DNA of 64,000 nt from Salinicola acroporae. GTDB taxonomy: Bacteria > Pseudomonadota > Gammaproteobacteria > Pseudomonadales > Halomonadaceae. The DNA is taken from contig NZ_PZJW01000002.1 in NCBI RefSeq assembly GCF_003206615.1, positions 124,001-188,000 of the forward strand, written 5' to 3'. The position numbers and the translations under genes were made by a program. A model generated the notes under the pieces. That model was not told where the DNA came from, did not search any database, and saw nothing but the letters and a program-made list of their open reading frames with translations. Positions 1 to 64,000 of this stretch are shown piece by piece (within the stretch, counting starts at the first letter, position 1; each line of letters begins with the position of its first letter).

Positions 1-1394
1 CCCCGCGGCGAGGAAAGTCCCCAGTTGACGCCCAGCTCGTGAGTCGCGCTGTCGCGGGCGATCACGATCCGCGCCTCGATCTGGACCTGACGCACCGGAA
101 CATCGAGGTGGTCGATGGTCCGGCGTATGGCGTCCAACTGCTCGCGAGTGTCCTGCAGGATCAGCGTGTTGGTGCGCGGATCGACGGTGACCCGACCACG
201 CTCCGACATCATCCCGATCCCCTCGCCGCCGCGCAGCAGCGCGGCGAGGGAGTCGGCCTTGGCGTAGCGAATCCGCAGGAACTCCGTGCTCAGTGGCGCC
301 AGCTGCTCGGACTGCTCGCGAGTTTCCAGCGTCTGACGCTGCAGGCTCGCCAGCTCGCCGGTGGGGGCCACCATCATTACGTTGCCTTCACGCCGGGCCG
401 ACAGGCCGTGGTTGCGCAGCACGAGATCGAGCGCCTGGTCCCACGGCACGTCGGTGAGATTGAGGGTCACGTTCCCTTGCACGCCGTCGCTGGCCACGAC
501 GTTGAGCCCGGACTCCTCGGCAATGATCGACAGCACGTCGCGGACCGGAATGTCCTGAAAATCGAGCGTGATGCGATGCCCGGTATAACTGGGCCGATCC
601 TCCGCCTCGGGGCGCTCGATCGTCCCCGCGGCAGCCAGGTCGATCGTCAGGCGACGCCCGTTCTGCGTCACCAGCGGTTCCACGGCACTGGATGCGGAGA
701 TGTCGAAGGCCACCCCGCCATCGCCGCGCCGCGGCACGATACGCTGGACGCTGGTGCCGAAGTCCGCGACATCAAGCGTCTGATACTGTTCATCGGGCAG
801 GGTGACACCCGGCAACGTGACCGAAACCTGCCGCCCCTGTCCGGTGACTTCGGCGGCGACCCCGGCACGATCGAGTTCCAGTTGCAGTTGCCCGTCACCC
901 CCCGTGCCACGACGAAAATCGATCGCGGTGATGCTGGGCTCCGCCGAGACCCTCTCCGGGACATCGATGCCTCCGGCGGTCGAGACCGTCGCTGGCGAAA
1001 CGCCGGGGGCGACCCCCAGGTGAACGACGACCCGACCCGACATTCGCTCGATCCGGTAGCCGGTCGTCGATTCCAGCTCGAACACCAGGCGCGTGCGCGC
1101 CCCGGCCTCCAGCACCCTTACCCCGCTGACGCCGGCGCTACCGATAGCGAAGCTCGGCTGGGACAGACCGTTCCGGGTCTCCAGCAGATCCAGCGCCAGC
1201 CGGGGCGGTGAGTCCGTCCGATAGCCGCGAATCTCCGGAACGCCACCCACGAAGTTGAGGCCCACGTCCAGACGGCCCGAGCCCTGGTCGGTGAATGTCA
1301 TCGCGGTCAAAGTGGAGGCCGCCAAGGCGGGAAACGCCACCGCCCATAGAATCAGCGTCGCGATCAAAGCGGCGAAATGCCGTCGAAGAGTCAT
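1..1394 (-). CDS. pilQ: PilQ, type IV pilus secretin (3' end beyond the window)
   Basis: The protein would form the outer-membrane secretin pore through which the type IV pilus is extruded. Only the N-terminal 464 codons lie in the window; translation runs off the left edge without a stop. The start at 1394 opens a signal peptide (MTLRRHFAAL..., likely cleaved after residue 25, ALA). AMIN-type beta-domain sequence follows, then a secretin STN/N0 segment (DIPVRDVLSIIAEESGLNVV). The next part is an N1 domain (LRIRYAKADSLAALL) with the typical secretin phrase TNTLILQDT. The C-terminal pore domain lies outside. It is the last gene of the pilMNOPQ operon, 11 bp after pilP. Confidence 0.93.
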   Translation of the reverse strand, partial: MTLRRHFAALIATLILWAVAFPALAASTLTAMTFTDQGSGRLDVGLNFVGGVPEIRGYRTDSPPRLALDLLETRNGLSQPSFAIGSAGVSGVRVLEAGARTRLVFELESTTGYRIERMSGRVVVHLGVAPGVSPATVSTAGGIDVPERVSAEPSITAIDFRRGTGGDGQLQLELDRAGVAAEVTGQGRQVSVTLPGVTLPDEQYQTLDVADFGTSVQRIVPRRGDGGVAFDISASSAVEPLVTQNGRRLTIDLAAAGTIERPEAEDRPSYTGHRITLDFQDIPVRDVLSIIAEESGLNVVASDGVQGNVTLNLTDVPWDQALDLVLRNHGLSARREGNVMMVAPTGELASLQRQTLETREQSEQLAPLSTEFLRIRYAKADSLAALLRGGEGIGMMSERGRVTVDPRTNTLILQDTREQLDAIRRTIDHLDVPVRQVQIEARIVIARDSATHELGVNWGLSSPR

Positions 1395-1405
1395 GGGTTC
1401 CCCTG

Positions 1406-1957
1406 CTATGGTTGCCGCCGGCTGGCACCGTCGGATTCTGGTTGTGCCATTGCCAGACGCTGGCGGCATTCGGTCCAGTCCCCCTGGGGGTCCCGCACGG
1501 TCTCGACCAACGCCAGTGCCCTCGATTCGACGTCAACGACTCTGCCGTAATCCCGGCCCAGATAGTCGCCCTCGAACAGCCGATGGACTCGACCATCCGG
1601 CGCAGCGACCAGGCCCGACGGGGTGTTGCCCACCATCAAGGTCCCGACAAGGGTCAGGCTATCGAGTTCGAAGGCCTCGAGAGGCTGGCGCGGTCGATCG
1701 GCATCGGGTAGCGGTGCCCTATCCACCGGCTCGACCTGCTCGTCATGCTCGGCCACGAAAGGGCTGCGGCGCTGGCTCTGGTCGTAATCGGCGGTGGCGT
1801 ATTGCGGCATCTGCGGCAGCGCGGCGATCTGCCCCTCGGGCTTGTGCCGCAGGGCATCCAGTTGCGCCTCCAGCGCGCCCAGGTCGGCATCCTGACACCC
1901 GGTGAGCAGGCCACTGGCGATGAGCATCCCGGCCAGCAGGAGGCGATTCACGCTCAC
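1406..1957 (-). CDS. pilP: PilP, type IV pilus inner-membrane lipoprotein
   Basis: PilP is the lipoprotein that links the PilN/PilO inner-membrane complex to the PilQ secretin in the periplasm. The 183-residue product begins with a lipoprotein signal whose lipobox LTGC places the acylated cysteine at residue 21. A low-complexity linker follows, then a C-terminal beta-domain (DSLTLVGTLMVGN, FEGDYLGRDYGRVV) typical of the family. The GTG start overlaps the pilO stop as GTGA, which supports coupled translation. Length is normal for the family. Confidence 0.93.
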   Translation of the reverse strand: MSVNRLLLAGMLIASGLLTGCQDADLGALEAQLDALRHKPEGQIAALPQMPQYATADYDQSQRRSPFVAEHDEQVEPVDRAPLPDADRPRQPLEAFELDSLTLVGTLMVGNTPSGLVAAPDGRVHRLFEGDYLGRDYGRVVDVESRALALVETVRDPQGDWTECRQRLAMAQPESDGASRRQP

Positions 1958-2640
1958 GATTTCCCCCTCCCCGGCTTGGCATCCACGCCGGGATCGGCGT
2001 CCTCTCGATACCGGTAGGTCTTGGCCAGCATCGACAGCCGGAGACGATCCTCCATGGGCGTCAGCGTGAAATCGTGCAGCGTGACGATACGTGGCATGGC
2101 GGCGACACGAGCCAGAAACGAGGCGATCTGATGGAAGTCTCCGCGCACCTGGATGTCGAAGGGCTGCTCGATGTAAAACTCCCGTTCCACCGCCGGGCGT
2201 AACTTGAGGCTATCGATATCGAGCTGCTGCTCGCGTGCCGCGTCACTGATGGCGTCCAGCAGCGCCGGAACCTCCGCATCGCTGGGCAGCATTTCGAGCA
2301 CCCGCTGCATACGGGCCTGCAGCTCGCTCATCTGGCGCTTCATCGCCGGGAGATTGACGGCCTGATAGGAGAGCGTCTCGAAGCGCTGCAGTGCCTGCTG
2401 CTCCTGCGCCATCAACCGCTGATGCACTTCCCTGGGCGACGAGGCCAGCAGCCACTGCGCACCCCAGAACGACGCCAGCAGCAGCGCCGCGGCAATCATC
2501 ACCTGCAGGCCGGCGGGCCAGCTGCCGGCCTCCTTGATATCCAGTTCGCGCCACTGTAGTTCACGCAACTGACGCCACTGTTCGCCCGCCGTCGCGCGAA
2601 GCCCCGCCATCCCTCGGAAGCGCATCGTCGGACGCCTCAT
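1954..2640 (-). CDS. pilO: PilO, type IV pilus inner-membrane assembly protein
   Basis: PilO forms heterodimers with PilN that connect the cytoplasmic PilM ring to PilP and PilQ. The 228-residue product has a short cytoplasmic N-terminus, one transmembrane segment at about residues 42-62 (LQVMIAAALLLASFWGAQWLL), and a periplasmic coiled coil (QRLMAQEQQALQRFETL). A ferredoxin-like PilO domain follows (FDIQVRGDFHQIASFLARVA). Its ATG overlaps the pilN stop as ATGA. Position and topology make the call secure. Confidence 0.94.
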   Translation of the reverse strand: MRRPTMRFRGMAGLRATAGEQWRQLRELQWRELDIKEAGSWPAGLQVMIAAALLLASFWGAQWLLASSPREVHQRLMAQEQQALQRFETLSYQAVNLPAMKRQMSELQARMQRVLEMLPSDAEVPALLDAISDAAREQQLDIDSLKLRPAVEREFYIEQPFDIQVRGDFHQIASFLARVAAMPRIVTLHDFTLTPMEDRLRLSMLAKTYRYREDADPGVDAKPGRGKS

Positions 2641-3206
2641 GACCCGGCCCCCGCCACGCTGTCGTCGACCGGATGCTGATCGACGCTCATGTGGAAACGC
2701 TTGGCCGCCGCGGGTCCTTCCGCGGACTGCACGTCCGAGAGCAGCGGGATATCGAACGCCGGACTGTGATCCAGAGCCCGCATCTGGTCGGATACCTGAC
2801 GATTGGACGCCGCGACTCCGCTGAGTTCGAGCCGGTCCGCCTTGCGCTCCAACTCGGTGTAGTAGACGCCATCGACCAGCGTGGCCGTCAGTTGATCGAG
2901 GACACGAATGGTCAGCGGCCGGCTCGACTGGAGCTCGCCGATCACTTCGATCTGCTTCAGCATGCGCTCCCGCAGCTCGCGGAAATCGCGCATCGCCTGG
3001 ATATCGCGGGTGAGAGCTTCGGTATCCCGCTGAATCAGCGCGACCCGGGCCTGCCCCGCACGGACCAGCGACTTCTCATGCAGGGAAACGCCCCAGCCGA
3101 GCAGCAGGCCCGTCAGCAGCAGCAGCATCAAACCCTGCTTGAACCGACGAGTCCGCTGGACGCGGCGCTGCTCCCGCCAAGGCAGAAGATTGATCTCGAT
3201 CCTCAT
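2637..3206 (-). CDS. pilN: PilN, type IV pilus inner-membrane assembly protein
   Basis: PilN anchors the cytoplasmic PilM ring through its conserved N-terminal peptide and pairs with PilO in the periplasm. The start at 3206 yields MRIEINLLPWRE, the PilM-binding motif (INLLPWR) expected at the extreme N-terminus. An upstream in-frame extension to 3602 lacks homology and overlaps pilM, so I reject it. One transmembrane helix follows at about residues 24-42 (QGLMLLLLTGLLLGWGVSL), then coiled coil and a globular domain. The ATG overlaps the pilM stop as ATGA. The product has 189 residues. Confidence 0.94.
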   Translation of the reverse strand: MRIEINLLPWREQRRVQRTRRFKQGLMLLLLTGLLLGWGVSLHEKSLVRAGQARVALIQRDTEALTRDIQAMRDFRELRERMLKQIEVIGELQSSRPLTIRVLDQLTATLVDGVYYTELERKADRLELSGVAASNRQVSDQMRALDHSPAFDIPLLSDVQSAEGPAAAKRFHMSVDQHPVDDSVAGAGS

Positions 3207-4255
3207 GACAGGGCCCGCATGGCGAGACCGCACGCGGTGAGCATCGCCGGCGCATCCGCGGCCAGGGCACCCACATCCAGCCGCGAATGGACCCGCATCT
3301 GGTGAAAGGGATTGGCGAGCGTCGCCTCGAGGCCGCTCTGGGCACGCAGCCGCTCGGCGAACCCCGGTAACGCGCTCGACCCGCCGGCGAGGACGAGACG
3401 TCGAACCTGCTGCTGCCCCGCCGCGGTGTAGTAGAGCTGCAACGATCGGCCGACGTGCTGGATCAGGGTGTCGATGAACGGCAACAGCACCTGCTGTCGA
3501 TAATCGTCGGGCAACCCTCCTCGCTTCTTGGCCCGGCCGGCTTCGTCGAAACTCATCCCGTAGCGCTTGCTGATGGCGTCGGTGAGCTGCCGCCCGCCGC
3601 AAAGATTGTCCCGGCTGTAGACGATCCGGCCACCCTTGAGGACGTGGAAGGCGCAGAGATTGGCGCCGATGTCGACCAGCGCCGTGCTGTCATCCTCTTC
3701 CTCCGACTCCCGCAGGGCGCGGCAGACCCGCTCCAACGCGAAGCCCTCCACATCCACGGCCACCGCCTCCAGCCCCACCGCTGCCATGGTCGAGGTAAGC
3801 GTCTCGATATCCTGCAGACGGCAGGCCACCAGCAGGATCTCCTGCTGATCAGGGTAGCGGGCATGGCGATTCATGCGCTGGAAGTCGAAGGCAACCTCGT
3901 TGAGCGGGAACGGGATGTACTTGTCGGACTCCATCTGGATCCGGGCTTCGATCTCCTCGTCGCTGAGCGAGACCGGGAGCGACAGCACCCGAGTGATGGC
4001 AGCCGAGTTGGGCACCGCCACCACGGCGCGGCGAGACCGCGGTTGCGCATGCTCGACCGCCCGGCGCAGCGTATCCACGACCTCGCTCTTGTCGCGGATT
4101 CGCCTCTCGACGACGGCCCCCTCGCGCAGAGGGCGCACCGCGTAGCTGTCGATCCTCAGCCCGCCGGCGTGACGCTCCAACTCCAGCAGCTTGACGGTGG
4201 CGGACGTGATGTCCACCCCGACCAATCCTTGGGAGGATCTTTTCAAGCGCAACAC
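3203..4255 (-). CDS. pilM: PilM, actin-like type IV pilus assembly ATPase
   Basis: PilM is a cytoplasmic FtsA/actin-fold protein that binds the PilN N-terminus and helps assemble the pilus machine. Visible motifs are phosphate 1 (VGVDITSATVK), phosphate 2 (TALVDIGANLCAFHVLKGG) and an adenosine segment (RRLVLAGGSSALPGF). I chose the GTG at 4255 because GAGGTG lies 5 bases upstream and the resulting 350 residues match the usual PilM length. An ATG at 4315 would add 20 residues without homology. It is the first gene of pilMNOPQ and is divergent from mrcA. Confidence 0.92.
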   Translation of the reverse strand: MLRLKRSSQGLVGVDITSATVKLLELERHAGGLRIDSYAVRPLREGAVVERRIRDKSEVVDTLRRAVEHAQPRSRRAVVAVPNSAAITRVLSLPVSLSDEEIEARIQMESDKYIPFPLNEVAFDFQRMNRHARYPDQQEILLVACRLQDIETLTSTMAAVGLEAVAVDVEGFALERVCRALRESEEEDDSTALVDIGANLCAFHVLKGGRIVYSRDNLCGGRQLTDAISKRYGMSFDEAGRAKKRGGLPDDYRQQVLLPFIDTLIQHVGRSLQLYYTAAGQQQVRRLVLAGGSSALPGFAERLRAQSGLEATLANPFHQMRVHSRLDVGALAADAPAMLTACGLAMRALS

Positions 4256-4374
4256 TGTCTCACCTCGCCGGAACTCGAAAATCCTAATCGAAGTTAACGG
4301 CGGCCCGACGGGCAACTTGAGACATTTTGTTACACTTATTTCTCGTTGCTTGCAGGAAGCGGCGGGTACGAAAC

Positions 4375-4403
4375 TGGCCCCGGCTCTATCGCATCCATAT
4401 AAT
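4375..4403 (+). promoter_or_regulatory. Candidate sigma-70 promoter of mrcA
   Basis: A perfect TATAAT at 4398-4403 lies 85 bp before the mrcA start. The hexamer 17 bp upstream (TGGCCC, 4375-4380) is a poor -35 box, so the promoter may rely on the -10 element or an activator. This is a hand match only. Confidence 0.45.
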
Positions 4404-4488
4404 GCCCCGGTATTGAATCATGTCCGAAGCTAGGGATAGCGGGCACGCTCGCGGCCGGACCGCCACCAGTCAAGGATTACCTCTTTCT

Positions 4489-7011
4489 ATGAAGCTTTTT
4501 ACCCGCTTACTGACGACCGCCTTCTGGCTGCTGCTGTCGCTGTGCGCCGGAGTCGTGCTGGCAGTCGTCGGCGCAGGGCTCTATTTCGCGCCCGGCCTGC
4601 CGGATGTGCGCCAGCTCCAGAACTACGAGCTTCAGACACCGCTACGAATCTACACCGAGGACAACAAGCTGATCGGCGAATACGGCGAGGAGCGCCGGAT
4701 GCCGATCAGCTACGACCAAATCCCGAAACCGCTGATCGATGCACTGCTGGCGGCCGAGGATGCCAACTTCTACAACCACCCCGGCGTCGATCCGAAAGGC
4801 CTGCTGCGCGCGGCGGTGGAGCTGGCCTCGTCGGGGGACATCCAGTCCGGCGGTAGCACCATCACCATGCAGGTGGCGCGCAACTACCTGCTGACCCTGG
4901 ATCAGACCTTCACCCGCAAGATTCGCGAGATCCTGCTGGCGCTGCAGATGGAGCAGATCCTGAGCAAGCCGGAGATTCTCGAGCTGTATGTCAACAAGAT
5001 CTATCTGGGCCACCGCTCCTACGGTGTCGCCGCCGCCGCCAATACCTACTACGGCAAGCCGCTGGCCGATCTGACGCTGCCGCAGTACGCCATGATCGCG
5101 GGCCTTCCCAAGGCCCCATCCAGCTTCAACCCGCTGGCCAACCCCGAGCGTGCACTGATCCGACGCAACTGGATCCTCTACCGCATGCGCGAGCTCGGCT
5201 CGATCGACCAGGCCAGCTACGAACAGGCCGTCAAGGCGCCGATCACGGCCAGCCGCCACATCGCGCAGTCTGAGGTCGACGCCCCCTATGTCGCAGAAAT
5301 GGCACGCGCCTACGCGGTCGAACGGTTCGGTGACAAGGCCTACACCGACAACATCCGCATCACGACCACGCTCGACAGTCGTCTGCAGACCGAAGCCCGC
5401 AATGCGCTGGTACAGGGCCTGATCGACTACGACACCCGCCACGGCTGGCGTGGCCCGGAGGAGAAGGACGTGCCTCCGAGCCTGGTCGAAGCGCAGGATC
5501 GCACCGAGCGGCAGGGTCTGGAAGAAGAGCTCTCGGAGTCACCGGAGGTCATCCAGACCGCCCGTCAGGCGGCCCAGAGCAGCGAGGCCAACATCGAAGG
5601 TGTCGATGGCGACGTCAGCAACTGGCTCAAGGTGCTGGAACGCACGCCGGCATACGGCCCTCTCCAGCCGGCCATCGTGACCGAGACCGACGGCAAGCAG
5701 ATGCACGTGCTCAATGCCGACGGCAAGGTCATCACGCTGGACTGGGACGGCCTCAAGTGGGCCCGGGTCTACCATAGCGCCAAATGGCGCGGCGACGTGC
5801 CCGCCAATGCCGAGGCGATCGCCCAGCGCGGCGACCTGGTCCGCATCCTCAAGAGCGGTGACACCTGGCGACTGTCACAGCGCCCCGGAGCCGAGGGCGC
5901 GATCGTGGTACTCGACCCGCAGACCGGCGCCATCGAGGCGCTGCAGGGCGGGTTCAGCTTTGCCGCCAGCAAGTTCAACCGCGCCATTCAGGCGCAACGC
6001 CAGGTCGGCTCCAACTTCAAGCCCTTCGTCTATCTGGCCGCGCTGCAGGAAGGCGGCATGACCGCGGCGACGATCATCAACGATGCCCCGGTGGTGATGT
6101 CCCAGTACAGCGGTGACGACTGGCGTCCCGAGAACGCCGAGCGCCAGTTCCAGGGGCCGACGCGCCTGAGGGTCGGGCTGTATACCTCGCGCAATCTGGT
6201 GACCATCCGCGTACTGCAGTCGCTGGGGCTCGACAACGCACTCAACTTCCTCGAGCGCTTCGGCTTCTCCCGGGATCGCCTGCCGCACGGGTTGTCGCTG
6301 GCACTGGGCAGTGCCTCGCTGACGCCGCTGGAGATCGCCAACGCCTACGCGGTGCTGGCCAACGGCGGCTTCCAGGTCTCGCCCTGGTACATCCAACAGG
6401 TCACCCAAGGCAGCCAGAACACCGTGGTCGAAAAGGCCAACCCGCTGGTGGCCTGTCGCGACTGCGCACCCGATGCGACCCAGACCGAAGTCGACGGCGA
6501 ACCGCGTCGCATCGCCCCCAGGGTGGTCGACCCTGATGCGCTCTACATCCTGCGCAGCATCCTGCGGGATGTCATCGAGCGTGGCACCGGGCGCGGCGCG
6601 CTGTCGCTCAACCGTGCCGACATCGTCGGCAAGACCGGCACCACCAACGATCAGCGTGATGCCTGGTTCTCCGGCTTCAACAACTCGCTCGTCACGACGG
6701 TATGGGTTGGCAAGGATGACAACACCACGACCGCGGAATATGGCGCGCAAGCTGCCCTGCCGATCTGGAAGGCATTCATGGGGCCGGCCCTGAAAGGAAC
6801 CCCCGAGGTCATTCCGAAGGCGCCCGATGACATCGTCCAGGCACGCATCGACCCGAATACCGGCAAGCGACTGCATGACGATCAGTCCGGCGGCATCAGC
6901 GAGATATTCCGCAAGGACAATCTGCCCGAGTACCAACCTCGCGGGATTCGCCCTGAACTGGAAGATGAGAGCGGTTCGCAAGGCACTGGCACTTTCGAAG
7001 CCATCTTCTGA
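4489..7011 (+). CDS. mrcA: Penicillin-binding protein 1A (bifunctional)
   Basis: This class A PBP polymerises lipid II into glycan strands (GT51 domain) and cross-links the stem peptides (transpeptidase domain) at the inner membrane. A transmembrane anchor spans about residues 10-32. The glycosyltransferase motifs are EDANFYNHPG (near residue 90), GGSTITMQ and ELYVNKIYLG. The transpeptidase motifs are SNFK (catalytic Ser near 508), SRN and KTGTT (Lys near 715). The long insert between them matches the OB-like domain of PBP1A. The start at 4489 follows AAGGA; an upstream ATG at 4420 would add a 23-residue hydrophilic leader before the anchor. The 840 residues fit the family. Confidence 0.95.
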   Translation: MKLFTRLLTTAFWLLLSLCAGVVLAVVGAGLYFAPGLPDVRQLQNYELQTPLRIYTEDNKLIGEYGEERRMPISYDQIPKPLIDALLAAEDANFYNHPGVDPKGLLRAAVELASSGDIQSGGSTITMQVARNYLLTLDQTFTRKIREILLALQMEQILSKPEILELYVNKIYLGHRSYGVAAAANTYYGKPLADLTLPQYAMIAGLPKAPSSFNPLANPERALIRRNWILYRMRELGSIDQASYEQAVKAPITASRHIAQSEVDAPYVAEMARAYAVERFGDKAYTDNIRITTTLDSRLQTEARNALVQGLIDYDTRHGWRGPEEKDVPPSLVEAQDRTERQGLEEELSESPEVIQTARQAAQSSEANIEGVDGDVSNWLKVLERTPAYGPLQPAIVTETDGKQMHVLNADGKVITLDWDGLKWARVYHSAKWRGDVPANAEAIAQRGDLVRILKSGDTWRLSQRPGAEGAIVVLDPQTGAIEALQGGFSFAASKFNRAIQAQRQVGSNFKPFVYLAALQEGGMTAATIINDAPVVMSQYSGDDWRPENAERQFQGPTRLRVGLYTSRNLVTIRVLQSLGLDNALNFLERFGFSRDRLPHGLSLALGSASLTPLEIANAYAVLANGGFQVSPWYIQQVTQGSQNTVVEKANPLVACRDCAPDATQTEVDGEPRRIAPRVVDPDALYILRSILRDVIERGTGRGALSLNRADIVGKTGTTNDQRDAWFSGFNNSLVTTVWVGKDDNTTTAEYGAQAALPIWKAFMGPALKGTPEVIPKAPDDIVQARIDPNTGKRLHDDQSGGISEIFRKDNLPEYQPRGIRPELEDESGSQGTGTFEAIF

Positions 7012-7017
7012 TACATT

Positions 7018-7040
7018 GGTCGGGGCCTCGAACCCCGACC
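7018..7040 (+). terminator. Hairpin after mrcA
   Basis: Arms GGTCGGGG (7018-7025) and CCCCGACC (7033-7040) form a perfect 8-bp stem with a 7-base loop just after the mrcA stop. There is no clear T tract, so it may stabilise the message or terminate weakly. Confidence 0.45.
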
Positions 7041-7102
7041 CATTCGTTCCACACTCGCTCTTCACCGCACCAGGACGTCGCAGCGAAGCTGAGAGAGATG
7101 TC

Positions 7103-7849
7103 ATGCCCCTGCCTAGTTGCCGCTGGTGGCTGCTGGTCACCTGCCTGATGGCATCCCCATCACATGCGGAGCTTTTCTACGCGCCGCCGGCGCCGGACGA
7201 AAATGCGCCCAACTTCAGTGGCAGCGCGGAACTCGGCTACACCAAGCTGACCGGCAACACCAACACCCAGACCTTGCTCGCCAAGGGCCGCCTGACCTGG
7301 CTCACCGGTCGCTATACCCACACCTTTCGTGCCGAGACTCGCAGCGTCCAGGACAACGACAACACCACGTCGGAGCGATATCTGGTTGGCGCCCGCGAAC
7401 GCTACGAGCTTGCGGACGACAACTACCTGTTCGGCTTTGCGCGCTGGGAGCGTGACCGATTCAGCGGCTACGATTCGCAGTTCACGACCATTGCCGGTTA
7501 CGGACGCCAGATACTGGTCGGGCCGACGCATACCCTCTCGGCGGAAGTCGGGCCGGGCTATCGCCATGACGCCTACGCCGAGGGCGGCAGCGACGACCTG
7601 GCCCTGGCCTACTCGGCACTCGACTACACCTACAATTTCAGCGACGACATCGCATTCGACCAAGAACTCTCCGCGGAGGCGACCCACATCAGCGTAACCA
7701 CGCGCTCGCTGTCGACGATCACCTCGCAGTTGAACTCTCACCTTGCACTGCGCGTTTCCTACGACGTCAAGAGCAATACCCACCCGCCGCCCGACGCCGA
7801 GGCACGCACCGATACCACCACCTCGGTGTCGATTCTCTACAGCTGGTAG
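7103..7849 (+). CDS. DUF481 family outer-membrane protein
   Basis: The 248-residue product has a signal peptide (cleavage after residue 22, SHA). Alternating hydrophobic beta-strand patterns follow and it ends in an aromatic residue (ILYSW), as expected for a small outer-membrane barrel. GSAELGYTKLTGNTNTQTL is the characteristic DUF481 (YdiY-like) opening, in which a salt-tolerance-induced barrel compares strained and wild segments; the function is not established. The start at 7103 was chosen because it opens the signal peptide; a longer in-frame form reads back into mrcA. It follows mrcA in the same direction and converges on maeB. Confidence 0.85.
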   Translation: MPLPSCRWWLLVTCLMASPSHAELFYAPPAPDENAPNFSGSAELGYTKLTGNTNTQTLLAKGRLTWLTGRYTHTFRAETRSVQDNDNTTSERYLVGARERYELADDNYLFGFARWERDRFSGYDSQFTTIAGYGRQILVGPTHTLSAEVGPGYRHDAYAEGGSDDLALAYSALDYTYNFSDDIAFDQELSAEATHISVTTRSLSTITSQLNSHLALRVSYDVKSNTHPPPDAEARTDTTTSVSILYSW

Positions 7850-7906
7850 CGAGCCACGGCGTCGTGGAGAGCGCGAGGCACAAGGGACCGACCGAATCCC
7901 GAAAAC

Positions 7907-7935
7907 GAAGATGCCGCCTCGCGGGCGGCATCTTC
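7907..7935. terminator. Bidirectional hairpin between the DUF481 gene and maeB
   Basis: Arms GAAGATGCCGCC (7907-7918) and GGCGGCATCTTC (7924-7935) form a perfect 12-bp stem with a 5-base loop. It lies between two convergent genes and the outer A/T pairs give a terminator look in both directions. Confidence 0.75.
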
Positions 7936-7954
7936 ACACTCACGACCCGACCGA

Positions 7955-9226
7955 TTACTGGCCGTAGATTTGCTTGACGCTCTTCAACGGATAGTGGGCG
8001 GGATACGGCTTCTTCGCGACACCCGACTCCACCGCTGCCTGGGCCACCGCCGCCGGAATCCTCTCCAGCAGACGCGAATCCACCGGCGTGGGGATGATGT
8101 AGCCACGGCCGAACTCCAGCGAGTCCAGTTCGTAGGCATCCAGCACCTCTTTCGTCACTGGCTCGCGCGCCAGATCCTTCAGCGCGTGAACGGCGGCAAT
8201 CTTCATCCTTTCATTGATGGCAGTGGCACGGACATCCAGCGCGCCACGGAAGATGAACGGGAACCCCAGTACATTGTTGACCTGATTGGGGTAGTCGGAG
8301 CGCCCCGTGCCGATGATCACGTCGCTGCGGGTTGCGCGGGCGACATCGGGATGAATTTCGGGATCCGGGTTGGAACAGGCGAACACGATCGGGTTGGCCG
8401 CCATCCTCTCGAGCTGCTCGGGCTTGAACAGGTTCGGCCCGGAGAGACCGACGAAGACATCGGCGCCCTCGATCGCCTCATCCAGCGTACGCAGCGGCGT
8501 CTCGGTGGCGAACTGGGCCTTGTACTGGTTGAGATCGCTGCGACCGCTGTGAATGACGCCATTGCGATCCAGCATGAAGATGTTCTCGGCCCGGGCGCCA
8601 CACTCGATCAGCAGCTTCATGCAGGCGATGGCAGCGGACCCCGCCCCCAGGCAGACGATACGCGCTGTCGCCAGTGTCTTGCCGGCGATGTCCAGGGCGT
8701 TGAGCAGGCCCGCGGCGGTCACGATCGCGGTGCCGTGCTGATCGTCGTGAAACACCGGAATGTCGCAGCGCTGCTTGAGCGCCGTCTCGATCTCGAAACA
8801 CTCCGGCGCCTTGATATCCTCGAGGTTGATACCGCCCCAGGTGTTGGCGATGTTGGCCACCGTATCGATGAAGGCCTGGGCGGAATCGGCTTCGACCTCG
8901 ATATCCACCGAATTGATGCCAGCAAAGCGCTTGAACAGAACCCCCTTGCCCTCCATGACCGGCTTGCTCGCCAGGGGACCGAGATTCCCCAGGCCCAGGA
9001 TAGCGCTGCCGTCGGAGACGACGGCCACCAGATTGCCCTTGCCGGTGTAGAGATAGGCGTTTTCCGGATCCAGGGCGATTTCCCTGCACGGTTCCGCGAC
9101 ACCGGGGCTGTAGGCCAGCGACAAATGCTTGGCGGTTTCGGTGGGCTTGGTCAATTCGACCGACAGCTTGCCCGGAATCGGCTTGGCATGATAATCGAGC
9201 GCCGCCTGTCTTTTATCGTCACTCAT
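7955..9226 (-). CDS. maeB: NAD(P)-dependent malic enzyme, short form
   Basis: The enzyme would decarboxylate malate oxidatively to pyruvate, supplying NADPH and linking the TCA cycle to gluconeogenesis. The 423-residue product shows the malic-enzyme signature around LAYSPGVAEPC, the catalytic Lys region (NLEDIKAPECFEIE), the metal-ligand segment FHDDQHGTA and a Rossmann motif (CLGAGSAA). It lacks the C-terminal phosphotransacetylase-like domain of E. coli MaeB (759 residues) and so resembles the short Pseudomonas type. The start at 9226 (MSDDKRQAALDYH) matches the usual N-terminus; its ribosome-binding site is weak, and an in-frame ATG 57 bp upstream is possible. Confidence 0.9.
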   Translation of the reverse strand: MSDDKRQAALDYHAKPIPGKLSVELTKPTETAKHLSLAYSPGVAEPCREIALDPENAYLYTGKGNLVAVVSDGSAILGLGNLGPLASKPVMEGKGVLFKRFAGINSVDIEVEADSAQAFIDTVANIANTWGGINLEDIKAPECFEIETALKQRCDIPVFHDDQHGTAIVTAAGLLNALDIAGKTLATARIVCLGAGSAAIACMKLLIECGARAENIFMLDRNGVIHSGRSDLNQYKAQFATETPLRTLDEAIEGADVFVGLSGPNLFKPEQLERMAANPIVFACSNPDPEIHPDVARATRSDVIIGTGRSDYPNQVNNVLGFPFIFRGALDVRATAINERMKIAAVHALKDLAREPVTKEVLDAYELDSLEFGRGYIIPTPVDSRLLERIPAAVAQAAVESGVAKKPYPAHYPLKSVKQIYGQ

Positions 9227-9501
9227 GAGAGAGGTTTCCCGATGGAGGGTGTGGTATTTCGGCATCGTCGTGCCATGGAGTCGCGCCAGATTATAGAAAA
9301 AAGGCAACCCACACAACTTTCACCCTTTACCCCTCTTTCGCGAATTTTAAGTGCCTGTTTGAATCACTTCGATGCATTTGGCGACACTTATAACTGGACG
9401 CCCAGCCATAAAACATCCCTTATCCACCGCCTCGGACCTTGGTCCCGGCCTGAAGCGCCCACCCACTTTCCGGTAACGGGATCCGAGGATCGGACATGAA
9501 A
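9227..9501. other. Intergenic region upstream of maeB
   Basis: About 275 bp between maeB and the rpmE terminator hold no coding sequence I can support. The stretch is more A+T rich than its surroundings (for example TTTTAA at 9345-9350 and TTATAA at 9389-9394) and presumably carries the maeB promoter. No -35/-10 pair is convincing by eye. Confidence 0.5.
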
Positions 9502-9524
9502 AAGCCCGCCATGAAGGCGGGCTT
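9502..9524 (-). terminator. Rho-independent terminator of rpmE
   Basis: On the minus strand AAGCCCGCC (9524-9516), loop TTCAT and GGCGGGCTT (9510-9502) form a perfect 9-bp stem followed by further T residues. It lies 35 bp beyond the rpmE stop. Confidence 0.88.
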
Positions 9525-9559
9525 CTCGACAACCGTTCGGTTCTCGGCGTGACGCGATC

Positions 9560-9775
9560 TCAACCGCGACGAACCGCAGCTCCGAAACGCTTGTTGAAAC
9601 GCTCGACGCGGCCACCGGTGGTCGCCTGCTTCTGCTTGCCGGTGTAGAACGGGTGACACTGCGAGCAGACGTCGACGTGGAAGTCTTCGCTGGCCGTGGT
9701 GCCGATCGAATGGGTCGCGCCACAGGAACAAGTCGCCGTGACTGTCTTGTATTCGGGATGAATAGACTGTTTCAT
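9560..9775 (-). CDS. rpmE: Ribosomal protein L31 (zinc-binding form)
   Basis: This 71-residue large-subunit protein is the C+ type of L31. It carries CSCG (residues 16-19 region) and CSQC with the following His, the zinc ligands seen in E. coli RpmE; the C- paralogue lacks them. The start at 9775 gives the conserved MKQSIHPEY; an extension to 9853 has no homology. It is a single-gene transcript, divergent from priA and closed by its own terminator. Zinc-bound L31 is commonly swapped for YkgM-type paralogues during zinc starvation, but no such paralogue is in this window. Confidence 0.96.
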
Positions 9776-9950
9776 CGTGAAGCCTCGCTTTGCGGTGTAC
9801 CGCCACCTGATCTGTTGCCAGGCACCGTACACGGATAGGGAATCGCGGTTCACTCCCGCGCGACCGGCCCGCCTAGAATCCCGTAACCCGTCTCGTCTAG
9901 CGATGGCGGTATCACGGATAAGAGACGCACCCTACGTCGGAAGGCGGCGC

Positions 9951-9979
9951 ATTTTAGCAGAATTGTTCACGGAGGCCAA
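9951..9979 (-). promoter_or_regulatory. Candidate rpmE promoter overlapping the priA ribosome-binding site
   Basis: On the minus strand TTGGCC (9979-9974) is followed after 17 bp by TAAAAT (9956-9951), preceded by TGC as an extended -10. The -35 box covers the GGAGG that serves the priA TTG start on the other strand. This predicts an rpmE leader of roughly 170 nt. Confidence 0.55.
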
Positions 9980-12232
9980 TTGGCAGATTCCAGTACCGCC
10001 CCCGGGAGCGCGGCACCGCCCGTGCCTCGGATTCTTCGTATCGCCGTTCCCACGCCGCTGAGGCGACTGTTCGACTATCGCCCCGCGGGCCAGCCCCCTG
10101 CCGGCGGCTGGTGCCCCGGCCTGCGGGTCAAGATTCCGTTCGGTCGGCGTTACCTGGTCGGGATCGTGATGGAGTGCGCGATGGAGAGCGAACTGCCGGC
10201 CAGCCAACTGAAACCGATCACGGAACGGCTCGACGACGAGCCGCTACCGGCTGACTGGCTATGGCTCTGCCAATTTACCGCCCGCTACTACCAACACTCA
10301 CTGGGCGATACGCTGCATCACGCCCTGCCCGGCCCACTGCGCCAGGGACGACCGCTCGAGGCACGCAGCCGCGAGCGATGGCAGCTCAATGCGCCCGAGG
10401 CCGCCGCCCTCGATGCCCTGAGCCGCGCACCACGCCAACGCGAGCTGGTCCGGCTGCTGGCCCAGCATCGCCACGGCATGATCACCTCCGCCATCACCGC
10501 GCAGGGGTATGCGCGCCCCCTGTTGCAGGGGCTGCTCGACAAGTCGCTGGTCACTTGCATCCATGAACCGCTGACCGCCAGCGAGAGCTGGTCGGGTGCG
10601 CTGCTCGCCGAACCGGCCCTGCCGCTCAACCGAGAACAGGCCGCCGCACTCGCGGCGCTCCACGAGGGACTGGACCGCTTTCACCCGTGCCTTCTCCATG
10701 GCGTGACGGGAAGCGGCAAGACAGAGGTCTACCTGCAACTGATCGAGGCGGTCCTGGGCCAGGGCCGCCAGGCGCTGGTGCTGGTGCCCGAGATCGGCCT
10801 GACGCCGCAGACCCTGTCGCGCTTTCGCAAGCGCTTTCGCGCACCGGTCGTGGCGCTGCACTCGGGCCTCACCGACCTGGAGCGCCTGGATGCGTGGGAG
10901 GCCGCTCGCAGCGGGCGCGCGCCAATCGTCATCGGTACCCGCTCCGCCATCTTCACGCCGCTGGCGCGACCCGGCGTGATCATCGTCGACGAGGAGCACG
11001 ACGGCTCGTTCAAGCAACAGGATGGCTTGCGCTACCACGCCCGCGACCTGGCGATGGCGCGCGCCCACCGCGATGGCGTACCGATCCTGCTGGGCAGTGC
11101 CACCCCATCGCTGGAGAGTCTGGCCCAGGCGCGCAGCGGACGCTATCGACATCTTCGGCTGACCCAGCGGCCCAGCCGCCACGCCCCGGCCAAGCTCGAA
11201 CTGGTCGATCTGCGGGGGAGGCAGCGCCAGGGCGGGCTGATCCCGCCGGCGATCGACGCCATCCGTCAGGCACTGAAAGCCGAGGGCCAGGTGCTGGTCT
11301 TCATCAATCGGCGCGGCTTCTCGCCGTCGCTGGCGTGTCATCAGTGCGGCTGGATTGCCGAGTGCCGCCACTGCGACTCTCGGATGACGCTCCATCGTCA
11401 GCCGCCGCGCCTGGTTTGTCATCACTGCGAATACCAGACATCCCAGCCGGACGCCTGTCCAGGTTGCGGCAGTGCCGACCTGCGGCCGCTCGGCGCCGGC
11501 ACCGAGCGCAGCGAGGAGACGCTCGCCACCCTGTTCCCCGACACTCCCGTCTATCGCATCGATCGTGACAGTACACGGCGCAAAGAAGCCTTCGACCAAC
11601 TGCTGACCGAGATTCGACGCGGCGAACCGAGCCTGCTGGTGGGAACCCAGATGCTGGCCAAGGGGCACCATCTTCCCCACGTGACGCTGGTGGTGGTGGT
11701 CAATGCCGACGCCGGTCTCTATGCCAGCGATTTTCGCGCGCTCGAGCAGAGCGCCCAGTTGCTGGTCCAGGTGGCTGGTCGTTCCGGTCGCGCCGACCGG
11801 GCCGGGCGCGTTCTGGTCCAGACACTGCATCCCGACGACCCCAACCTGCGGCTGCTGGCGGACAGCGGCTACGATGCGCTGGCCTACCAGATGCTCGAGG
11901 AGCGGCGCCTCGCCGGTCTGCCCCCCTATCGTTACCTGGCGCTGGCGCGTTTCGAGGCCACTCGCGAGGAGGATGCCCGCCAGGCCGCGGAGGCTGCCGG
12001 CGACGCCGTCCGCCAGTGGCTCGCCGAACGCCAGTCGCCGGTGCACTGCCTGGGGCCCGTGCCCGCACCGATGGAACGCCGCCAGAACCGCTACCATGTC
12101 CAGCTCATGCTCTCCGCGGAAAAACGCAGCGCGCTGCACGAGGCGAGCGCCTGGCTGGTCGGCTGGATGGAGGGCGCCGCCTCGCGCCGTGTCCGCTGGT
12201 CACTGGATATCGACCCGATGACGTTGAGTTGA
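9980..12232 (+). CDS. priA: Primosomal protein N' (replication restart helicase PriA)
   Basis: PriA recognises stalled forks and D-loops and reloads the replisome. The 750-residue product has an N-terminal 3'-DNA-binding domain (IAVPTPLRRLFDYR). Walker A is GVTGSGKTE near residues 241-249, the DEEH box (VDEEHDGSFKQQDGLRYHARD region) is near 337, and the helicase C lobe contains paired zinc cysteines (CHQC, CRHC, CHHC, CPGC) from about residue 453. I accept the TTG start at 9980 because a GGAGG sits 4 bases upstream; the next in-frame ATG would delete the start of the DNA-binding domain. A heptamer array begins 2 bp past the stop. Confidence 0.95.
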   Translation: MADSSTAPGSAAPPVPRILRIAVPTPLRRLFDYRPAGQPPAGGWCPGLRVKIPFGRRYLVGIVMECAMESELPASQLKPITERLDDEPLPADWLWLCQFTARYYQHSLGDTLHHALPGPLRQGRPLEARSRERWQLNAPEAAALDALSRAPRQRELVRLLAQHRHGMITSAITAQGYARPLLQGLLDKSLVTCIHEPLTASESWSGALLAEPALPLNREQAAALAALHEGLDRFHPCLLHGVTGSGKTEVYLQLIEAVLGQGRQALVLVPEIGLTPQTLSRFRKRFRAPVVALHSGLTDLERLDAWEAARSGRAPIVIGTRSAIFTPLARPGVIIVDEEHDGSFKQQDGLRYHARDLAMARAHRDGVPILLGSATPSLESLAQARSGRYRHLRLTQRPSRHAPAKLELVDLRGRQRQGGLIPPAIDAIRQALKAEGQVLVFINRRGFSPSLACHQCGWIAECRHCDSRMTLHRQPPRLVCHHCEYQTSQPDACPGCGSADLRPLGAGTERSEETLATLFPDTPVYRIDRDSTRRKEAFDQLLTEIRRGEPSLLVGTQMLAKGHHLPHVTLVVVVNADAGLYASDFRALEQSAQLLVQVAGRSGRADRAGRVLVQTLHPDDPNLRLLADSGYDALAYQMLEERRLAGLPPYRYLALARFEATREEDARQAAEAAGDAVRQWLAERQSPVHCLGPVPAPMERRQNRYHVQLMLSAEKRSALHEASAWLVGWMEGAASRRVRWSLDIDPMTLS

Positions 12233-12234
12233 TA

Positions 12235-12368
12235 TCACGAGCCGCGAGCCGCGGGAGTCAAAATCTTGCCCTCGAGCGAAAAATGCAGCATCGCTGGCTT
12301 TTTCGCTCGAAGCTCGAAGCTCGAAGCTCAAAGCTCAAAGCTCAAAGCTCGAAGCTCGAAGCTCGAAG
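12235..12368. repeat. Composite heptamer element, copy A (after priA)
   Basis: The element starts 3 bases after the priA stop with TCACGAGCCGCGAGCC (12235-12250), itself read as degenerate CACGAGC-type heptamers. A hairpin follows with arms TCGAGCGAAAAA (12272-12283) and TTTTTCGCTCGA (12299-12310). Nine 7-bp units then run from 12306 to 12368: three CTCGAAG, three CTCAAAG and three CTCGAAG. Because seven is not a multiple of three, every frame reads through as a repetitive Leu-Glu-Ala-Arg-Ser-type peptide, so apparent reading frames here are artefacts. Confidence 0.9.
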
Positions 12369-12381
12369 CTGAGCATCAGGG

Positions 12382-12410
12382 TTTAAAGCCTTGCGCCAAT
12401 CACTGATAAT
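12382..12410 (+). promoter_or_regulatory. Candidate argS promoter
   Basis: TTTAAA (12382-12387), 17 bp, then GATAAT (12405-12410) matches the sigma-70 consensus at 9 of 12 positions. It lies just downstream of heptamer copy A and 114 bp before the argS start. Confidence 0.5.
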
Positions 12411-12524
12411 GGCCGCCTTTTACCAGCGTCGTGGCGGCAGGTTCACGACGTCCAGATTCGCGGAATCCCGCGCCGGGTCGAGCCCCTGGCCTCAGGCCCT
12501 GGCCCCACGACGATGAAGTAGCCC

Positions 12525-14210
12525 ATGAAAGAGACGATTACCCAACTGCTCGACACCGCTGTCGCCACGCTCCAGGGCGCAGGCGATCTGCCGGCCGACC
12601 TGAGCCCCGCCATCAAGGTCGACCCGACCCGCGACAAGGCCCACGGCGACTATGCCACCAACCTGGCGCTGGTGCTGGCCAAGCCGGCCGGCTGCAAGCC
12701 GCGCGACCTGGCCGACAAGCTGATCGCGGCGCTGCCGGAGAACGACGCGATTCGCCGCACCGAGATCGCCGGGCCGGGCTTCATCAACTTCTTTGCCGCC
12801 ACCGACGCCATCGCCGGCATCGTCAGCCAGGTTCTCGACGCCGGCGACACCTTCGGGCGCAGCCTGATCGGTGCCGGCGAGAAGGTCCAGGTCGAATTCG
12901 TCTCCGCCAACCCCACTGGGCCGCTGCACGTCGGCCATGGTCGTGGCGCCGCCATCGGCGACTGCCTCTGCCGGTTGCTGGAAGCGACCGGTTTCGACGT
13001 CACCCGCGAGTTCTACTACAACGACGCCGGCGCCCAGATCAACAACCTGATGCGCTCGGTTCAGGCGCGTGCCCGGGGGCTCGGTCCCGATGACGAGGGC
13101 TGGCCCGAGGATGGCTATCGCGGCGACTATATCGCCGATGTCGCCCAGGCCTACCTGAGCGGTGAAACCGTGACTGCCGATGACCGCGAGGTCACCGCCA
13201 AGGCCGACCCGGACGACGGCGACGCCATTCGCGCCTTCGCCGTGGCCTACCTGCGTCGCGAGCAGGACCTGGATCTCAAGGCATTCGGGGTCGAGTTCGA
13301 CGTCTATTTCCTGGAGTCCTCGCTCTACGCCGAGGGCCGTGTCGAGGAGACCGTCAATGCGCTGGTCGCCGGCGGCCACACCTACGAGGCGGACGGCGCC
13401 CTGTGGCTGCGCACCACCGACTTCGGTGACGACAAGGACCGGGTGATGCGCAAGTCCGACGGCGACTACACCTACTTCGTGCCCGACGTCGCCTACCACT
13501 ACAACAAGTGGCAGCGCGGCTTCACCACCGTGATCGACGAACAGGGAGCCGACCACCACTCCACCGTCACCCGGGTTCGCGCCGGGCTGCAGGCGCTGGA
13601 AGTCGGCATTCCCCAAGGCTGGCCGGACTACGTGCTGCACCAGATGGTGCTGGTGACCCGCTCCGGGGTCGAGGTCAAGCTCTCCAAGCGCGCCGGCAGC
13701 TATGTCACGCTGCGCGATCTGATCGATGAAGTGGGCCGTGACGCCACCCGCTATTTTCTCGCCGCCCGCCGCGCCGACTCCCAGCTCACCTTCGACATCG
13801 ATCTGGCGCGCTCGCAGACCAACGACAATCCGGTCTACTACATCCAGTACGCCCATGCCCGCGTCTGCAGCGTGCTACGCAAGGCCGAGAACGATGACCT
13901 CGGCTTCGACCATGGCGTCGCGATGGCCAACCTGGAGCGCCTCGACGCCCCCCAGGAGAAAGCCCTGATGAATCGGCTGGCACGCTATCCGGATAGCCTC
14001 GAGCGTGCAGCCCGCGCCCGCGAGCCGCATCAGATCGCGCAGTATCTGACCGACCTCGCGAGTGATTTCCACACCTGCTACAACGCCCAGAAAGTCATGG
14101 TCGACGATGCCGGGCTGCGCAATGCGCGGCTGGCGCTGGGTCTGGCGACACGCCAGGTCATTGGCAATGGATTGGCGCTGCTCGGCGTCAGCGCCCCGGA
14201 GGAGATGTAA
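12525..14210 (+). CDS. argS: Arginyl-tRNA synthetase
   Basis: This class I synthetase charges tRNA-Arg. The 561-residue protein has an N-terminal additional domain (residues 1-110). It carries the HIGH-type motif in [10 protein letters not shown] near residue 135 and a KMSKS-equivalent KLSKRAG near 385, followed by the DALR-type anticodon-binding domain with YIQYAHAR. The start codon gives the usual hydrophobic opening ([10 protein letters not shown]). The ribosome-binding site is weak (GAAG-like). Its stop is 3 bp before the downstream SPOR-domain gene, so the two are likely cotranscribed. Confidence 0.96.
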
Positions 14211-14213
14211 ACC

Positions 14214-14912
14214 ATGGCACGCCGCCCCGCTCAGAACAGCCGCTCGTCCTCGTCCCGCCCTTCCCCCAAGGGCGCGACCACCAAGTCCCGCCCGCGCGCC
14301 TCGAACAGTGGCGGCGGTCTCGGCGGCATTCCGGGCTGGTTGTGGGCCATTGCCGGCCTGATCGCCGGCTTTGCCCTCTCGCAGTATCTGGACCGCTCCT
14401 CGCCGGAACCGGTGGCAGCCGTCGTGCCCAGGCCGACATCCAGCCAGACGTCGGCCCCCACCGATCAAGGCGGTGGCGGCAGTGGCACCGGCGGCCAGAG
14501 CAGCGCGCCCCAACAGCCGGCCACGCCGACGTTCGAGTTCTACACGCTGCTGCCGGAGACGGAAGTCATCGCGCCCAACAGCGACAGCGCGGAGCCCGCG
14601 CCGTCGCCCCAGGCCGCGCAGGAGGCCGCCGCCGACAATGCCGCCAACACCACCAAGCAGCCGACACCCAGCGGTGGCCGCTATGTACTGCAGGCGGCGT
14701 CCTTCCGCGACATCAATGATGCCGAGCGCCTCGCCAATCGGCTCAAGGATTTCGGCCTGCTGGCCAAGATCACCGACGTTCGCGCCAATGGCGATCAGCT
14801 CTGGCACCGAGTCCAGGTCGGCCCCTACGAGGATAAGCGCGAACTCTCCAGGGCCCAGGATCTGATGGTGACCCAGGGCATCGAACCGCTGCTGCTGCGC
14901 CTGCAGAACTAG
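14214..14912 (+). CDS. FtsN-like SPOR-domain cell division protein
   Basis: The 232-residue protein has a basic, Ser/Arg-rich cytoplasmic tail and a single transmembrane helix at about residues 41-61 ([20 protein letters not shown]). A long disordered periplasmic linker rich in Ala, Pro, Ser and Gln follows. A C-terminal SPOR domain occupies about residues 155-232 ([29 protein letters not shown]) and would bind denuded septal peptidoglycan. Topology and the position between argS and hslVU match FtsN in E. coli and the SPOR gene at this place in Pseudomonas. I leave the symbol blank because FtsN orthology rests on context and architecture. Confidence 0.85.
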
Positions 14913-14947
14913 GCGCCACGCCCCGGTACCGCTGCTGCTGTATCCCA

Positions 14948-14976
14948 ACGACCGACATCGCTTGTCGGTCGTTTTT
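14948..14976 (+). terminator. Rho-independent terminator after the SPOR gene
   Basis: ACGACCGACA (14948-14957) and TGTCGGTCGT (14963-14972) form a perfect 10-bp stem with loop TCGCT, followed by a T tract to 14976. It closes the argS-SPOR unit and separates it from hslVU. Confidence 0.92.
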
Positions 14977-15066
14977 GTCTGCCGGATTCCATGCGCGCCG
15001 CGCCCTCGTTCGGCGCGACACGTCGGGGCCGGCCTGTCACTGGCGCACGTCGCCGGTAAACCGTCG

Positions 15067-15093
15067 CTTGATTTCCCCCTTCTCCGCCCACAC
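15067..15093 (+). promoter_or_regulatory. Possible heat-shock (sigma-32) promoter of hslVU
   Basis: CTTGATT (15067-15073), a 12-bp spacer, then GCCCACAC (15086-15093) partly matches the sigma-32 consensus (CTTGAA, then CCCCAT). hslVU is a heat-shock operon in E. coli, which makes the location sensible. The region 14977-15225 otherwise holds no gene. The match is imperfect. Confidence 0.35.
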
Positions 15094-15180
15094 CTCTCGA
15101 GGCATGCCGCATCGCGTTCTTCGTTTCTCGTTCGAGACGGGCATCGTCAACCGGGAACGCGATCGCACAGGTTTTTTTCG

Positions 15181-15206
15181 GCGCCGCCTTTGCTATCCGG
15201 CGGCGC
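15181..15206 (+). promoter_or_regulatory. Stem-loop in the hslV 5' leader
   Basis: GCGCCGCC (15181-15188) and GGCGGCGC (15199-15206) form a perfect 8-bp GC stem with a 10-base loop, ending about 20 bases before the hslV start and just before the ribosome-binding site. A stem-loop in the hslVU leader has been described in E. coli as an mRNA stabiliser; this one may be analogous. Confidence 0.55.
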
Positions 15207-15225
15207 GTCATCAGGAGTCAACTGT

Positions 15226-15744
15226 ATGACCACTATCGTATCCGTGCGCCGTGGCGATCAGGTCGCCCTGGCCGGTGATGGCCAGGTGTCACTGGGCAAC
15301 ACGGTGATGAAGGGCAACGCCAGCAAGGTTCGTCGTCTCTATCGCGGCCAGGTGCTGGCCGGTTTCGCCGGCGGCACCGCCGACGCCTTCACCCTGTTCG
15401 AGCGCTTCGAGGCCCAGTTGGAGAAGTACCAGGGCCATCTGACCAAGGCGGCCGTCGAGCTGGCCAAGGAGTGGCGCACCGACCGCGCGCTGCGTCGTCT
15501 CGAGGCGATGCTCGCCGTCGCCGACAAGACGGCATCGCTGATCATCACCGGCAACGGCGACGTGGTCGAACCCGAGCGCGGTATCATCGCGATCGGCTCC
15601 GGTGGCCACTTCGCACAGGCCTCGGCCCGCGCACTGCTCGAGAATACCGAGCTCGGCGCCCGCGAGATCACCGAGAAATCGCTCAACATCGCCGCCGACA
15701 TCTGCGTATTCACCAATCATCAGATCACGCTCGAAGAGCTGTAA
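15226..15744 (+). CDS. hslV: HslV, proteolytic subunit of the HslUV protease
   Basis: HslV forms the two-hexamer proteasome-like core that degrades substrates unfolded by HslU. The 172-residue protein begins [10 protein letters not shown]; removal of Met exposes the catalytic Thr1. [13 protein letters not shown], the substrate-pocket GFAGGTADA and the C-terminal [12 protein letters not shown] are typical. The ATG at 15226 follows AGGAGT; a longer in-frame version to 14962 would bury the catalytic threonine and is rejected. It is followed 14 bp later by hslU. Confidence 0.97.
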
Positions 15745-15758
15745 CGAGGCCGAACCCC

Positions 15759-17135
15759 ATGTCTGAGAAACCGTCCCAAGAACGCTCCAGCGCGCAGCCT
15801 GCGTTGACCCAGTCGGCGATGACACCGCGTGAGATCGTCCACTCGCTGGACCAGTACATCATCGGCCAGCACGACGCCAAGCGCGCCGTCGCCATCGCCC
15901 TGCGCAATCGCTGGCGCCGGATGCGCCTCGATGAGCACATGCGTGGCGAGATCGTGCCCAAGAACATCCTGATGATCGGCCCGACCGGCGTGGGCAAGAC
16001 CGAAATCGCCCGTCGCCTGGCGAAGCTCGCCGGTGCGCCCTTCCTCAAGGTCGAAGCGACCAAGTTCACCGAGGTCGGCTACGTCGGCCGCGATGTCGAG
16101 TCGATCATTCGCGACCTGATGGAGATGGCGATCAAGATGGTCCGCGAGCAGGCCAAGGTGGAAGTGCGCCACAAGGCCCAGGACGCTGCCGAGGATCGCA
16201 TTCTCGATGCCCTGCTGCCGCGTCCGCGGGGCAGCGAATACGATGCCGGCCGCGACGACTCCTCCACGCGCCAGGTCTTCCGCAAGAAATTGCGTGAAGG
16301 CCAGCTCGACGACAAGGAGATCGACATCGAGGTGACACCGGCCAGCCAGGGCGTCGATATCATGACCCCGCCGGGCATGGAGGAGATGACCAATCAGTTG
16401 CAGAGCCTGTTCGCCAACATGGGCAAGCAGAAGACCGAGACCCGCCGTGTGCCGGTCAAGGACGCCTGGAAACTGCTGCAGGACGAGGAAGCCGCCAAGC
16501 TGGTCAACGAGGAGGAGATCAAGCAGCGTGCGCTGGAAGCCGTCGAGCAGAACGGTATCGTGTTCATCGACGAGATCGACAAGGTCGCCAAGCGCGGCGA
16601 GTCCGGCAGCGGCGGCGATGTCTCCCGCGAAGGCGTGCAGCGCGACCTGCTGCCGCTGATCGAGGGTTCAACGGTCTCCACCAAGCACGGCATGGTGCGT
16701 ACCGACCATATCCTGTTCATCGCTTCCGGAGCCTTCCACCTCTCCAAGCCATCGGACCTGATTCCGGAACTGCAGGGTCGCCTACCGATCCGGGTCGAGC
16801 TGACGGCACTGACGCCGGACGACTTCAAGCGGATCCTGACCGAACCTTCGGCGGCACTGACCAAGCAGTATCGGGCGCTGCTCGACACCGAGGGCCTGGA
16901 TGTCCAGTTCACCGAGGACGGCATTTCGCGCATTGCCGAGATCGCCTGGCAGGTCAACGACGGCACCGAGAACATCGGCGCCCGCCGCCTGCACACGGTG
17001 ATGGAGCGACTGCTAGAGGAAGCCTCGTTCCAGGGCGGCGATTTCGCCAGCCCACTGGTCGTCGATGCCGACTATGTCAACGACAAGCTGGGTGAACTGG
17101 CGGTAGACGAAGACCTGTCGCGGTATATCCTTTAA
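15759..17135 (+). CDS. hslU: HslU, ATPase subunit of the HslUV protease
   Basis: HslU is the AAA+ unfoldase ring that docks on HslV. The 458-residue protein has Walker [10 protein letters not shown] (about residues 74-82), the pore loop GYVGRDVES, an intermediate (I) domain of about 130 residues, and Walker B VFIDEIDK near 267. The sensor-2 region is [15 protein letters not shown] and the C-terminal RYIL tail docks into HslV. The start [10 protein letters not shown] adds a short polar tail before the conserved [17 protein letters not shown]. Heptamer copy B begins 2 bp after its stop. Confidence 0.97.
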
Positions 17136-17136
17136 G

Positions 17137-17223
17137 TCACGAGCCGCGAGCCAACGATGATCGCCACTTGCTGCCAACGCAAGTGGCGCTCGAAGCTCGA
17201 AGCTCGAAGCTCGAAGCTCGAAG
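17137..17223. repeat. Composite heptamer element, copy B (after hslU)
   Basis: The same 16-bp module as copy A (TCACGAGCCGCGAGCC, 17137-17152) starts just after the hslU stop. A different hairpin follows: arms CGCCACTTGC (17162-17171) and GCAAGTGGCG (17179-17188), loop of 7. Five perfect CTCGAAG units then occupy 17189-17223 and abut the stem. The ribosome-binding site of the next gene (CAGGAG) comes directly after the array. Confidence 0.9.
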
Positions 17224-17236
17224 TCAGGAGTCTGCC

Positions 17237-17620
17237 ATGCCCGCCCCCATCCCCACTCGCGTCCATTATCACAAGGGCGACCGTGAGCTCGAACTGGGCT
17301 ATCCCGACGGCCAGACCTATCGTCTGCCGATCGAGTTGCTGCGGGTCTACTCGCCCTCGGCGGAAGTCCAGGGCCATCATCCCAGCGAAGCCGTGTTGCA
17401 GACCGGCAAGCGCCACGTCGGCCTGCTGGATATCTCCCAGGCCGGTCGCTACGCCCTCAAGCTGCATTTCGACGATGGCCACGATACCGGGCTCTATACC
17501 TGGGAGTATCTCCACGACATGGCGACCCACCAGCAGGCGTGGTGGGAGAACTATCTGAGCCGGCTCGATCGTGCCGGTGCCTCCCGAGACCCCAGCGTGA
17601 TCCAGATTCATCAGGTCTGA
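17237..17620 (+). CDS. DUF971 family protein (GBBH-like N-terminal domain)
   Basis: The 127-residue protein matches the family that resembles the N-terminal zinc-binding domain of gamma-butyrobetaine hydroxylase ([42 protein letters not shown]). Its role is unknown; members elsewhere are linked to Fe-S or zinc handling. I chose the ATG at 17237 after CAGGAG; upstream in-frame codons come only from the heptamer array. The gene follows hslU in the Pseudomonas order as well. Confidence 0.88.
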
Positions 17621-17667
17621 AGCCGGCCGGTCCCTCCGTCCCCGATACCTGCCAGCCGCGATGCGCG

Positions 17668-17696
17668 CAGACAAGTTTACGACCAGACGCTACAAT
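17668..17696 (+). promoter_or_regulatory. Candidate ubiE promoter
   Basis: CAGACA (17668-17673), 17 bp, TACAAT (17691-17696) gives 4 of 6 and 5 of 6 matches to sigma-70. It lies about 150 bp before ubiE in a 224-bp gap with no gene. Confidence 0.5.
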
Positions 17697-17844
17697 GCGG
17701 ACTCGGTCGATTCACATCGATTGGCCTCGGCTCGAGCGCGTCGGTCACACGGCTCGGGCCGCTCGGCTGCCCATCGCCCGCACAGCGATGCCGCCGCCCC
17801 AACGGCGTCACGTTCGCCGCCCGCGTCATCTCGGAGAAAAGCAC

Positions 17845-18591
17845 ATGGACAAGCGCACGACCGACTTCGGCTATGAAAAGGTAGCGGTCGACGAGAAGGC
17901 CGCCCGCGTGGCCGACGTCTTTCACTCGGTGGCCGCGCGCTACGATGTCATGAACGACCTGATGTCATTCGGCATTCATCGCCTCTGGAAACAGCTGACA
18001 CTCGAGCGCAGCGGCGTTCGCCAGGGCCACAGCGTGCTCGACATCGCCGGTGGCACCGGTGACCTGACCCGCCAGTTCGCGAAACGCGTCGGCCCAGGCG
18101 GCCGGGTCATCCTGGCCGATATCAACGAATCCATGCTGCGCGTCGGGCGCGACAAGCTGATCGACCATGGCATTGGCGACAACGTCAAATACGTCCAGGC
18201 CAATGCCGAGAGCCTGCCGTTTCCGGACAACAGCTTTCACTGCATCACCATCGCCTTCGGCCTGCGCAACGTTACCGACAAGGACGCGGCACTGCGCTCG
18301 ATGACGCGAGTGCTGAAGCCCGGCGGACGCCTGCTGGTGCTGGAATTCTCCAAACCGGTCAACGGCCTGCTGTCGAAGGCCTACGACCAGTACTCTTTCC
18401 GTCTGCTCCCGCAGATGGGGCGTCTGGTCGCCAATGACGCCGACAGCTACCGCTATCTGGCGGAGTCGATCCGCATGCATCCCGATCAGGAGACGCTGAA
18501 GGGCATGATGCAGGCCGCCGGGCTCGAACGGGTCGAGTACACCAACATGACCGGCGGAATCGTCGCGCTGCATCGCGGCATCAAGCTCTGA
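17845..18591 (+). CDS. ubiE: UbiE, C-methyltransferase of ubiquinone and menaquinone synthesis
   Basis: UbiE transfers a methyl group from SAM to the 2-methoxy-6-polyprenyl-benzoquinol intermediate (and to demethylmenaquinol where present). The 248-residue protein shows both UbiE signatures: [17 protein letters not shown] and the SAM motif [12 protein letters not shown] near residue 68, with [12 protein letters not shown] and [15 protein letters not shown]. The start at 17845 follows GGAGA. It begins the ubiE-ubiJ-ubiB cluster, 11 bp before ubiJ. Confidence 0.97.
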
Positions 18592-18602
18592 GGGCCGGCG
18601 AG

Positions 18603-19226
18603 ATGGTGGAGACTTTCGCCCTGGTCGCCTTGGAGCGCTCGTTGAACACGCTGTTGCGGCGCGACCCGGCGTCCCCCGCCAGGCTGGCCGACCTGGCCGG
18701 ACACACCTTGCGGCTGACGTTCGCCGAGGCTCGGTTGGGGCTGCGCGTCGGCTTCCACGCCGATGGCGTCACGCTGGGGCGTGTGCACGACTGGCATGAC
18801 GAGGACGACCTGGACATCACCGTGGACCGGCGAGTGGTGACCCGGTTGATGGCGGGCGACTCGCCGGAGCGCCTGCTGTTCAGCGGCCAGCTCCCGTCGA
18901 TCGGCCAGACCGGGTTGCTGTCGCCGATCCAGACCCTGTTCATGGACCTCGATATCGACTGGGAAGACGCCTTGTCAGGACTCGTGGGCAACGGTACCGC
19001 CCATGACGTCGCCAATGGCATCCGCCATCTCGATCGTCAGGCGCGCTTCCTGGCCACCGAATGGCGCCAGGATCTCCGCGACTATCTCTTCGAGGAGCGG
19101 CGCTGGCTGGCAGGTCACGACCAGCTCGCCGTCGCGCGCGATCACCTCACCGAACTTCAGCAATCCGTCGACCGTGTCGGGGCCAGAGTGGCCAGGTTGC
19201 AACGCCGTCGGGAGTCGCATTCATGA
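18603..19226 (+). CDS. ubiJ: UbiJ, SCP2-type accessory factor of ubiquinone synthesis
   Basis: UbiJ is a lipid-binding scaffold that works with UbiK and the UbiE-I family enzymes in the soluble Ubi complex. The 207-residue protein has an N-terminal SCP2-like domain ([30 protein letters not shown]). It ends in a helical, coiled-coil C-terminus ([23 protein letters not shown]) as in E. coli UbiJ. It is embedded between ubiE and ubiB, and its stop overlaps the ubiB ATG (ATGA). Confidence 0.92.
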
Positions 19227-20845
19227 GTCTGCGGTTATTTCGCATCGCCTGGACCGTCTCCCGTTATCGCCTCGACAGCCTGGTTCCCCAGGACAGACTA
19301 CCGCCGGTTCTTCGCTGGCTGTGGCGGTTTGCCCCGGTCCGGCTGATTCCGATCGGCGATCACTCGCGCGGCAAGCGGCTACGGCTGGCGCTGGAGTCGC
19401 TGGGCCCGATATTCGTCAAGTTCGGCCAGATGCTGTCGACCCGCCGCGACCTGCTGCCGCCGGATATCGCCGACGAGTTGAAACGCCTGCAGGACCAGGT
19501 TCCCCCCTTTCCTGGAGAGACCGCCCGGGCCATGGTCGAGGTCGAGCTCGGCAAGACCGTCGAGGAGGCTTTCGCCGCGTTCGAGACCGAACCGATGGCC
19601 TCGGCCTCCATCGCCCAGGTCCACGCGGCCGAACTGCATAGCGGCGAGCAGGTCGTGGTCAAGATCATCCGCCCCGGCATCGATCGCATCATGCGCGAGG
19701 ATATCGGCCTGCTCTATACCTTCGCGCGTCTGATGCGGCGGATCCCCGAGGCGCGCCGGCTGAGGCCGGTGGAGGTGGTTCAGGATTACGAAGCGACCCT
19801 GTTCGACGAGCTCGACCTCAACAAGGAGGCTGCCAACACCTCCCAGCTCAAGCGCAACTTCCAGGGATCGCCGCTGCTCTACGTCCCTGCCATCCACTGG
19901 TCGCTGACTCACCGCCAGGTCATGGTCCAGGAGCGCATCACCGGCATTCCGGTCGCGGATATCGATGCCCTGCGCGCGCAGGGCACCGACCTCAAGAAAC
20001 TGGCGGAGCGCGGCGTGGAGATCTTCTTCACCCAAGTCTTCCGTGACAATTTCTTCCATGCCGACATGCACCCCGGCAACATCTTCGTATCGCGGGAAAA
20101 CCCCACCGAACCGCGCTACATCGCCATCGACTGCGGCATCGTCGGCAGCCTGACCCGCGAGGATCAGGACTATCTGGCACGCAATCTGCTCGCCTTCTTC
20201 CGCCAGGACTATTATGAGGTCGCGGTCCTGCACATCGAATCCGGCTGGGTCGGAGAAGGCACCCGGGCCAACGAATTCGCGTCGGCGATCCGCGCGGTGT
20301 GCGAGCCGATCCTGGAGAAACCGCTCAAGGACATCTCCTTCGGCCAGGTGCTGCTGGGCCTGTTCCAGACCGCGCGGCGATTCAACATGGAGGTCCAGCC
20401 ACAGCTGGTGCTGTTGCAGAAGACCCTGCTCAACATCGAAGGCCTGGGCCGCCAGCTCTATCCCGACCTGGACCTGTGGAGTACTGCCAAACCCTATCTC
20501 GAGCGCTGGATGCGCGAGCGCGCCGGACCCAAGGGGTTCTGGAAGACGCTTCAGAAGCACGCGCCGGAACTGGCGCACCAGATTCCCGAGCTGCCGGTGC
20601 TCGCCCACCAGGCGCTCTCCGACCGCGAGCAGCAGCGCCGGCTCTATCGCCAGCAGACGGAGGCGCTGTCGGGGCTGGAAGCGCGTTTCCAGCGGGCAGC
20701 GCCGCGTGCCAGGCGTCTCCGCCTGGGGGCCATCCTGCTGGCGGTGGCCCTGGCCTGGCAACCGATGCTGGGCTGGGCGGAACAGCAACCCTGGCCGGTC
20801 CTGGTGGCGGCCGGGCTGGGGGTGTTGCTACTGATCTGGCGCTGA
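19223..20845 (+). CDS. ubiB: UbiB, atypical kinase-like ubiquinone biosynthesis protein
   Basis: UbiB is a membrane-bound ADCK/ABC1-family ATPase needed for ubiquinone synthesis and lipid precursor handling. The 540-residue protein has the KxGQ motif ([11 protein letters not shown], near residue 64), the Ala-rich nucleotide loop (ASIAQVHAA) and catalytic DMHPGNIF near 279. Two C-terminal transmembrane helices ([27 protein letters not shown]) end the protein. The start at 19223 overlaps ubiJ by four bases. Heptamer copy C begins 14 bp after the stop. Confidence 0.96.
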
Positions 20846-20859
20846 GCGCAGGATAATGA

Positions 20860-20915
20860 CTCGAAGCTCGAAGCTCGAAGCTCGAAGCTCGAAGCTCGAA
20901 GCTCGAAGCTCGAAG
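20860..20915. repeat. Heptamer array, copy C (between ubiB and hisE)
   Basis: Eight perfect tandem CTCGAAG units run from 20860 to 20915. Unlike copies A and B, no 16-bp CACGAGC-type module and no clear flanking hairpin precede it. It occupies the short ubiB-hisE gap where Pseudomonas carries hisI. Confidence 0.9.
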
Positions 20916-20948
20916 CCAATGTAGCCCTATACGCAGGAATGTCATTTC

Positions 20949-21290
20949 ATGAGTGATACTCTCGAACGATTGGCAACGGTTCTGGAAGCTCGCCGCCATG
21001 CGGATCCCGATAGCTCTTACGTCGCCCAGCTCCATCACCGTGGTCTCAACAAGATTCTGGAAAAAGTCGGCGAGGAAGCCACCGAAACGCTTCTTGCCGC
21101 CAAGGATGTCCGGGTAGATGATGCACGGAGCCGCCAGGATCTGATCGGCGAAGTGGCGGACCTGTGGTTTCACAGCCTGGTCATGCTGTCGCATCTCGAT
21201 ATCGATCATCGGGAAGTGCTATCGGAACTGGCCGGGCGCTTCGGCGTTTCCGGACTGGACGAGAAGGCCTCTCGCCGACGAGACTCATGA
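20949..21290 (+). CDS. hisE: Phosphoribosyl-ATP pyrophosphatase
   Basis: HisE hydrolyses phosphoribosyl-ATP to phosphoribosyl-AMP, the second step of histidine synthesis. The 113-residue all-alpha protein carries the MazG-like signature [14 protein letters not shown] and the metal-binding [13 protein letters not shown]. It stands alone: hisI, normally just upstream in Pseudomonas or fused to hisE in enterics, is missing from this window. The start follows an AGGA-type site (GCAGGAATGTCATTTC). tatA follows 39 bp later. Confidence 0.94.
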
Positions 21291-21329
21291 ATCATCATCG
21301 CGTCAACGCGCATCAGTAAGGAGAAAGTT

Positions 21330-21611
21330 ATGCTGGGTGGGATCAGTATCTGGCAGTTGTTGATCGTCCTCGGGATCATCATCCTGATCTTCGGCACCAA
21401 GAAATTGCGCAACGTCGGTAGCGATCTCGGCGGTGCCGTCAAGGGCTTCAAGAAAGCCGTCGGCGAAGACGAGGAGGAGAAGAAAGGGAGCAACACGCAG
21501 CACAGCATCGACCACTCCCAGGATTCGACTCACACTCCCCAGGACAGCACATTCGACAGTCGCACGGACGAGACGCACAAGACGTCCGACGACAAGGTCG
21601 AGCGCAAGTAA
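21330..21611 (+). CDS. tatA: TatA, twin-arginine translocase pore subunit
   Basis: TatA oligomerises to let folded twin-arginine substrates cross the inner membrane. The 93-residue protein has the short N-terminal helix ([18 protein letters not shown]), the hinge GTKKLRNVG, an amphipathic helix ([13 protein letters not shown]) and a long, very polar, acidic and His-rich tail. It is first in tatABC, after AAGGAGAAAG. A Tat substrate (PhoX) is encoded 5 kb downstream. Confidence 0.96.
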
Positions 21612-21616
21612 CCGGC

Positions 21617-22024
21617 ATGTTCGATATCGGTTTCTTCGAGCTGCTGCTGATCGGCATCGTCGGACTGCTGGTGCTGGGGCCCGAGCGGCTGCCCAGGGCT
21701 GCCCGCACCGCAGGGCTCTGGGTGGGGCGGATCAAGCGCAGCGTCTCGACCATGCAGCGGGAAATCACCTCGCAGCTCGAGGCCGAGGAATTGCGCCAGA
21801 AGCTGGCCGAGCAGCAGAAAAAACTGGACGAGAACGTCAATCAGGCGCGCCGGAGCGTCGAGAAGCATTTCGAGAGCGGCGAGAAGAGGGATAACCAGGC
21901 CCCATCCGCTTCGTCCGCCGTCGAGCCACATCGCGTCGAAAGGCCAGCACCCGCCGCATCGGATGATGCCTCGTCCGCCCCTCACGACGCCTCACCCGCG
22001 GACAAGGATTCGGCTTCCCGATGA
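21617..22024 (+). CDS. tatB: TatB, twin-arginine translocase receptor subunit
   Basis: TatB forms the substrate receptor with TatC. The 135-residue protein has the family opening [26 protein letters not shown], with the conserved Glu in the helix and the GPERLP hinge. A long charged helix ([22 protein letters not shown]) and an Ala/Ser-rich tail follow. Its stop overlaps the tatC start (ATGA at 22021-22024). Confidence 0.95.
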
Positions 22025-22788
22025 GCGATGCCTCTTCTCCACCGCCAGACGAAAAGCAGTCACAAGCCCCGCTGATCGAGCATCTGATAGAACTGCGCTC
22101 GCGCCTGCTGAAGGCCGTGATCGTCGTTGTGCTGGTATTCGTCGGTCTTTACGCTTTTTCCAATGACATCTACCGCTTCGTGGCCGACCCACTGGTGGCG
22201 CTGCTGCCAGCCGGCTCGAGGATGATCGCGACGGAAGTCACGTCACCGTTCCTGGCCCCGTTCAAGCTGACCATGGTGGTCGCCATCTTCGCGGCGATCC
22301 CGTTCATCCTCTATCAGGCCTGGGCATTCATCGCGCCGGGGCTCTACAAGCACGAGAAGGCGCTCGCCTTTCCGCTGCTCGCCTCCAGTATCCTGCTGTT
22401 CTACTGCGGTGCCGCCTTCGCTTATTACGTGGTGTTCCCGCTGCTGTTCAGCTTCTTCGTCCACACCGGACCGCAGGACGTCACGGTAATGACGGACATC
22501 AATGCCTACCTCAATTTCGTGTTGAAGATGTTCTTCGCCTTCGGCGTGGCCTTCGAGATCCCCATCGCCACGTTCCTGGTCATCTGGACCGGGATCGCCG
22601 ACGTGAGGAGCTTGAGCAAGAAACGTCCCTACGTGATCCTGATCTGCTTCATCATCGGCATGTTGTTGACGCCGCCGGACATCATCTCGCAGAGCCTGCT
22701 GGCCGTTCCCATGTGGCTGCTGTTCGAGGTCGGGATCCTCTTCGGCCGCCTCGTCCAGCGTCGGCGAGCGGAAGAGCCCACGGACTGA
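22021..22788 (+). CDS. tatC: TatC, twin-arginine signal receptor
   Basis: TatC binds the RR motif of Tat signal peptides. The 255-residue protein has six predicted transmembrane segments and conserved family stretches: [15 protein letters not shown] (cytoplasmic N-terminus), [11 protein letters not shown] (first periplasmic cap), [30 protein letters not shown] around the third and fourth helices, and [19 protein letters not shown]. It ends the tatABC unit and is followed by a GC hairpin. Confidence 0.97.
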
Positions 22789-22904
22789 TTCGTCCAGTGG
22801 CAGCCCCTGCGACAATGCCCCCATCCCGACTGTCGACTCGGTTGTTATACTGGGGGCGTCAAGTCCCGATGTCATCGTTTTGTCATTCGTCACTGATAGC
22901 TTGA

Positions 22905-23969
<1,065 letters not shown>

Positions 23970-24008
23970 GGGCCGCGGGCGTGTCGGCCCCGGTACCGGA
24001 GACTTGTG

Positions 24009-26219
24009 ATGACGGATACTGGCACGACGGACACGCCCAGCAGCCCGATCGACCTCCCCCTACCGGCCAGCGGAGAGGAGACCCCGCCACCACCCTTGCG
24101 CGTCAATCGCACGCGCAAGGGGATCCATGCCAAGGAGACGCCCTCCTCGCAGGCGGATCTCGACGACGCCGCGCTCTACTTCAACCGCGAGCTGTCGCAC
24201 CTGCAGTTCAACATTCGCGTCCTCGAACAGTCGCTGGATGCCTCGCATCCGCTTCTCGACCGCTTGATGTTCCTGCTGATCGTCTCCTCCAACCTCGACG
24301 AGTTCTTCGAGATCCGGGTCGCCGGCCTCAAGCACCAGTTGGCGTCGTTTCATGAAGAGACCGGTGCCGATGGGATGACGCCGACTCGCGTGCTGAGCGA
24401 GGTCTCGCGCATCGGCCACGAACAGGTGGAACGTCAGTACCGCATTCTCAACGACGTCCTCGTGCCGGCCCTGGAGGAGCAGAAGATCCGTTTCCGGCGA
24501 CGCGCCCAGTGGACGCCCGAGCAGGCGGCCTGGGTCGCCGACTACTTCGAGGAGGAGATCGCCCCGGTGATCAGCCCGATCGGGCTGGACCCCTCGCACC
24601 CCTTCCCGCGGCTGGTCAACAAGAGCCTCAACTTCATCGTCGAGCTCGAGGGCACCGATGCCTTTGGCCGCGAGGGCGGCATGGCGATCTTGCCGGCCCC
24701 TCGCTCGCTGCCACGCTTGATCCGGCTGCCGGAAGCGCTTTGCGAGACAGGCTTCACCGATTACGTGTTCCTGTCGTCGATGATCCACGCCCACGCCCAC
24801 GAGGTATTCCCCGGCATGGAGGTGGAGGGTTGCTACCAGTTCCGCCTGACCCGCAACGCCGACCTCTCGGTCGATCCGGAAGAGGTCTCGGACCTGGCCT
24901 CCGCCCTGCGGGGTGAGCTGCTGGCCAGACGCTACGGCAGCGGCGTCCGCCTCGAGGTGGCCGACAACTGCCCCGACAGCCTGATCGATTTCCTGCTCAA
25001 GCAGTTCGAGCTTGGCGAGGAGGATCTCTATCGCGTCAATGGCCCGGTCAACCTGACCCGCATGATGGCGGTTCTCGGCGACGTCCAGCGACCCGATCTA
25101 CGCTATCGGCCTTTCACCCCCGGCCTGCCCAAGCCATTGCGCGGCGAGGTGAACCTGTTCTCCGCCATTCGCCAGGGCGACATCCTGCTGCATCATCCGT
25201 TTCAGTCGTTCACGCCGGTGGAGGATCTGCTGCGTCAGGCAGCACGCGATCCCGACGTCATGGCGATCAAGCAGACGCTCTATCGCACCGGCGCCGACTC
25301 CGCGATCGTCGGCGCCTTGGTGGAGGCGGCTCGCGGGGGCAAGGAAGTGACCGTGGTGATCGAATTGCGGGCGCGCTTCGACGAGGCCGACAATCTGGCG
25401 CTGGCCTCGCGACTGCAGGAGGCGGGCGCCATCGTCATCTACGGGGTAATGGCCTACAAGACTCACGCCAAGATGATGCATATCGTCCGGCGCGAAAAAG
25501 GCGAACTGCGCCACTATGCTCACCTCGGCACGGGCAACTATCACGCCAAGACCGCCAAGCTGTATACCGACTACAGCCTGATGACCGCCAACGACGAGCT
25601 ATGCGACGACGTGCACAAGGTGTTCCAGCAGCTCTCCGGCATGGGTAAGCCCCGCAAGATCAATACCCTGCTGCATGCCCCCTTCACGCTTCACAAGACG
25701 CTGGTCGAGATGATCGATCGTGAGGCCAAGCTGGCCGAGAACGGCAAGAAGGCCAGGATCGTCATCAAGTGCAATGCGATGACCGAGCCCAAATTGATCC
25801 GCGCGCTCTACCGCGCCTCCCAGGCCGGCGTGACCTGCGACCTGATCATTCGCGGCATGTGCTGCCTGCGCCCCGGCATCCCAGGCATTTCGGATAACAT
25901 CCGGGTGCGCTCGATCATCGGCCGATTCCTCGAACATACCCGCGTCTATTACTTCCACAATGACGGCAAGCATGAAGTCTGGTGCTCCAGCGCCGATGCC
26001 ATGGAGCGCAACATGTTCCACCGGGTCGAGACCTGCTTCCCGCTACTGGACAAGAAGGTCGCTCAGCAGGTGCGCAAGGATATCGATACCTACCTGCTGG
26101 ACAATTGCCAGAGCTGGGAGCTCGACACCGAGGGGCAGTATCATCTTCGTCATCCCGGAGCTGCCGAGCCGATCAGCGCTCAGGAGACCCTGCTCTACGC
26201 CTACGCCAGCCAGGCTTGA
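24009..26219 (+). CDS. ppk1: Polyphosphate kinase 1
   Basis: PPK1 makes inorganic polyphosphate from ATP. The 736-residue protein has the N and H domains (YFNRELSHLQFNIRVLEQ; SSNLDEFFEIRVAGLK) and two phospholipase-D-like catalytic domains. The autophosphorylated His lies in HYAHLGTGNYH near residue 505 and the second His in FHRVET near 671. The first 40 residues are a poorly conserved Pro/Thr-rich tail. A GTG directly before the ATG at 24009 could also serve; GGAGA lies 7 bases upstream of the ATG. Ppx lies 11 kb away and a PhoX-type phosphatase is next door, giving a phosphate theme. Confidence 0.95.
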   Translation: MTDTGTTDTPSSPIDLPLPASGEETPPPPLRVNRTRKGIHAKETPSSQADLDDAALYFNRELSHLQFNIRVLEQSLDASHPLLDRLMFLLIVSSNLDEFFEIRVAGLKHQLASFHEETGADGMTPTRVLSEVSRIGHEQVERQYRILNDVLVPALEEQKIRFRRRAQWTPEQAAWVADYFEEEIAPVISPIGLDPSHPFPRLVNKSLNFIVELEGTDAFGREGGMAILPAPRSLPRLIRLPEALCETGFTDYVFLSSMIHAHAHEVFPGMEVEGCYQFRLTRNADLSVDPEEVSDLASALRGELLARRYGSGVRLEVADNCPDSLIDFLLKQFELGEEDLYRVNGPVNLTRMMAVLGDVQRPDLRYRPFTPGLPKPLRGEVNLFSAIRQGDILLHHPFQSFTPVEDLLRQAARDPDVMAIKQTLYRTGADSAIVGALVEAARGGKEVTVVIELRARFDEADNLALASRLQEAGAIVIYGVMAYKTHAKMMHIVRREKGELRHYAHLGTGNYHAKTAKLYTDYSLMTANDELCDDVHKVFQQLSGMGKPRKINTLLHAPFTLHKTLVEMIDREAKLAENGKKARIVIKCNAMTEPKLIRALYRASQAGVTCDLIIRGMCCLRPGIPGISDNIRVRSIIGRFLEHTRVYYFHNDGKHEVWCSSADAMERNMFHRVETCFPLLDKKVAQQVRKDIDTYLLDNCQSWELDTEGQYHLRHPGAAEPISAQETLLYAYASQA

Positions 26220-26248
26220 GCACGACCGGCCGTCGGCCGGTCGTGCTC
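26218..26248. terminator. Hairpin overlapping the ppk1 stop
   Basis: GAGCACGACCGGCC (26218-26231) and GGCCGGTCGTGCTC (26235-26248) form a perfect 14-bp stem with a 3-base loop. The 5' arm starts inside the ppk1 stop codon. No T tract follows. Confidence 0.65.
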
Positions 26249-26258
26249 CACCGACATG

Positions 26259-26290
26259 ACAAGGCCGGACGCTCACGCATCCGGCCTTGT
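26259..26290. terminator. Second hairpin between convergent ppk1 and phoX
   Basis: ACAAGGCCGGA (26259-26269) and TCCGGCCTTGT (26280-26290) form a perfect 11-bp stem with a 10-base loop, 17 bp from the phoX stop. It probably terminates phoX on the minus strand and backs up the ppk1 hairpin on the plus strand. Confidence 0.7.
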
Positions 26291-26306
26291 CGTTTCGAGC
26301 CGGTTG

Positions 26307-28436
26307 TCAGACGCCGACCTGCCCGCCGTCCTCCTTCCAGATTGCCACGGTGGCGGCGCGCGGCCGAACCTGGCCACTCGCGGCCCGGGTCGCATCCTGG
26401 GTCAGGGCGTCGCCATCCGCCGGCCAATTTCCAGGATGCTGGATATTGATGAACAGCGAGGTGCGATCCGGCGTCGCGAAGATTCCGGTCACCTCGCAAC
26501 CATTGGGCCCCACGGCAAAGCGCTTGAGCCCGTCCTGATTGCCGGCGCCGACGACCGAACCCGCGCCTGTCTCGGCCGACAGCGCGCCCGGCACCACCGC
26601 CAGCAACTGGTCGTTGGTATAGTCGGCCACGACATTGTCGCTGTTGTCGGTCTGGAACCAAAGAATGCCCTGCCCATCGCCACGCTCGTCGTACCACAGG
26701 CCGTCGGGACTCGCGAACTGGTTGCTCCGGGTCAGGCCTGACCGGTTGGTCTCGGCGTCGGCGTCGCTACCGAACACGAAGATCTCCCAGGCGAAGCGGT
26801 TGTCCGGCTGCTCGCGCCAGCGAATGATATGACCACTCTCGTTGTCGGCTACCGGGTTGGCGGCGTTGGTCGGCGCCGTCGCGTAACCGCTGCCCACCTC
26901 GTCGACTGCCGCACCGCCATTGGTGAAAGTGGCCTCGGTACCGTCCGCGGTGCGCTTGGCGTTGTTGGTCAGCGTGAAATAGACCTCGCCGGAGACGGGA
27001 TCCACGCTCGACCACTCCGGACGATCCATCGGCGTCGCCCCCATCAGATCAGCGGCATCGCAGGTGTGAATGATGATGCCGGCGGCATCGTCAGCCGCCA
27101 GCCCCAGCGCCGCGGCCAGCGTCTCACCTGAGGGGGTTCTGGCGTCCGGCGTCAGAGCCAGCCACTCGCCCCGGCCATCCTCGTCGAAGCGTGCCGCGTA
27201 GAGCGTGCCTTCGTCGAGGTACTTGCTGCCGATCGCCAGACGATCCGCCTCGTTACCCGGTTCGGGCGCATCGGCCGGCTCCCACTTGGCCGCGCTGACG
27301 AACTTGTAGATATACTCGTTGCGCGAGTCGTGACCGGTATAGAACGTGAGCGGCTCGCCGGCGCGCACTGGTCCCGGCCAGCAGCCTTCGTGACGGAAGC
27401 GCCCCAGTGCCGTCCGTTTGGTCGCCGTTGCCTGGGTGTAGGGATCGATCTCGACCACGTAGCCGAAAGTCCGCGCCTCGTTGCGATAGTCATCGGTCGC
27501 CTCTCCCGAGCCGGGTGTGACATCGAAACGCGCGAACTCGTCGTCCTGCTCGCCATCGCCGGCGGCGGTCTCCCAACCGTAGCGGCCGCGATCGGTTGGC
27601 AGCCCCAGGCGGGCATCATCTGGGAAGCGCTCCCCGGTGTTGACGAATACTTCCGGCCAGTTTTCCTCGCAGGTCAGGTAGGTACCCCAGGGGGTATAAC
27701 CGTTGGCACAGTTGTTGTTGGTGCCCCGGGCTCGCCGGCCATCGGTGGCGTAGCGCGTCCGGACATAGTCGCTGCCCGCGACCGGCCCAGACAGCAGCAT
27801 CGGGGTCGCCGTGGTGAGACGCCGGTTGTAGGGGGAGTCGGCCACGTGCATCCAGCTACCATCGTCCTGACGCCGGATCTCGACGATCGTGACACCGTGA
27901 GCGTTGATTTCGGTGCGTACTTCATCGGCCGGCCGTACGCCCTCCGGCTGGGTCGGCCCTCCCTGCGGCGCCCACAGCGCCTGCTGGTCGATGTACTCGT
28001 TGTTGAGCGCGAGCAGGAAACGTCGAGAGGCACTCTCCGGGTCCAACGGGAAGGCGTGCATCCCGTCATGATGCATGCCCACGCTGTTCGCCTGCTGCTC
28101 AGGGGTCATGGCGAGATCCCCAGCCCAATCCTTCGCCCGGGCGTTGAGCGGCGTTCCCCAGGGAATCAACACTTGCGCCCGATACCCCCCGGGCACCACG
28201 ATCGCGTCGGTGCGCGATCCCTGAACCGCCTCGAACGCCAGTGCCAATGGGGTTTTGCCCTGGGCCAAGGCACGCTGGGTGCCAGCGAGGCCGAATCCGC
28301 CCATCATCGAGAGTGCTGCCATCCCCAGGCCGCCTCTTAGAATCTGGCGGCGCGAGAGGTGACGCTCGACGATATCGCCGAAAGGCACGTTGTGGCTGTT
28401 GTTGTGAATGCGATGATCTTCGACGTCCCGGCTCAT
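26307..28436 (-). CDS. PhoX-type alkaline phosphatase, Tat-exported (DUF839)
   Basis: The 709-residue protein belongs to the PhoX family of calcium/iron phosphatases that release phosphate from organic monoesters in the periplasm. Residues 28-36 (SRRQILRGG) form a twin-arginine signal followed by a hydrophobic stretch ending near LAQGK. Family blocks include CANGYTPWGTYLTCEENWPEV (a metal-ligand region), RFRHEGCWPG, NEYIYKFVSAAKW, and near the C-terminus GIFATPDRTSLFINIQHPG. The protein is strongly acidic. The start at 28436 follows AGGGAGATGAC. A weak Pho-box-like sequence lies upstream. DUF839 proteins also include non-phosphatase members, so activity is inferred. Confidence 0.85.
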   Translation of the reverse strand: MSRDVEDHRIHNNSHNVPFGDIVERHLSRRQILRGGLGMAALSMMGGFGLAGTQRALAQGKTPLALAFEAVQGSRTDAIVVPGGYRAQVLIPWGTPLNARAKDWAGDLAMTPEQQANSVGMHHDGMHAFPLDPESASRRFLLALNNEYIDQQALWAPQGGPTQPEGVRPADEVRTEINAHGVTIVEIRRQDDGSWMHVADSPYNRRLTTATPMLLSGPVAGSDYVRTRYATDGRRARGTNNNCANGYTPWGTYLTCEENWPEVFVNTGERFPDDARLGLPTDRGRYGWETAAGDGEQDDEFARFDVTPGSGEATDDYRNEARTFGYVVEIDPYTQATATKRTALGRFRHEGCWPGPVRAGEPLTFYTGHDSRNEYIYKFVSAAKWEPADAPEPGNEADRLAIGSKYLDEGTLYAARFDEDGRGEWLALTPDARTPSGETLAAALGLAADDAAGIIIHTCDAADLMGATPMDRPEWSSVDPVSGEVYFTLTNNAKRTADGTEATFTNGGAAVDEVGSGYATAPTNAANPVADNESGHIIRWREQPDNRFAWEIFVFGSDADAETNRSGLTRSNQFASPDGLWYDERGDGQGILWFQTDNSDNVVADYTNDQLLAVVPGALSAETGAGSVVGAGNQDGLKRFAVGPNGCEVTGIFATPDRTSLFINIQHPGNWPADGDALTQDATRAASGQVRPRAATVAIWKEDGGQVGV

Positions 28437-28492
28437 GTCATCTCCCTTGCCTTGTCACGGATTGATCGTCGTGACGAGGCTAGTCCGGAGAC

Positions 28493-28510
28493 ATGACGAA
28501 ATGATGTCGA
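28493..28510 (-). promoter_or_regulatory. Weak Pho-box-like direct repeat upstream of phoX
   Basis: On the minus strand TCGACAT-CATT-TCGTCAT resembles the PhoB site (CTGTCAT-4 bp-CTGTCAC) at about 9 of 14 half-site positions. A TAGCCT hexamer 10 bp past it could be the -10. It is 57 bp from the start codon. A database matrix score would decide. Confidence 0.3.
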
Positions 28511-28539
28511 AAGCGATCGACGACCCTCTCCCCGGCTGT

Positions 28540-29607
28540 TCAGGTCGAGCGCAGACGTTCGGCCGCTCGCGTCAGCAGGCTGTCGGTCGCTTCCCAGCCC
28601 AGGCAGGCGTCGGTGATCGAGACGCCATAGCGGAGTGCCGAGGGGTTGAGCGCCTGCTTTCCCTCGAACAGATGACTTTCGAGCATCACACCGATCAGGC
28701 TGCGGTCGCCCGCCAGGCGCTGCTCCAGCACATCGTAGAGAACTTCGGTCTGGCGGCGATGATCCTTGCGCGCGTTGGCATGGCTGCAGTCGACCATGAT
28801 CCTCGCCTCGAGCCCTGCCTGCGACATCGCCCGGCGACTGGCGGCGATGCTGGCGGCGTCGTGATTGGGCCCGGCCTGGCCGCCGCGGAGCACCAGATGC
28901 GTGGCGGGGTTTCCCGAGGTTTCGATCATCGCCGGGTACCCTTCGGCCGTGATCCCGAAATGGCGATGGGGATGCGCGGCAGACTGCATCGCGGCAATCG
29001 CCACGTCGACATTGCCCTGGGTGCCGTTCTTGAAGCCCACCGTCGCCGCCAGGCCGCTGGCCAGCTCGCGATGAATCTGTGATTCGGTGGTACGCGCCCC
29101 GATCGCCACCCAACTCAGCAGATCGTCGAAATAGGCACCCGCCATCGGCTGCAGCAGCTCCGTCGCTACCGGCAACCCCAGTTCGGCGATATCCCGCATG
29201 AGCCGTCTCGCCATGGCCAGCCCCGCTGCCATGTCGTCGCTGCCGTCGAGATGGGGATCGTAGGCCATGCCCTTCCAGCCGACCGTCGTGCGCGGCTTTT
29301 CCACGTACACCCGCATGACCAGCAGCAGTCGATCGCCTACCACCTTGTCGAGTGCTGCCAGCCGCTCGGCGTACTCCAGCGCGGCGACGGGGTCGTGGAC
29401 GGAACAGGGGCCGGTCACTACCAGCAGACGGTCATCCTCACCATCGAGAATGGCACGAACCGCCTGCCGATTGTCGGCGATCTGCCTGGCGAGCGAGGCA
29501 CTCACCGGCAGTCTCTGGCGCAGTTCGTATGCCGATGGCAAGGGCAGCGGTCTTGCCGGCCCTGGTGTCGAGGAGGTCGGTTTCCGTAGGGAGGTAGCAG
29601 CGTCCAT
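28540..29607 (-). CDS. 3-deoxy-7-phosphoheptulonate (DAHP) synthase, class I
   Basis: The enzyme condenses phosphoenolpyruvate and erythrose 4-phosphate, the first step of aromatic amino acid synthesis. The 355-residue protein follows the AroF/AroG/AroH pattern: TGPCSVHDP, RVYVEKPRTTVGWKG, SWVAIGARTTESQIHRELASGL, VGFKNGTQGN, IMVDCSHANARKD and GVMLESHLFEGKQ. The position of AroG Ser180, part of the Phe effector site, reads Ala here (GLAATVGFKNG), so effector choice cannot be inferred from AroG. A leader peptide rich in Phe, Tyr and Trp lies 131 bp upstream, indicating control by aromatic amino acids. Confidence 0.94.
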   Translation of the reverse strand: MDAATSLRKPTSSTPGPARPLPLPSAYELRQRLPVSASLARQIADNRQAVRAILDGEDDRLLVVTGPCSVHDPVAALEYAERLAALDKVVGDRLLLVMRVYVEKPRTTVGWKGMAYDPHLDGSDDMAAGLAMARRLMRDIAELGLPVATELLQPMAGAYFDDLLSWVAIGARTTESQIHRELASGLAATVGFKNGTQGNVDVAIAAMQSAAHPHRHFGITAEGYPAMIETSGNPATHLVLRGGQAGPNHDAASIAASRRAMSQAGLEARIMVDCSHANARKDHRRQTEVLYDVLEQRLAGDRSLIGVMLESHLFEGKQALNPSALRYGVSITDACLGWEATDSLLTRAAERLRST

Positions 29608-29656
29608 AACGATCTCTTTTCATGATTGTGTTTCAAGGATTGAGACCCGAAACGCG

Positions 29657-29690
29657 AGAACCCCCGGATGGGCTGCCATCCGGGGGTTCT
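29657..29690 (-). terminator. Attenuator hairpin upstream of the DAHP synthase gene
   Basis: Arms AGAACCCCCGGATGG and CCATCCGGGGGTTCT pair perfectly over 15 bp with a 4-base loop, 50 bp before the gene. On the transcribed strand it is followed by TTCT (in the stem) and CGCGTTTC, an imperfect U tract. Its loop and closing pairs (GGCAGCCCA on the RNA) are complementary to TGGGCTGCC in the preceding hairpin, so alternative folds exist. Confidence 0.7.
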
Positions 29691-29699
29691 TGAAGCGAG

Positions 29700-29726
29700 G
29701 AGGCAGCCCAGGTCCGGGCGTGCCTC
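29700..29726 (-). promoter_or_regulatory. Upstream hairpin of the attenuator
   Basis: On the transcribed strand GAGGCA-C-GCCC pairs with GGGC-TGCCTC around a 6-base loop. It starts 11 bases after the leader-peptide stop. Its 5' arm (GGCACGCC) can instead pair with GGCGTGCC inside the leader reading frame, and its 3' arm with the loop of the terminator-like hairpin. Confidence 0.6.
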
Positions 29727-29737
29727 GCGGGTTCAGG

Positions 29738-29863
29738 TCATGTCGACCAACCGGCGGGCACGCCAGTCCTAAACCAATAGCCATAACCGGAGAACGCAAA
29801 CGCCATCGCATCGCCAGCAGGGCTGGCGATGTCGATCTGGGCGATATCGTGGCGTTCGGTCAT
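29738..29863 (-). CDS. Candidate leader peptide of the DAHP synthase gene (41 aa, Phe/Tyr/Trp-rich)
   Basis: A short reading frame runs from ATG at 29863 to TGA at 29738, preceded by GGAAAG 4 bases upstream. Residues 22-31 read FAFSGYGYWF: three Phe, two Tyr and one Trp within ten codons. A second Trp is at residue 39. The rest (MTERHDIAQIDIASPAGDAM) is unremarkable. Aromatic codon clustering, a start site, a promoter upstream and two hairpins before an aromatic-pathway gene fit ribosome-mediated attenuation. I do not recognise the peptide as a described family. Confidence 0.75.
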   Translation of the reverse strand: MTERHDIAQIDIASPAGDAMAFAFSGYGYWFRTGVPAGWST

Positions 29864-29912
29864 GATGCTTTCCGCTTTCTCGCAGACGTGTGGTGTACGA
29901 AGTCGTGGCTCT

Positions 29913-29940
29913 ATCCTAACGTGACGGCACGGTTTGACAA
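29913..29940 (-). promoter_or_regulatory. Candidate promoter of the leader-DAHP synthase transcript
   Basis: On the minus strand TTGTCA (29940-29935), a 16-bp spacer and TAGGAT (29918-29913) match sigma-70 at 9 of 12 positions. Transcription would begin about 43 bases before the leader ATG. The -35 region is nearly palindromic (TTTGACAAG) and could also be read towards the sigma-factor gene. Confidence 0.6.
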
Positions 29941-30044
29941 GTCTTTTGATGCCAAAGCGTGAACGGTATTTCTCCAGGCTTTACTTGTTCGATCCCGTTG
30001 ACGAGACTGCTAATCAAGAAAAAGAAAGAATTCAAAGGACTTTC

Positions 30045-30599
30045 ATGGCTTACCCGCCTCATGACGTGTTGATCGACAATCTCCAGGCTTGCGCTCGCGG
30101 CGATGGTCCTGCGTTCGAAAAGCTCTACCGCGCGACCAGCCCGCATCTGTATGCGCAGTTGCTGCGTATCGTCAGGCAGGAAGCGGCGGCTCAGGACTGC
30201 CTGCAACTCGTCTACCTCCGTGTATGGCAGGTGGCCGGCCAGTACGATGCCGGCCGTGCCAGGCCGATGACCTGGCTGTCGACGCTGACGCGCAACATCG
30301 GTATCGACTGGCTCAGGCGCCAGCGGCCGCAGGAGGCCGACGGCGATGCCATCATCGAGACGCTGCCGGGAGAATCCGATCTCGAGAGCGAGAGTGATAT
30401 CAATCAGCAGGCGGAGTCGCTGCAACTCTGCTTGACCGAATTGACGATGCAGCAGCGCCAGGCGCTCGAACTGGCATTTTTCGAGGGCCTGACCCACCAC
30501 GATCTGGCATCGCACCTGGGCACGCCACTGGGCACCGTCAAGAGTTGGGTCCGAAGAGGCCTGGAGAGGTTGAAAGCATGCATGACACGTTTCGCCTGA
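30045..30599 (+). CDS. ECF-family RNA polymerase sigma factor
   Basis: The 184-residue protein has sigma region 2 (FEKLYRATSPHLYAQLLRIV, region 2.2 DCLQLVYLRVWQ, region 2.4 around MTWLSTLTRNIGIDWLRRQ). Region 4 has a helix-turn-helix (QQRQALELAFFEGLTHHDLASHLGTPLGTVKSWVRRGLERL). It is closest in type to SigK-like factors paired with RskA anti-sigma proteins. The start at 30045 follows AAAGGA; an upstream extension to 29934 lacks sigma homology. The anti-sigma gene overlaps its last 22 bases. The regulon cannot be told from the window. Confidence 0.92.
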   Translation: MAYPPHDVLIDNLQACARGDGPAFEKLYRATSPHLYAQLLRIVRQEAAAQDCLQLVYLRVWQVAGQYDAGRARPMTWLSTLTRNIGIDWLRRQRPQEADGDAIIETLPGESDLESESDINQQAESLQLCLTELTMQQRQALELAFFEGLTHHDLASHLGTPLGTVKSWVRRGLERLKACMTRFA

Positions 30600-31285
30600 C
30601 CGATCCCGAGGAGCGCGAGATGGCTGCCGGCGAATACGTCCTGGGCACCCTGACGGGCGATCAGCGGGCCGAATTCGAGGCCCTGCTGGCGGTCAGCGCG
30701 GATCTCCAGCACAGCGTCGAAGCCTGGCGGGAACGGCTGCAGCTCTTCAACCAGCAACTGGAACCCGTCGCGCCGCCCAGGAGAATCTGGCCGGATATCG
30801 CGGCGCGCCTGGGGCTGAAGACGGGGCCATTGCAACGGCTGGGTTTCTGGCGCGCGTTCAGCGGCATCGCCACTGCAGCGGCGCTGATCCTGGCGATCGT
30901 GGCACTGGTGCCGCGGGAGCCGGCCATGATGCCCGGCGAGTACGTCTTCGTGATCAACCAGCCCAACGGCCAGACGGCCTGGATTTTGAACGCCACGCTC
31001 AACGGCAAGATGATGGTGCAGACGGTATCGCCGGAACCGATGCCGGAAGGCAAGGGCGGTGAGCTATGGATGATGGAGAACGGGACGCCGGTGTCTTTGG
31101 GCATGCTGCCGGCCCATGGCGAAGCCACCATGCAACTGCCCGCCAAGATGCTGGGGCTGATGAAGACCGCCGATTTCGCGGTGAGCATGGAACCCAGCGC
31201 CGGCGCGCCCGGCGGCAAACCGACCGGCCCGGTGATCGACGCGGGCAAACTGGTACAGATTCGCAGCGCTACCGTCTCGCTGTAG
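30578..31285 (+). CDS. RskA-family anti-sigma factor
   Basis: The 235-residue protein has an N-terminal cytoplasmic anti-sigma domain (DPEEREMAAGEYVLGTLTGDQRAEFEALLA). A single transmembrane helix spans about residues 90-112 (FSGIATAAALILAIVALVP). The periplasmic RskA domain follows (VFVINQPNGQTAWILNATLNG, GGELWMMENGTPVSLGMLP). It would sequester the upstream sigma factor at the membrane until regulated proteolysis frees it; RseP of this same window is a candidate site-2 protease, by inference only. The gene overlaps the sigma gene, as is usual for such pairs. Confidence 0.9.
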   Translation: MHDTFRLTDPEEREMAAGEYVLGTLTGDQRAEFEALLAVSADLQHSVEAWRERLQLFNQQLEPVAPPRRIWPDIAARLGLKTGPLQRLGFWRAFSGIATAAALILAIVALVPREPAMMPGEYVFVINQPNGQTAWILNATLNGKMMVQTVSPEPMPEGKGGELWMMENGTPVSLGMLPAHGEATMQLPAKMLGLMKTADFAVSMEPSAGAPGGKPTGPVIDAGKLVQIRSATVSL

Positions 31286-31308
31286 CGCGAGCCGGTGCCC
31301 CCCGGGTT

Positions 31309-32001
31309 TCAGACCAGGCTACGGCCACCGTCGACCGGCACCACCGTCCCGGTGACGAAGTCGTTGTCGAGCAGATAGCGTAGCGTCTGGTAGATGACGC
31401 CCGGGCCCGGCACCCGCCATTGCCCCTCGCCGCGGTTTTCCTCGCCATCGCCCAGCATCACGAGCCCCGGTGCGATGGCATTGACCTGGATTCGCGGCGC
31501 GAACTGTACTGCGAGCGACCGGGTCAGGCTCTCGAGCCCCGCCTTGGTTGCCGCATAGGCGGCCTGTCCCGCCGCGCCGCGCCTTACCACGCTATCGGTG
31601 ATATGCACGATATCGCGCTGCGGCTCCTGGCAGGCTTCCAGCAGGTTTCTGGCATGGAGATTGATCAGGTATGGGGCCTGCATGTGAACCCGGAACAGGC
31701 GCTCGAAGGTGGCTCCCGCTGCCTCGGGCTCGGGGTCCGAAAGCCACTCGCCAGCATTGTGGATGATGGCGCGCAGACTCGGGGTGCTGTCCCGGAGACG
31801 GGCGATGAAATCGAGAATCCCGGCTTCGCTGCCGAAATCCGCCGCCAGCGTCACCGCGCCTCGCTCGCGTAATCCCGACAGTGTCTCCCGCTCTCGCCGA
31901 TAGGTGACGATCACCGGATGGCCGTCGTCGAGCAGCCGCTCGGCGCAGTGACGACCCAAGCGTTGCGTTCCGCCGGTGATCAGGATCGGGGACTGGCTCA
32001 C
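31309..32001 (-). CDS. folM: Short-chain dehydrogenase, FolM-like dihydromonapterin/dihydrofolate reductase
   Basis: The 230-residue protein is an SDR with the cofactor motif ITGGTQRLGRH, whose TGGxxRLG form is typical of pteridine reductases and FolM. It also has NAGEW, the YAATKAG catalytic Tyr/Lys pair and a proline-glycine turn (AIAPGLVML). FolM reduces dihydromonapterin to the tetrahydro cofactor with NADPH and has weak DHFR activity. The GTG start overlaps the fre stop (GTGA), so it belongs to the ubiD-fre unit. Substrate is inferred from family resemblance. Confidence 0.8.
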   Translation of the reverse strand: MSQSPILITGGTQRLGRHCAERLLDDGHPVIVTYRRERETLSGLRERGAVTLAADFGSEAGILDFIARLRDSTPSLRAIIHNAGEWLSDPEPEAAGATFERLFRVHMQAPYLINLHARNLLEACQEPQRDIVHITDSVVRRGAAGQAAYAATKAGLESLTRSLAVQFAPRIQVNAIAPGLVMLGDGEENRGEGQWRVPGPGVIYQTLRYLLDNDFVTGTVVPVDGGRSLV

Positions 32002-32804
32002 GGGCGCTCCTTCTCCTCGCCGGGGCTGAGCGGCGCCGTCTCGGGGTCGGCTTCCGGCAGCGGCAGAAAGGGCACGCGGGGGGCGTAACTGAAGACGTCG
32101 GAGTGGACCTGCTCTGCCACCAGCCCCCGCGGCGCCAGGGTGTCAACGCAGGCGTACACCATGCCGGGGGAGCCGGCCAGATAGATATCGACGTCGTCGA
32201 GGGTCTGGATCTCGGCGGCCAGCACCTGATCGATGCGCCCGGTGTGCCAGCGAATGCCGGGCAGGCTCTCGAACGAGGCTTCCGGTGTCTCGACCACGGC
32301 GTGGAGGGTCAGGCTCGAATGCTTCAGTGCCCACTCCCGGGCCAGGGTCTCGGCGTAGAGATCGCGCCGCTCGCGCACCGCCCACCAGATCGATATCTCC
32401 CGATCGGGATTTTCGATCAACGCCGCCTCGACGATGGCCTTGATCTGGGCGAAACCGGTGCCCGCCGCGATCAGCAGCAGCGGCTCCGATCGCCCCGCAG
32501 GGAGCGTGCACTCGCCGCTGGGCAATCGCACCGACAACCTGTTGCGGTGGGTCAGAAGCTCCCGCAGACGCGCCGAGTGGGTGCGCTCGGGCCAGTGCTG
32601 AATATGCAACTCCAGCCGCCCGTCGCCGGTTTCGGCACAGGCGATCGAAAAAGGCACCCACGTATCAGGTTGCAGTTCCAGCTCGAGATACTGCCCGGGG
32701 GCATGCGCGATCGCCTCGGCACGTCCTTCCAGTATCACCCGGAACACATCGGGCGTCAGATCCTCGACGGACTCCACTTGGCAGGTCAAAGTTCTGACCG
32801 TCAT
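31998..32804 (-). CDS. fre: NAD(P)H-flavin reductase (Fre-like)
   Basis: The 268-residue protein has the ferredoxin-NADP reductase fold: a flavin-binding barrel (APGQYLELELQ, VPFSIACAE) and an NAD-binding half (LLLIAAGTGFAQIKAIVEAAL, IWWAVRERRDLY, DVDIYLAGSPGMV, SDVFSY). Like E. coli fre it lies directly downstream of ubiD, and Fre can supply reduced flavin to UbiX. The C-terminal 25-30 residues (Pro/Glu-rich) exceed the E. coli length. I chose the ATG at 32804 (MTVRTLTCQV aligns with Fre; GAGG 5 bases upstream); an ATG at 32828 overlapping the ubiD stop is also possible. Confidence 0.85.
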   Translation of the reverse strand: MTVRTLTCQVESVEDLTPDVFRVILEGRAEAIAHAPGQYLELELQPDTWVPFSIACAETGDGRLELHIQHWPERTHSARLRELLTHRNRLSVRLPSGECTLPAGRSEPLLLIAAGTGFAQIKAIVEAALIENPDREISIWWAVRERRDLYAETLAREWALKHSSLTLHAVVETPEASFESLPGIRWHTGRIDQVLAAEIQTLDDVDIYLAGSPGMVYACVDTLAPRGLVAEQVHSDVFSYAPRVPFLPLPEADPETAPLSPGEEKERP

Positions 32805-32824
32805 GTTCACCTCGTTGCTTGCCG

Positions 32825-34342
32825 TCATGCCGCCCCGTCTTCGTTCGACTTTCCCACTCGTGCCGGCGGTACCGGCACATCGATACCGTAGCTTTCCCAG
32901 CGCTCGTCGACCCGCGATTTGATCGCCGGGTCCATGACGATGGGCTCGCCCCACTCGCGACTCGTCTCGCCAGGCCACTTGTTGGTCGCGTCCAATCCCA
33001 TCTTGGACCCCAGACCGGCCGTCGGCGAGGCGAAATCGAGATAGTCGATCGGGGTGTTCTCCACCATCACCGTGTCCCGCGCCGGGTCCATGCGCGTGGT
33101 GATGGCCCAGATCACGTCCTCCCAGTTACGCGCGTCGACATCGTCGTCCAGCACGATCACGAACTTGGTGTACATGAACTGGCGCAGGAAACTCCAGACG
33201 CCCATCATCACGCGCTTGGCATGGCCGGGATACTGCTTCTTCATGGTGACCACCGCCATGCGGTAGGAGCATCCTTCCGGCGGCAGGTAAAAGTCGACGA
33301 TCTCGGGAAACTGCTTGCACAGAATCGGCACGAACACTTCGTTGAGTGCCAGGCCCAGCACGGCGGGTTCGTCCGGCGGCCGGCCGGTATAGGTCGAATG
33401 ATAGATCGGATCCCGCCGATGGGTGATGCGCTCGACGGTGAAGACCGGGAAATGCTCGACCTCGTTATAGTAGCCGGTGTGGTCGCCGTAGGGACCTTCG
33501 GCCGCAATGTCGTCCGGATAAATGAAGCCCTCCAGCACGATCTCGCTGGAGGCCGGGACTTCCAGATCGGCGTGGCCGCACTTGACCAGCTCGGTGCGCG
33601 AGCCTCTGAGCAGCCCGGCGAAGGCGTATTCGGAAAGCGTGTCCGGTACCGGTGTCACGGCACCGAGGATGGTGGCCGGGTCGGCGCCCAACGCCACCGC
33701 CACCGGAAAAGGTTCGCCGGGATGGGCCTGCTGCCACTCCCGGAAATCCAGCGCCCCGCCCCGATGACTCAGCCACCGCATGATCAGCCGGTTCTTGCCG
33801 AGCTTCTGCTGACGATAGATGCCCAGGTTCTGCCTCGCCTTGTGCGGCCCCTTGGTCACCACCAGCGCCCAGGTCACCAGCGGCGCGACATCGCCAGGCC
33901 AGCAGTGCTGAATCGGCAGGCGGTCGAGGTCGACATCCTCGCCTTCAAGCACCACCTGCTGACACGGCGCGGAGCGCAATGTCTTCGGCCCCATGCTCAT
34001 GACCTGCTTGAAGATCGGAAGCTTCTCCCAGGCGTCCTTGAGCCCCTTGGGCGGATCGGGCTCCTTCAGGAACGCCAGCAGCTTGCCCACCTCCCGCAGC
34101 GCTCCGACACTCTCCTGCCCCATGCCGAAGGCAACCCGCTCGGGGGTGCCGAACAGATTCCCCAGCACTGGCATGTCACTGCCCTTGACGTTCTCGAACA
34201 GTAGCGCGGGTCCGCCAGCGCGCAGGGTACGATCGCAGATTTCGGTGATTTCCAGATAGGGATCTACCTCGACCGTGACACGCTTGAGTTCACCGCGTGA
34301 CTCCAGCGCCGCGATGAAATCCCGTAAATCGTGATATTTCAT
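32825..34342 (-). CDS. ubiD: UbiD, 4-hydroxy-3-polyprenylbenzoate decarboxylase
   Basis: UbiD decarboxylates the prenylated hydroxybenzoate using prenylated FMN made by UbiX. The 505-residue protein has the family start [14 protein letters not shown]. Active-site and cofactor regions are [19 protein letters not shown], the catalytic Glu segment [12 protein letters not shown] and [13 protein letters not shown], with RMDPARD and [17 protein letters not shown] near the C-terminus. It complements the ubiE-ubiJ-ubiB genes 15 kb away. The hairpin at 34377-34403 insulates it from rho transcription. Confidence 0.96.
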
Positions 34343-34376
34343 ACCGTTGCCCGCATCCCGCTATCCAAGAACGCAA

Positions 34377-34403
34377 AGAGGGCAGCATAACATGCTGCCC
34401 TCT
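34377..34403 (-). terminator. Terminator-like hairpin between rho and ubiD
   Basis: AGAGGGCAGCA (34377-34387) and TGCTGCCCTCT (34393-34403) form a perfect 11-bp stem with a 5-base loop. On the minus strand it is followed by TTTGCGTTC, a short broken T tract. It lies downstream of rho and upstream of ubiD. Confidence 0.7.
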
Positions 34404-34439
34404 ATTTTCTGCTTTGCCCCATAGATCTCATGAAACGTT

Positions 34440-34558
34440 GAGAGCTGGGTGAGCGAACGAAGATGAGACAAGGCGGAAAATCGCGAGAGCGCGGAGTTTA
34501 CGAGAGTAAATGAGCAGCTTGAGCGATTTTCCAACACAGCATCATCGAGTGCAGCCAG
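34440..34558. repeat. Dispersed element of about 118 bp, copy 1 (after rho)
   Basis: This non-coding unit begins GAGAGC, contains GAGACAAGGCG, then GGAAAATCGC paired with GCGATTTTCC about 40 bases later. A small inner hairpin (TTTAC-GAGA-GTAAA) is followed by TGAGCAG, and it ends GTGCAGCCAG, 6 bp from the rho stop. Copy 2 has the same ends and the same order of blocks. Confidence 0.75.
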
Positions 34559-34564
34559 CCAGAA

Positions 34565-35824
34565 TCAACGTCTTTTCATGGCTTCGAAGAATTCAAGATT
34601 GGTCTTGGTATCCTTGAGACGATCGATCAGGAATTCGGTGGCGGCCACGTCATCCATCGGGTTGAGCAGCTTGCGCAGAATCCACATCCGCTGCATCTCT
34701 TCCTCGGACGCAATCAGGTCTTCGCGGCGCGTGCCCGAGCGGCGAATATTGAATGCCGGGTAGACGCGACGCTCCGCCAGCTTCCGATCCAGGTGGGCTT
34801 CCATGTTGCCGGTGCCCTTGAACTCCTCGAAGATCACTTCGTCCATCTTCGAGCCGGTATCGACCAGCGCCGTGGCGAGAATGGTGAGACTGCCACCCTC
34901 CTCGATGTTACGCGCGGCACCGAAGAAGCGCTTGGGCTTCTCGAGCGCATGGGCATCGACACCACCGGTCAGCACCTTGCCGGAGGAAGGCACGACCGTG
35001 TTGTAGGCACGTGCCAGACGGGTGATGGAGTCGAGCAGGATGACCACGTCCTTCTTGTGCTCGACCAGACGCTTGGCTTTCTCGATCACCATCTCGGCGA
35101 CCTGAACGTGACGCGCCGGCGGTTCGTCGAACGTCGAGGCCACGACTTCGCCGCGCACCGTGCGTGACATCTCGGTCACCTCTTCCGGCCGCTCGTCGAT
35201 CAGCAACACGATCATGTGGCATTCGGGATTGTTGCGGGTGATCGAAGTGGCGATGTTCTGCAGCATCAAGGTCTTGCCGGCCTTGGGCGGCGACACGATC
35301 AGGCCACGCTGGCCCTTGCCGATCGGCGCAGTGAGGTCGATCACGCGTGCCGTGATGTCCTCGGTGGAGCCGTTGCCGATCTCCATCACCATCCGTTCCT
35401 GCGGGAACAGCGGCGTCAGGTTCTCGAACAAGATCTTGTGCTTGGCGTTTTCCGGCTTGTCGAAATTGATCTCGTTGACTTTCAACAGCGCGAAATAGCG
35501 CTCGCCCTCTTTCGGCGGCCGGATCTTGCCGGAGATCGAGTCGCCCTTGCGCAGATTGAAGCGGCGAATCTGGGACGGGGAGACATAAATGTCGTCGGGG
35601 CCAGCAAGGTAGGAGGAGTCGGCGCTACGCAGGAAACCGAATCCGTCCTGCAGAATCTCCAGGACGCCATCGCCGTAGATGTCCTCGCCGCTCTTCGCAT
35701 GCTTTTTCAGGATGGCGAAGATGATGTCCTGCTTGCGTGAGCGCGCCAGATTGTCGATGCCCATCTCGCGGGCGATATCCAGCAGTTCAGGAACGGATTT
35801 TTGCTTGAGTTCGGTTAGATTCAT
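34565..35824 (-). CDS. rho: Transcription termination factor Rho
   Basis: Rho is the hexameric RNA-dependent ATPase that ends transcription at rut sites. The 419-residue protein has the N-terminal Rho-N domain ([18 protein letters not shown]), and the primary RNA-binding cold-shock domain ([29 protein letters not shown]). Walker A is [10 protein letters not shown] and Walker [17 protein letters not shown]. The Q-loop and R-loop region (TGGVDAHAL) and C-terminal [10 protein letters not shown] follow. Length equals E. coli Rho (419). A long leader precedes it, consistent with autogenous control. Confidence 0.98.
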
Positions 35825-36393
35825 GAGTTCGGTCAGAGAGGGCTCGTGTCGCAGGCAATGACTTTTGCCGAGATAGAAAAGAAGGACAAGAGGCGGTCAG
35901 TTCAAATGCCGCGCGGCGCGTTCAGTCGTCCCAGAAGCTAGGCGCTTCGCACGGTCTGTTGGCCCTGCCATCAACCAGGTCGGGATGCCGACTTGGCGTG
36001 TGACGTAAGGTGCCGGGAGAGCGATTCGATTCGCCTGCAATCTTGCGGAAAGAGTCATCCGAAAGAGTTGTCGCTATCCAAAAATCGGCGCTGGCCGAGA
36101 ATCGGTACTGGGATTGACTGACGACTTGGGGGACCGCGACGCGGTCAAGAAGCATTCGGAACAGGCGAACGTCCAGATGGTAGACAAGCTATCTTCCGAA
36201 AGCAAGTCACGAATATGGAGATCGCGGGCCATAAGATCAAGTTCCGCATCCAGGGCAGCCAGGGAAATAGGCGTGCGACGACCAGATCCGGCAACAAACA
36301 GCGCAACCGGACCGGACTGGCGGACCCGTCGCGGGGCATCAACGCGCCTATCGAGCTGATGTCCAACGCGGTAGGCCAGTCGTCGAACCCAGC
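35825..36393 (-). other. rho leader and trx-rho intergenic region, no gene recognised
   Basis: The 569 bp between the thioredoxin-like gene and rho contain short open frames on both strands but none with recognisable domains, a good ribosome-binding site or consistent codon use. The stretch looks less GC-rich than its neighbours. A promoter candidate at 36177-36205 would give a rho leader of about 350 nt, in line with the long autoregulated leader of E. coli rho. Confidence 0.55.
36177..36205 (-). promoter_or_regulatory. Candidate rho promoter
   Basis: On the minus strand TTGCTT (36205-36200), 17 bp, TACCAT (36182-36177) gives 3 of 6 and 4 of 6 sigma-70 matches. It is modest evidence, helped by position. 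Confidence 0.35.
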
Positions 36394-36726
36394 CTAATGG
36401 CGCGTACACTCCTCGCCCACCTGCAGCAACTGCGATTCCGACAAGGCTCCGACCCGCGTCAGTCGAGGCTCCCCGTCGACGAACAGAATCATCGTGGGCG
36501 TCCCCTTGACCCCGTAACGTTCGGCCAATGTCGGCTCGCGGTCTACATCCACCACGCCCACCGGCAAATCGCGGATCGACTCATGAGAGACCGAGGAGAG
36601 CCGCGACAACAGCGTTTCGCAGGGCTGGCACCAGTCGGCGACGAAGATCGCCAGCCAGGGCGACTCCCGCGCTTCGCGCTGCTGTTCGAAAGTCTCGCTA
36701 TTGAGATGACGCCGCGCTGACTGCAT
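36394..36726 (-). CDS. Divergent thioredoxin-fold protein at the trxA locus
   Basis: The 110-residue product has the thioredoxin fold order: WLAIFVADWCQPCETLLSRL with a CQPC active site, then VGVVDVDREPTLAERYGVKGTPTMILFVDGEP with the cis-proline (TPTM) and a final helix (GALSESQLLQVG). The usual CGPC is replaced by CQPC. The buried Asp26 position is Ile and the Lys57 position is Val, so redox properties should differ from classical TrxA. The start at 36726 follows GGAGG. It occupies the trxA place, divergent from ppx and upstream of rho. A longer frame reading back to 37932 is antisense to ppx and rejected. Confidence 0.85.
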   Translation of the reverse strand: MQSARRHLNSETFEQQREARESPWLAIFVADWCQPCETLLSRLSSVSHESIRDLPVGVVDVDREPTLAERYGVKGTPTMILFVDGEPRLTRVGALSESQLLQVGEECTRH

Positions 36727-36918
36727 GAGCCTCCGTCCCGATCGTGAAAGTGACCTCGCCTGGCGAGCATGCCTGCCGCCCCGGCGATTGACAAGGCCAC
36801 GCCCCCACCGCAATCTTGAGCCACCCGACGCAGGACCCTGGATGCCAGCAACGACGTGGCGTCGCTGCGGCCCTGCGGACACCCACGCCTTTACGCCAGC
36901 CTTCGAGGACGCCACGCC

Positions 36919-38427
36919 ATGAGCGGGAAGTCGACCGCCACCGACGCGACGCGCCGTCTGGCCGCCATCGATCTCGGTTCCAACAGTTTTCACCTGCTGG
37001 TGGCCAACTATCAGGACAGCCAACTGCAGGTCGTCGCAAAGATGGGCGAGAAGGTCCAGCTCGCGGCCGGACTGGACGATCAGGAGAACTTCACCGACAC
37101 CGCCATGGAGCGAGCGCTGGCGTGCCTGGAACGTTTCGCCCCCTTCGTTGCCGGTGTCTCCGCCGCCGACCTGCGCATCGTCGGCACCAATGCGCTGCGC
37201 TCGGCCCGCAACGCGCACGCGCTGATCGACCGTGCCGAGGCCCTGATCGGCCATCCAATCGAGATCATCGGCGGTCGTGAAGAGGCCCGCCTGATCTATC
37301 TGGGGGCCGCCCACGCGCTGGCCGAAGTCCATGGCCGACGCCTGATCGTCGATATCGGCGGCGGATCCACCGAGTTCATCATCGGCGAGGATTTCGAGCC
37401 GCAGGCGCTGGAGAGCCTTCACATGGGCTGTGTCGCCTATACCGGCGCGTTCTTCGCCAATGGAGAGCTCAGCGAGAAGCGTTTCCGACGCGCCGAGATG
37501 GCCGCGCTGTCCGAACTGGCCAACATCCAGCGCCAGTACTGCCGGCTGGGATGGCAGGACCCGATCGGTTCCAGCGGCACGATCAAGGCGGTGGCGGCCG
37601 TGATCGGAGCACGAGGAGACGGGGACGCCACGCTGATCGAGCGCGACGCCCTGATGAAGCTGCGCAAGCGACTGATTGGCTTCGGTCAACTGGACAAGGT
37701 CGCCATGGAAGGCCTGAAGGAGGACCGGGCGCGGGTGTTCCCGGCGGGTGTCGCCATCCTCTGCGCGGTGTTCGAGGCCTTCGACCTCCAGCGGATGCGC
37801 TACTCCGATGGCGCGCTGCGGGAAGGCGTGCTGTTCGACCTGATCGGCCGCAACACCCCGGAGGATTCCCGTCGTCATAGCGTGGAGCTGCTGATGCGGC
37901 GCTACAGCGTCGAGGCCTCCCATGCCGACCACGTAATGGAAACCGCCATGGTCGCGTTCGACCAGGTACGTGAGTCATGGGCCCTCGGTGAGGAGCAGCG
38001 GCTGTTCCTGATCTGGGCGGCCCAGTTGCACGAGATCGGCCTGGCGATCTCCCACAGCCAGTTCCATCGCCATGGTGCCTATCTCATCGAGTACTCCGAC
38101 CTGACCGGTTTTTCGCGTCCCGAGCAGCAGGCGCTGGCCTTTCTGGTCCGCGCGCATCGACGCAAGTTCGCCCACAAGGAGCTCGAGGCGCTGCCCTGCG
38201 CCATACAACCCGCCTACTGCCGGCTGGCCCGCCTGCTGCGGCTGGCGGTCATGCTCAATCATCCGCGTCCGGAACAGGCGCCGGTGGATTTCCAGCTAGC
38301 CTGCAAAGGTGACGATCTGCATCTCTCGCTACCGGAGATCAGTTTCCAGGCGCTACTGCTCAACGACCTCGAGCAGGAGGCCGAATACCAGAAGGCCGCG
38401 GGACTGACGCTGACTTACGACGTCTGA
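36919..38427 (+). CDS. ppx: Exopolyphosphatase (Ppx/GppA family)
   Basis: Ppx releases phosphate from polyphosphate ends and the family also cleaves pppGpp. The 502-residue protein shows the ASKHA phosphate-1 motif AAIDLGSNSFHLLVA, the catalytic Glu region (GGREEARLIYLGA) and phosphate-2 IVDIGGGSTEFIIG. A C-terminal HD-like helical domain (HEIGLAISHSQFHRHGAYLI) follows. The start at 36919 gives MSGKSTATDATRRLAAIDLG; upstream in-frame codons lack homology. A perfect TTGACA at 36788-36793 lacks a good -10 partner. The gene is divergent from the thioredoxin-like gene and convergent with tilS. With ppk1 it forms the polyphosphate cycle. Confidence 0.93.
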   Translation: MSGKSTATDATRRLAAIDLGSNSFHLLVANYQDSQLQVVAKMGEKVQLAAGLDDQENFTDTAMERALACLERFAPFVAGVSAADLRIVGTNALRSARNAHALIDRAEALIGHPIEIIGGREEARLIYLGAAHALAEVHGRRLIVDIGGGSTEFIIGEDFEPQALESLHMGCVAYTGAFFANGELSEKRFRRAEMAALSELANIQRQYCRLGWQDPIGSSGTIKAVAAVIGARGDGDATLIERDALMKLRKRLIGFGQLDKVAMEGLKEDRARVFPAGVAILCAVFEAFDLQRMRYSDGALREGVLFDLIGRNTPEDSRRHSVELLMRRYSVEASHADHVMETAMVAFDQVRESWALGEEQRLFLIWAAQLHEIGLAISHSQFHRHGAYLIEYSDLTGFSRPEQQALAFLVRAHRRKFAHKELEALPCAIQPAYCRLARLLRLAVMLNHPRPEQAPVDFQLACKGDDLHLSLPEISFQALLLNDLEQEAEYQKAAGLTLTYDV

Positions 38428-38440
38428 ACACGGCGCCACT

Positions 38441-39748
38441 TCAGCCGTCGTCTTCGAACCGCGCCTGCGCCGCTGCTGGAATCGGCAGCGCCGTCTGCCG
38501 CCAACCCTCGGCAGTCAGCGCACCCAGCACGGCCACGAGCTCGTCGCCGTGCCACACCAGCGGTAGCCGATCGCGCTGCCAGGGTGGAATGCCTACCTCC
38601 TGCAACAGCCGCTTGATATCCCGCCGGCCCCGGCCGGCCAGGCGCATGGCTTCGCCGCCCCGGCGCAGGCCGACTTGCAGCACCGGCCTGGCCGGATCGT
38701 GCGGCCAGGGTCTGAGCGACCATGAATGCACGCCCCAGGGCGTTTCGAGCGATGCCCTGCCATCCCACGATCGCTGCCATTCGGGATCGATCGCTACCGG
38801 TGGTGCCATCAGAAACAGATGGTCGCGCCAGATGCGTGCCTCGCCCCCCGCCCAGGCGATGGCAGGCAACCGGTCCCCACTCGCTGCGCGCAACTGACGC
38901 TCGAGCTCGGCGAGGCGTTTGGCCGGTGGAGTGGGGAGCCCTTGCGATTGAAGTGCATGGCGCACCAGCAGGCGCAGGCGGGCCGGGCTCAGGATTCGCA
39001 GCGTCGTCAGCAGCAGCCGCTCCGGGTCGCCACCGGCCGCAGCGAGATCGATCGCCGCCAGCTCTCCCAGCAGTTCATCGGCTTCCTGCAGATGCGCGGC
39101 GCTGCGCCCGACGACCTCGGCCAGCCTCGGCCAGCGCGACCGCAGCGGTGGCATGGCATGAGCGCGCAGATAGTTGCGATCGAACATCGTCTCGACGTTG
39201 GTGGGATCATCGCACCAGACGATCTCCCGGCGCCGGGCCTCGCGCACGAGGTCGGAACGAGACAGGGTCAACCAGGGGCGCTCGATCTGGATTCCCCGCC
39301 ATTGGCGGGTTGCCGGCATGCCCGCCAGACCTCGCACACCACTGCCCCGCAGCGCCGCCAACAGCAACGTCTCGGCCTGATCGTCAGCGTGGTGTGCCAG
39401 CCACAGCCGGTCGCCGGCAGCGAGCGTTTCCGCGAATGCCCGGTAGCGGGCTTCCCGGGCCGCGGCCTCGAGCCCCCGCCCCGCCGGCTCTACCTCGACA
39501 TGGGCCACACTCAGAGGCACTGCCAGCGCCTGGCACAGCTCCCGACAGTGCAGCTCGAAATCGCCCGCCGCCGCCTGCAAGCCATGATTGACATGAATTG
39601 CCCGCAGCTCGATGCCGTGTCGACGCGCCAGTGGTGCCACCATGTGCAACAGCAGCGAGGAATCGAGTCCGCCGGAGAGCGCCACCCAGACGACACGCCC
39701 CGGCATGTGATTCACCAGGGCGTTATCGACAAATCGTTGTAGCGTCAT
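38441..39748 (-). CDS. tilS: tRNA(Ile)-lysidine synthetase
   Basis: TilS converts C34 of the CAU-anticodon tRNA-Ile to lysidine, changing both its codon reading and its charging. The 435-residue protein has the PP-loop SGGLDSSLLLHM, IHVNHGLQ, HHADDQAETLLL and LRGSGVRGLAGM. A C-terminal TilS substrate-binding domain follows (LRRGGEAMRLAGRGRRDIKRLLQE, PPWQRDRLPLVWHGDELVAVLG). It lies only 13 bp from the convergent ppx stop. The 186-bp gap to accA holds a dispersed repeat. Confidence 0.95.
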   Translation of the reverse strand: MTLQRFVDNALVNHMPGRVVWVALSGGLDSSLLLHMVAPLARRHGIELRAIHVNHGLQAAAGDFELHCRELCQALAVPLSVAHVEVEPAGRGLEAAAREARYRAFAETLAAGDRLWLAHHADDQAETLLLAALRGSGVRGLAGMPATRQWRGIQIERPWLTLSRSDLVREARRREIVWCDDPTNVETMFDRNYLRAHAMPPLRSRWPRLAEVVGRSAAHLQEADELLGELAAIDLAAAGGDPERLLLTTLRILSPARLRLLVRHALQSQGLPTPPAKRLAELERQLRAASGDRLPAIAWAGGEARIWRDHLFLMAPPVAIDPEWQRSWDGRASLETPWGVHSWSLRPWPHDPARPVLQVGLRRGGEAMRLAGRGRRDIKRLLQEVGIPPWQRDRLPLVWHGDELVAVLGALTAEGWRQTALPIPAAAQARFEDDG

Positions 39749-39812
39749 ATTTCAACTCCTCCTGGGCACAGGAAGAGAGGCTTCGAGGACGACCAGATCA
39801 GCCCTCAACCCA

Positions 39813-39928
39813 GAGAGACTGCGCGAGCGACACTCAGACAAGGCGAGCGCGGGCGAGGATGCGCAGCGTAGTTCGCTACATGAGCAGTCCGAGCGAGCGT
39901 TCAACGCCGTATGAGTGAGCGCAGCCAG
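39813..39928. repeat. Dispersed element of about 118 bp, copy 2 (after accA)
   Basis: It starts GAGAGACTGC, contains CAGACAAGGCGAGCGC, an inner hairpin GTAG-TTCG-CTAC, then ATGAGCAGTCCGAGCGAGC, TTCAACGCCGTATGAG, and ends GCGCAGCCAG 6 bp from the accA stop. Block order, length (116 bp against 119) and distance to the neighbouring stop codon match copy 1. Confidence 0.75.
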
Positions 39929-39934
39929 TCATCT

Positions 39935-40888
39935 TTACTGAGGGGCGCCGTAGGACATCAGCCGCCCGTAGCGCCGTTCGAGCAACGTCTCGGTATCCAT
40001 CGCCTGCAGCCGGTCCAGACTGCCCGTCAGCGCTTCCCTCAACTTGGCGGCGGTCTTGCGCGGGTTGCGGTGGGCACCGCCCAACGGCTCGTCGATCAGG
40101 GTATCCACGAAGCCCAACTCCTTCAGCCGCTCGGCGGTGATCCCCATCGACTGGGCCGCTTCGGAGGCCTTCTCGGCGCTCTTCCACAGGATCGAGGCAC
40201 AACCTTCGGGCGAGATCACCGAATAGGTGGAATACTGCAGCATCTGGAGCTCGTCGCAGACCCCGATGGCCAGCGCCCCGCCGGAACCGCCCTCGCCGAT
40301 GACGGTGGAAATGATCGGCGTCTTCAATCGCGACATCACCGCCAGGTTGTAGGCAATCGCTTCCGACTGGCCTCGCTCCTCGGCATCGATCCCGGGATAG
40401 GCCCCAGGCGTATCGATGAAGGTCAGCACCGGCATCTTGAAACGCTCAGCCATCTCCATCAGGCGGCAAGCCTTGCGATAGCCTTCAGGTCGCGGCATGC
40501 CGAAGTTGCGTCGCACCTTCTCCTTCACGTCGCGGCCTTTCTGGTGACCGATGATCATCACCGGCTTGTCGTCGAGGCGTGCCACGCCACCTACCAGCGC
40601 CGCGTCGTCGGCAAAATGGCGATCGCCGTGCAGCTCGTCGAAGTCGGTGAAGATACTGTCGAGATAGTCGAGCGTGTAGGGCCGCTGCGGGTGGCGTGAC
40701 AGCTGCGTCACCTGCCAGGCGGTCAGGTCGCGGAAGATCTGCTCGGTGAGCTTGCGGCTCTTCTCTTCAAGCTTGCCGATCTCGTCACTCAGGCTGATGC
40801 GGCTATCGTTACCGACCAGGCGCAGCTCTTCGATCTTGGCCTGAAGTTCGGCAATCGGTTGTTCAAAGTCTAGGTAATTGGGATTCAT
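39935..40888 (-). CDS. accA: Acetyl-CoA carboxylase carboxyltransferase subunit alpha
   Basis: AccA with AccD transfers the carboxyl group from biotin to acetyl-CoA, the committed step of fatty acid synthesis. The 317-residue protein begins [16 protein letters not shown]. It contains [13 protein letters not shown], the crotonase-fold [31 protein letters not shown] and [17 protein letters not shown]. Length matches E. coli (319). I preferred the ATG at 40888 over one 27 bp upstream because it matches the conserved N-terminus. It is the last gene of the dnaE-accA run on the minus strand. Confidence 0.96.
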
Positions 40889-41011
40889 AGAGCTTCTACT
40901 GTGTGATCCTGGCAAGCTTCGATTTCTGAAATACCGGCGACTGGCGTGCCGCGAAACGGATGATTATCGCACCTTCACGGATGTTGGCAAACAACCGCAC
41001 CCGGTGCGCAG

Positions 41012-44521
<3,510 letters not shown>

Positions 44522-44683
44522 GACGAACTCGAGTCAGGCGGCGAATGAATTCGGATATCGGGCAGGCGATCCCGCCATGCGGCCGACGACGCCAGGACGC
44601 ATCGACGCGGCCGGCACATCGGCAGGACCAGCATGCCCAAAGGCGGTACGGGCCACAATGGCCCTATCGATCAAGGCGAGCGC

Positions 44684-45319
44684 TCACACGCCGGCGAGCC
44701 GCGCTCTGACTGGCGCGAAGGAGCTGCGATGCTCCGTCAGCGGACCCAGTCGGGCCAGTGCCGCGAGATGTTCCGGCGTCGGATACCCCTTGTGACGACG
44801 AAATCCATACTCCGGATGGCGCGCATCGAGAGCCAGCATCTGCGCGTCCCGGGCCACCTTGGCCAGAATCGAGGCCGCGCTGATGGCAGGATGCCGGAGG
44901 TCGCCCTTGACCACGGCCTGTCCCGGGCAGGCATGACCAGGCAGCCGATTGCCATCGACCAGCAGATACTCGGCCGGTGTCGGCAGCGCGTCGATCGCCC
45001 GTCGCATTGCCAGATGCGTGGCGTGATAGATATTGAGCGAATCGATCTCCCGCGGCGAGGCCTCGGCTATCGAGAAGGCCAACGCACGTTCGCGAATCCG
45101 GAGATCGAGCGCTTCACGACGCGCGGCACTCAAGCATTTGGAGTCGGTCAGCCCGTCGATCGGAGACCCGGGGTCGAGAATGACGGCAGCGGCCACGACC
45201 GAGCCGACCAAAGGCCCTCGCCCGACCTCGTCGACACCGGCGATCAGGTGTCCTTCGTATTCGATGATGATCTCAGGCCAGAGGGATGGCAAAGATTTCG
45301 ATGACATGGTTTCCCTCAT
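44684..45319 (-). CDS. rnhB: Ribonuclease HII
   Basis: RNase HII incises DNA at single ribonucleotides and cleaves RNA-DNA hybrids. The 211-residue protein has the DEDD catalytic set: [31 protein letters not shown] and [13 protein letters not shown], with the [15 protein letters not shown]-terminal motif. Its ATG overlaps the lpxB stop (ATGA at 45316-45319), preceded by GGAGGGG. A second ATG 12 bp downstream is possible. Confidence 0.96.
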
Positions 45320-46485
45320 TCCCCCTCCCGTGGCTCGACGTCCAGCGCCCCGTGCTCGACCAGTGACGTGATGGCGGCGGCGGCTCGCTCGCTGGCACCG
45401 CGCTGCAGCCCGGCGTGCATCGCCGCGAAACGCTGTTCGAGTGTCGACCGCAGCCGGACGTCCTCGAACCAGGGCAGCAGCGTCTCGACCAGCGAATCCG
45501 GGGTCACCGCCTCCTGGATCAGCTCCGGCACCAGGGTCTCCTGCGCGATCAGGTTGGGCAACGAGATCCAGCGTGTCTTGACCAGCCGCTGCGCCAGCCA
45601 GTAGGTCGCTGGCGCCATGCGGTAGGCGACCACCATGGCCCGATGGCAGAGCATCGTCTCCAGTGCCGCCGTGCCGGACGTCAACAGCACCGCATCGGCA
45701 GCCGTCATCACCTCCCGCGAGCGGCCCTCGACGATCACCGTGCCGGCGGCCAGGTCGGGAAATTTGGCCAGCAGGGCCTCGAGCTCCTGCTGTCGTTCCC
45801 GGGAGGCCGCGGGGATGACCACCTGCAACGTCCCCAGGCGCTGGCGCAACATCGATGCCGCGCGCAGAAACAGCTCGCCCTGGAAGCGGATCTCGTTGCC
45901 GCGCGACCCCGGCAGCAGGGCCAGGGTCGGCACGTCGGTAGCCAGCCCTAGCGCTCGCCGCGCCGCGCCGCGATCGTTGATCAGCGGCAGCTCGTCGGCC
46001 AGCGGATGGCCGACATAGGCGACCGGCACACGATGCTCGGCGTAGAAGTCGGCCTCGAACGGCAGAAAGGTGAGCATGCCGTCGACCGCCTTGGCAATCG
46101 TCTTGACGCGTCCCTGGCGCCAGGCCCAGACCGAGGGACTGACGTAATGCGCGGTTCGGATACCGGCGTCATGCAGCTGCCGCTCGAGGCCGATATTGAA
46201 GTCCGGGGCGTCGATACCGACCATGATGTCGGGGCGCCAGGCCAAGGCGTCACGCTTGAGATGACGACGCACCTTGATCAGGCCCGGGAGATGCTTGAGC
46301 ACCTCGACCAGGCCCATCACCGAGAGGGTTTCCAGCGGGTAGAGCGACTCGAGCCCCTGTGCCTGCATTCGCGGGCCACCAATGCCGCGGAACTCGACTC
46401 GAGGATGGCGACGCCTGAGCGCCTGCATTAGGCCGGCGCCGAGAATATCGCCCGACAGCTCCCCGGCCACGAGATAGACGCGCAT
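45316..46485 (-). CDS. lpxB: Lipid-A-disaccharide synthase
   Basis: LpxB joins UDP-2,3-diacylglucosamine and 2,3-diacylglucosamine-1-phosphate at the inner-membrane surface. The 389-residue GT19 protein shows the family start [15 protein letters not shown]. Other blocks are [32 protein letters not shown], the acceptor and membrane-binding segment [26 protein letters not shown] and the C-terminal [11 protein letters not shown]. It follows lpxA by 10 bp in the lipid A cluster. Confidence 0.97.
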
Positions 46486-46495
46486 CCGCCCGCTC

Positions 46496-47263
46496 CTAGC
46501 GGATGATACCGCGCTGGGAAACCTTGAGAGAGTCGATGAAGCGGCGCGTCTCGTCGAGCGAGAAGCGGCTCTCGATCTCGCCGATGGCCTGCTCGAGTGT
46601 CAATCCCTTGCGATAGACCAGGCGATACGCCTCACCCAACGCCTTGATCGCCTCGGCCGAGAAACCCCGGCGCTTGAGACCGATGGAGTTGAGACCGTGA
46701 GGCGCGGCCGGGTTGCCATTGACCATGATGAAGGCCGGAATGTCCTTGGTGATCGCTGAGCATCCGCCGACCATCGCATGCTCGCCCATATGGGCGAACT
46801 GATGGATGGCCGAGAGCCCACCGATGATGGCGAAATCGCCCAGGGTCACATGGCCGGCCAGGGTCGCCTGGTTGGCGAGAATGCAGTCGTTGCCGATCAG
46901 GCAGTCATGTCCCACGTGGGAGTAGGCCATGAACAGATTGCGGTCGCCGATGGTGGTGACGCCGCGATCCTGGATGGTGCCTCGATGGATCGTCACGCTC
47001 TCGCGCACGACGTTGTCGTCACCCATCTCTAGGCGCGTCGGCTCACCGGCGTACTTCTTGTCCTGGCAGTCCTCTCCGACCGACGCGAACTGGAAGATCC
47101 GATTGCGCTTGCCGAGTCGAGTCGGCCCCTTGAGCACGACGTGCGGCCCGATCACGCTACCGGCATCGATCTCGACGTCGGGGCCGATCACGCTGAAGGG
47201 GCCGACCTGGACGTCGTCGGCCAGTCGGGCGGAGGGATCGACGATGGCGGAGGGATGAATCAA
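46496..47263 (-). CDS. lpxA: UDP-N-acetylglucosamine acyltransferase
   Basis: LpxA transfers a 3-hydroxyacyl chain from ACP to UDP-GlcNAc, the first step of lipid A synthesis. The 255-residue protein is built of left-handed beta-helix hexapeptides ([30 protein letters not shown]) with the catalytic His in AYSHVGHDC. It has the acyl-chain ruler region ([20 protein letters not shown]) and a C-terminal helical domain ([19 protein letters not shown]). Its ATG overlaps the fabZ stop (ATGA). Confidence 0.97.
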
Positions 47264-47703
47264 GCGATTTTCCTCTCGGCGCAGATGATTTCCGCCTCGC
47301 AGGCCAGTTCGTCACCAACCGTGGCCCGGCAGGCGAACTTCCAGATGCCTCGCTTGCCCTTGATGACATTGGCCTCGAGCCGCAGTTGATCGCCCGGCAT
47401 GACCGGGCGCTTGAAGCGTACATTATCGCTGCCGACGAGGTAGTAGACATAGCCGTCGGCCGGCAATTTGTTGACCGTCTTGAAGCCGAGAATGCCACAG
47501 GCCTGGGCCATCGCTTCGATGATCAATACACCAGGCATGATCGGGTGATGGGGGAAATGACCATTGAAAAAAGGTTCGTTGATGCTGACGTTCTTGTACG
47601 CCACGATCGACTCGCCAATCGTGATTTCCATCACGCGATCTACCAGTAAAAATGGATAACGATGCGGTAGATATTCGCGAATCTGGTTGATGTCCATGAT
47701 CAT
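47260..47703 (-). CDS. fabZ: 3-hydroxyacyl-ACP dehydratase FabZ
   Basis: FabZ dehydrates 3-hydroxyacyl-ACP in fatty acid elongation and competes with LpxA for 3-hydroxyacyl-ACP, which balances phospholipid and lipid A. The 147-residue hot-dog protein has the active-site block [19 protein letters not shown] with the catalytic His and Glu, and [13 protein letters not shown] near the start. I chose the ATG at 47703 (8 bases after AGAGG); an ATG 6 bp further in is also possible. An in-frame extension to 47772 runs through the structured leader and is rejected. Confidence 0.95.
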
Positions 47704-47729
47704 CAATACAACCTCTGAAATAACGAAAT

Positions 47730-47789
47730 GCCCGCCATGAAGGCAGGCACGGGGCGGCAAAACGGCGTTCACCCGTGTGGGCGGGCATT
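47730..47789 (-). promoter_or_regulatory. Mutually exclusive hairpins between lpxD and fabZ
   Basis: On the transcribed strand segment 1 is AATGCCCGCC (47789-47780), segment 2 GCCTGCC (47748-47742) and segment 3 GGCGGGCATT (47736-47727). Segments 1 and 3 pair perfectly over 10 bp. Segments 2 and 3 pair over 7 bp with one G-U and a 5-base loop, followed by ATTTCGTTATTTC. The compact 2:3 fold looks like a weak terminator and 1:3 would exclude it. Confidence 0.5.
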
Positions 47790-47852
47790 ATACAGGCGCA
47801 AAGGATGACCGCCAGCCTTTCGGCGTGCTACGGGGCCTGGGGTACAAGCCCT

Positions 47853-48893
47853 TCAGCTATCGCGGATATCCCGCTCGAGGCGCGTCAGCCGCTTGGCGAT
47901 TTCGTCGAGTTGCTTGAAGCGTACCGCGTTCTTCCGCCACTGACTATTCGACATCGAACCGGTACCGGAAGAGTAGACACCGGGCTCCAGTATCGAGTTG
48001 GTGACCAGGCTCATGCCGGTCACCTGGACCCCGTCGGCCAGGGTCAGATGGCCGGAGAGCCCGACCCCTCCCCCCAGCAGACAGTGACGACCGACCTTGG
48101 TGGAGCCCGCGATGCCCACACAGCCCGCCAGGGCGCTGTGATCGCCAATCTGCACGTTATGGGCGATCTGGACCTGAGAGTCGATCTTGACCCCATTGCC
48201 GATCTGGGTGTCTCCCAGCGCGCCACGATCGATGCTAGAACAGCTTCCCACCTCGACATCGTCGCCCAGCACGACGCCACCCAGTTGCGCGATCTTCTCC
48301 CACTGCTTGCCATCGTGGGCGAAGCCGAAGCCATCGCCGCCGATGACACAGCCGCTATGGAGAATGGCGCGATCACCGACGATCACCCCGTGATACAGCG
48401 TGACGTTGGCGTGCAGGCGAGAGCCGCGACCCACCGTGGTGTCGGCACCAATGAAGCATCCTGCGCCGATCACGCAATCATCGGCGATGTCGACACCGTC
48501 CTCGATGACGCAGTGGGCGCCAATCTCGACGCCTTCGCCGAGCCGGGCGCCCGGCGCGACGACGGCCGTTGCGTGCACGCCACGGAGAGACTGGTTGACC
48601 AGCGGATCGAACAATCGCGACAACTTGGCGTATCCCAGGTAGGGATTGTCCAGCTCCAGCCGGGGGCACGGGCAGCTTTCGCCATGGGCAGGATGCACCA
48701 GGACGGCACCGGCCCGGGTCGCGGCCAGATACTTCAGGTACGCCCGGTTGGCCAGGAAAGCGAGATCCGTCGGTCCGGCATCGGCCAGCGTCGACAGACC
48801 ATCGACACGCAGATCCGCGTCGCCGACCAGGCGTGCATCCAGACGCTCGGCGAGTTCACCGAGCGTGTAAGAGCGGGAAGTCTCTCTCTTCAT
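47853..48893 (-). CDS. lpxD: UDP-3-O-(3-hydroxyacyl)glucosamine N-acyltransferase
   Basis: LpxD adds the second 3-hydroxyacyl chain in lipid A synthesis. The 346-residue protein has an N-terminal uridine-binding domain ([38 protein letters not shown]), and a hexapeptide beta-helix with [11 protein letters not shown]. The catalytic His lies in IAHNVQIG and a C-terminal helix ([11 protein letters not shown]) ends the protein. It stands between skp and fabZ, as in most gammaproteobacteria. Its stop is followed by a 149-bp gap with a structured leader for fabZ. Confidence 0.97.
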
Positions 48894-48915
48894 GAGCGGG
48901 CGCCGGATTGAATCA

Positions 48916-49419
48916 TCAGTTGAGCGAATTGAAGATCTTCGTCACTTCGGAGGTGATGTCGAGACTGTCGCCCGAGTAGACCACCGCGTCGCGATCCACC
49001 ACCATATCCAGGTCATGCTCGTCGACGACCCGCTGAATCGCCTGATCCAGCTTGGGCTTGGCCCCTTTCAGATACTGCTGCTCGGCCTGCTGCTGCGCCT
49101 GCGAGATCTGTCCACGCAACTGCTGGAATTGGCCGCCTTTCTGACGCAGCTGCTGAGTCACCGAGTTGCGCTCGGACTCCGACATCACGTCGCCATCCTT
49201 CTGCAGGCGCTGCTGCAGTTGCTGCAGCTCCTGGCTCAGTGATTCCGCTTGCTGCTGCTGGGCGCTGATGCGGTTCTTCAGCTGGTTCATCGAGGCCTGG
49301 GCGGAGTTGGAAGACATCAACGCTTCGCGCCAGTCGAGAACGCCCACCTCCGTCGCCATTGCCGGGACGGAAACCATCGTCAACAAACCTAGCCCCAGAA
49401 CTCCTGCTATCTTGCGCAT
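48916..49419 (-). CDS. skp: Skp (OmpH), periplasmic outer-membrane protein chaperone
   Basis: Skp trimers hold unfolded outer-membrane proteins on their way to BamA. The 167-residue precursor has a signal peptide cleaved near residue 22 (AMA). A beta-strand core ([11 protein letters not shown]) is followed by a long, Gln-rich coiled coil ([38 protein letters not shown]) and a return strand ([19 protein letters not shown]). It lies directly downstream of bamA on the same strand, separated by a GC hairpin. Confidence 0.95.
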
Positions 49420-49471
49420 GCGGTATCTCCTTGGAACGAGCCTGACTTACTGTCTGTAAACATCTGAATTC

Positions 49472-49504
49472 GAGTTCGCGGCGCCATCCCGACGCCGCGA
49501 ACTC
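49472..49504 (-). terminator. Hairpin between bamA and skp
   Basis: GAGTTCGCGGCG (49472-49483) and CGCCGCGAACTC (49493-49504) pair perfectly over 12 bp with a 9-base loop, 12 bp after the bamA stop. No T tract follows on the minus strand, so it may act as a processing or stability element within the operon. Confidence 0.6.
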
Positions 49505-49516
49505 ACCGCGCTTGAA

Positions 49517-51856
49517 CTAGAAAGTCTGGCCAAGCGAGAACTGGAAGACCTGCGGATCGTCTCCTTCCTTCTCGTTCAGTGGCTTGGCGACACTGAAGGT
49601 CAACGGTCCCACCGGCGTCAGCCAGGACAGTCCCAGGCCCACGCTGTAGCGCAGATCGTCGAGATGGACCCCGCTGTTGCAGTTGGAGGGGCCATCACCT
49701 GACACCACCGGGTAGCAGTCGGTCAGGAAGGTGTTGCCGCCATCCAGGAAGATGCTGGTCTGCAGCGACCGGCGGTCCTCGACCCAGGGGAACGGATAGA
49801 TCAGTTCCGCGGAGCCCTCGACCAGCACATTGCCGCCCAGGGTATCGTCATCGCCATCGTTGCGCTCGGTGGTCTTCGGCCCCAGCGTATTACCCGTGTA
49901 GCCGCGCACCGAGCCCAGACCGCCCGAGTAGAAGTTCTCGTAGAACGGGTAGGGATCGTTGGAACCCAGCGTATCGGCATAGCCCAGATTGCTGCTGAAC
50001 TTGACGGACCAGTCGGGGTTGAGCTCGAACAGTTTCTGGCCGCGGTAGCGCAGCTTGTAGTACTCCGCGTCCGATCCGGGCAGCGCGGTTTCCAGCGAGA
50101 CGCGCTGGTAGCTGCCGGCGGTCGGCATGATCCCGCGGTTCAGGTCGTTGCGAGTCCAGCTGGCGGTCAGCTTGTAGTTGAAGAAGTCCTCGCCCTGATC
50201 GTCGGTGTAGCGCACGATTTCGGAGGGTGTGTCGTCGTAGGTATCGATCGACAGGTTCTCGAGCCCGACGCCGAAGTTCAGCCGCGACAGATCATTGATC
50301 GGATACCCGAAATTGATGTTGCCGCCGTAGGAGTCGGTCGAATAGGTCGAGATATCGGAGTCTTCGTAGTCGGTTTCGCGATAAAAGACGTTGTAACCAC
50401 GCGAGATACCGTCGAGGGTCCAGTACGGGTCGGTGAAGCCGAAGTTGATATTGGTGAACGTATCGCTTCGCTGCGCACCGATGTTGACCCGGTTACCGGT
50501 ACCGAGGAAGTTGCTCTGCGACAGCGCCGCCCCATAGATCACGCCGGCGCTCTGCGAGAAACCGACACTTGCCGAGATCGAGCCCGACGGCTGCTCCTGG
50601 ACATTGTAGGTGACGTCCAGTTGGTCCGGCTCGCCGGCCACCGGACGGGTATCCACGTCGACCTGCTTGAAGAAACCGAGCCGCTCGAGCCGCTGGCGCG
50701 ACTGCGAGATCTGGTCGGTGGAGGCTGGTGCGCCCTCCATCTGCACCATTTCGCGGCGCAGCACTTCATCCTGGGTGGTGGTGTTGCCCTCGAAATTGAT
50801 CCGGCGCACGTAGGCCCGCCGTCCCGGATCGACGCGGAAGGTCAGATCCACCGTATCGCCCGCCTCGTTGACGGTGGGTACGGCCTGAATATCGGCGAAG
50901 GCGAAGCCTTCGGCACCGAGCTTCTGACGCAGGGCTTCCGAGGAATCGGTCACCTTGCTCTGAGAGTAGTACTCGCCCGGCTTGGCGGTCACCAGCGACC
51001 GGGCGGTGGAGTCATCGATCTTCAGGTCGCCGGCGAAATTGATCTTGTCGAGCTTGTAGCGCTTGCCTTCGTCGACGTTGATGGTGACGAAGATGCGGGA
51101 CTTGTCCGGGCTGATCGACACCTGGGTCGAGGTGATGGCGAAGTTGACATAGCCGCGATCGAGGTACCAGGAGCGCAGCGTCTCCAGGTCGCCGGACAGC
51201 GCTTCGCGAGAATACTCGTCGTCGGAGAACCAGCCGAAGAACCAACCTGGCTTGTCCTCGAGCTGGAACAGATCACGCAGCGTGTCGTCGTCGAACGCCT
51301 CGTTGCCAACGACGTTGATCTGGCGAATCTTGGCGACTTCACCCTCATTGATATTGATGTTGACGCGAACCCGGTTGCGCTCGAGCTGCTCGACGGACGT
51401 CTTGATGTTCGAGCTGTATCGACCCTGGGACTGATAGAGTCGCTCCAGCTCGCGCTGCATCTCCTCCAGGGTCGAGCGCTGCAGAACCTGGCCTTCGGCC
51501 AGCCCGGCATCGGTCAGCCCCTTGCGCAGGTCGTCGTCGGATATCTGCGAGTTGCCGTCGATGTTGATTTCGGCGATGGAGGGCCGCTCGACCACGTTGA
51601 CGATCAGTACGTCGCCGTCGCGGGAGAGCCGAATGTCGTCGAACAACCCGGTGTCGAACAGCTGCTGGGCGGCTTGGCCCAGTTGCTGGTCATCGACCGT
51701 CTGGTCGGCGCTGACGGGAAACGCGTTGAAAACGGACGCAGCCGAGACGCGTTGCAGCCCCTCTACACGAATATCCGAAATCTCAAAAGGTGCCGCCAGC
51801 GCAACGGGAGAGCTGGCCAGCAGAAATCCTGCCAATCCGATGGTCTTGAGTTTCAT
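49517..51856 (-). CDS. bamA: BamA, outer-membrane protein assembly factor
   Basis: BamA is the Omp85 core that folds beta-barrels into the outer membrane. The 779-residue precursor has a signal peptide (to residue 21). Five POTRA repeats follow (FEISDIRVEGLQRVSAASV, IAEINIDGNSQISDDDL, KIRQINVVGNEAFDDDTL, KLDKINFAGDLKIDDS, YVRRINFEGNTTTQDEVL). The C-terminal 16-strand barrel carries the loop-6 motif VRGY and a terminal Phe (LGQTF). The start at 51856 opens the signal peptide; codons back to 51946 do not extend it. It follows rseP. Confidence 0.97.
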   Translation of the reverse strand: MKLKTIGLAGFLLASSPVALAAPFEISDIRVEGLQRVSAASVFNAFPVSADQTVDDQQLGQAAQQLFDTGLFDDIRLSRDGDVLIVNVVERPSIAEINIDGNSQISDDDLRKGLTDAGLAEGQVLQRSTLEEMQRELERLYQSQGRYSSNIKTSVEQLERNRVRVNININEGEVAKIRQINVVGNEAFDDDTLRDLFQLEDKPGWFFGWFSDDEYSREALSGDLETLRSWYLDRGYVNFAITSTQVSISPDKSRIFVTINVDEGKRYKLDKINFAGDLKIDDSTARSLVTAKPGEYYSQSKVTDSSEALRQKLGAEGFAFADIQAVPTVNEAGDTVDLTFRVDPGRRAYVRRINFEGNTTTQDEVLRREMVQMEGAPASTDQISQSRQRLERLGFFKQVDVDTRPVAGEPDQLDVTYNVQEQPSGSISASVGFSQSAGVIYGAALSQSNFLGTGNRVNIGAQRSDTFTNINFGFTDPYWTLDGISRGYNVFYRETDYEDSDISTYSTDSYGGNINFGYPINDLSRLNFGVGLENLSIDTYDDTPSEIVRYTDDQGEDFFNYKLTASWTRNDLNRGIMPTAGSYQRVSLETALPGSDAEYYKLRYRGQKLFELNPDWSVKFSSNLGYADTLGSNDPYPFYENFYSGGLGSVRGYTGNTLGPKTTERNDGDDDTLGGNVLVEGSAELIYPFPWVEDRRSLQTSIFLDGGNTFLTDCYPVVSGDGPSNCNSGVHLDDLRYSVGLGLSWLTPVGPLTFSVAKPLNEKEGDDPQVFQFSLGQTF

Positions 51857-52013
51857 GCAATCAATCGCTTCTGTGGGGTCCGCCCGCGTATCGAACAGGC
51901 ACCTTATACATTTCTCCCTACGACTGACAAGCTCGTCGCTCACCACTCATGGGGTCTTCCCGGGCACCGATGTTCTCGGCGCCGTCAGGCCGCCCGGCAA
52001 CGGCGTCCCGTCG

Positions 52014-53369
52014 TCAAAGCCGCATCAAATCGAAGTAGAGCGCCATCACCATCAAACACCCCACCAACGCCACGCCAACCCGCAAGCCCACGGCCTGGGC
52101 CGTCTCCGATACCGGCTTGCCCCTGACGAGCTCGATCAGGTAGTAGACCAGATGACCGCCGTCGAGCACCGGGATCGGCAGCAGGTTCAGCACGCCCAGA
52201 CTGATCGATAGATAGGCCAGAAAGCCGATGAACGTCTCGACGCCGCTGCGCGCCGAGTCACCGGCGATGCGCGCGATGGTGATCGGCCCGGAGAGGTTCG
52301 AGGGCGAGATCCAGCCGACGATCATCTTGCGAATCGAATCCGCCGTCAGCCAGGTCATCTCGCCGGTCTTGTTCAGCGCCTGCCCCACCGCCGCCAACGG
52401 GCCATAGCGAATCTCGCGCCGGTAGGACTCGGGCCACTCGACCGCCCGCGACGCGGCACCCACGTAACCGATCTCCTCGCCATCCTCGGCCTGCCTCGCT
52501 TCCGGCGTCAGCGTGACGCCGTGGGTCATGCCGTCCCGCTCGACCTCCAGCGACAGCTTGGCACCGGGATGGCTGCGCACCGCATCGACGAACGCGACCC
52601 AGTCGCCGACCGGCCCGCCATCGACGCTGACGATGCGATCCCCGGCCTGCAACCCGGAACGAGCCGCCGGGCTGTCCTCGAGCACCCGACCCAGCACCGC
52701 CGGCACCTCGGGACGCCATGGCGTGATACCGAGCGACGCCATCGGCTGCGGCGGATCCTGGCGCACCAGCCACTGCTGAACGGGTACGGCGTGAGTTCGG
52801 GTCGCACCGCCCGAAGGATCTCGGGTCGTGACTTCCAGTTCGCCGTTGGCGCCGATCGCCGCGATCAGCTGCAGATTGACCTCATTCCAGGACGGCGTCT
52901 CGCGCCCGTCGACACTGACGATCTCCTGTCCGCTGCGCAACCCGCCCTGGGCGGCCAGGGAATCCGGCTTCACCTCGCCGATCACCGGCGCCACGGTGGT
53001 GGCACCGTAGACGAACAGCGCCCAGTAAGCGACCACAGCCAACAGGAAATTGGCGATCGGCCCCGCCGCCACGATCGCGATTCTCGCCCAGACGCTCTTG
53101 CGATTGAATGCCTGGGCCTGCTCTGCCGGCGCCACCGGGCCTTCGCGCTCGTCGAGCATCTTGACGTAACCGCCGAGCGGAATGGCGGCAATGGCGTACT
53201 CCGTCCCGTGGCGATCGAAGCGCGACCACAGCGGCTTGCCGAACCCTACCGAGAAGCGCAAGACCTTCACGCCGCAGCGTCGCGCCACCCAGAAGTGCCC
53301 GAACTCGTGAAACGTGATCAGCAGGCCGAGTACGACGATGACCGCCAGCACGTTCTGGATCGTGTCCAT
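52014..53369 (-). CDS. rseP: RseP, site-2 intramembrane zinc protease
   Basis: RseP makes the second cut in anti-sigma factors such as RseA, releasing sigma-E when outer-membrane assembly fails, and clears signal peptides. The 451-residue protein has HEFGH (residues 21-25) in its first helix, two PDZ domains (PVIGEVKPDSLAAQGGLRSGQ; RVLEDSPAARSGLQAGDRIV) and the second metal motif NLLPIPVLDGGHL. The ATG overlaps the dxr stop by one base (TGATG). It could also act on the RskA-type anti-sigma factor in this window, which is speculation. Confidence 0.96.
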   Translation of the reverse strand: MDTIQNVLAVIVVLGLLITFHEFGHFWVARRCGVKVLRFSVGFGKPLWSRFDRHGTEYAIAAIPLGGYVKMLDEREGPVAPAEQAQAFNRKSVWARIAIVAAGPIANFLLAVVAYWALFVYGATTVAPVIGEVKPDSLAAQGGLRSGQEIVSVDGRETPSWNEVNLQLIAAIGANGELEVTTRDPSGGATRTHAVPVQQWLVRQDPPQPMASLGITPWRPEVPAVLGRVLEDSPAARSGLQAGDRIVSVDGGPVGDWVAFVDAVRSHPGAKLSLEVERDGMTHGVTLTPEARQAEDGEEIGYVGAASRAVEWPESYRREIRYGPLAAVGQALNKTGEMTWLTADSIRKMIVGWISPSNLSGPITIARIAGDSARSGVETFIGFLAYLSISLGVLNLLPIPVLDGGHLVYYLIELVRGKPVSETAQAVGLRVGVALVGCLMVMALYFDLMRL

Positions 53370-54589
53370 CACGCCCGCCCCCTCTGGAAAGACCGTTGAT
53401 GCCGCAGGTGCTCGGCCGACCGCCGCGCCCGTGCATCCTCGCACAATATCACGTCGAGCGAATCCGCCGCTCGCCTCTCGGTCGCCTCGAGCGTGGCCTC
53501 CACCAGCTTGGCGATGCCGGGGAAAGAGAGCTCCCCGTCGAGGAACGCCTGCACCGCCACTTCATTGGCGGCGTTAAGGGTCGCCGGCATCGTGCCACCG
53601 GCTTCCATCGCCTCCCGGGCCAGCCGCAGGCAGGGAAAGCGAACCTCGTCCGGCGGCTCGAAGTCGAGACGCGATATCGCGAACAGATCCAGCGGCTCGA
53701 CACCGGCATCGAGTCTCGAGGGCCAGGCCAGGCCGTAGGCGATCGGCGTGCGCATGTCGGGATTGCCCATCTGCGCCAGCACCGAACCATCGGCGTACCC
53801 GACCATCGAATGCACGATGCTCTGTGGATGAACCACCACCTCGACCTGCGCGGGCGCCGTATCAAACAGCCAACACGCTTCGATCAGCTCGAGCCCCTTG
53901 TTCATCATGGTGGCGCTGTCGACGGATATCTTGCGTCCCATCGACCAGTTGGGATGCGCGCATGCCTGGGCAGGCGTGACATCTTCCAGCGCCTCGAGCG
54001 ACCAGGTTCGAAACGGTCCTCCCGAGGCCGTCAGCCACAACCGCGACACGCCCTCACGAGTCAGCTCGCGATGGCGACCGTCACGCTGCATAGGAAGACA
54101 CTGATAAATGGCATTATGTTCCGAGTCGATGGGTAAAAGCGTGGCGGCATGACGCGACACGGCGTCCATGAACAACCCGCCGGACATCACCAACGCCTCC
54201 TTGTTGGCCAGCAGCACGCGCTTGCCCGCCTCTACTGCCGCCAACGTCGGCATCAGTCCTGCCGCGCCCATGATCGCCGCCATCACTACGTCCACTTCGG
54301 CCGCTCGCGACACGTCCAGCAGGGCAGCCTCCCCGTGAGAGACGTCGATCTGCGTCAACCGGGCTTCCCGCAGTCGGGAGCGCAGCCATTCGGCATCCTG
54401 CAAAGTGCCGATCACCGCCCTCTGCGGCTCGAACCGCAGGCAGATCTCGAGCAGCGCCTCGCGGGAACGCTGGGCGGTCACCGCGTGAAGCTGATAGCGA
54501 TCGGCGTGTCGAGCGATCACGTCCAGCGTGCTGCGACCGATGGAACCGGTCGCGCCCAGCAGTGTGACCTTGCAGGAAGAGGAAGACAT
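53369..54589 (-). CDS. dxr: 1-deoxy-D-xylulose 5-phosphate reductoisomerase
   Basis: Dxr converts DXP to MEP with NADPH in the non-mevalonate isoprenoid pathway that feeds undecaprenyl and ubiquinone synthesis. The 406-residue protein has [16 protein letters not shown] (NADPH site), [11 protein letters not shown], the metal and substrate block [23 protein letters not shown] and [23 protein letters not shown]. It is flanked by cdsA (7 bp upstream) and rseP (1-bp overlap). Confidence 0.97.
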
Positions 54590-54596
54590 CGATGTG

Positions 54597-55397
54597 CTAT
54601 CCCAGCCAGGGGCGGATCAGGGCGAAGAGAGGAACGGCAGCCGTCAAGCTGTCGATACGATCGAGAATGCCACCGTGACCCGGCAGCAGGTGACTGGAAT
54701 CCTTCAAGCCACGGAAGCGCTTGAGCATGCTCTCGAGCAGGTCTCCGATGACGGAGATGAAAGCCACCACCAGCGCGACGATCAGCAAGGCCAGCGCCTG
54801 ACCAAGGTCAAGCGCCAGCCACACCGTGTAGCCGAGCACCAGCAGCGCGACCGCGACCCAGCCGCCATAGACGCCCTCCCACGACTTGCCCGGACTGACG
54901 CTCGGCGCCAGCTTGCGGCGACCATAACGTCGTCCGGCGAAGTAGGCCCCGATGTCCGCTACCCAGACCAGCAGCAACACGAACAGCAACCACTCGCTGC
55001 CTTGCTGCCGAAGTTGGTAAAGCCCGACCCAGCAGGGCAGCAGCACCCACATGCCCATGCACAGGCGCAGCGCCGGAGGCTGCCACTGCTCGGTGGCGCC
55101 GGGATAGCGCGAGACCCACCAGGCGTTGGCCAACCAGCCGAGCGCGCCAGCCCATAGCGGCCAACGCTCATCGGCCCACCCCGACCACCATGCGATCACC
55201 AGCAGCAAACCGAGACCGAAAGTGTAGAGCAGTCGCGGCTTGACCTCGTCGAATCCGGCCAGGCGCGCCCACTCCCAGGCCCCGAGCAGCAGCACCAGCG
55301 CAGTGAAGGCGGCGAAGCCGCCCCCGGAGAGGCCGAACAGGCCGCCGAGAGCCAGTGGCGCCAGCACCAGCGCGGTCAGTATCCGTTGTTTAAGCAC
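54597..55397 (-). CDS. cdsA: Phosphatidate cytidylyltransferase
   Basis: CdsA makes CDP-diacylglycerol, the precursor of all phospholipids. The 266-residue membrane protein has about eight hydrophobic segments and the C-terminal signature around [27 protein letters not shown], together with [32 protein letters not shown]. Its start overlaps the end of uppS by 8 bases, so the two are translationally coupled. Confidence 0.96.
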
Positions 55398-56151
55398 CCT
55401 GAACCTCGACCTGCTGCTGGCTCATGCCGAAACGGCGCTGGCGCTGCTGGAAAGCCTCCAGCGCGGCATCGAAGGCGGCACCATCGAAATCGGGCCAGAG
55501 TTCCGGGGCAAACACGAACTCCGCATAGGCAAGCTGCCACAGCAGGAAATTGGAGATCCGCTGTTCTCCACTGGTGCGGATGCAGAGGTCGATGGGCGGC
55601 TCCTGGCTCAGGCAAACCTCGCGATCCAGCGCCGCTTCATCCACGGCCTCGGGCGTGATGAGCCCGTCGGCGACCTTGCGCGCCAGCCGCTGCGCGGCGG
55701 ACGCGATGTCCCAGCGCCCGCCATAGTTGGCAGCCACGACGAGATGCATCCCGGAGTTGTCGCGGGTCAACGCCTCGGCACGGCTCATGTGCTTCTGCAG
55801 GGACGACGAGAAGCGGCGGCGATCGCCGATGATGGTCAGGCGGATACCGTTCTCATGAAGCCTCTTCACCTCACGCTTGAGCACCAGCATGAAAAGTTCC
55901 ATCAGCGCACCGACCTCCGCCGAAGGACGACGCCAGTTTTCGCTCGAGAAGGCGAATAGTGTCAGGGTCTCGATACGCTGCTCCGCCGCCCGCCGAATGA
56001 CGGCGCGCAACGACTCTACCCCAGCGCGGTGTCCCTGTGCGCTGGAAAGCCCTCTGGCGCGCGCCCAACGATTGTTGCCGTCCATGATGATCGCCACATG
56101 GCGGGGCATCGACGGCATCGCTTGGACGTCACGCGACTGCGTGTCTGTCAT
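55390..56151 (-). CDS. uppS: Undecaprenyl diphosphate synthase
   Basis: UppS extends farnesyl diphosphate with isopentenyl units to the C55 carrier used for peptidoglycan and O-antigen. The 253-residue protein has the cis-prenyltransferase blocks HVAIIMDGNNRWARARG (catalytic Asp), GHRAGVESLR, LTLFAFSSENW, RDNSGMHLVVAANYGGRWDI, DLCIRTSGEQRISNFLLWQ and YAEFVFAPELWPDF. The start at 56151 was preferred over 56199 because MTDTQSRDVQAMPSMP leads directly into the conserved block; the ribosome-binding site is weak. Confidence 0.95.
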   Translation of the reverse strand: MTDTQSRDVQAMPSMPRHVAIIMDGNNRWARARGLSSAQGHRAGVESLRAVIRRAAEQRIETLTLFAFSSENWRRPSAEVGALMELFMLVLKREVKRLHENGIRLTIIGDRRRFSSSLQKHMSRAEALTRDNSGMHLVVAANYGGRWDIASAAQRLARKVADGLITPEAVDEAALDREVCLSQEPPIDLCIRTSGEQRISNFLLWQLAYAEFVFAPELWPDFDGAAFDAALEAFQQRQRRFGMSQQQVEVQGA

Positions 56152-56214
56152 GATAGCTCGCAAGACAGGTGGGTGGCGGCGCCCGCATGCCGAAGCCATC
56201 GAGCGCCCGAGCCC

Positions 56215-56772
56215 TCATACCTGCATCAGGTCGTGTTCCTTGGTTTCCAGCAGCCGATCGATCTCACTGACGTGCTTGTCGGTCAACTTCTGGATTTCCT
56301 CTTCTCCGCGACGCTCGTCGTCCTCGGTGATCTCCTTGTCCTTGAGCAACGTCTTGAGATCGCCATTGGCATCGCGGCGAATGCTGCGGATCGCGACCCT
56401 GGCATTCTCGGCCTCGGCACGCGCCTGCTTGATATAGTTACGCCGCGTCTCCTCGGTCAACGGGGGCATCGGCACCCGAATGACGTTGCCGGCCGTGGCC
56501 GGATTGAGCCCGAGGTCGGCGGTCATGATCGCCTTCTCGACCTTCGGCACCATCGGGCGCTCCCAAGGCGTCACGGCCAGCGTCCGAGCGTCCTCGATCG
56601 TGATGTTGGCGACCTGGTTGATCGGCATCTGACTGCCGTAGTACTCCACCATCACCGCATCCAGTATGCTCGGGTGCGCCCGGCCGGTGCGGATCTTGTG
56701 GAAATTGGTCTGAAGCGCATCCAGGCTCTTTTGCATGCGTGCGCCAGCGTCTTTCTTGATATCGTCGATCAT
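56215..56772 (-). CDS. frr: Ribosome recycling factor
   Basis: RRF with EF-G splits post-termination ribosomes. The 185-residue protein is the standard length and shows the family start [20 protein letters not shown]. It also has [22 protein letters not shown], domain II ([20 protein letters not shown]), and the C-terminal helix [23 protein letters not shown]. It lies 10 bp after pyrH and 63 bp before uppS. Confidence 0.98.
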
Positions 56773-56782
56773 GTCCTAAACC

Positions 56783-57538
56783 TCAATCAATCAGCGTGCC
56801 TTCTCGCCCACCGACCACCAGATTCAACAGTGCCCCGGGCTTGGTCATGTCGAAGACGCGAACCGGCATGTCATGGTCCCGTACCAGGCAGATAGCGGTC
56901 AAATCCATCACCCCGAGCTTTTGATCCAGCACGTCATCGTAACTCAAACGCTCGTACTTGACGGCCTCCGGGTGCTTGACCGGATCCTTGTCGTAGACGC
57001 CATCGACCTTGGTGGCCTTGACCACGACGTTGGCGTCGATCTCGATGCCCCGCAGGCAGGCGGCCGAGTCGGTCGTGAAGAAGGGATTACCCGTCCCGGC
57101 AGAGAAGATGACTACGTCGCCAGAAGTGAGGTAGCGGATCGCGGTGCGCCGATCGTAGTGTTCGACGACACCACTCATGGGGATCGCTGACATCACTCGC
57201 GAGCGGATATTGGAACGTTCCAGTGCATCGCGCATCGCCAGGGCGTTCATCACCGTGGCCAGCATGCCCATGTGGTCGCCGGTGACCCGCTCCATGCCCG
57301 CCGCATGCAGCGCTGCCCCACGGAAGAGGTTGCCGCCGCCGATGACGATACCGACCTGGACACCGATCCCCACCAGTTGGCCGATTTCCAGCGCCATGCG
57401 ATCGAGCACCTTGGGATCGATGCCGAAATCCTGCTCCCCCGTCAGCGCCTCGCCTGACAGCTTCAACAATATGCGCTTGTACTTCGACTTGTCGCTACGC
57501 TCATTGGGCTTGCTGGGTCGATCGATGACTTCAGGCAT
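56783..57538 (-). CDS. pyrH: UMP kinase
   Basis: PyrH phosphorylates UMP to UDP. The 251-residue protein has an N-terminal polar tail of about 20 residues longer than the core and then [13 protein letters not shown], the nucleotide loop [50 protein letters not shown] and [12 protein letters not shown]. It stands between tsf and frr in the conserved rpsB-tsf-pyrH-frr order. Confidence 0.97.
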
Positions 57539-57609
57539 GACGCTCTCTCCTGGTTTGACGAGTCGGATTCGGCAGGTGGCGGACGATCTTTCTCATCCGC
57601 CGGATACGC

Positions 57610-57637
57610 GATGGCGTGCGCTTTCGCGCACGCCATC
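57610..57637. terminator. Hairpin between tsf and pyrH
   Basis: GATGGCGTGCGC (57610-57621) and GCGCACGCCATC (57626-57637) form a perfect 12-bp stem with a 4-base loop. No T tract is present. It may limit read-through from tsf into pyrH or mark an RNA processing site. Confidence 0.6.
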
Positions 57638-57693
57638 AGTGGGACCGGCCACAGGCAAGAGCCCCGCGCACGATCCCAGGCACTGTCGGGAAC

Positions 57694-58563
57694 TCAGCTA
57701 CGGCGAGCCTGCTCCATCACTTCCTTGGCGAAATCGACCTCTTCCTTCTCGATGCCCTCACCAACTTCGAAGCGCGTGAAGCCGACCACTTCGCCGCCTG
57801 CCGTCTTGGCGTATTCGGCAACGGTCTGGTTTGGATCCTTGACGAAAGGCTGTTCGGTCAGACTGTTCTCCGCCAGGTACTTCTTGAGGCGACCCTGGAC
57901 CATCTTCTCGGCGATTTCCGCCGGCTTGCCGGCCATGTCCGGCTGGGCCAGGATGATCGCCTTCTCGCTGTCGAGCTGGGCCTGCGGCATATCTTCCGGA
58001 CGCGCGACGACCGGGTTGATCGCAGCCACGTGCATGGAGACATCCTTGGCCACTTCCGGGTTGCCGCCCTTGAGCACGCTCAACACACCGATACGATCGC
58101 CATGGACGTAGGCACCCACGACGCCGCCTTCCGGTGCATCGACGACCACCGCGCGACGCACGGAGATGTTCTCGCCGATCTTCTGCACCAACTGGTTGCG
58201 CGCGTCTTCCAGCTCGCCGTCCATGATGGCCGCAACGTCTTCGGACTTGGTCTCGAATACCTTGGCCAGCACCTTGGAGGCAAAGCTCTTGAAGTTGTCG
58301 TCACGGGAGACGAAGTCGGTCTCCGAGTTGACTTCCAGCATCGCGGCGTAGCTGCCGTCTTCGGCGACCCGGGTCAGGATCGCGCCTTCGGCGGCCGTCC
58401 GGCCCGCTTTCTTGGCGGCCTTGAGACCGGAATTCTTGCGCAGATCCTCGATCGCGCGCTCGATGTCACCGTCGGCTTCGGTCAGTGCCTTCTTGCATTC
58501 CATCATGCCGAGACCGGTACGCTCACGCAGTTCCTTGACTAGAGAAGCGCTGATAGCTGCCAT
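57694..58563 (-). CDS. tsf: Elongation factor Ts
   Basis: EF-Ts recycles EF-Tu from the GDP state. The 289-residue protein has the N-terminal UBA-like domain ([38 protein letters not shown]) and the EF-Tu-contacting [12 protein letters not shown]. The C-terminal core includes [17 protein letters not shown] and [12 protein letters not shown]. It is separated from rpsB by a terminator-type hairpin, so a part of rpsB transcription probably ends before it. Confidence 0.98.
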
Positions 58564-58631
58564 GTTCTACCCCTGAGAATCGCTGTTTCGTCTGACGAAC
58601 GACGCCACGCGAGCGTCGCTCCGGGTGTAAA

Positions 58632-58653
58632 AAGGGGGCTATGGAGCCCCCTT
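58632..58653 (-). terminator. Rho-independent terminator between rpsB and tsf
   Basis: On the minus strand AAGGGGGCT (58653-58645), loop CCAT and AGCCCCCTT (58640-58632) form a perfect 9-bp stem followed by TTTA. Its place inside the rpsB-tsf unit fits partial termination that makes more S2 mRNA than EF-Ts mRNA. Confidence 0.88.
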
Positions 58654-58731
58654 GTGTCTGCGCCGATACCGGCGAACCGATTGCCGCCCTGCGGGAGCAT
58701 GCTCAGCGCAGACTCGATGCCGTTTTCTCGA

Positions 58732-59463
58732 TTACTGAGCGGCTTCGCTGGTCTCGCTCACCTCGACGAACTCGTCGGGACGACCTTCCTTCGCCTTGCC
58801 GCAGGCGTCGGCGATCGCCTGCACATAGATCTGGATGGCGCGAATGGAGTCATCGTTGCCCGGGATGACGTAATCGACGCCATCCGGGTTGGAGTTGGTG
58901 TCGACGACACCGATCACCGGAATGCCGAGCTTGTTGGCTTCGTTGATCGCGATGCGCTCGTGATCGACGTCGATCACGAACAGTGCGTCGGGCAGGCCAC
59001 CCATCTCCTTGATACCGCCGATGGAGCGCTCGAGCTTGTCCTGCTCACGAGTCGCCATCAGCACTTCTTTCTTGGTCAGCTTCTCGAACGTGCCATCTTC
59101 GCGCATGGTCTCGAGCTCGCGCAGACGCTTGATCGACTGGCGGATGGTCTTGTAGTTGGTCAGCATGCCGCCCAGCCAGCGATGGTTGACGAACGGCTGA
59201 CCCACGCGATTGGCTTCTTCCTTGATGATCTTGCTGGCGGAACGCTTGGTACCGACGAACAGGATCTTGTTGTTGGAAGAGGCCATCTTCTCGACGATGC
59301 TCGTCGCTTCCAGCAGTGCCGGCAGCGTGTGCTCGAGGTTGATGATATGGATCTTGTTACGTGCACCGAAGATGTACTGCCCCATCTTCGGGTTCCAGTA
59401 ACGGGTCTGGTGACCGAAGTGTGCGCCTGCCTTGAGCAGATCGCGCATATTGACTTGTGCCAT
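58732..59463 (-). CDS. rpsB: Ribosomal protein S2
   Basis: S2 is a late-assembling small-subunit protein. The 243-residue product has [92 protein letters not shown] and [26 protein letters not shown]. The ATG follows CAGGAG. A leader of about 240 nt precedes it, in keeping with autoregulation by S2 known in gammaproteobacteria. Confidence 0.98.
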
Positions 59464-59709
59464 GATGACTCCTGAAGAATCGGGTTAGGCCTCCACACAC
59501 CCCATGGATCCGACCGCTCGGCTAAACCGTCGCGGCACCCGGGACCATGTGTCGGTGCGTGTGTGTTTTTGATGACGCGACCTTCGTGCGAAGGCCGTCG
59601 CCGCTACTGGCTCGACCACCCTGGCGACAGCATAAAGACATCTGCCGGATGCCAGATCGGCCATCTTTGCCGGAACCGGTAGACGGGCAATTGCAGTCGA
59701 GCGCGCGGA
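59464..59709 (-). promoter_or_regulatory. rpsB 5' leader, probable S2 autoregulatory RNA
   Basis: The transcribed strand between the promoter candidate and rpsB has no gene. It carries CATC-CGGCA-GATG and other short stems. Just before the ribosome-binding site it holds the block GGGGTGTGTGGAGGCCTAAC (59502-59483), which resembles the conserved S2 leader of enterics as I recall it. Folding against the known rpsB leader model would settle this. Confidence 0.5.
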
Positions 59710-59738
59710 TTTATACCATAGAACACAGGCAAGATGAA
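59710..59738 (-). promoter_or_regulatory. Candidate rpsB promoter
   Basis: On the minus strand TTCATC (59738-59733), 17 bp, TATAAA (59715-59710). The -10 is near perfect and the -35 weak, a common pattern for ribosomal promoters. Confidence 0.5.
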
Positions 59739-59772
59739 GTCGCCGGTCGTCTAAGGAAGCACTGAATCAATC

Positions 59773-59882
59773 GGCGAGCGGGATGAAGCACAAGGCGCAC
59801 GGAGCACAGAAACCGGAGCCTGCGGGGTATAGGCGAGGACTCCGATCGGACCGGCACCGCGCAACGCAGTGATTCGCCCGCG
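59773..59882. repeat. Possible related dispersed element, subtype (upstream of map)
   Basis: This stretch reads GCGAGCGGGATGAAG, CACAAGGCGCACGGAGC, a central GCCT/AGGC hairpin, GGCGAGGACTCCGA, and CCGCGCAACGCAGTGATTCGCCC. The block order (ACAAGGCG, central hairpin, GAG with CTCCGA, CAACGC, then GTG/GAT) parallels copies 1 and 2, though identity is lower. It may be a separate subfamily. Confidence 0.45.
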
Positions 59883-59986
59883 CAACCCTTTATCCTGTGC
59901 TTCCCTGAAGCTCGGCAACATCGGGGACAGCCGACCGCTGCCCGAGACACCCCATCGCCCCTATCGACCCCCCATTGCGAGAGCGC

Positions 59987-60778
59987 ATGAACATTCCACG
60001 CAAGACGCCCGACGAGATCGAAAAAATGCGCGAAGCCGGCCGCCAGGCCGCCGCAGTATTCGAGATGATCATCCCGCACGTGCAGGTCGGCGTCTCCACC
60101 GGCGAACTCGACCGCCTGTGTCACGACTTCATCGTCAAGGAACTGGGTTCCACCCCGGCCCCCCTGGACTATCATGGCTTCCCCAAGTCGATCTGTACCT
60201 CGATCAATCATGTCGTCTGCCATGGCATTCCCGACTTCGACAAGAAGCTCAAGAGTGGCGACATCATGAACATCGACATTACCGTGAAGACCGCCGACGG
60301 CTACCACGGCGACAGCAGCATGATGTTCGTGCTCGGCGACACCATCCAAGGGGAGCGCCTGAGCCGGGTCACCCAGGAGAGCCTGTATAAAGGTATCGCC
60401 GAAGTGAAACCGGGCGCCAGGCTGTCGACCATCGCCCGGGTAATCCAGAACCACGCCGAAAAGGCTGGCTACTCCGTGGTCCGGGATTTCTGCGGTCACG
60501 GTATCGGCGCAGGCTTCCACGAGGAGCCACAGGTCCTGCATTATGACGGCTACGCACCGGAAGCCGATGCCGAACTCGCCGAGGGCATGTGCCTGACCAT
60601 AGAGCCGATGCTCAACGCCGGTGGCTACCGCACCAAGGTGCTGAAGGACGGATGGACGGCAGTGACCAAGGACAAGAGCCTGTCGGCGCAGTGGGAACAC
60701 ACCCTGCTGGTCACCGCTTCCGGCGTGGAGGTCCTGACGGCCCGCTCCGACGAAGACTTCGGCTTCCTGACGGACTGA
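59987..60778 (+). CDS. map: Methionine aminopeptidase, type I
   Basis: MAP removes the initiator Met from nascent proteins, including the Met before Thr1 of HslV. The 263-residue protein has the pita-bread fold ligands: NIDITVKTADGYHGDSS (two Asp), GHGIGAGFHEEP (His), TIEPM (Glu) and WEHTLLVT (Glu region), plus HVVCHGIPD. The ATG at 59987 is the conserved start (MNIPRKTPDEIEKMREAG); a TTG four codons upstream is possible. It is divergent from rpsB and is followed by glnD after 42 bp. Confidence 0.97.
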   Translation: MNIPRKTPDEIEKMREAGRQAAAVFEMIIPHVQVGVSTGELDRLCHDFIVKELGSTPAPLDYHGFPKSICTSINHVVCHGIPDFDKKLKSGDIMNIDITVKTADGYHGDSSMMFVLGDTIQGERLSRVTQESLYKGIAEVKPGARLSTIARVIQNHAEKAGYSVVRDFCGHGIGAGFHEEPQVLHYDGYAPEADAELAEGMCLTIEPMLNAGGYRTKVLKDGWTAVTKDKSLSAQWEHTLLVTASGVEVLTARSDEDFGFLTD

Positions 60779-60820
60779 TCGTCGCCTGCCTGCCGCCCCG
60801 CCTCCGGAGACGCCCGTCGC

Positions 60821-63496
60821 ATGCTGCTGCATCACTACCGCTTTCAACCCGACGAGACACTATTCGATGCAGCGGCCTTCCGTGAGGCGCTGGCACGTGA
60901 CTCCCAACCCGTCGCGCTGTTCAAGCTGGCGCTGAAGACGATCCGCGAGCGCCTCGATGACCGTTTTCGCGCTGGTGCCGATGTCCGCGACCTGGTGTAC
61001 GGCCGCGCCTGGTGCCTGGACCGGTTGCTCGAGATCGCCTGGGAGCGGTTCGAATGGCCGGACGACAACGTCGCCCTGCTGGCGGTCGGCGGCTACGGTC
61101 GCGGAGAGCTGCACCCCTACTCCGATATCGACCTGCTGCTGCTGCTCGGCACGGACGACGATACGCCCTATCGCGAGTCACTGACCGGATTCATTACCCT
61201 GCTGTGGGATATCGGCCTCGAGGTCGGCCAGAGCGTGCGTTCGCTCAATGACTGCGAACGGGAAGCCCGAAGCGACATCACGGTCATCACCAACCTGCTG
61301 GAGACCCGCACCCTGGCGGGCCCGGAAGCGCTGCGCAGCGCCATGCGGGAGCGCCTTTCCACCCGCCACATGTGGTCGTCGGCAGCGTTCTTCGAGGGCA
61401 AGTGGCAGGAGCAGATCGCCCGTCACTACAAGCACAACAACTCCGAGTACCACCTCGAGCCCAACCTCAAGAGCGCGCCGGGTGGCCTGCGCGACATTCA
61501 GATGATCGGCTGGGTGGCCAAGCGCCATTTCGGCCCGCTGCGTTACGAAGATGTCGTCGCGCAAGGCTTCATGAACGATGCCGAGCTGCGGATCCTGAGC
61601 CAGGGCCAGGCGTTCCTGTGGCAGGTGCGCTACGCCCTGCACATGATCGCCGGACGCGCCGAGGATCGCATGTTGTTCGACCACCAGCGCGCCCTGGCCA
61701 AGCTGTTCGGCTACACCGATACCCCGCAGCGACTGGCCGTCGAGCAGTTCATGAAGGCCTACTACCGCCACGTCACCGCCCTGGCTGGACTGAACGACAT
61801 GCTGCTGCAGCATTTCGACGAAGTGATTCTCCACGCCGGCGAGGCACTCGAGGCCAAGCCGATCAACGCGCGCTTCGAAAGCCGGGGCGGCTATATCCAG
61901 CTCCGCCACCCCAACGTCTTCCTGCGGCGCCCCGGCGCGCTGCTGGAACTGTTTCTGCTGATGGCCCAGCATCCGGAAATCGAGGGCGTCCGGGCCGATA
62001 CCATCCGTCAGATTCGCGACCATCGTCACTTGATCGACGATGCTTTCCGCGATGACCTGCGCCACCAGAGCCTGTTCATGGAACTGCTGCGCAGCGGCGG
62101 CGACGTCCCCACCCAGCTCACTCGCATGAATCGATACGGGGTACTGGGCAAGTATCTGCCTGAATTCGGCGAGGCCGTCGGCCTGATGCAGCACGACCTT
62201 TTCCACATCTATACCGTCGACGCCCACACCCTGCGCCTGCTCAGTTTCCTGCAGCGTTTTCGCGAGGAGCGGGACACCGACGAATATACCGTCGCCATCG
62301 ATGTGATCCAGAAGCTGCCCAAGCTCGAGCTGCTATGGATTGCCGGCCTCTATCACGACATCGGCAAGGGCCGCGGGGGCGATCACTCGGAGCTCGGCGC
62401 CATCGATGCCGCCGAGTTCTGCCGCCGCCACGCCTTGTCGGGCTGGGACACGCAACTGGTGGCCTGGCTGGTGGAACACCACCTGCTAATGTCGAAGACC
62501 GCACAGAAACGCGACATTTCCGATCCGGACGTAATCCACGCCTTCGCACGTACCGTGCGTGACGAGACCCATCTCGACTATCTCTACGTGCTCACCGTCG
62601 CTGATATCAGCGCCACCAACCCGACGTTATGGAACGGCTGGCGCGCCTCGCTGATGCGCCAGCTCTACACCGAGACACGCCGGGTGCTGCGTCGAGGGCT
62701 CGACAACACCGTCGATCGGCAAGGCTGGGTCAGCGAGACCCGAGAGGAGGCGCTGGGACTGCTGCGCACCATCGGCGCCGACGTGACCCGTGTCGCAGCA
62801 CTCTGGCAGACCTTCGGCGAGGACTATTTCCTGCAGTACACGCCCAGCGAGATCGTCTGGCAGACCCAAGGCATTCTCGCCCACCATGACGATCACCTGC
62901 CACTGGTCCTGGTCAGCGCCCCCAGCGAGGACATGACCGAGGGCGGCACCAAGCTGTTCATTCATACGCGCTCGGCCGACGACCTGTTCGCCGCAACGGC
63001 GGCCGCCATCGAACAGTTGGGCCTGTCGATCCACGACGCCCGTATCGCCACCTCGAGCGACGACTGGACGCTCAACACCTTCATCCTGCTGGACGACGAC
63101 GACGACGCCATCCGCGACGCTGCGCGGCTGGAGACGATCCGCCGGCACCTGGTCGAGGAGCTCGACGATCCCGACGACTATCCGCAGATCGTCAGCCGAC
63201 ATACGCCCCGGCAGCTAAAACACTTCCGGGTGCCGGTCGAAGTGATCATCGAGCAGGATCCCGCCAACGCGCGCACGTCGCTGGAGCTGATCGCCCCCGA
63301 CCGCCCGGGACTGCTGGCTCGGGTCGGCCGCATCTTCATGGAGCAGAACATCGCGCTGTCGACGGCCAAGATCGCCACTCTCGGCGAGCGGGTCGAGGAC
63401 GTGTTCTTCATTACCGACAAGCACGGCCGGCCGCTGACCGACCCCGAGGCCCAGGCACGACTGCGCGAGCGTCTCTACGAAGTCCTGGACGTGTAG
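60821..63496 (+). CDS. glnD: GlnD, bifunctional PII uridylyltransferase/uridylyl-removing enzyme
   Basis: GlnD senses glutamine and adds or removes UMP on PII proteins, setting nitrogen control. The 891-residue protein has the nucleotidyltransferase motif GGYGRGELHPYSDIDLLL near residue 90, a helical linker, and an HD domain for uridylyl removal (YHDIGKGRGGDHSELGA near 512, WLVEHHLLMSK). Two C-terminal ACT domains bind glutamine (LFIHTRSADDLFAATAAAIEQLG; LELIAPDRPGLLARVGRIF). Length is normal. It lies 42 bp after map. Confidence 0.97.
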   Translation: MLLHHYRFQPDETLFDAAAFREALARDSQPVALFKLALKTIRERLDDRFRAGADVRDLVYGRAWCLDRLLEIAWERFEWPDDNVALLAVGGYGRGELHPYSDIDLLLLLGTDDDTPYRESLTGFITLLWDIGLEVGQSVRSLNDCEREARSDITVITNLLETRTLAGPEALRSAMRERLSTRHMWSSAAFFEGKWQEQIARHYKHNNSEYHLEPNLKSAPGGLRDIQMIGWVAKRHFGPLRYEDVVAQGFMNDAELRILSQGQAFLWQVRYALHMIAGRAEDRMLFDHQRALAKLFGYTDTPQRLAVEQFMKAYYRHVTALAGLNDMLLQHFDEVILHAGEALEAKPINARFESRGGYIQLRHPNVFLRRPGALLELFLLMAQHPEIEGVRADTIRQIRDHRHLIDDAFRDDLRHQSLFMELLRSGGDVPTQLTRMNRYGVLGKYLPEFGEAVGLMQHDLFHIYTVDAHTLRLLSFLQRFREERDTDEYTVAIDVIQKLPKLELLWIAGLYHDIGKGRGGDHSELGAIDAAEFCRRHALSGWDTQLVAWLVEHHLLMSKTAQKRDISDPDVIHAFARTVRDETHLDYLYVLTVADISATNPTLWNGWRASLMRQLYTETRRVLRRGLDNTVDRQGWVSETREEALGLLRTIGADVTRVAALWQTFGEDYFLQYTPSEIVWQTQGILAHHDDHLPLVLVSAPSEDMTEGGTKLFIHTRSADDLFAATAAAIEQLGLSIHDARIATSSDDWTLNTFILLDDDDDAIRDAARLETIRRHLVEELDDPDDYPQIVSRHTPRQLKHFRVPVEVIIEQDPANARTSLELIAPDRPGLLARVGRIFMEQNIALSTAKIATLGERVEDVFFITDKHGRPLTDPEAQARLRERLYEVLDV

Positions 63497-63523
63497 CGTC
63501 CGGCTCGCCGGCGCCAGGCCGCC

Positions 63524-63931
63524 TTAATCGACCGATGCGGGGTTGGCTTTCAGCCATGCCCGCATCTGTTCTATCTCGGCCTGCTGGGCCTCGATGATCT
63601 TCTGGGCCAGCGCTCGCATTTCCGGATCCTTGCCATAGGCAAGCTCGACCTTGGCCATCGCGACTGCCCCCAGGTGGTGGGCCAGCATGCCGCGGGCAAA
63701 GTCGACATCCGGATCGCCGCTGTTCGCCAGCTCCATGTCGTGCTGCATGCGGGTCGCCGCCTCACGATAGCCATCGCTAGCACCGCTGGCCCCGCTGGAT
63801 TGGACGGGCGCTTCAGAACGGGCCCGATGATCGCCATGGCCATCGCTCTGCGACTGGGCCAGGCCACTGACGGCGAAAACCAGCGAGCCGGCGGCTACGA
63901 TACCGATCAACCAGCGCTTCGAAATCATCAT
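63524..63931 (-). CDS. DUF305 family periplasmic protein
   Basis: The 135-residue precursor has a signal peptide (cleavage near residue 25, GLA). A His/Ser-rich linker (SDGHGDHRARSE) is followed by a DUF305 ferritin-like helical domain with the typical His and Met residues (MQHDMELANSGDPDVDFARGMLAHHLGAVAMAKVELAYGKDPEM). Relatives are found in metal-handling loci, particularly copper, but the role is not established. GGAG lies 9 bases before the ATG at 63931; the next codon is also ATG. It converges on glnD with a 27-bp gap. Confidence 0.85.
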   Translation of the reverse strand: MMISKRWLIGIVAAGSLVFAVSGLAQSQSDGHGDHRARSEAPVQSSGASGASDGYREAATRMQHDMELANSGDPDVDFARGMLAHHLGAVAMAKVELAYGKDPEMRALAQKIIEAQQAEIEQMRAWLKANPASVD

Positions 63932-64000
63932 ACGTTGTTTCTCCCCAGGAAAAGCCCGACGCTAGCACCCTGGCGTTACCCATAGGTCAAGCGCGATCCG

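Follow-up and report, generated by a model that had tools for sequence, protein, structure and literature searches.

A putative attenuator related to Rfam P15, with Phe, Tyr and Trp codons in one leader frame, precedes a DAHP synthase gene in Salinicola acroporae

The DAHP synthase isoenzymes of E. coli are under separate control. A locus in Salinicola acroporae raises the question of whether a single leader peptide could report all three aromatic amino acids to one DAHP synthase gene. The locus lies within the stretch of DNA analysed here, 64,000 nucleotides of contig NZ_PZJW01000002.1 (the window), and an initial annotation had read it as an aromatic-amino-acid attenuator. On the minus strand, a promoter-like site, a 41-codon frame, two hairpins and the DAHP synthase gene follow one another in this order. 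The gene thought to be controlled (28540–29607, minus strand) encodes a class I DAHP synthase (3-deoxy-7-phosphoheptulonate synthase), as had been proposed; its product scores 447 bits against TIGR00034 and 508 bits against NF009395, above the cut-offs of 173 and 343 bits, respectively. The same genome holds three genes similar to it at E-values up to 1e-60. The good promoter noted ahead of the frame is present as the promoter-like hexamers TTGTCA (29940–29935) and TAGGAT (29918–29913), found by a site scan on the minus strand and separated by 16 nt. Two sites of this kind occur in 2 kb, compared with 0.5 expected from shuffles, and similar sites are visible by eye in other Salinicola loci. 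Also by eye, the divergent frames at 29934–31285 resemble an ECF sigma factor with an anti-sigma protein behind it.

The leader frame sits where the initial annotation had placed it (29863–29738, minus strand, in the list of frames) and reads MTERHDIAQIDIASPAGDAMAFAFSGYGYWFRTGVPAGWST up to its stop codon. The ribosome-binding site ascribed to it is present, in modest form, as GCGGAAAG, which stops 4 nt short of the ATG. All 15 distinct Salinicola leaders contain this frame, and a Trp-Phe (or Tyr-Phe) leader motif lies upstream of the related gene in 104/104 distinct regions, which represent the closest relatives and not a random sample. Codon counts, stalled-ribosome folds and the Salinicola comparison all bear on the control codons F22 to F31 (FAFSGYGYWF; 29800–29771, minus strand). 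For the counts, 107 leaders (99 distinct) were thinned to 52, after exclusion of L052, L059 and L072, which lack a terminator by pattern; the first leaders of L017 and L023 fell outside the catch of a 420-base window and were found by motif. Over the 12 codons ending at the last Phe of the cluster, 303 of 624 codons are aromatic in these 52 non-redundant leaders, compared with 34/572 and 73/572 in the other two frames, an excess that arises partly by construction because the 12-codon windows are anchored on the Trp-Phe (or Tyr-Phe) motif. Phe, Tyr and Trp are all present there in 52/52 leaders, again partly by construction of the anchor, and the order of the aromatic residues varies (FSGYGYWF, FGFSYWYWF, SFYFGYWF, YFFYGYWF). 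Among the control codons, TAT outnumbers TAC by 102 to 15 and TTT outnumbers TTC by 90 to 23, although these genomes look GC-rich.

In the 15 Salinicola, codons G26–F31 keep their residues and vary synonymously only, with five changes. F24 is substituted in five of the 14 other Salinicola; W39 lies beyond the control zone and is replaced by Arg in six and by Gly in one of them. Both the RNA and the peptide may constrain the leader bases in Salinicola. A 10-bp hairpin also lies within the frame, ahead of the main aromatic cluster (29831–29809, minus strand). The fold of this region in the window scores −29.5, compared with −17.9 (sd 3.2) in shuffles, and its counterpart lies at least 2 sd below shuffles in nine of 15 Salinicola and not in the other six. 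This candidate pause hairpin might hold the polymerase and let the ribosome catch up. Loci L163–L167 (family f201) bear leaders with eight or nine aromatics per twelve residues, such as FFWWFGYGFYF, before a DAHP synthase; a script search of these loci found no second leader of the kind described below.

The competing pairing segments lie where the initial annotation had set them. On the minus strand, S2 (GGCGTGCC, 29764–29757) is the partner of S4 under an upstream ribosome stall; S4 (GGCACGCC, 29724–29717) pairs with S2 in the read-through state or with S5 in the termination state; S5 (TGGGCTGCC, 29710–29702) pairs with S4 or S6; and S6 (GGCAGCCCA, 29677–29669), which makes up the terminator hairpin's loop and apex, is the antiterminator partner of S5. 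The terminator-like hairpin described earlier has the perfect 15-bp stem ascribed to it, with a loop of 4 (29690–29657, minus strand, by hairpin search). The second of the proposed pairings, GGCACGCCC with GGGCTGCC, exists, although not as a continuous helix: it amounts to 8 bp with a small internal loop, counting a flanking A-U pair. A further pairing, S1:S3 (GGTTTAGG with CCTGAACC), the counterpart of the first stem of P15, was not favoured in the window folds and is not claimed.

To assess these helices, 26 + 24 of the 52 leaders were aligned (L017 and L034 were left out of alignment A1), and covariation was counted in the 26 Halomonadaceae leaders against 500 shuffles per helix. Standard pairs fill 97.1% of cells in S2:S4, with 15 double-change cells against a shuffle mean of 4.4. 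For S5:S6 the values are 90.0% and 14 (shuffle mean 5.0), and for the terminator stem 90.6% and 23 (shuffle mean 5.2); in each of the three, 0/500 shuffles reach the observed count. Double changes affect six pairs of the terminator stem, compared with 2.6 in shuffles, and two pairs of S2:S4, which is no excess over the 1.9 in shuffles. S5:S6 shows fewer pair types than its shuffles, and its outermost pair is unpaired in 15/24 sequences with letters on both sides. In S4:S5, 95.6% of cells pair and covariation does not exceed that of the shuffles among the 26 leaders, which is no proof either way. Slid controls matter because relatedness alone can beat shuffles: at most 54.9% of cells pair in slid S2:S4, 56.9% in slid S5:S6 and 72.7% in the slid terminator. 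Sliding S5:S6 by −3 yields a covariation score of 0.134, compared with 0.131 in register, with only 57% of cells pairing. The antiterminator and terminator pairings are mutually exclusive, and three of the four helices counted (S2:S4, S5:S6 and the terminator) covary. The comparison across relatives that had been suggested thus found the frame, its aromatic codons and the competing pairings conserved.

The initial annotation could not say by hand which fold wins at which stall site. We computed equilibrium folds of only the stretch of RNA between ribosome and polymerase, with the ribosome edge set 15 nt past the first base of the P-site codon. With the window RNA free to 29664, the probability of S5:S6 is 0.72–0.99 for every A-site codon from 19 to 31, 0.22 at codon 32 and at most 0.04 from codon 33 on. 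Averaged over lengths 29670–29659, it is 0.69 at Y27, 0.81 at Y29, 0.96 at W30 and 0.91 at F31, and then 0.40 at R32, 0.26 at G34, 0.23 at W39 and 0.27 at the stop codon. These folds by stall codon place the switch point just past the last aromatic codon of the cluster. For an untranslated leader without a ribosome, the mean over the same lengths is 0.61, which predicts partial read-through. More specifically, W30 or F31 in the A site keeps the balance on the side of the antiterminator until free RNA extends to 29659, and a Tyr stall does so until 29662 or 29661. When the ribosome sits at G34, W39 or the stop codon, the terminator prevails from 29666 onwards. The fold in the window thus depends in silico on ribosome position at RNA lengths 29666–29659. 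At lengths 29670–29668 the antiterminator wins whatever the ribosome position, and from 29657 on the complete terminator always wins, so the switch must be kinetic.

In the 26 relatives, the mean probability of S5:S6 is 0.75 at a Tyr stall, 0.76 at Trp and 0.47 at Phe, falling to 0.25 one codon past Phe and 0.19 two codons past. When switching is defined as a probability of at least 0.5 at Trp and below 0.5 at +3, the change of fold just past the cluster that is seen in the window recurs in 18/26 relatives (L011 is borderline). The other eight do not switch, four being always off and four always on; Salinicola L099 is among the always-on relatives, and Salinicola L008 returns to the on state at later codons. 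When the S2 codons were recoded synonymously in 64 versions, the antiterminator was lowered only in part, with 8/64 versions matching or beating the natural one at G28, 23/64 at Y29 and 35/64 at W30. A cruder measure, general terminator-apex pairing, was applied to the Pseudomonas-type and Halomonadaceae leaders. The Pseudomonas-type set holds 24 leaders, including one from Halotalea and one from a gammaproteobacterial MAG; in the 21 scored, the values are 0.69 at Tyr, 0.68 at Trp and 0.64 at Phe, then 0.17, 0.08 and 0.08. At the stop codon these leaders are not cleanly off (mean 0.44); compared with the stop, the Trp stall is higher by over 0.2 in 11 leaders and lower by over 0.2 in one. The same measure on Halomonadaceae (20/26 scored) was set aside, as the script picked the wrong hairpin in several; it gave means of 0.66, 0.62, 0.57, 0.40, 0.40 and 0.38 and 0.62 at the stop, with Trp above the stop by 0.2 in four leaders and below it in none. 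By this set-aside measure, at a shorter RNA length, the window scores 0.88 for the Trp stall and 0.70 for the stop.

The conserved frame, codons and pairings, the covariation and the folds that switch past the aromatic cluster support the attenuator interpretation put forward initially. The element very probably acts as a his/trp-like attenuator of transcription, mediated by the ribosome, through which the DAHP synthase gene responds to charged tRNA-Phe, tRNA-Tyr and tRNA-Trp. In cells, the leader frame would be translated and its ribosome would presumably respond to each of the three amino acids. With Phe, Tyr and Trp plentiful, the ribosome would run beyond codon 31 and cover S2; with S2 masked, the S4:S5 hairpin would form and leave S6 free, and the terminator would then fold and release a short RNA, the counterpart of P15. 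If one of the three were short, the ribosome would stall inside F22–F31, leaving S2 free to pair with S4 and to release S5. S5 would in turn pair with S6 in the terminator loop, the terminator would fold late, and the polymerase would continue into the DAHP synthase gene. Such a kinetic race, and termination itself, are predicted from the folds. Doubts about the attenuator reading come from the U-poor tail in Salinicola, S4:S5 without covariation, the eight of 26 relatives that do not switch and the partial effect of recoding.

The tail bears most directly on whether the hairpin terminates transcription. In the window, the hairpin is followed by CGCGTTTCGGGT (29656–29645, minus strand), with 4 T of 12, and the tail is U-poor in the Salinicola leaders examined. 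Because of this tail, a terminator scan of 28400–30400 called no site at the hairpin; it found no terminator-like site in that region, where 1.3 would be expected in shuffles. Among the 12 hairpins of the window, some have richer tails, with 8/12 on the plus and 6/12 on the minus strand at 34377–34403 and 6/12 on the minus strand at 7907–7935. Pseudomonas-type leaders have clear U-tracts behind the corresponding hairpin, as do some of the Halomonadaceae.

The U-poor tail could mean that the attenuator is decaying in Salinicola, with a hairpin that terminates poorly and control exerted elsewhere. The loss of clean switching in silico in Salinicola L008 and L099 and the lack of the second leader in 15/15 Salinicola (see below) point the same way. 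Within the family, however, compensating changes keep the pairing segments, and the Tyr-Trp-Phe codons vary only synonymously in Salinicola, which makes decay unlikely. The same tail, together with the mere 49 nt from the terminator hairpin to the start codon of the DAHP synthase gene, could also suit control at translation, in which the alternating folds would alter access to the ribosome-binding site of the gene rather than termination. That site lies outside the conserved S2–S6, and Pseudomonas-type relatives have clear U-tracts behind the same hairpin; we regard translational control as quite improbable.

The attenuator reading also has to be reconciled with a known RNA family. A cmscan search matched positions 29795–29661 (minus strand) to Rfam RF00627 (P15) over its full length (model 1–119 of 119), with 34.1 bits and an E-value of 1.6e-5, below the gathering threshold of 70 bits. 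Two loci of Pseudomonas reach 125.7 and 110.5 bits at the homologous place before DAHP synthase; for three other Halomonadaceae the scores are 49.8, 26.6 and 24.8 bits. Judged by its alignment, the window element is a divergent relative of P15 and not a member by Rfam's threshold. The two share the full-length alignment, hairpins in the same order and the homologous site before DAHP synthase, and the P15 consensus, read by eye, can be read in frame as Ser-Tyr-Tyr-Phe-Gly-Tyr-Trp, like the aromatic frame of the window. The Pseudomonas loci bear leaders such as one ending in SFYFGYWFSHWRA and a stop codon. In Halomonadaceae-type leaders the frame ends 10–13 codons past the last Phe, compared with six (three in one case) in the Pseudomonas type. 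P15 is catalogued as an sRNA gene, whereas the window element is read here as a leader. A weak match to His_leader (E 0.016) was also obtained on the other strand and was attributed to the palindromic hairpin.

We built a covariance model, R1, from 37 sequences. In the genome itself, its only strong match is the DAHP synthase leader (128.6 bits; next 35). At E-values up to 1 there are six matches, which include the element and its hairpin on the opposite strand. Among the others, C12:192091, matched on both strands, has the look of an ordinary terminator that follows another frame, and C1:254668 lacks an aromatic frame; both were rejected. C4:17446 matches with 18.8 bits. At E-values up to 1e-6, R1 matches 33 of 244 genomes drawn from the order, in five families; in a second order it matches 13 of 85 genomes, which belong to a single family. 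DAHP synthase lies downstream on the same strand at 42/42 loci examined, which cover five of the six matched families, and an aromatic-rich frame accompanies the element at 41/42, L162 being the exception. These loci leave out the matches without a locus in G648, G505 and G714, the last being the sole match of family f217. In a class-wide search of 369 genomes, matches below 1e-10 came from only three of the six families. Eight weaker matches (L125–L128, L130–L133) had no aromatic leader with DAHP synthase behind it, and none was counted.

This distribution bears on the catalogued role of P15, which Rfam lists as an sRNA and which is named among the sRNAs found by Livny et al. in the account of PMC2375449. 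A leader peptide, peTrpL, is described in PMC7298713 as able to work in trans. It is nevertheless highly doubtful that the P15-like RNA is mainly a trans-acting small RNA with an incidental leader frame: the frame at 41/42 loci, the same downstream gene at 42/42 loci of five families and the codon-level constraint in Salinicola count against a trans-only role, because trans action alone would not need them. Trans action may come in addition. From synteny with a TPP riboswitch, PMC2527527 suggests that P15 may be a riboswitch. A riboswitch that binds a metabolite, its reading frame being mere coincidence, can hardly be the explanation here, as the pairings that are conserved amount to simple competing helices linked to a frame and no riboswitch or T-box family of Rfam 15 matches the window (E up to 1) or five relatives (E up to 0.5).

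Beyond the attenuator, many relatives carry a second aromatic leader. The motif TGGCGATTTA (Trp-Arg-Phe), or a near form, occurs in 89/89 close distinct non-Salinicola upstream regions and in 0/15 Salinicola upstream regions; the wider search found the second leader at 21/42 loci. Its frame is Tyr-rich and located between P15 and the DAHP synthase gene. Alignment A4 contains such loci, for example L012:1833–1901 and L009:1861–1929, in which the second leader bears an invariant TGGCGATTTA; by eye, its CCTCC could pair with the ribosome-binding site of the gene in some Halomonas. A4 leaves out L049, L057, L061 and L072, which lack the element, as well as near-identical loci and eight excluded by pattern, including L021, which seemingly has it. 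In the 31 sequences analysed for structure, a hairpin pairs in 92.6% of cells and a loop pairing, GCCACC:GGTGGC, in 99.5%; together they would form a pseudoknot. Support for this structure is only moderate because double changes are few (seven cells, compared with a shuffle mean of 2.4) and sliding the structure by +3 raises their number to 17, with just 50% of cells paired. The second leader was not found in Stutzerimonas, Halopseudomonas and some Pseudomonas loci, and no U-tract was seen behind it by eye. Salinicola appears to have lost it. The evidence leaves evenly balanced the broader proposal that in Pseudomonas and most Halomonadaceae two serial leader peptides guard the first aromatic step: a P15 attenuator, then a structured aromatic leader with an invariant TGG-CGA-TTT core, in many an in-frame pseudoknot, acting without a terminator and perhaps on translation, with Salinicola keeping the first alone.

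How new is this arrangement? The initial annotation had not recognised a three-amino-acid leader on a class I DAHP synthase. That newness is narrowed by the relation of the RNA to Rfam P15 and by a known Phe-Tyr-Phe leader before DAHP synthase in Corynebacterium glutamicum; the rest of the claim holds. A single leader that responds to several products of the same pathway is familiar from ilvGMEDA, which by this description resembles the element in the window and differs in that its amino acids are branched-chain. The closest system with tests is aroR, the leader of aroF in C. glutamicum (Neshat et al. 2014), in which stalling on the Phe-Tyr-Phe peptide raises transcription and which is reported to respond to Phe and not to Tyr (PMC4046766, PMC11802643). 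It likewise places an aromatic leader peptide ahead of a DAHP synthase gene; Trp does not figure in the accounts cited, the phylum is another, and the likeness is one of description. In Acholeplasma, also of another phylum, uORFC-13-1 is described as a short frame that contains one or more Phe codons and lies, together with a terminator, ahead of aroF, and Phe is the only amino acid named in that description (PMC8632094). A Tyr-tRNA attenuator is attributed to aroF in a row of a table in PMC2659441, with reference to an E. coli paper of 1980; by description it combines a DAHP synthase gene with an aromatic tRNA, as in the window, for one amino acid only. The his operon attenuator has, as described in PMC1183508, an extra hairpin; the element in the window likewise has one between its control codons and the terminator, but it would sense three amino acids instead of one and its antiterminator captures the terminator loop and apex. 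Within the open-licence literature searched, no paper was found calling P15 an attenuator, and no case of two leaders in series for aromatic genes was found. Three things seem new: a leader that unites Phe, Tyr and Trp, the interpretation of P15 as an attenuator, and the second leader in series.

The attenuator reading offers a testable function for an Rfam family catalogued as a small RNA and extends that family to at least five bacterial families. If the reading is true, one leader would combine the signals of three amino acids at a single shared first enzyme, and two serial leaders before one gene would be an unusual layout.
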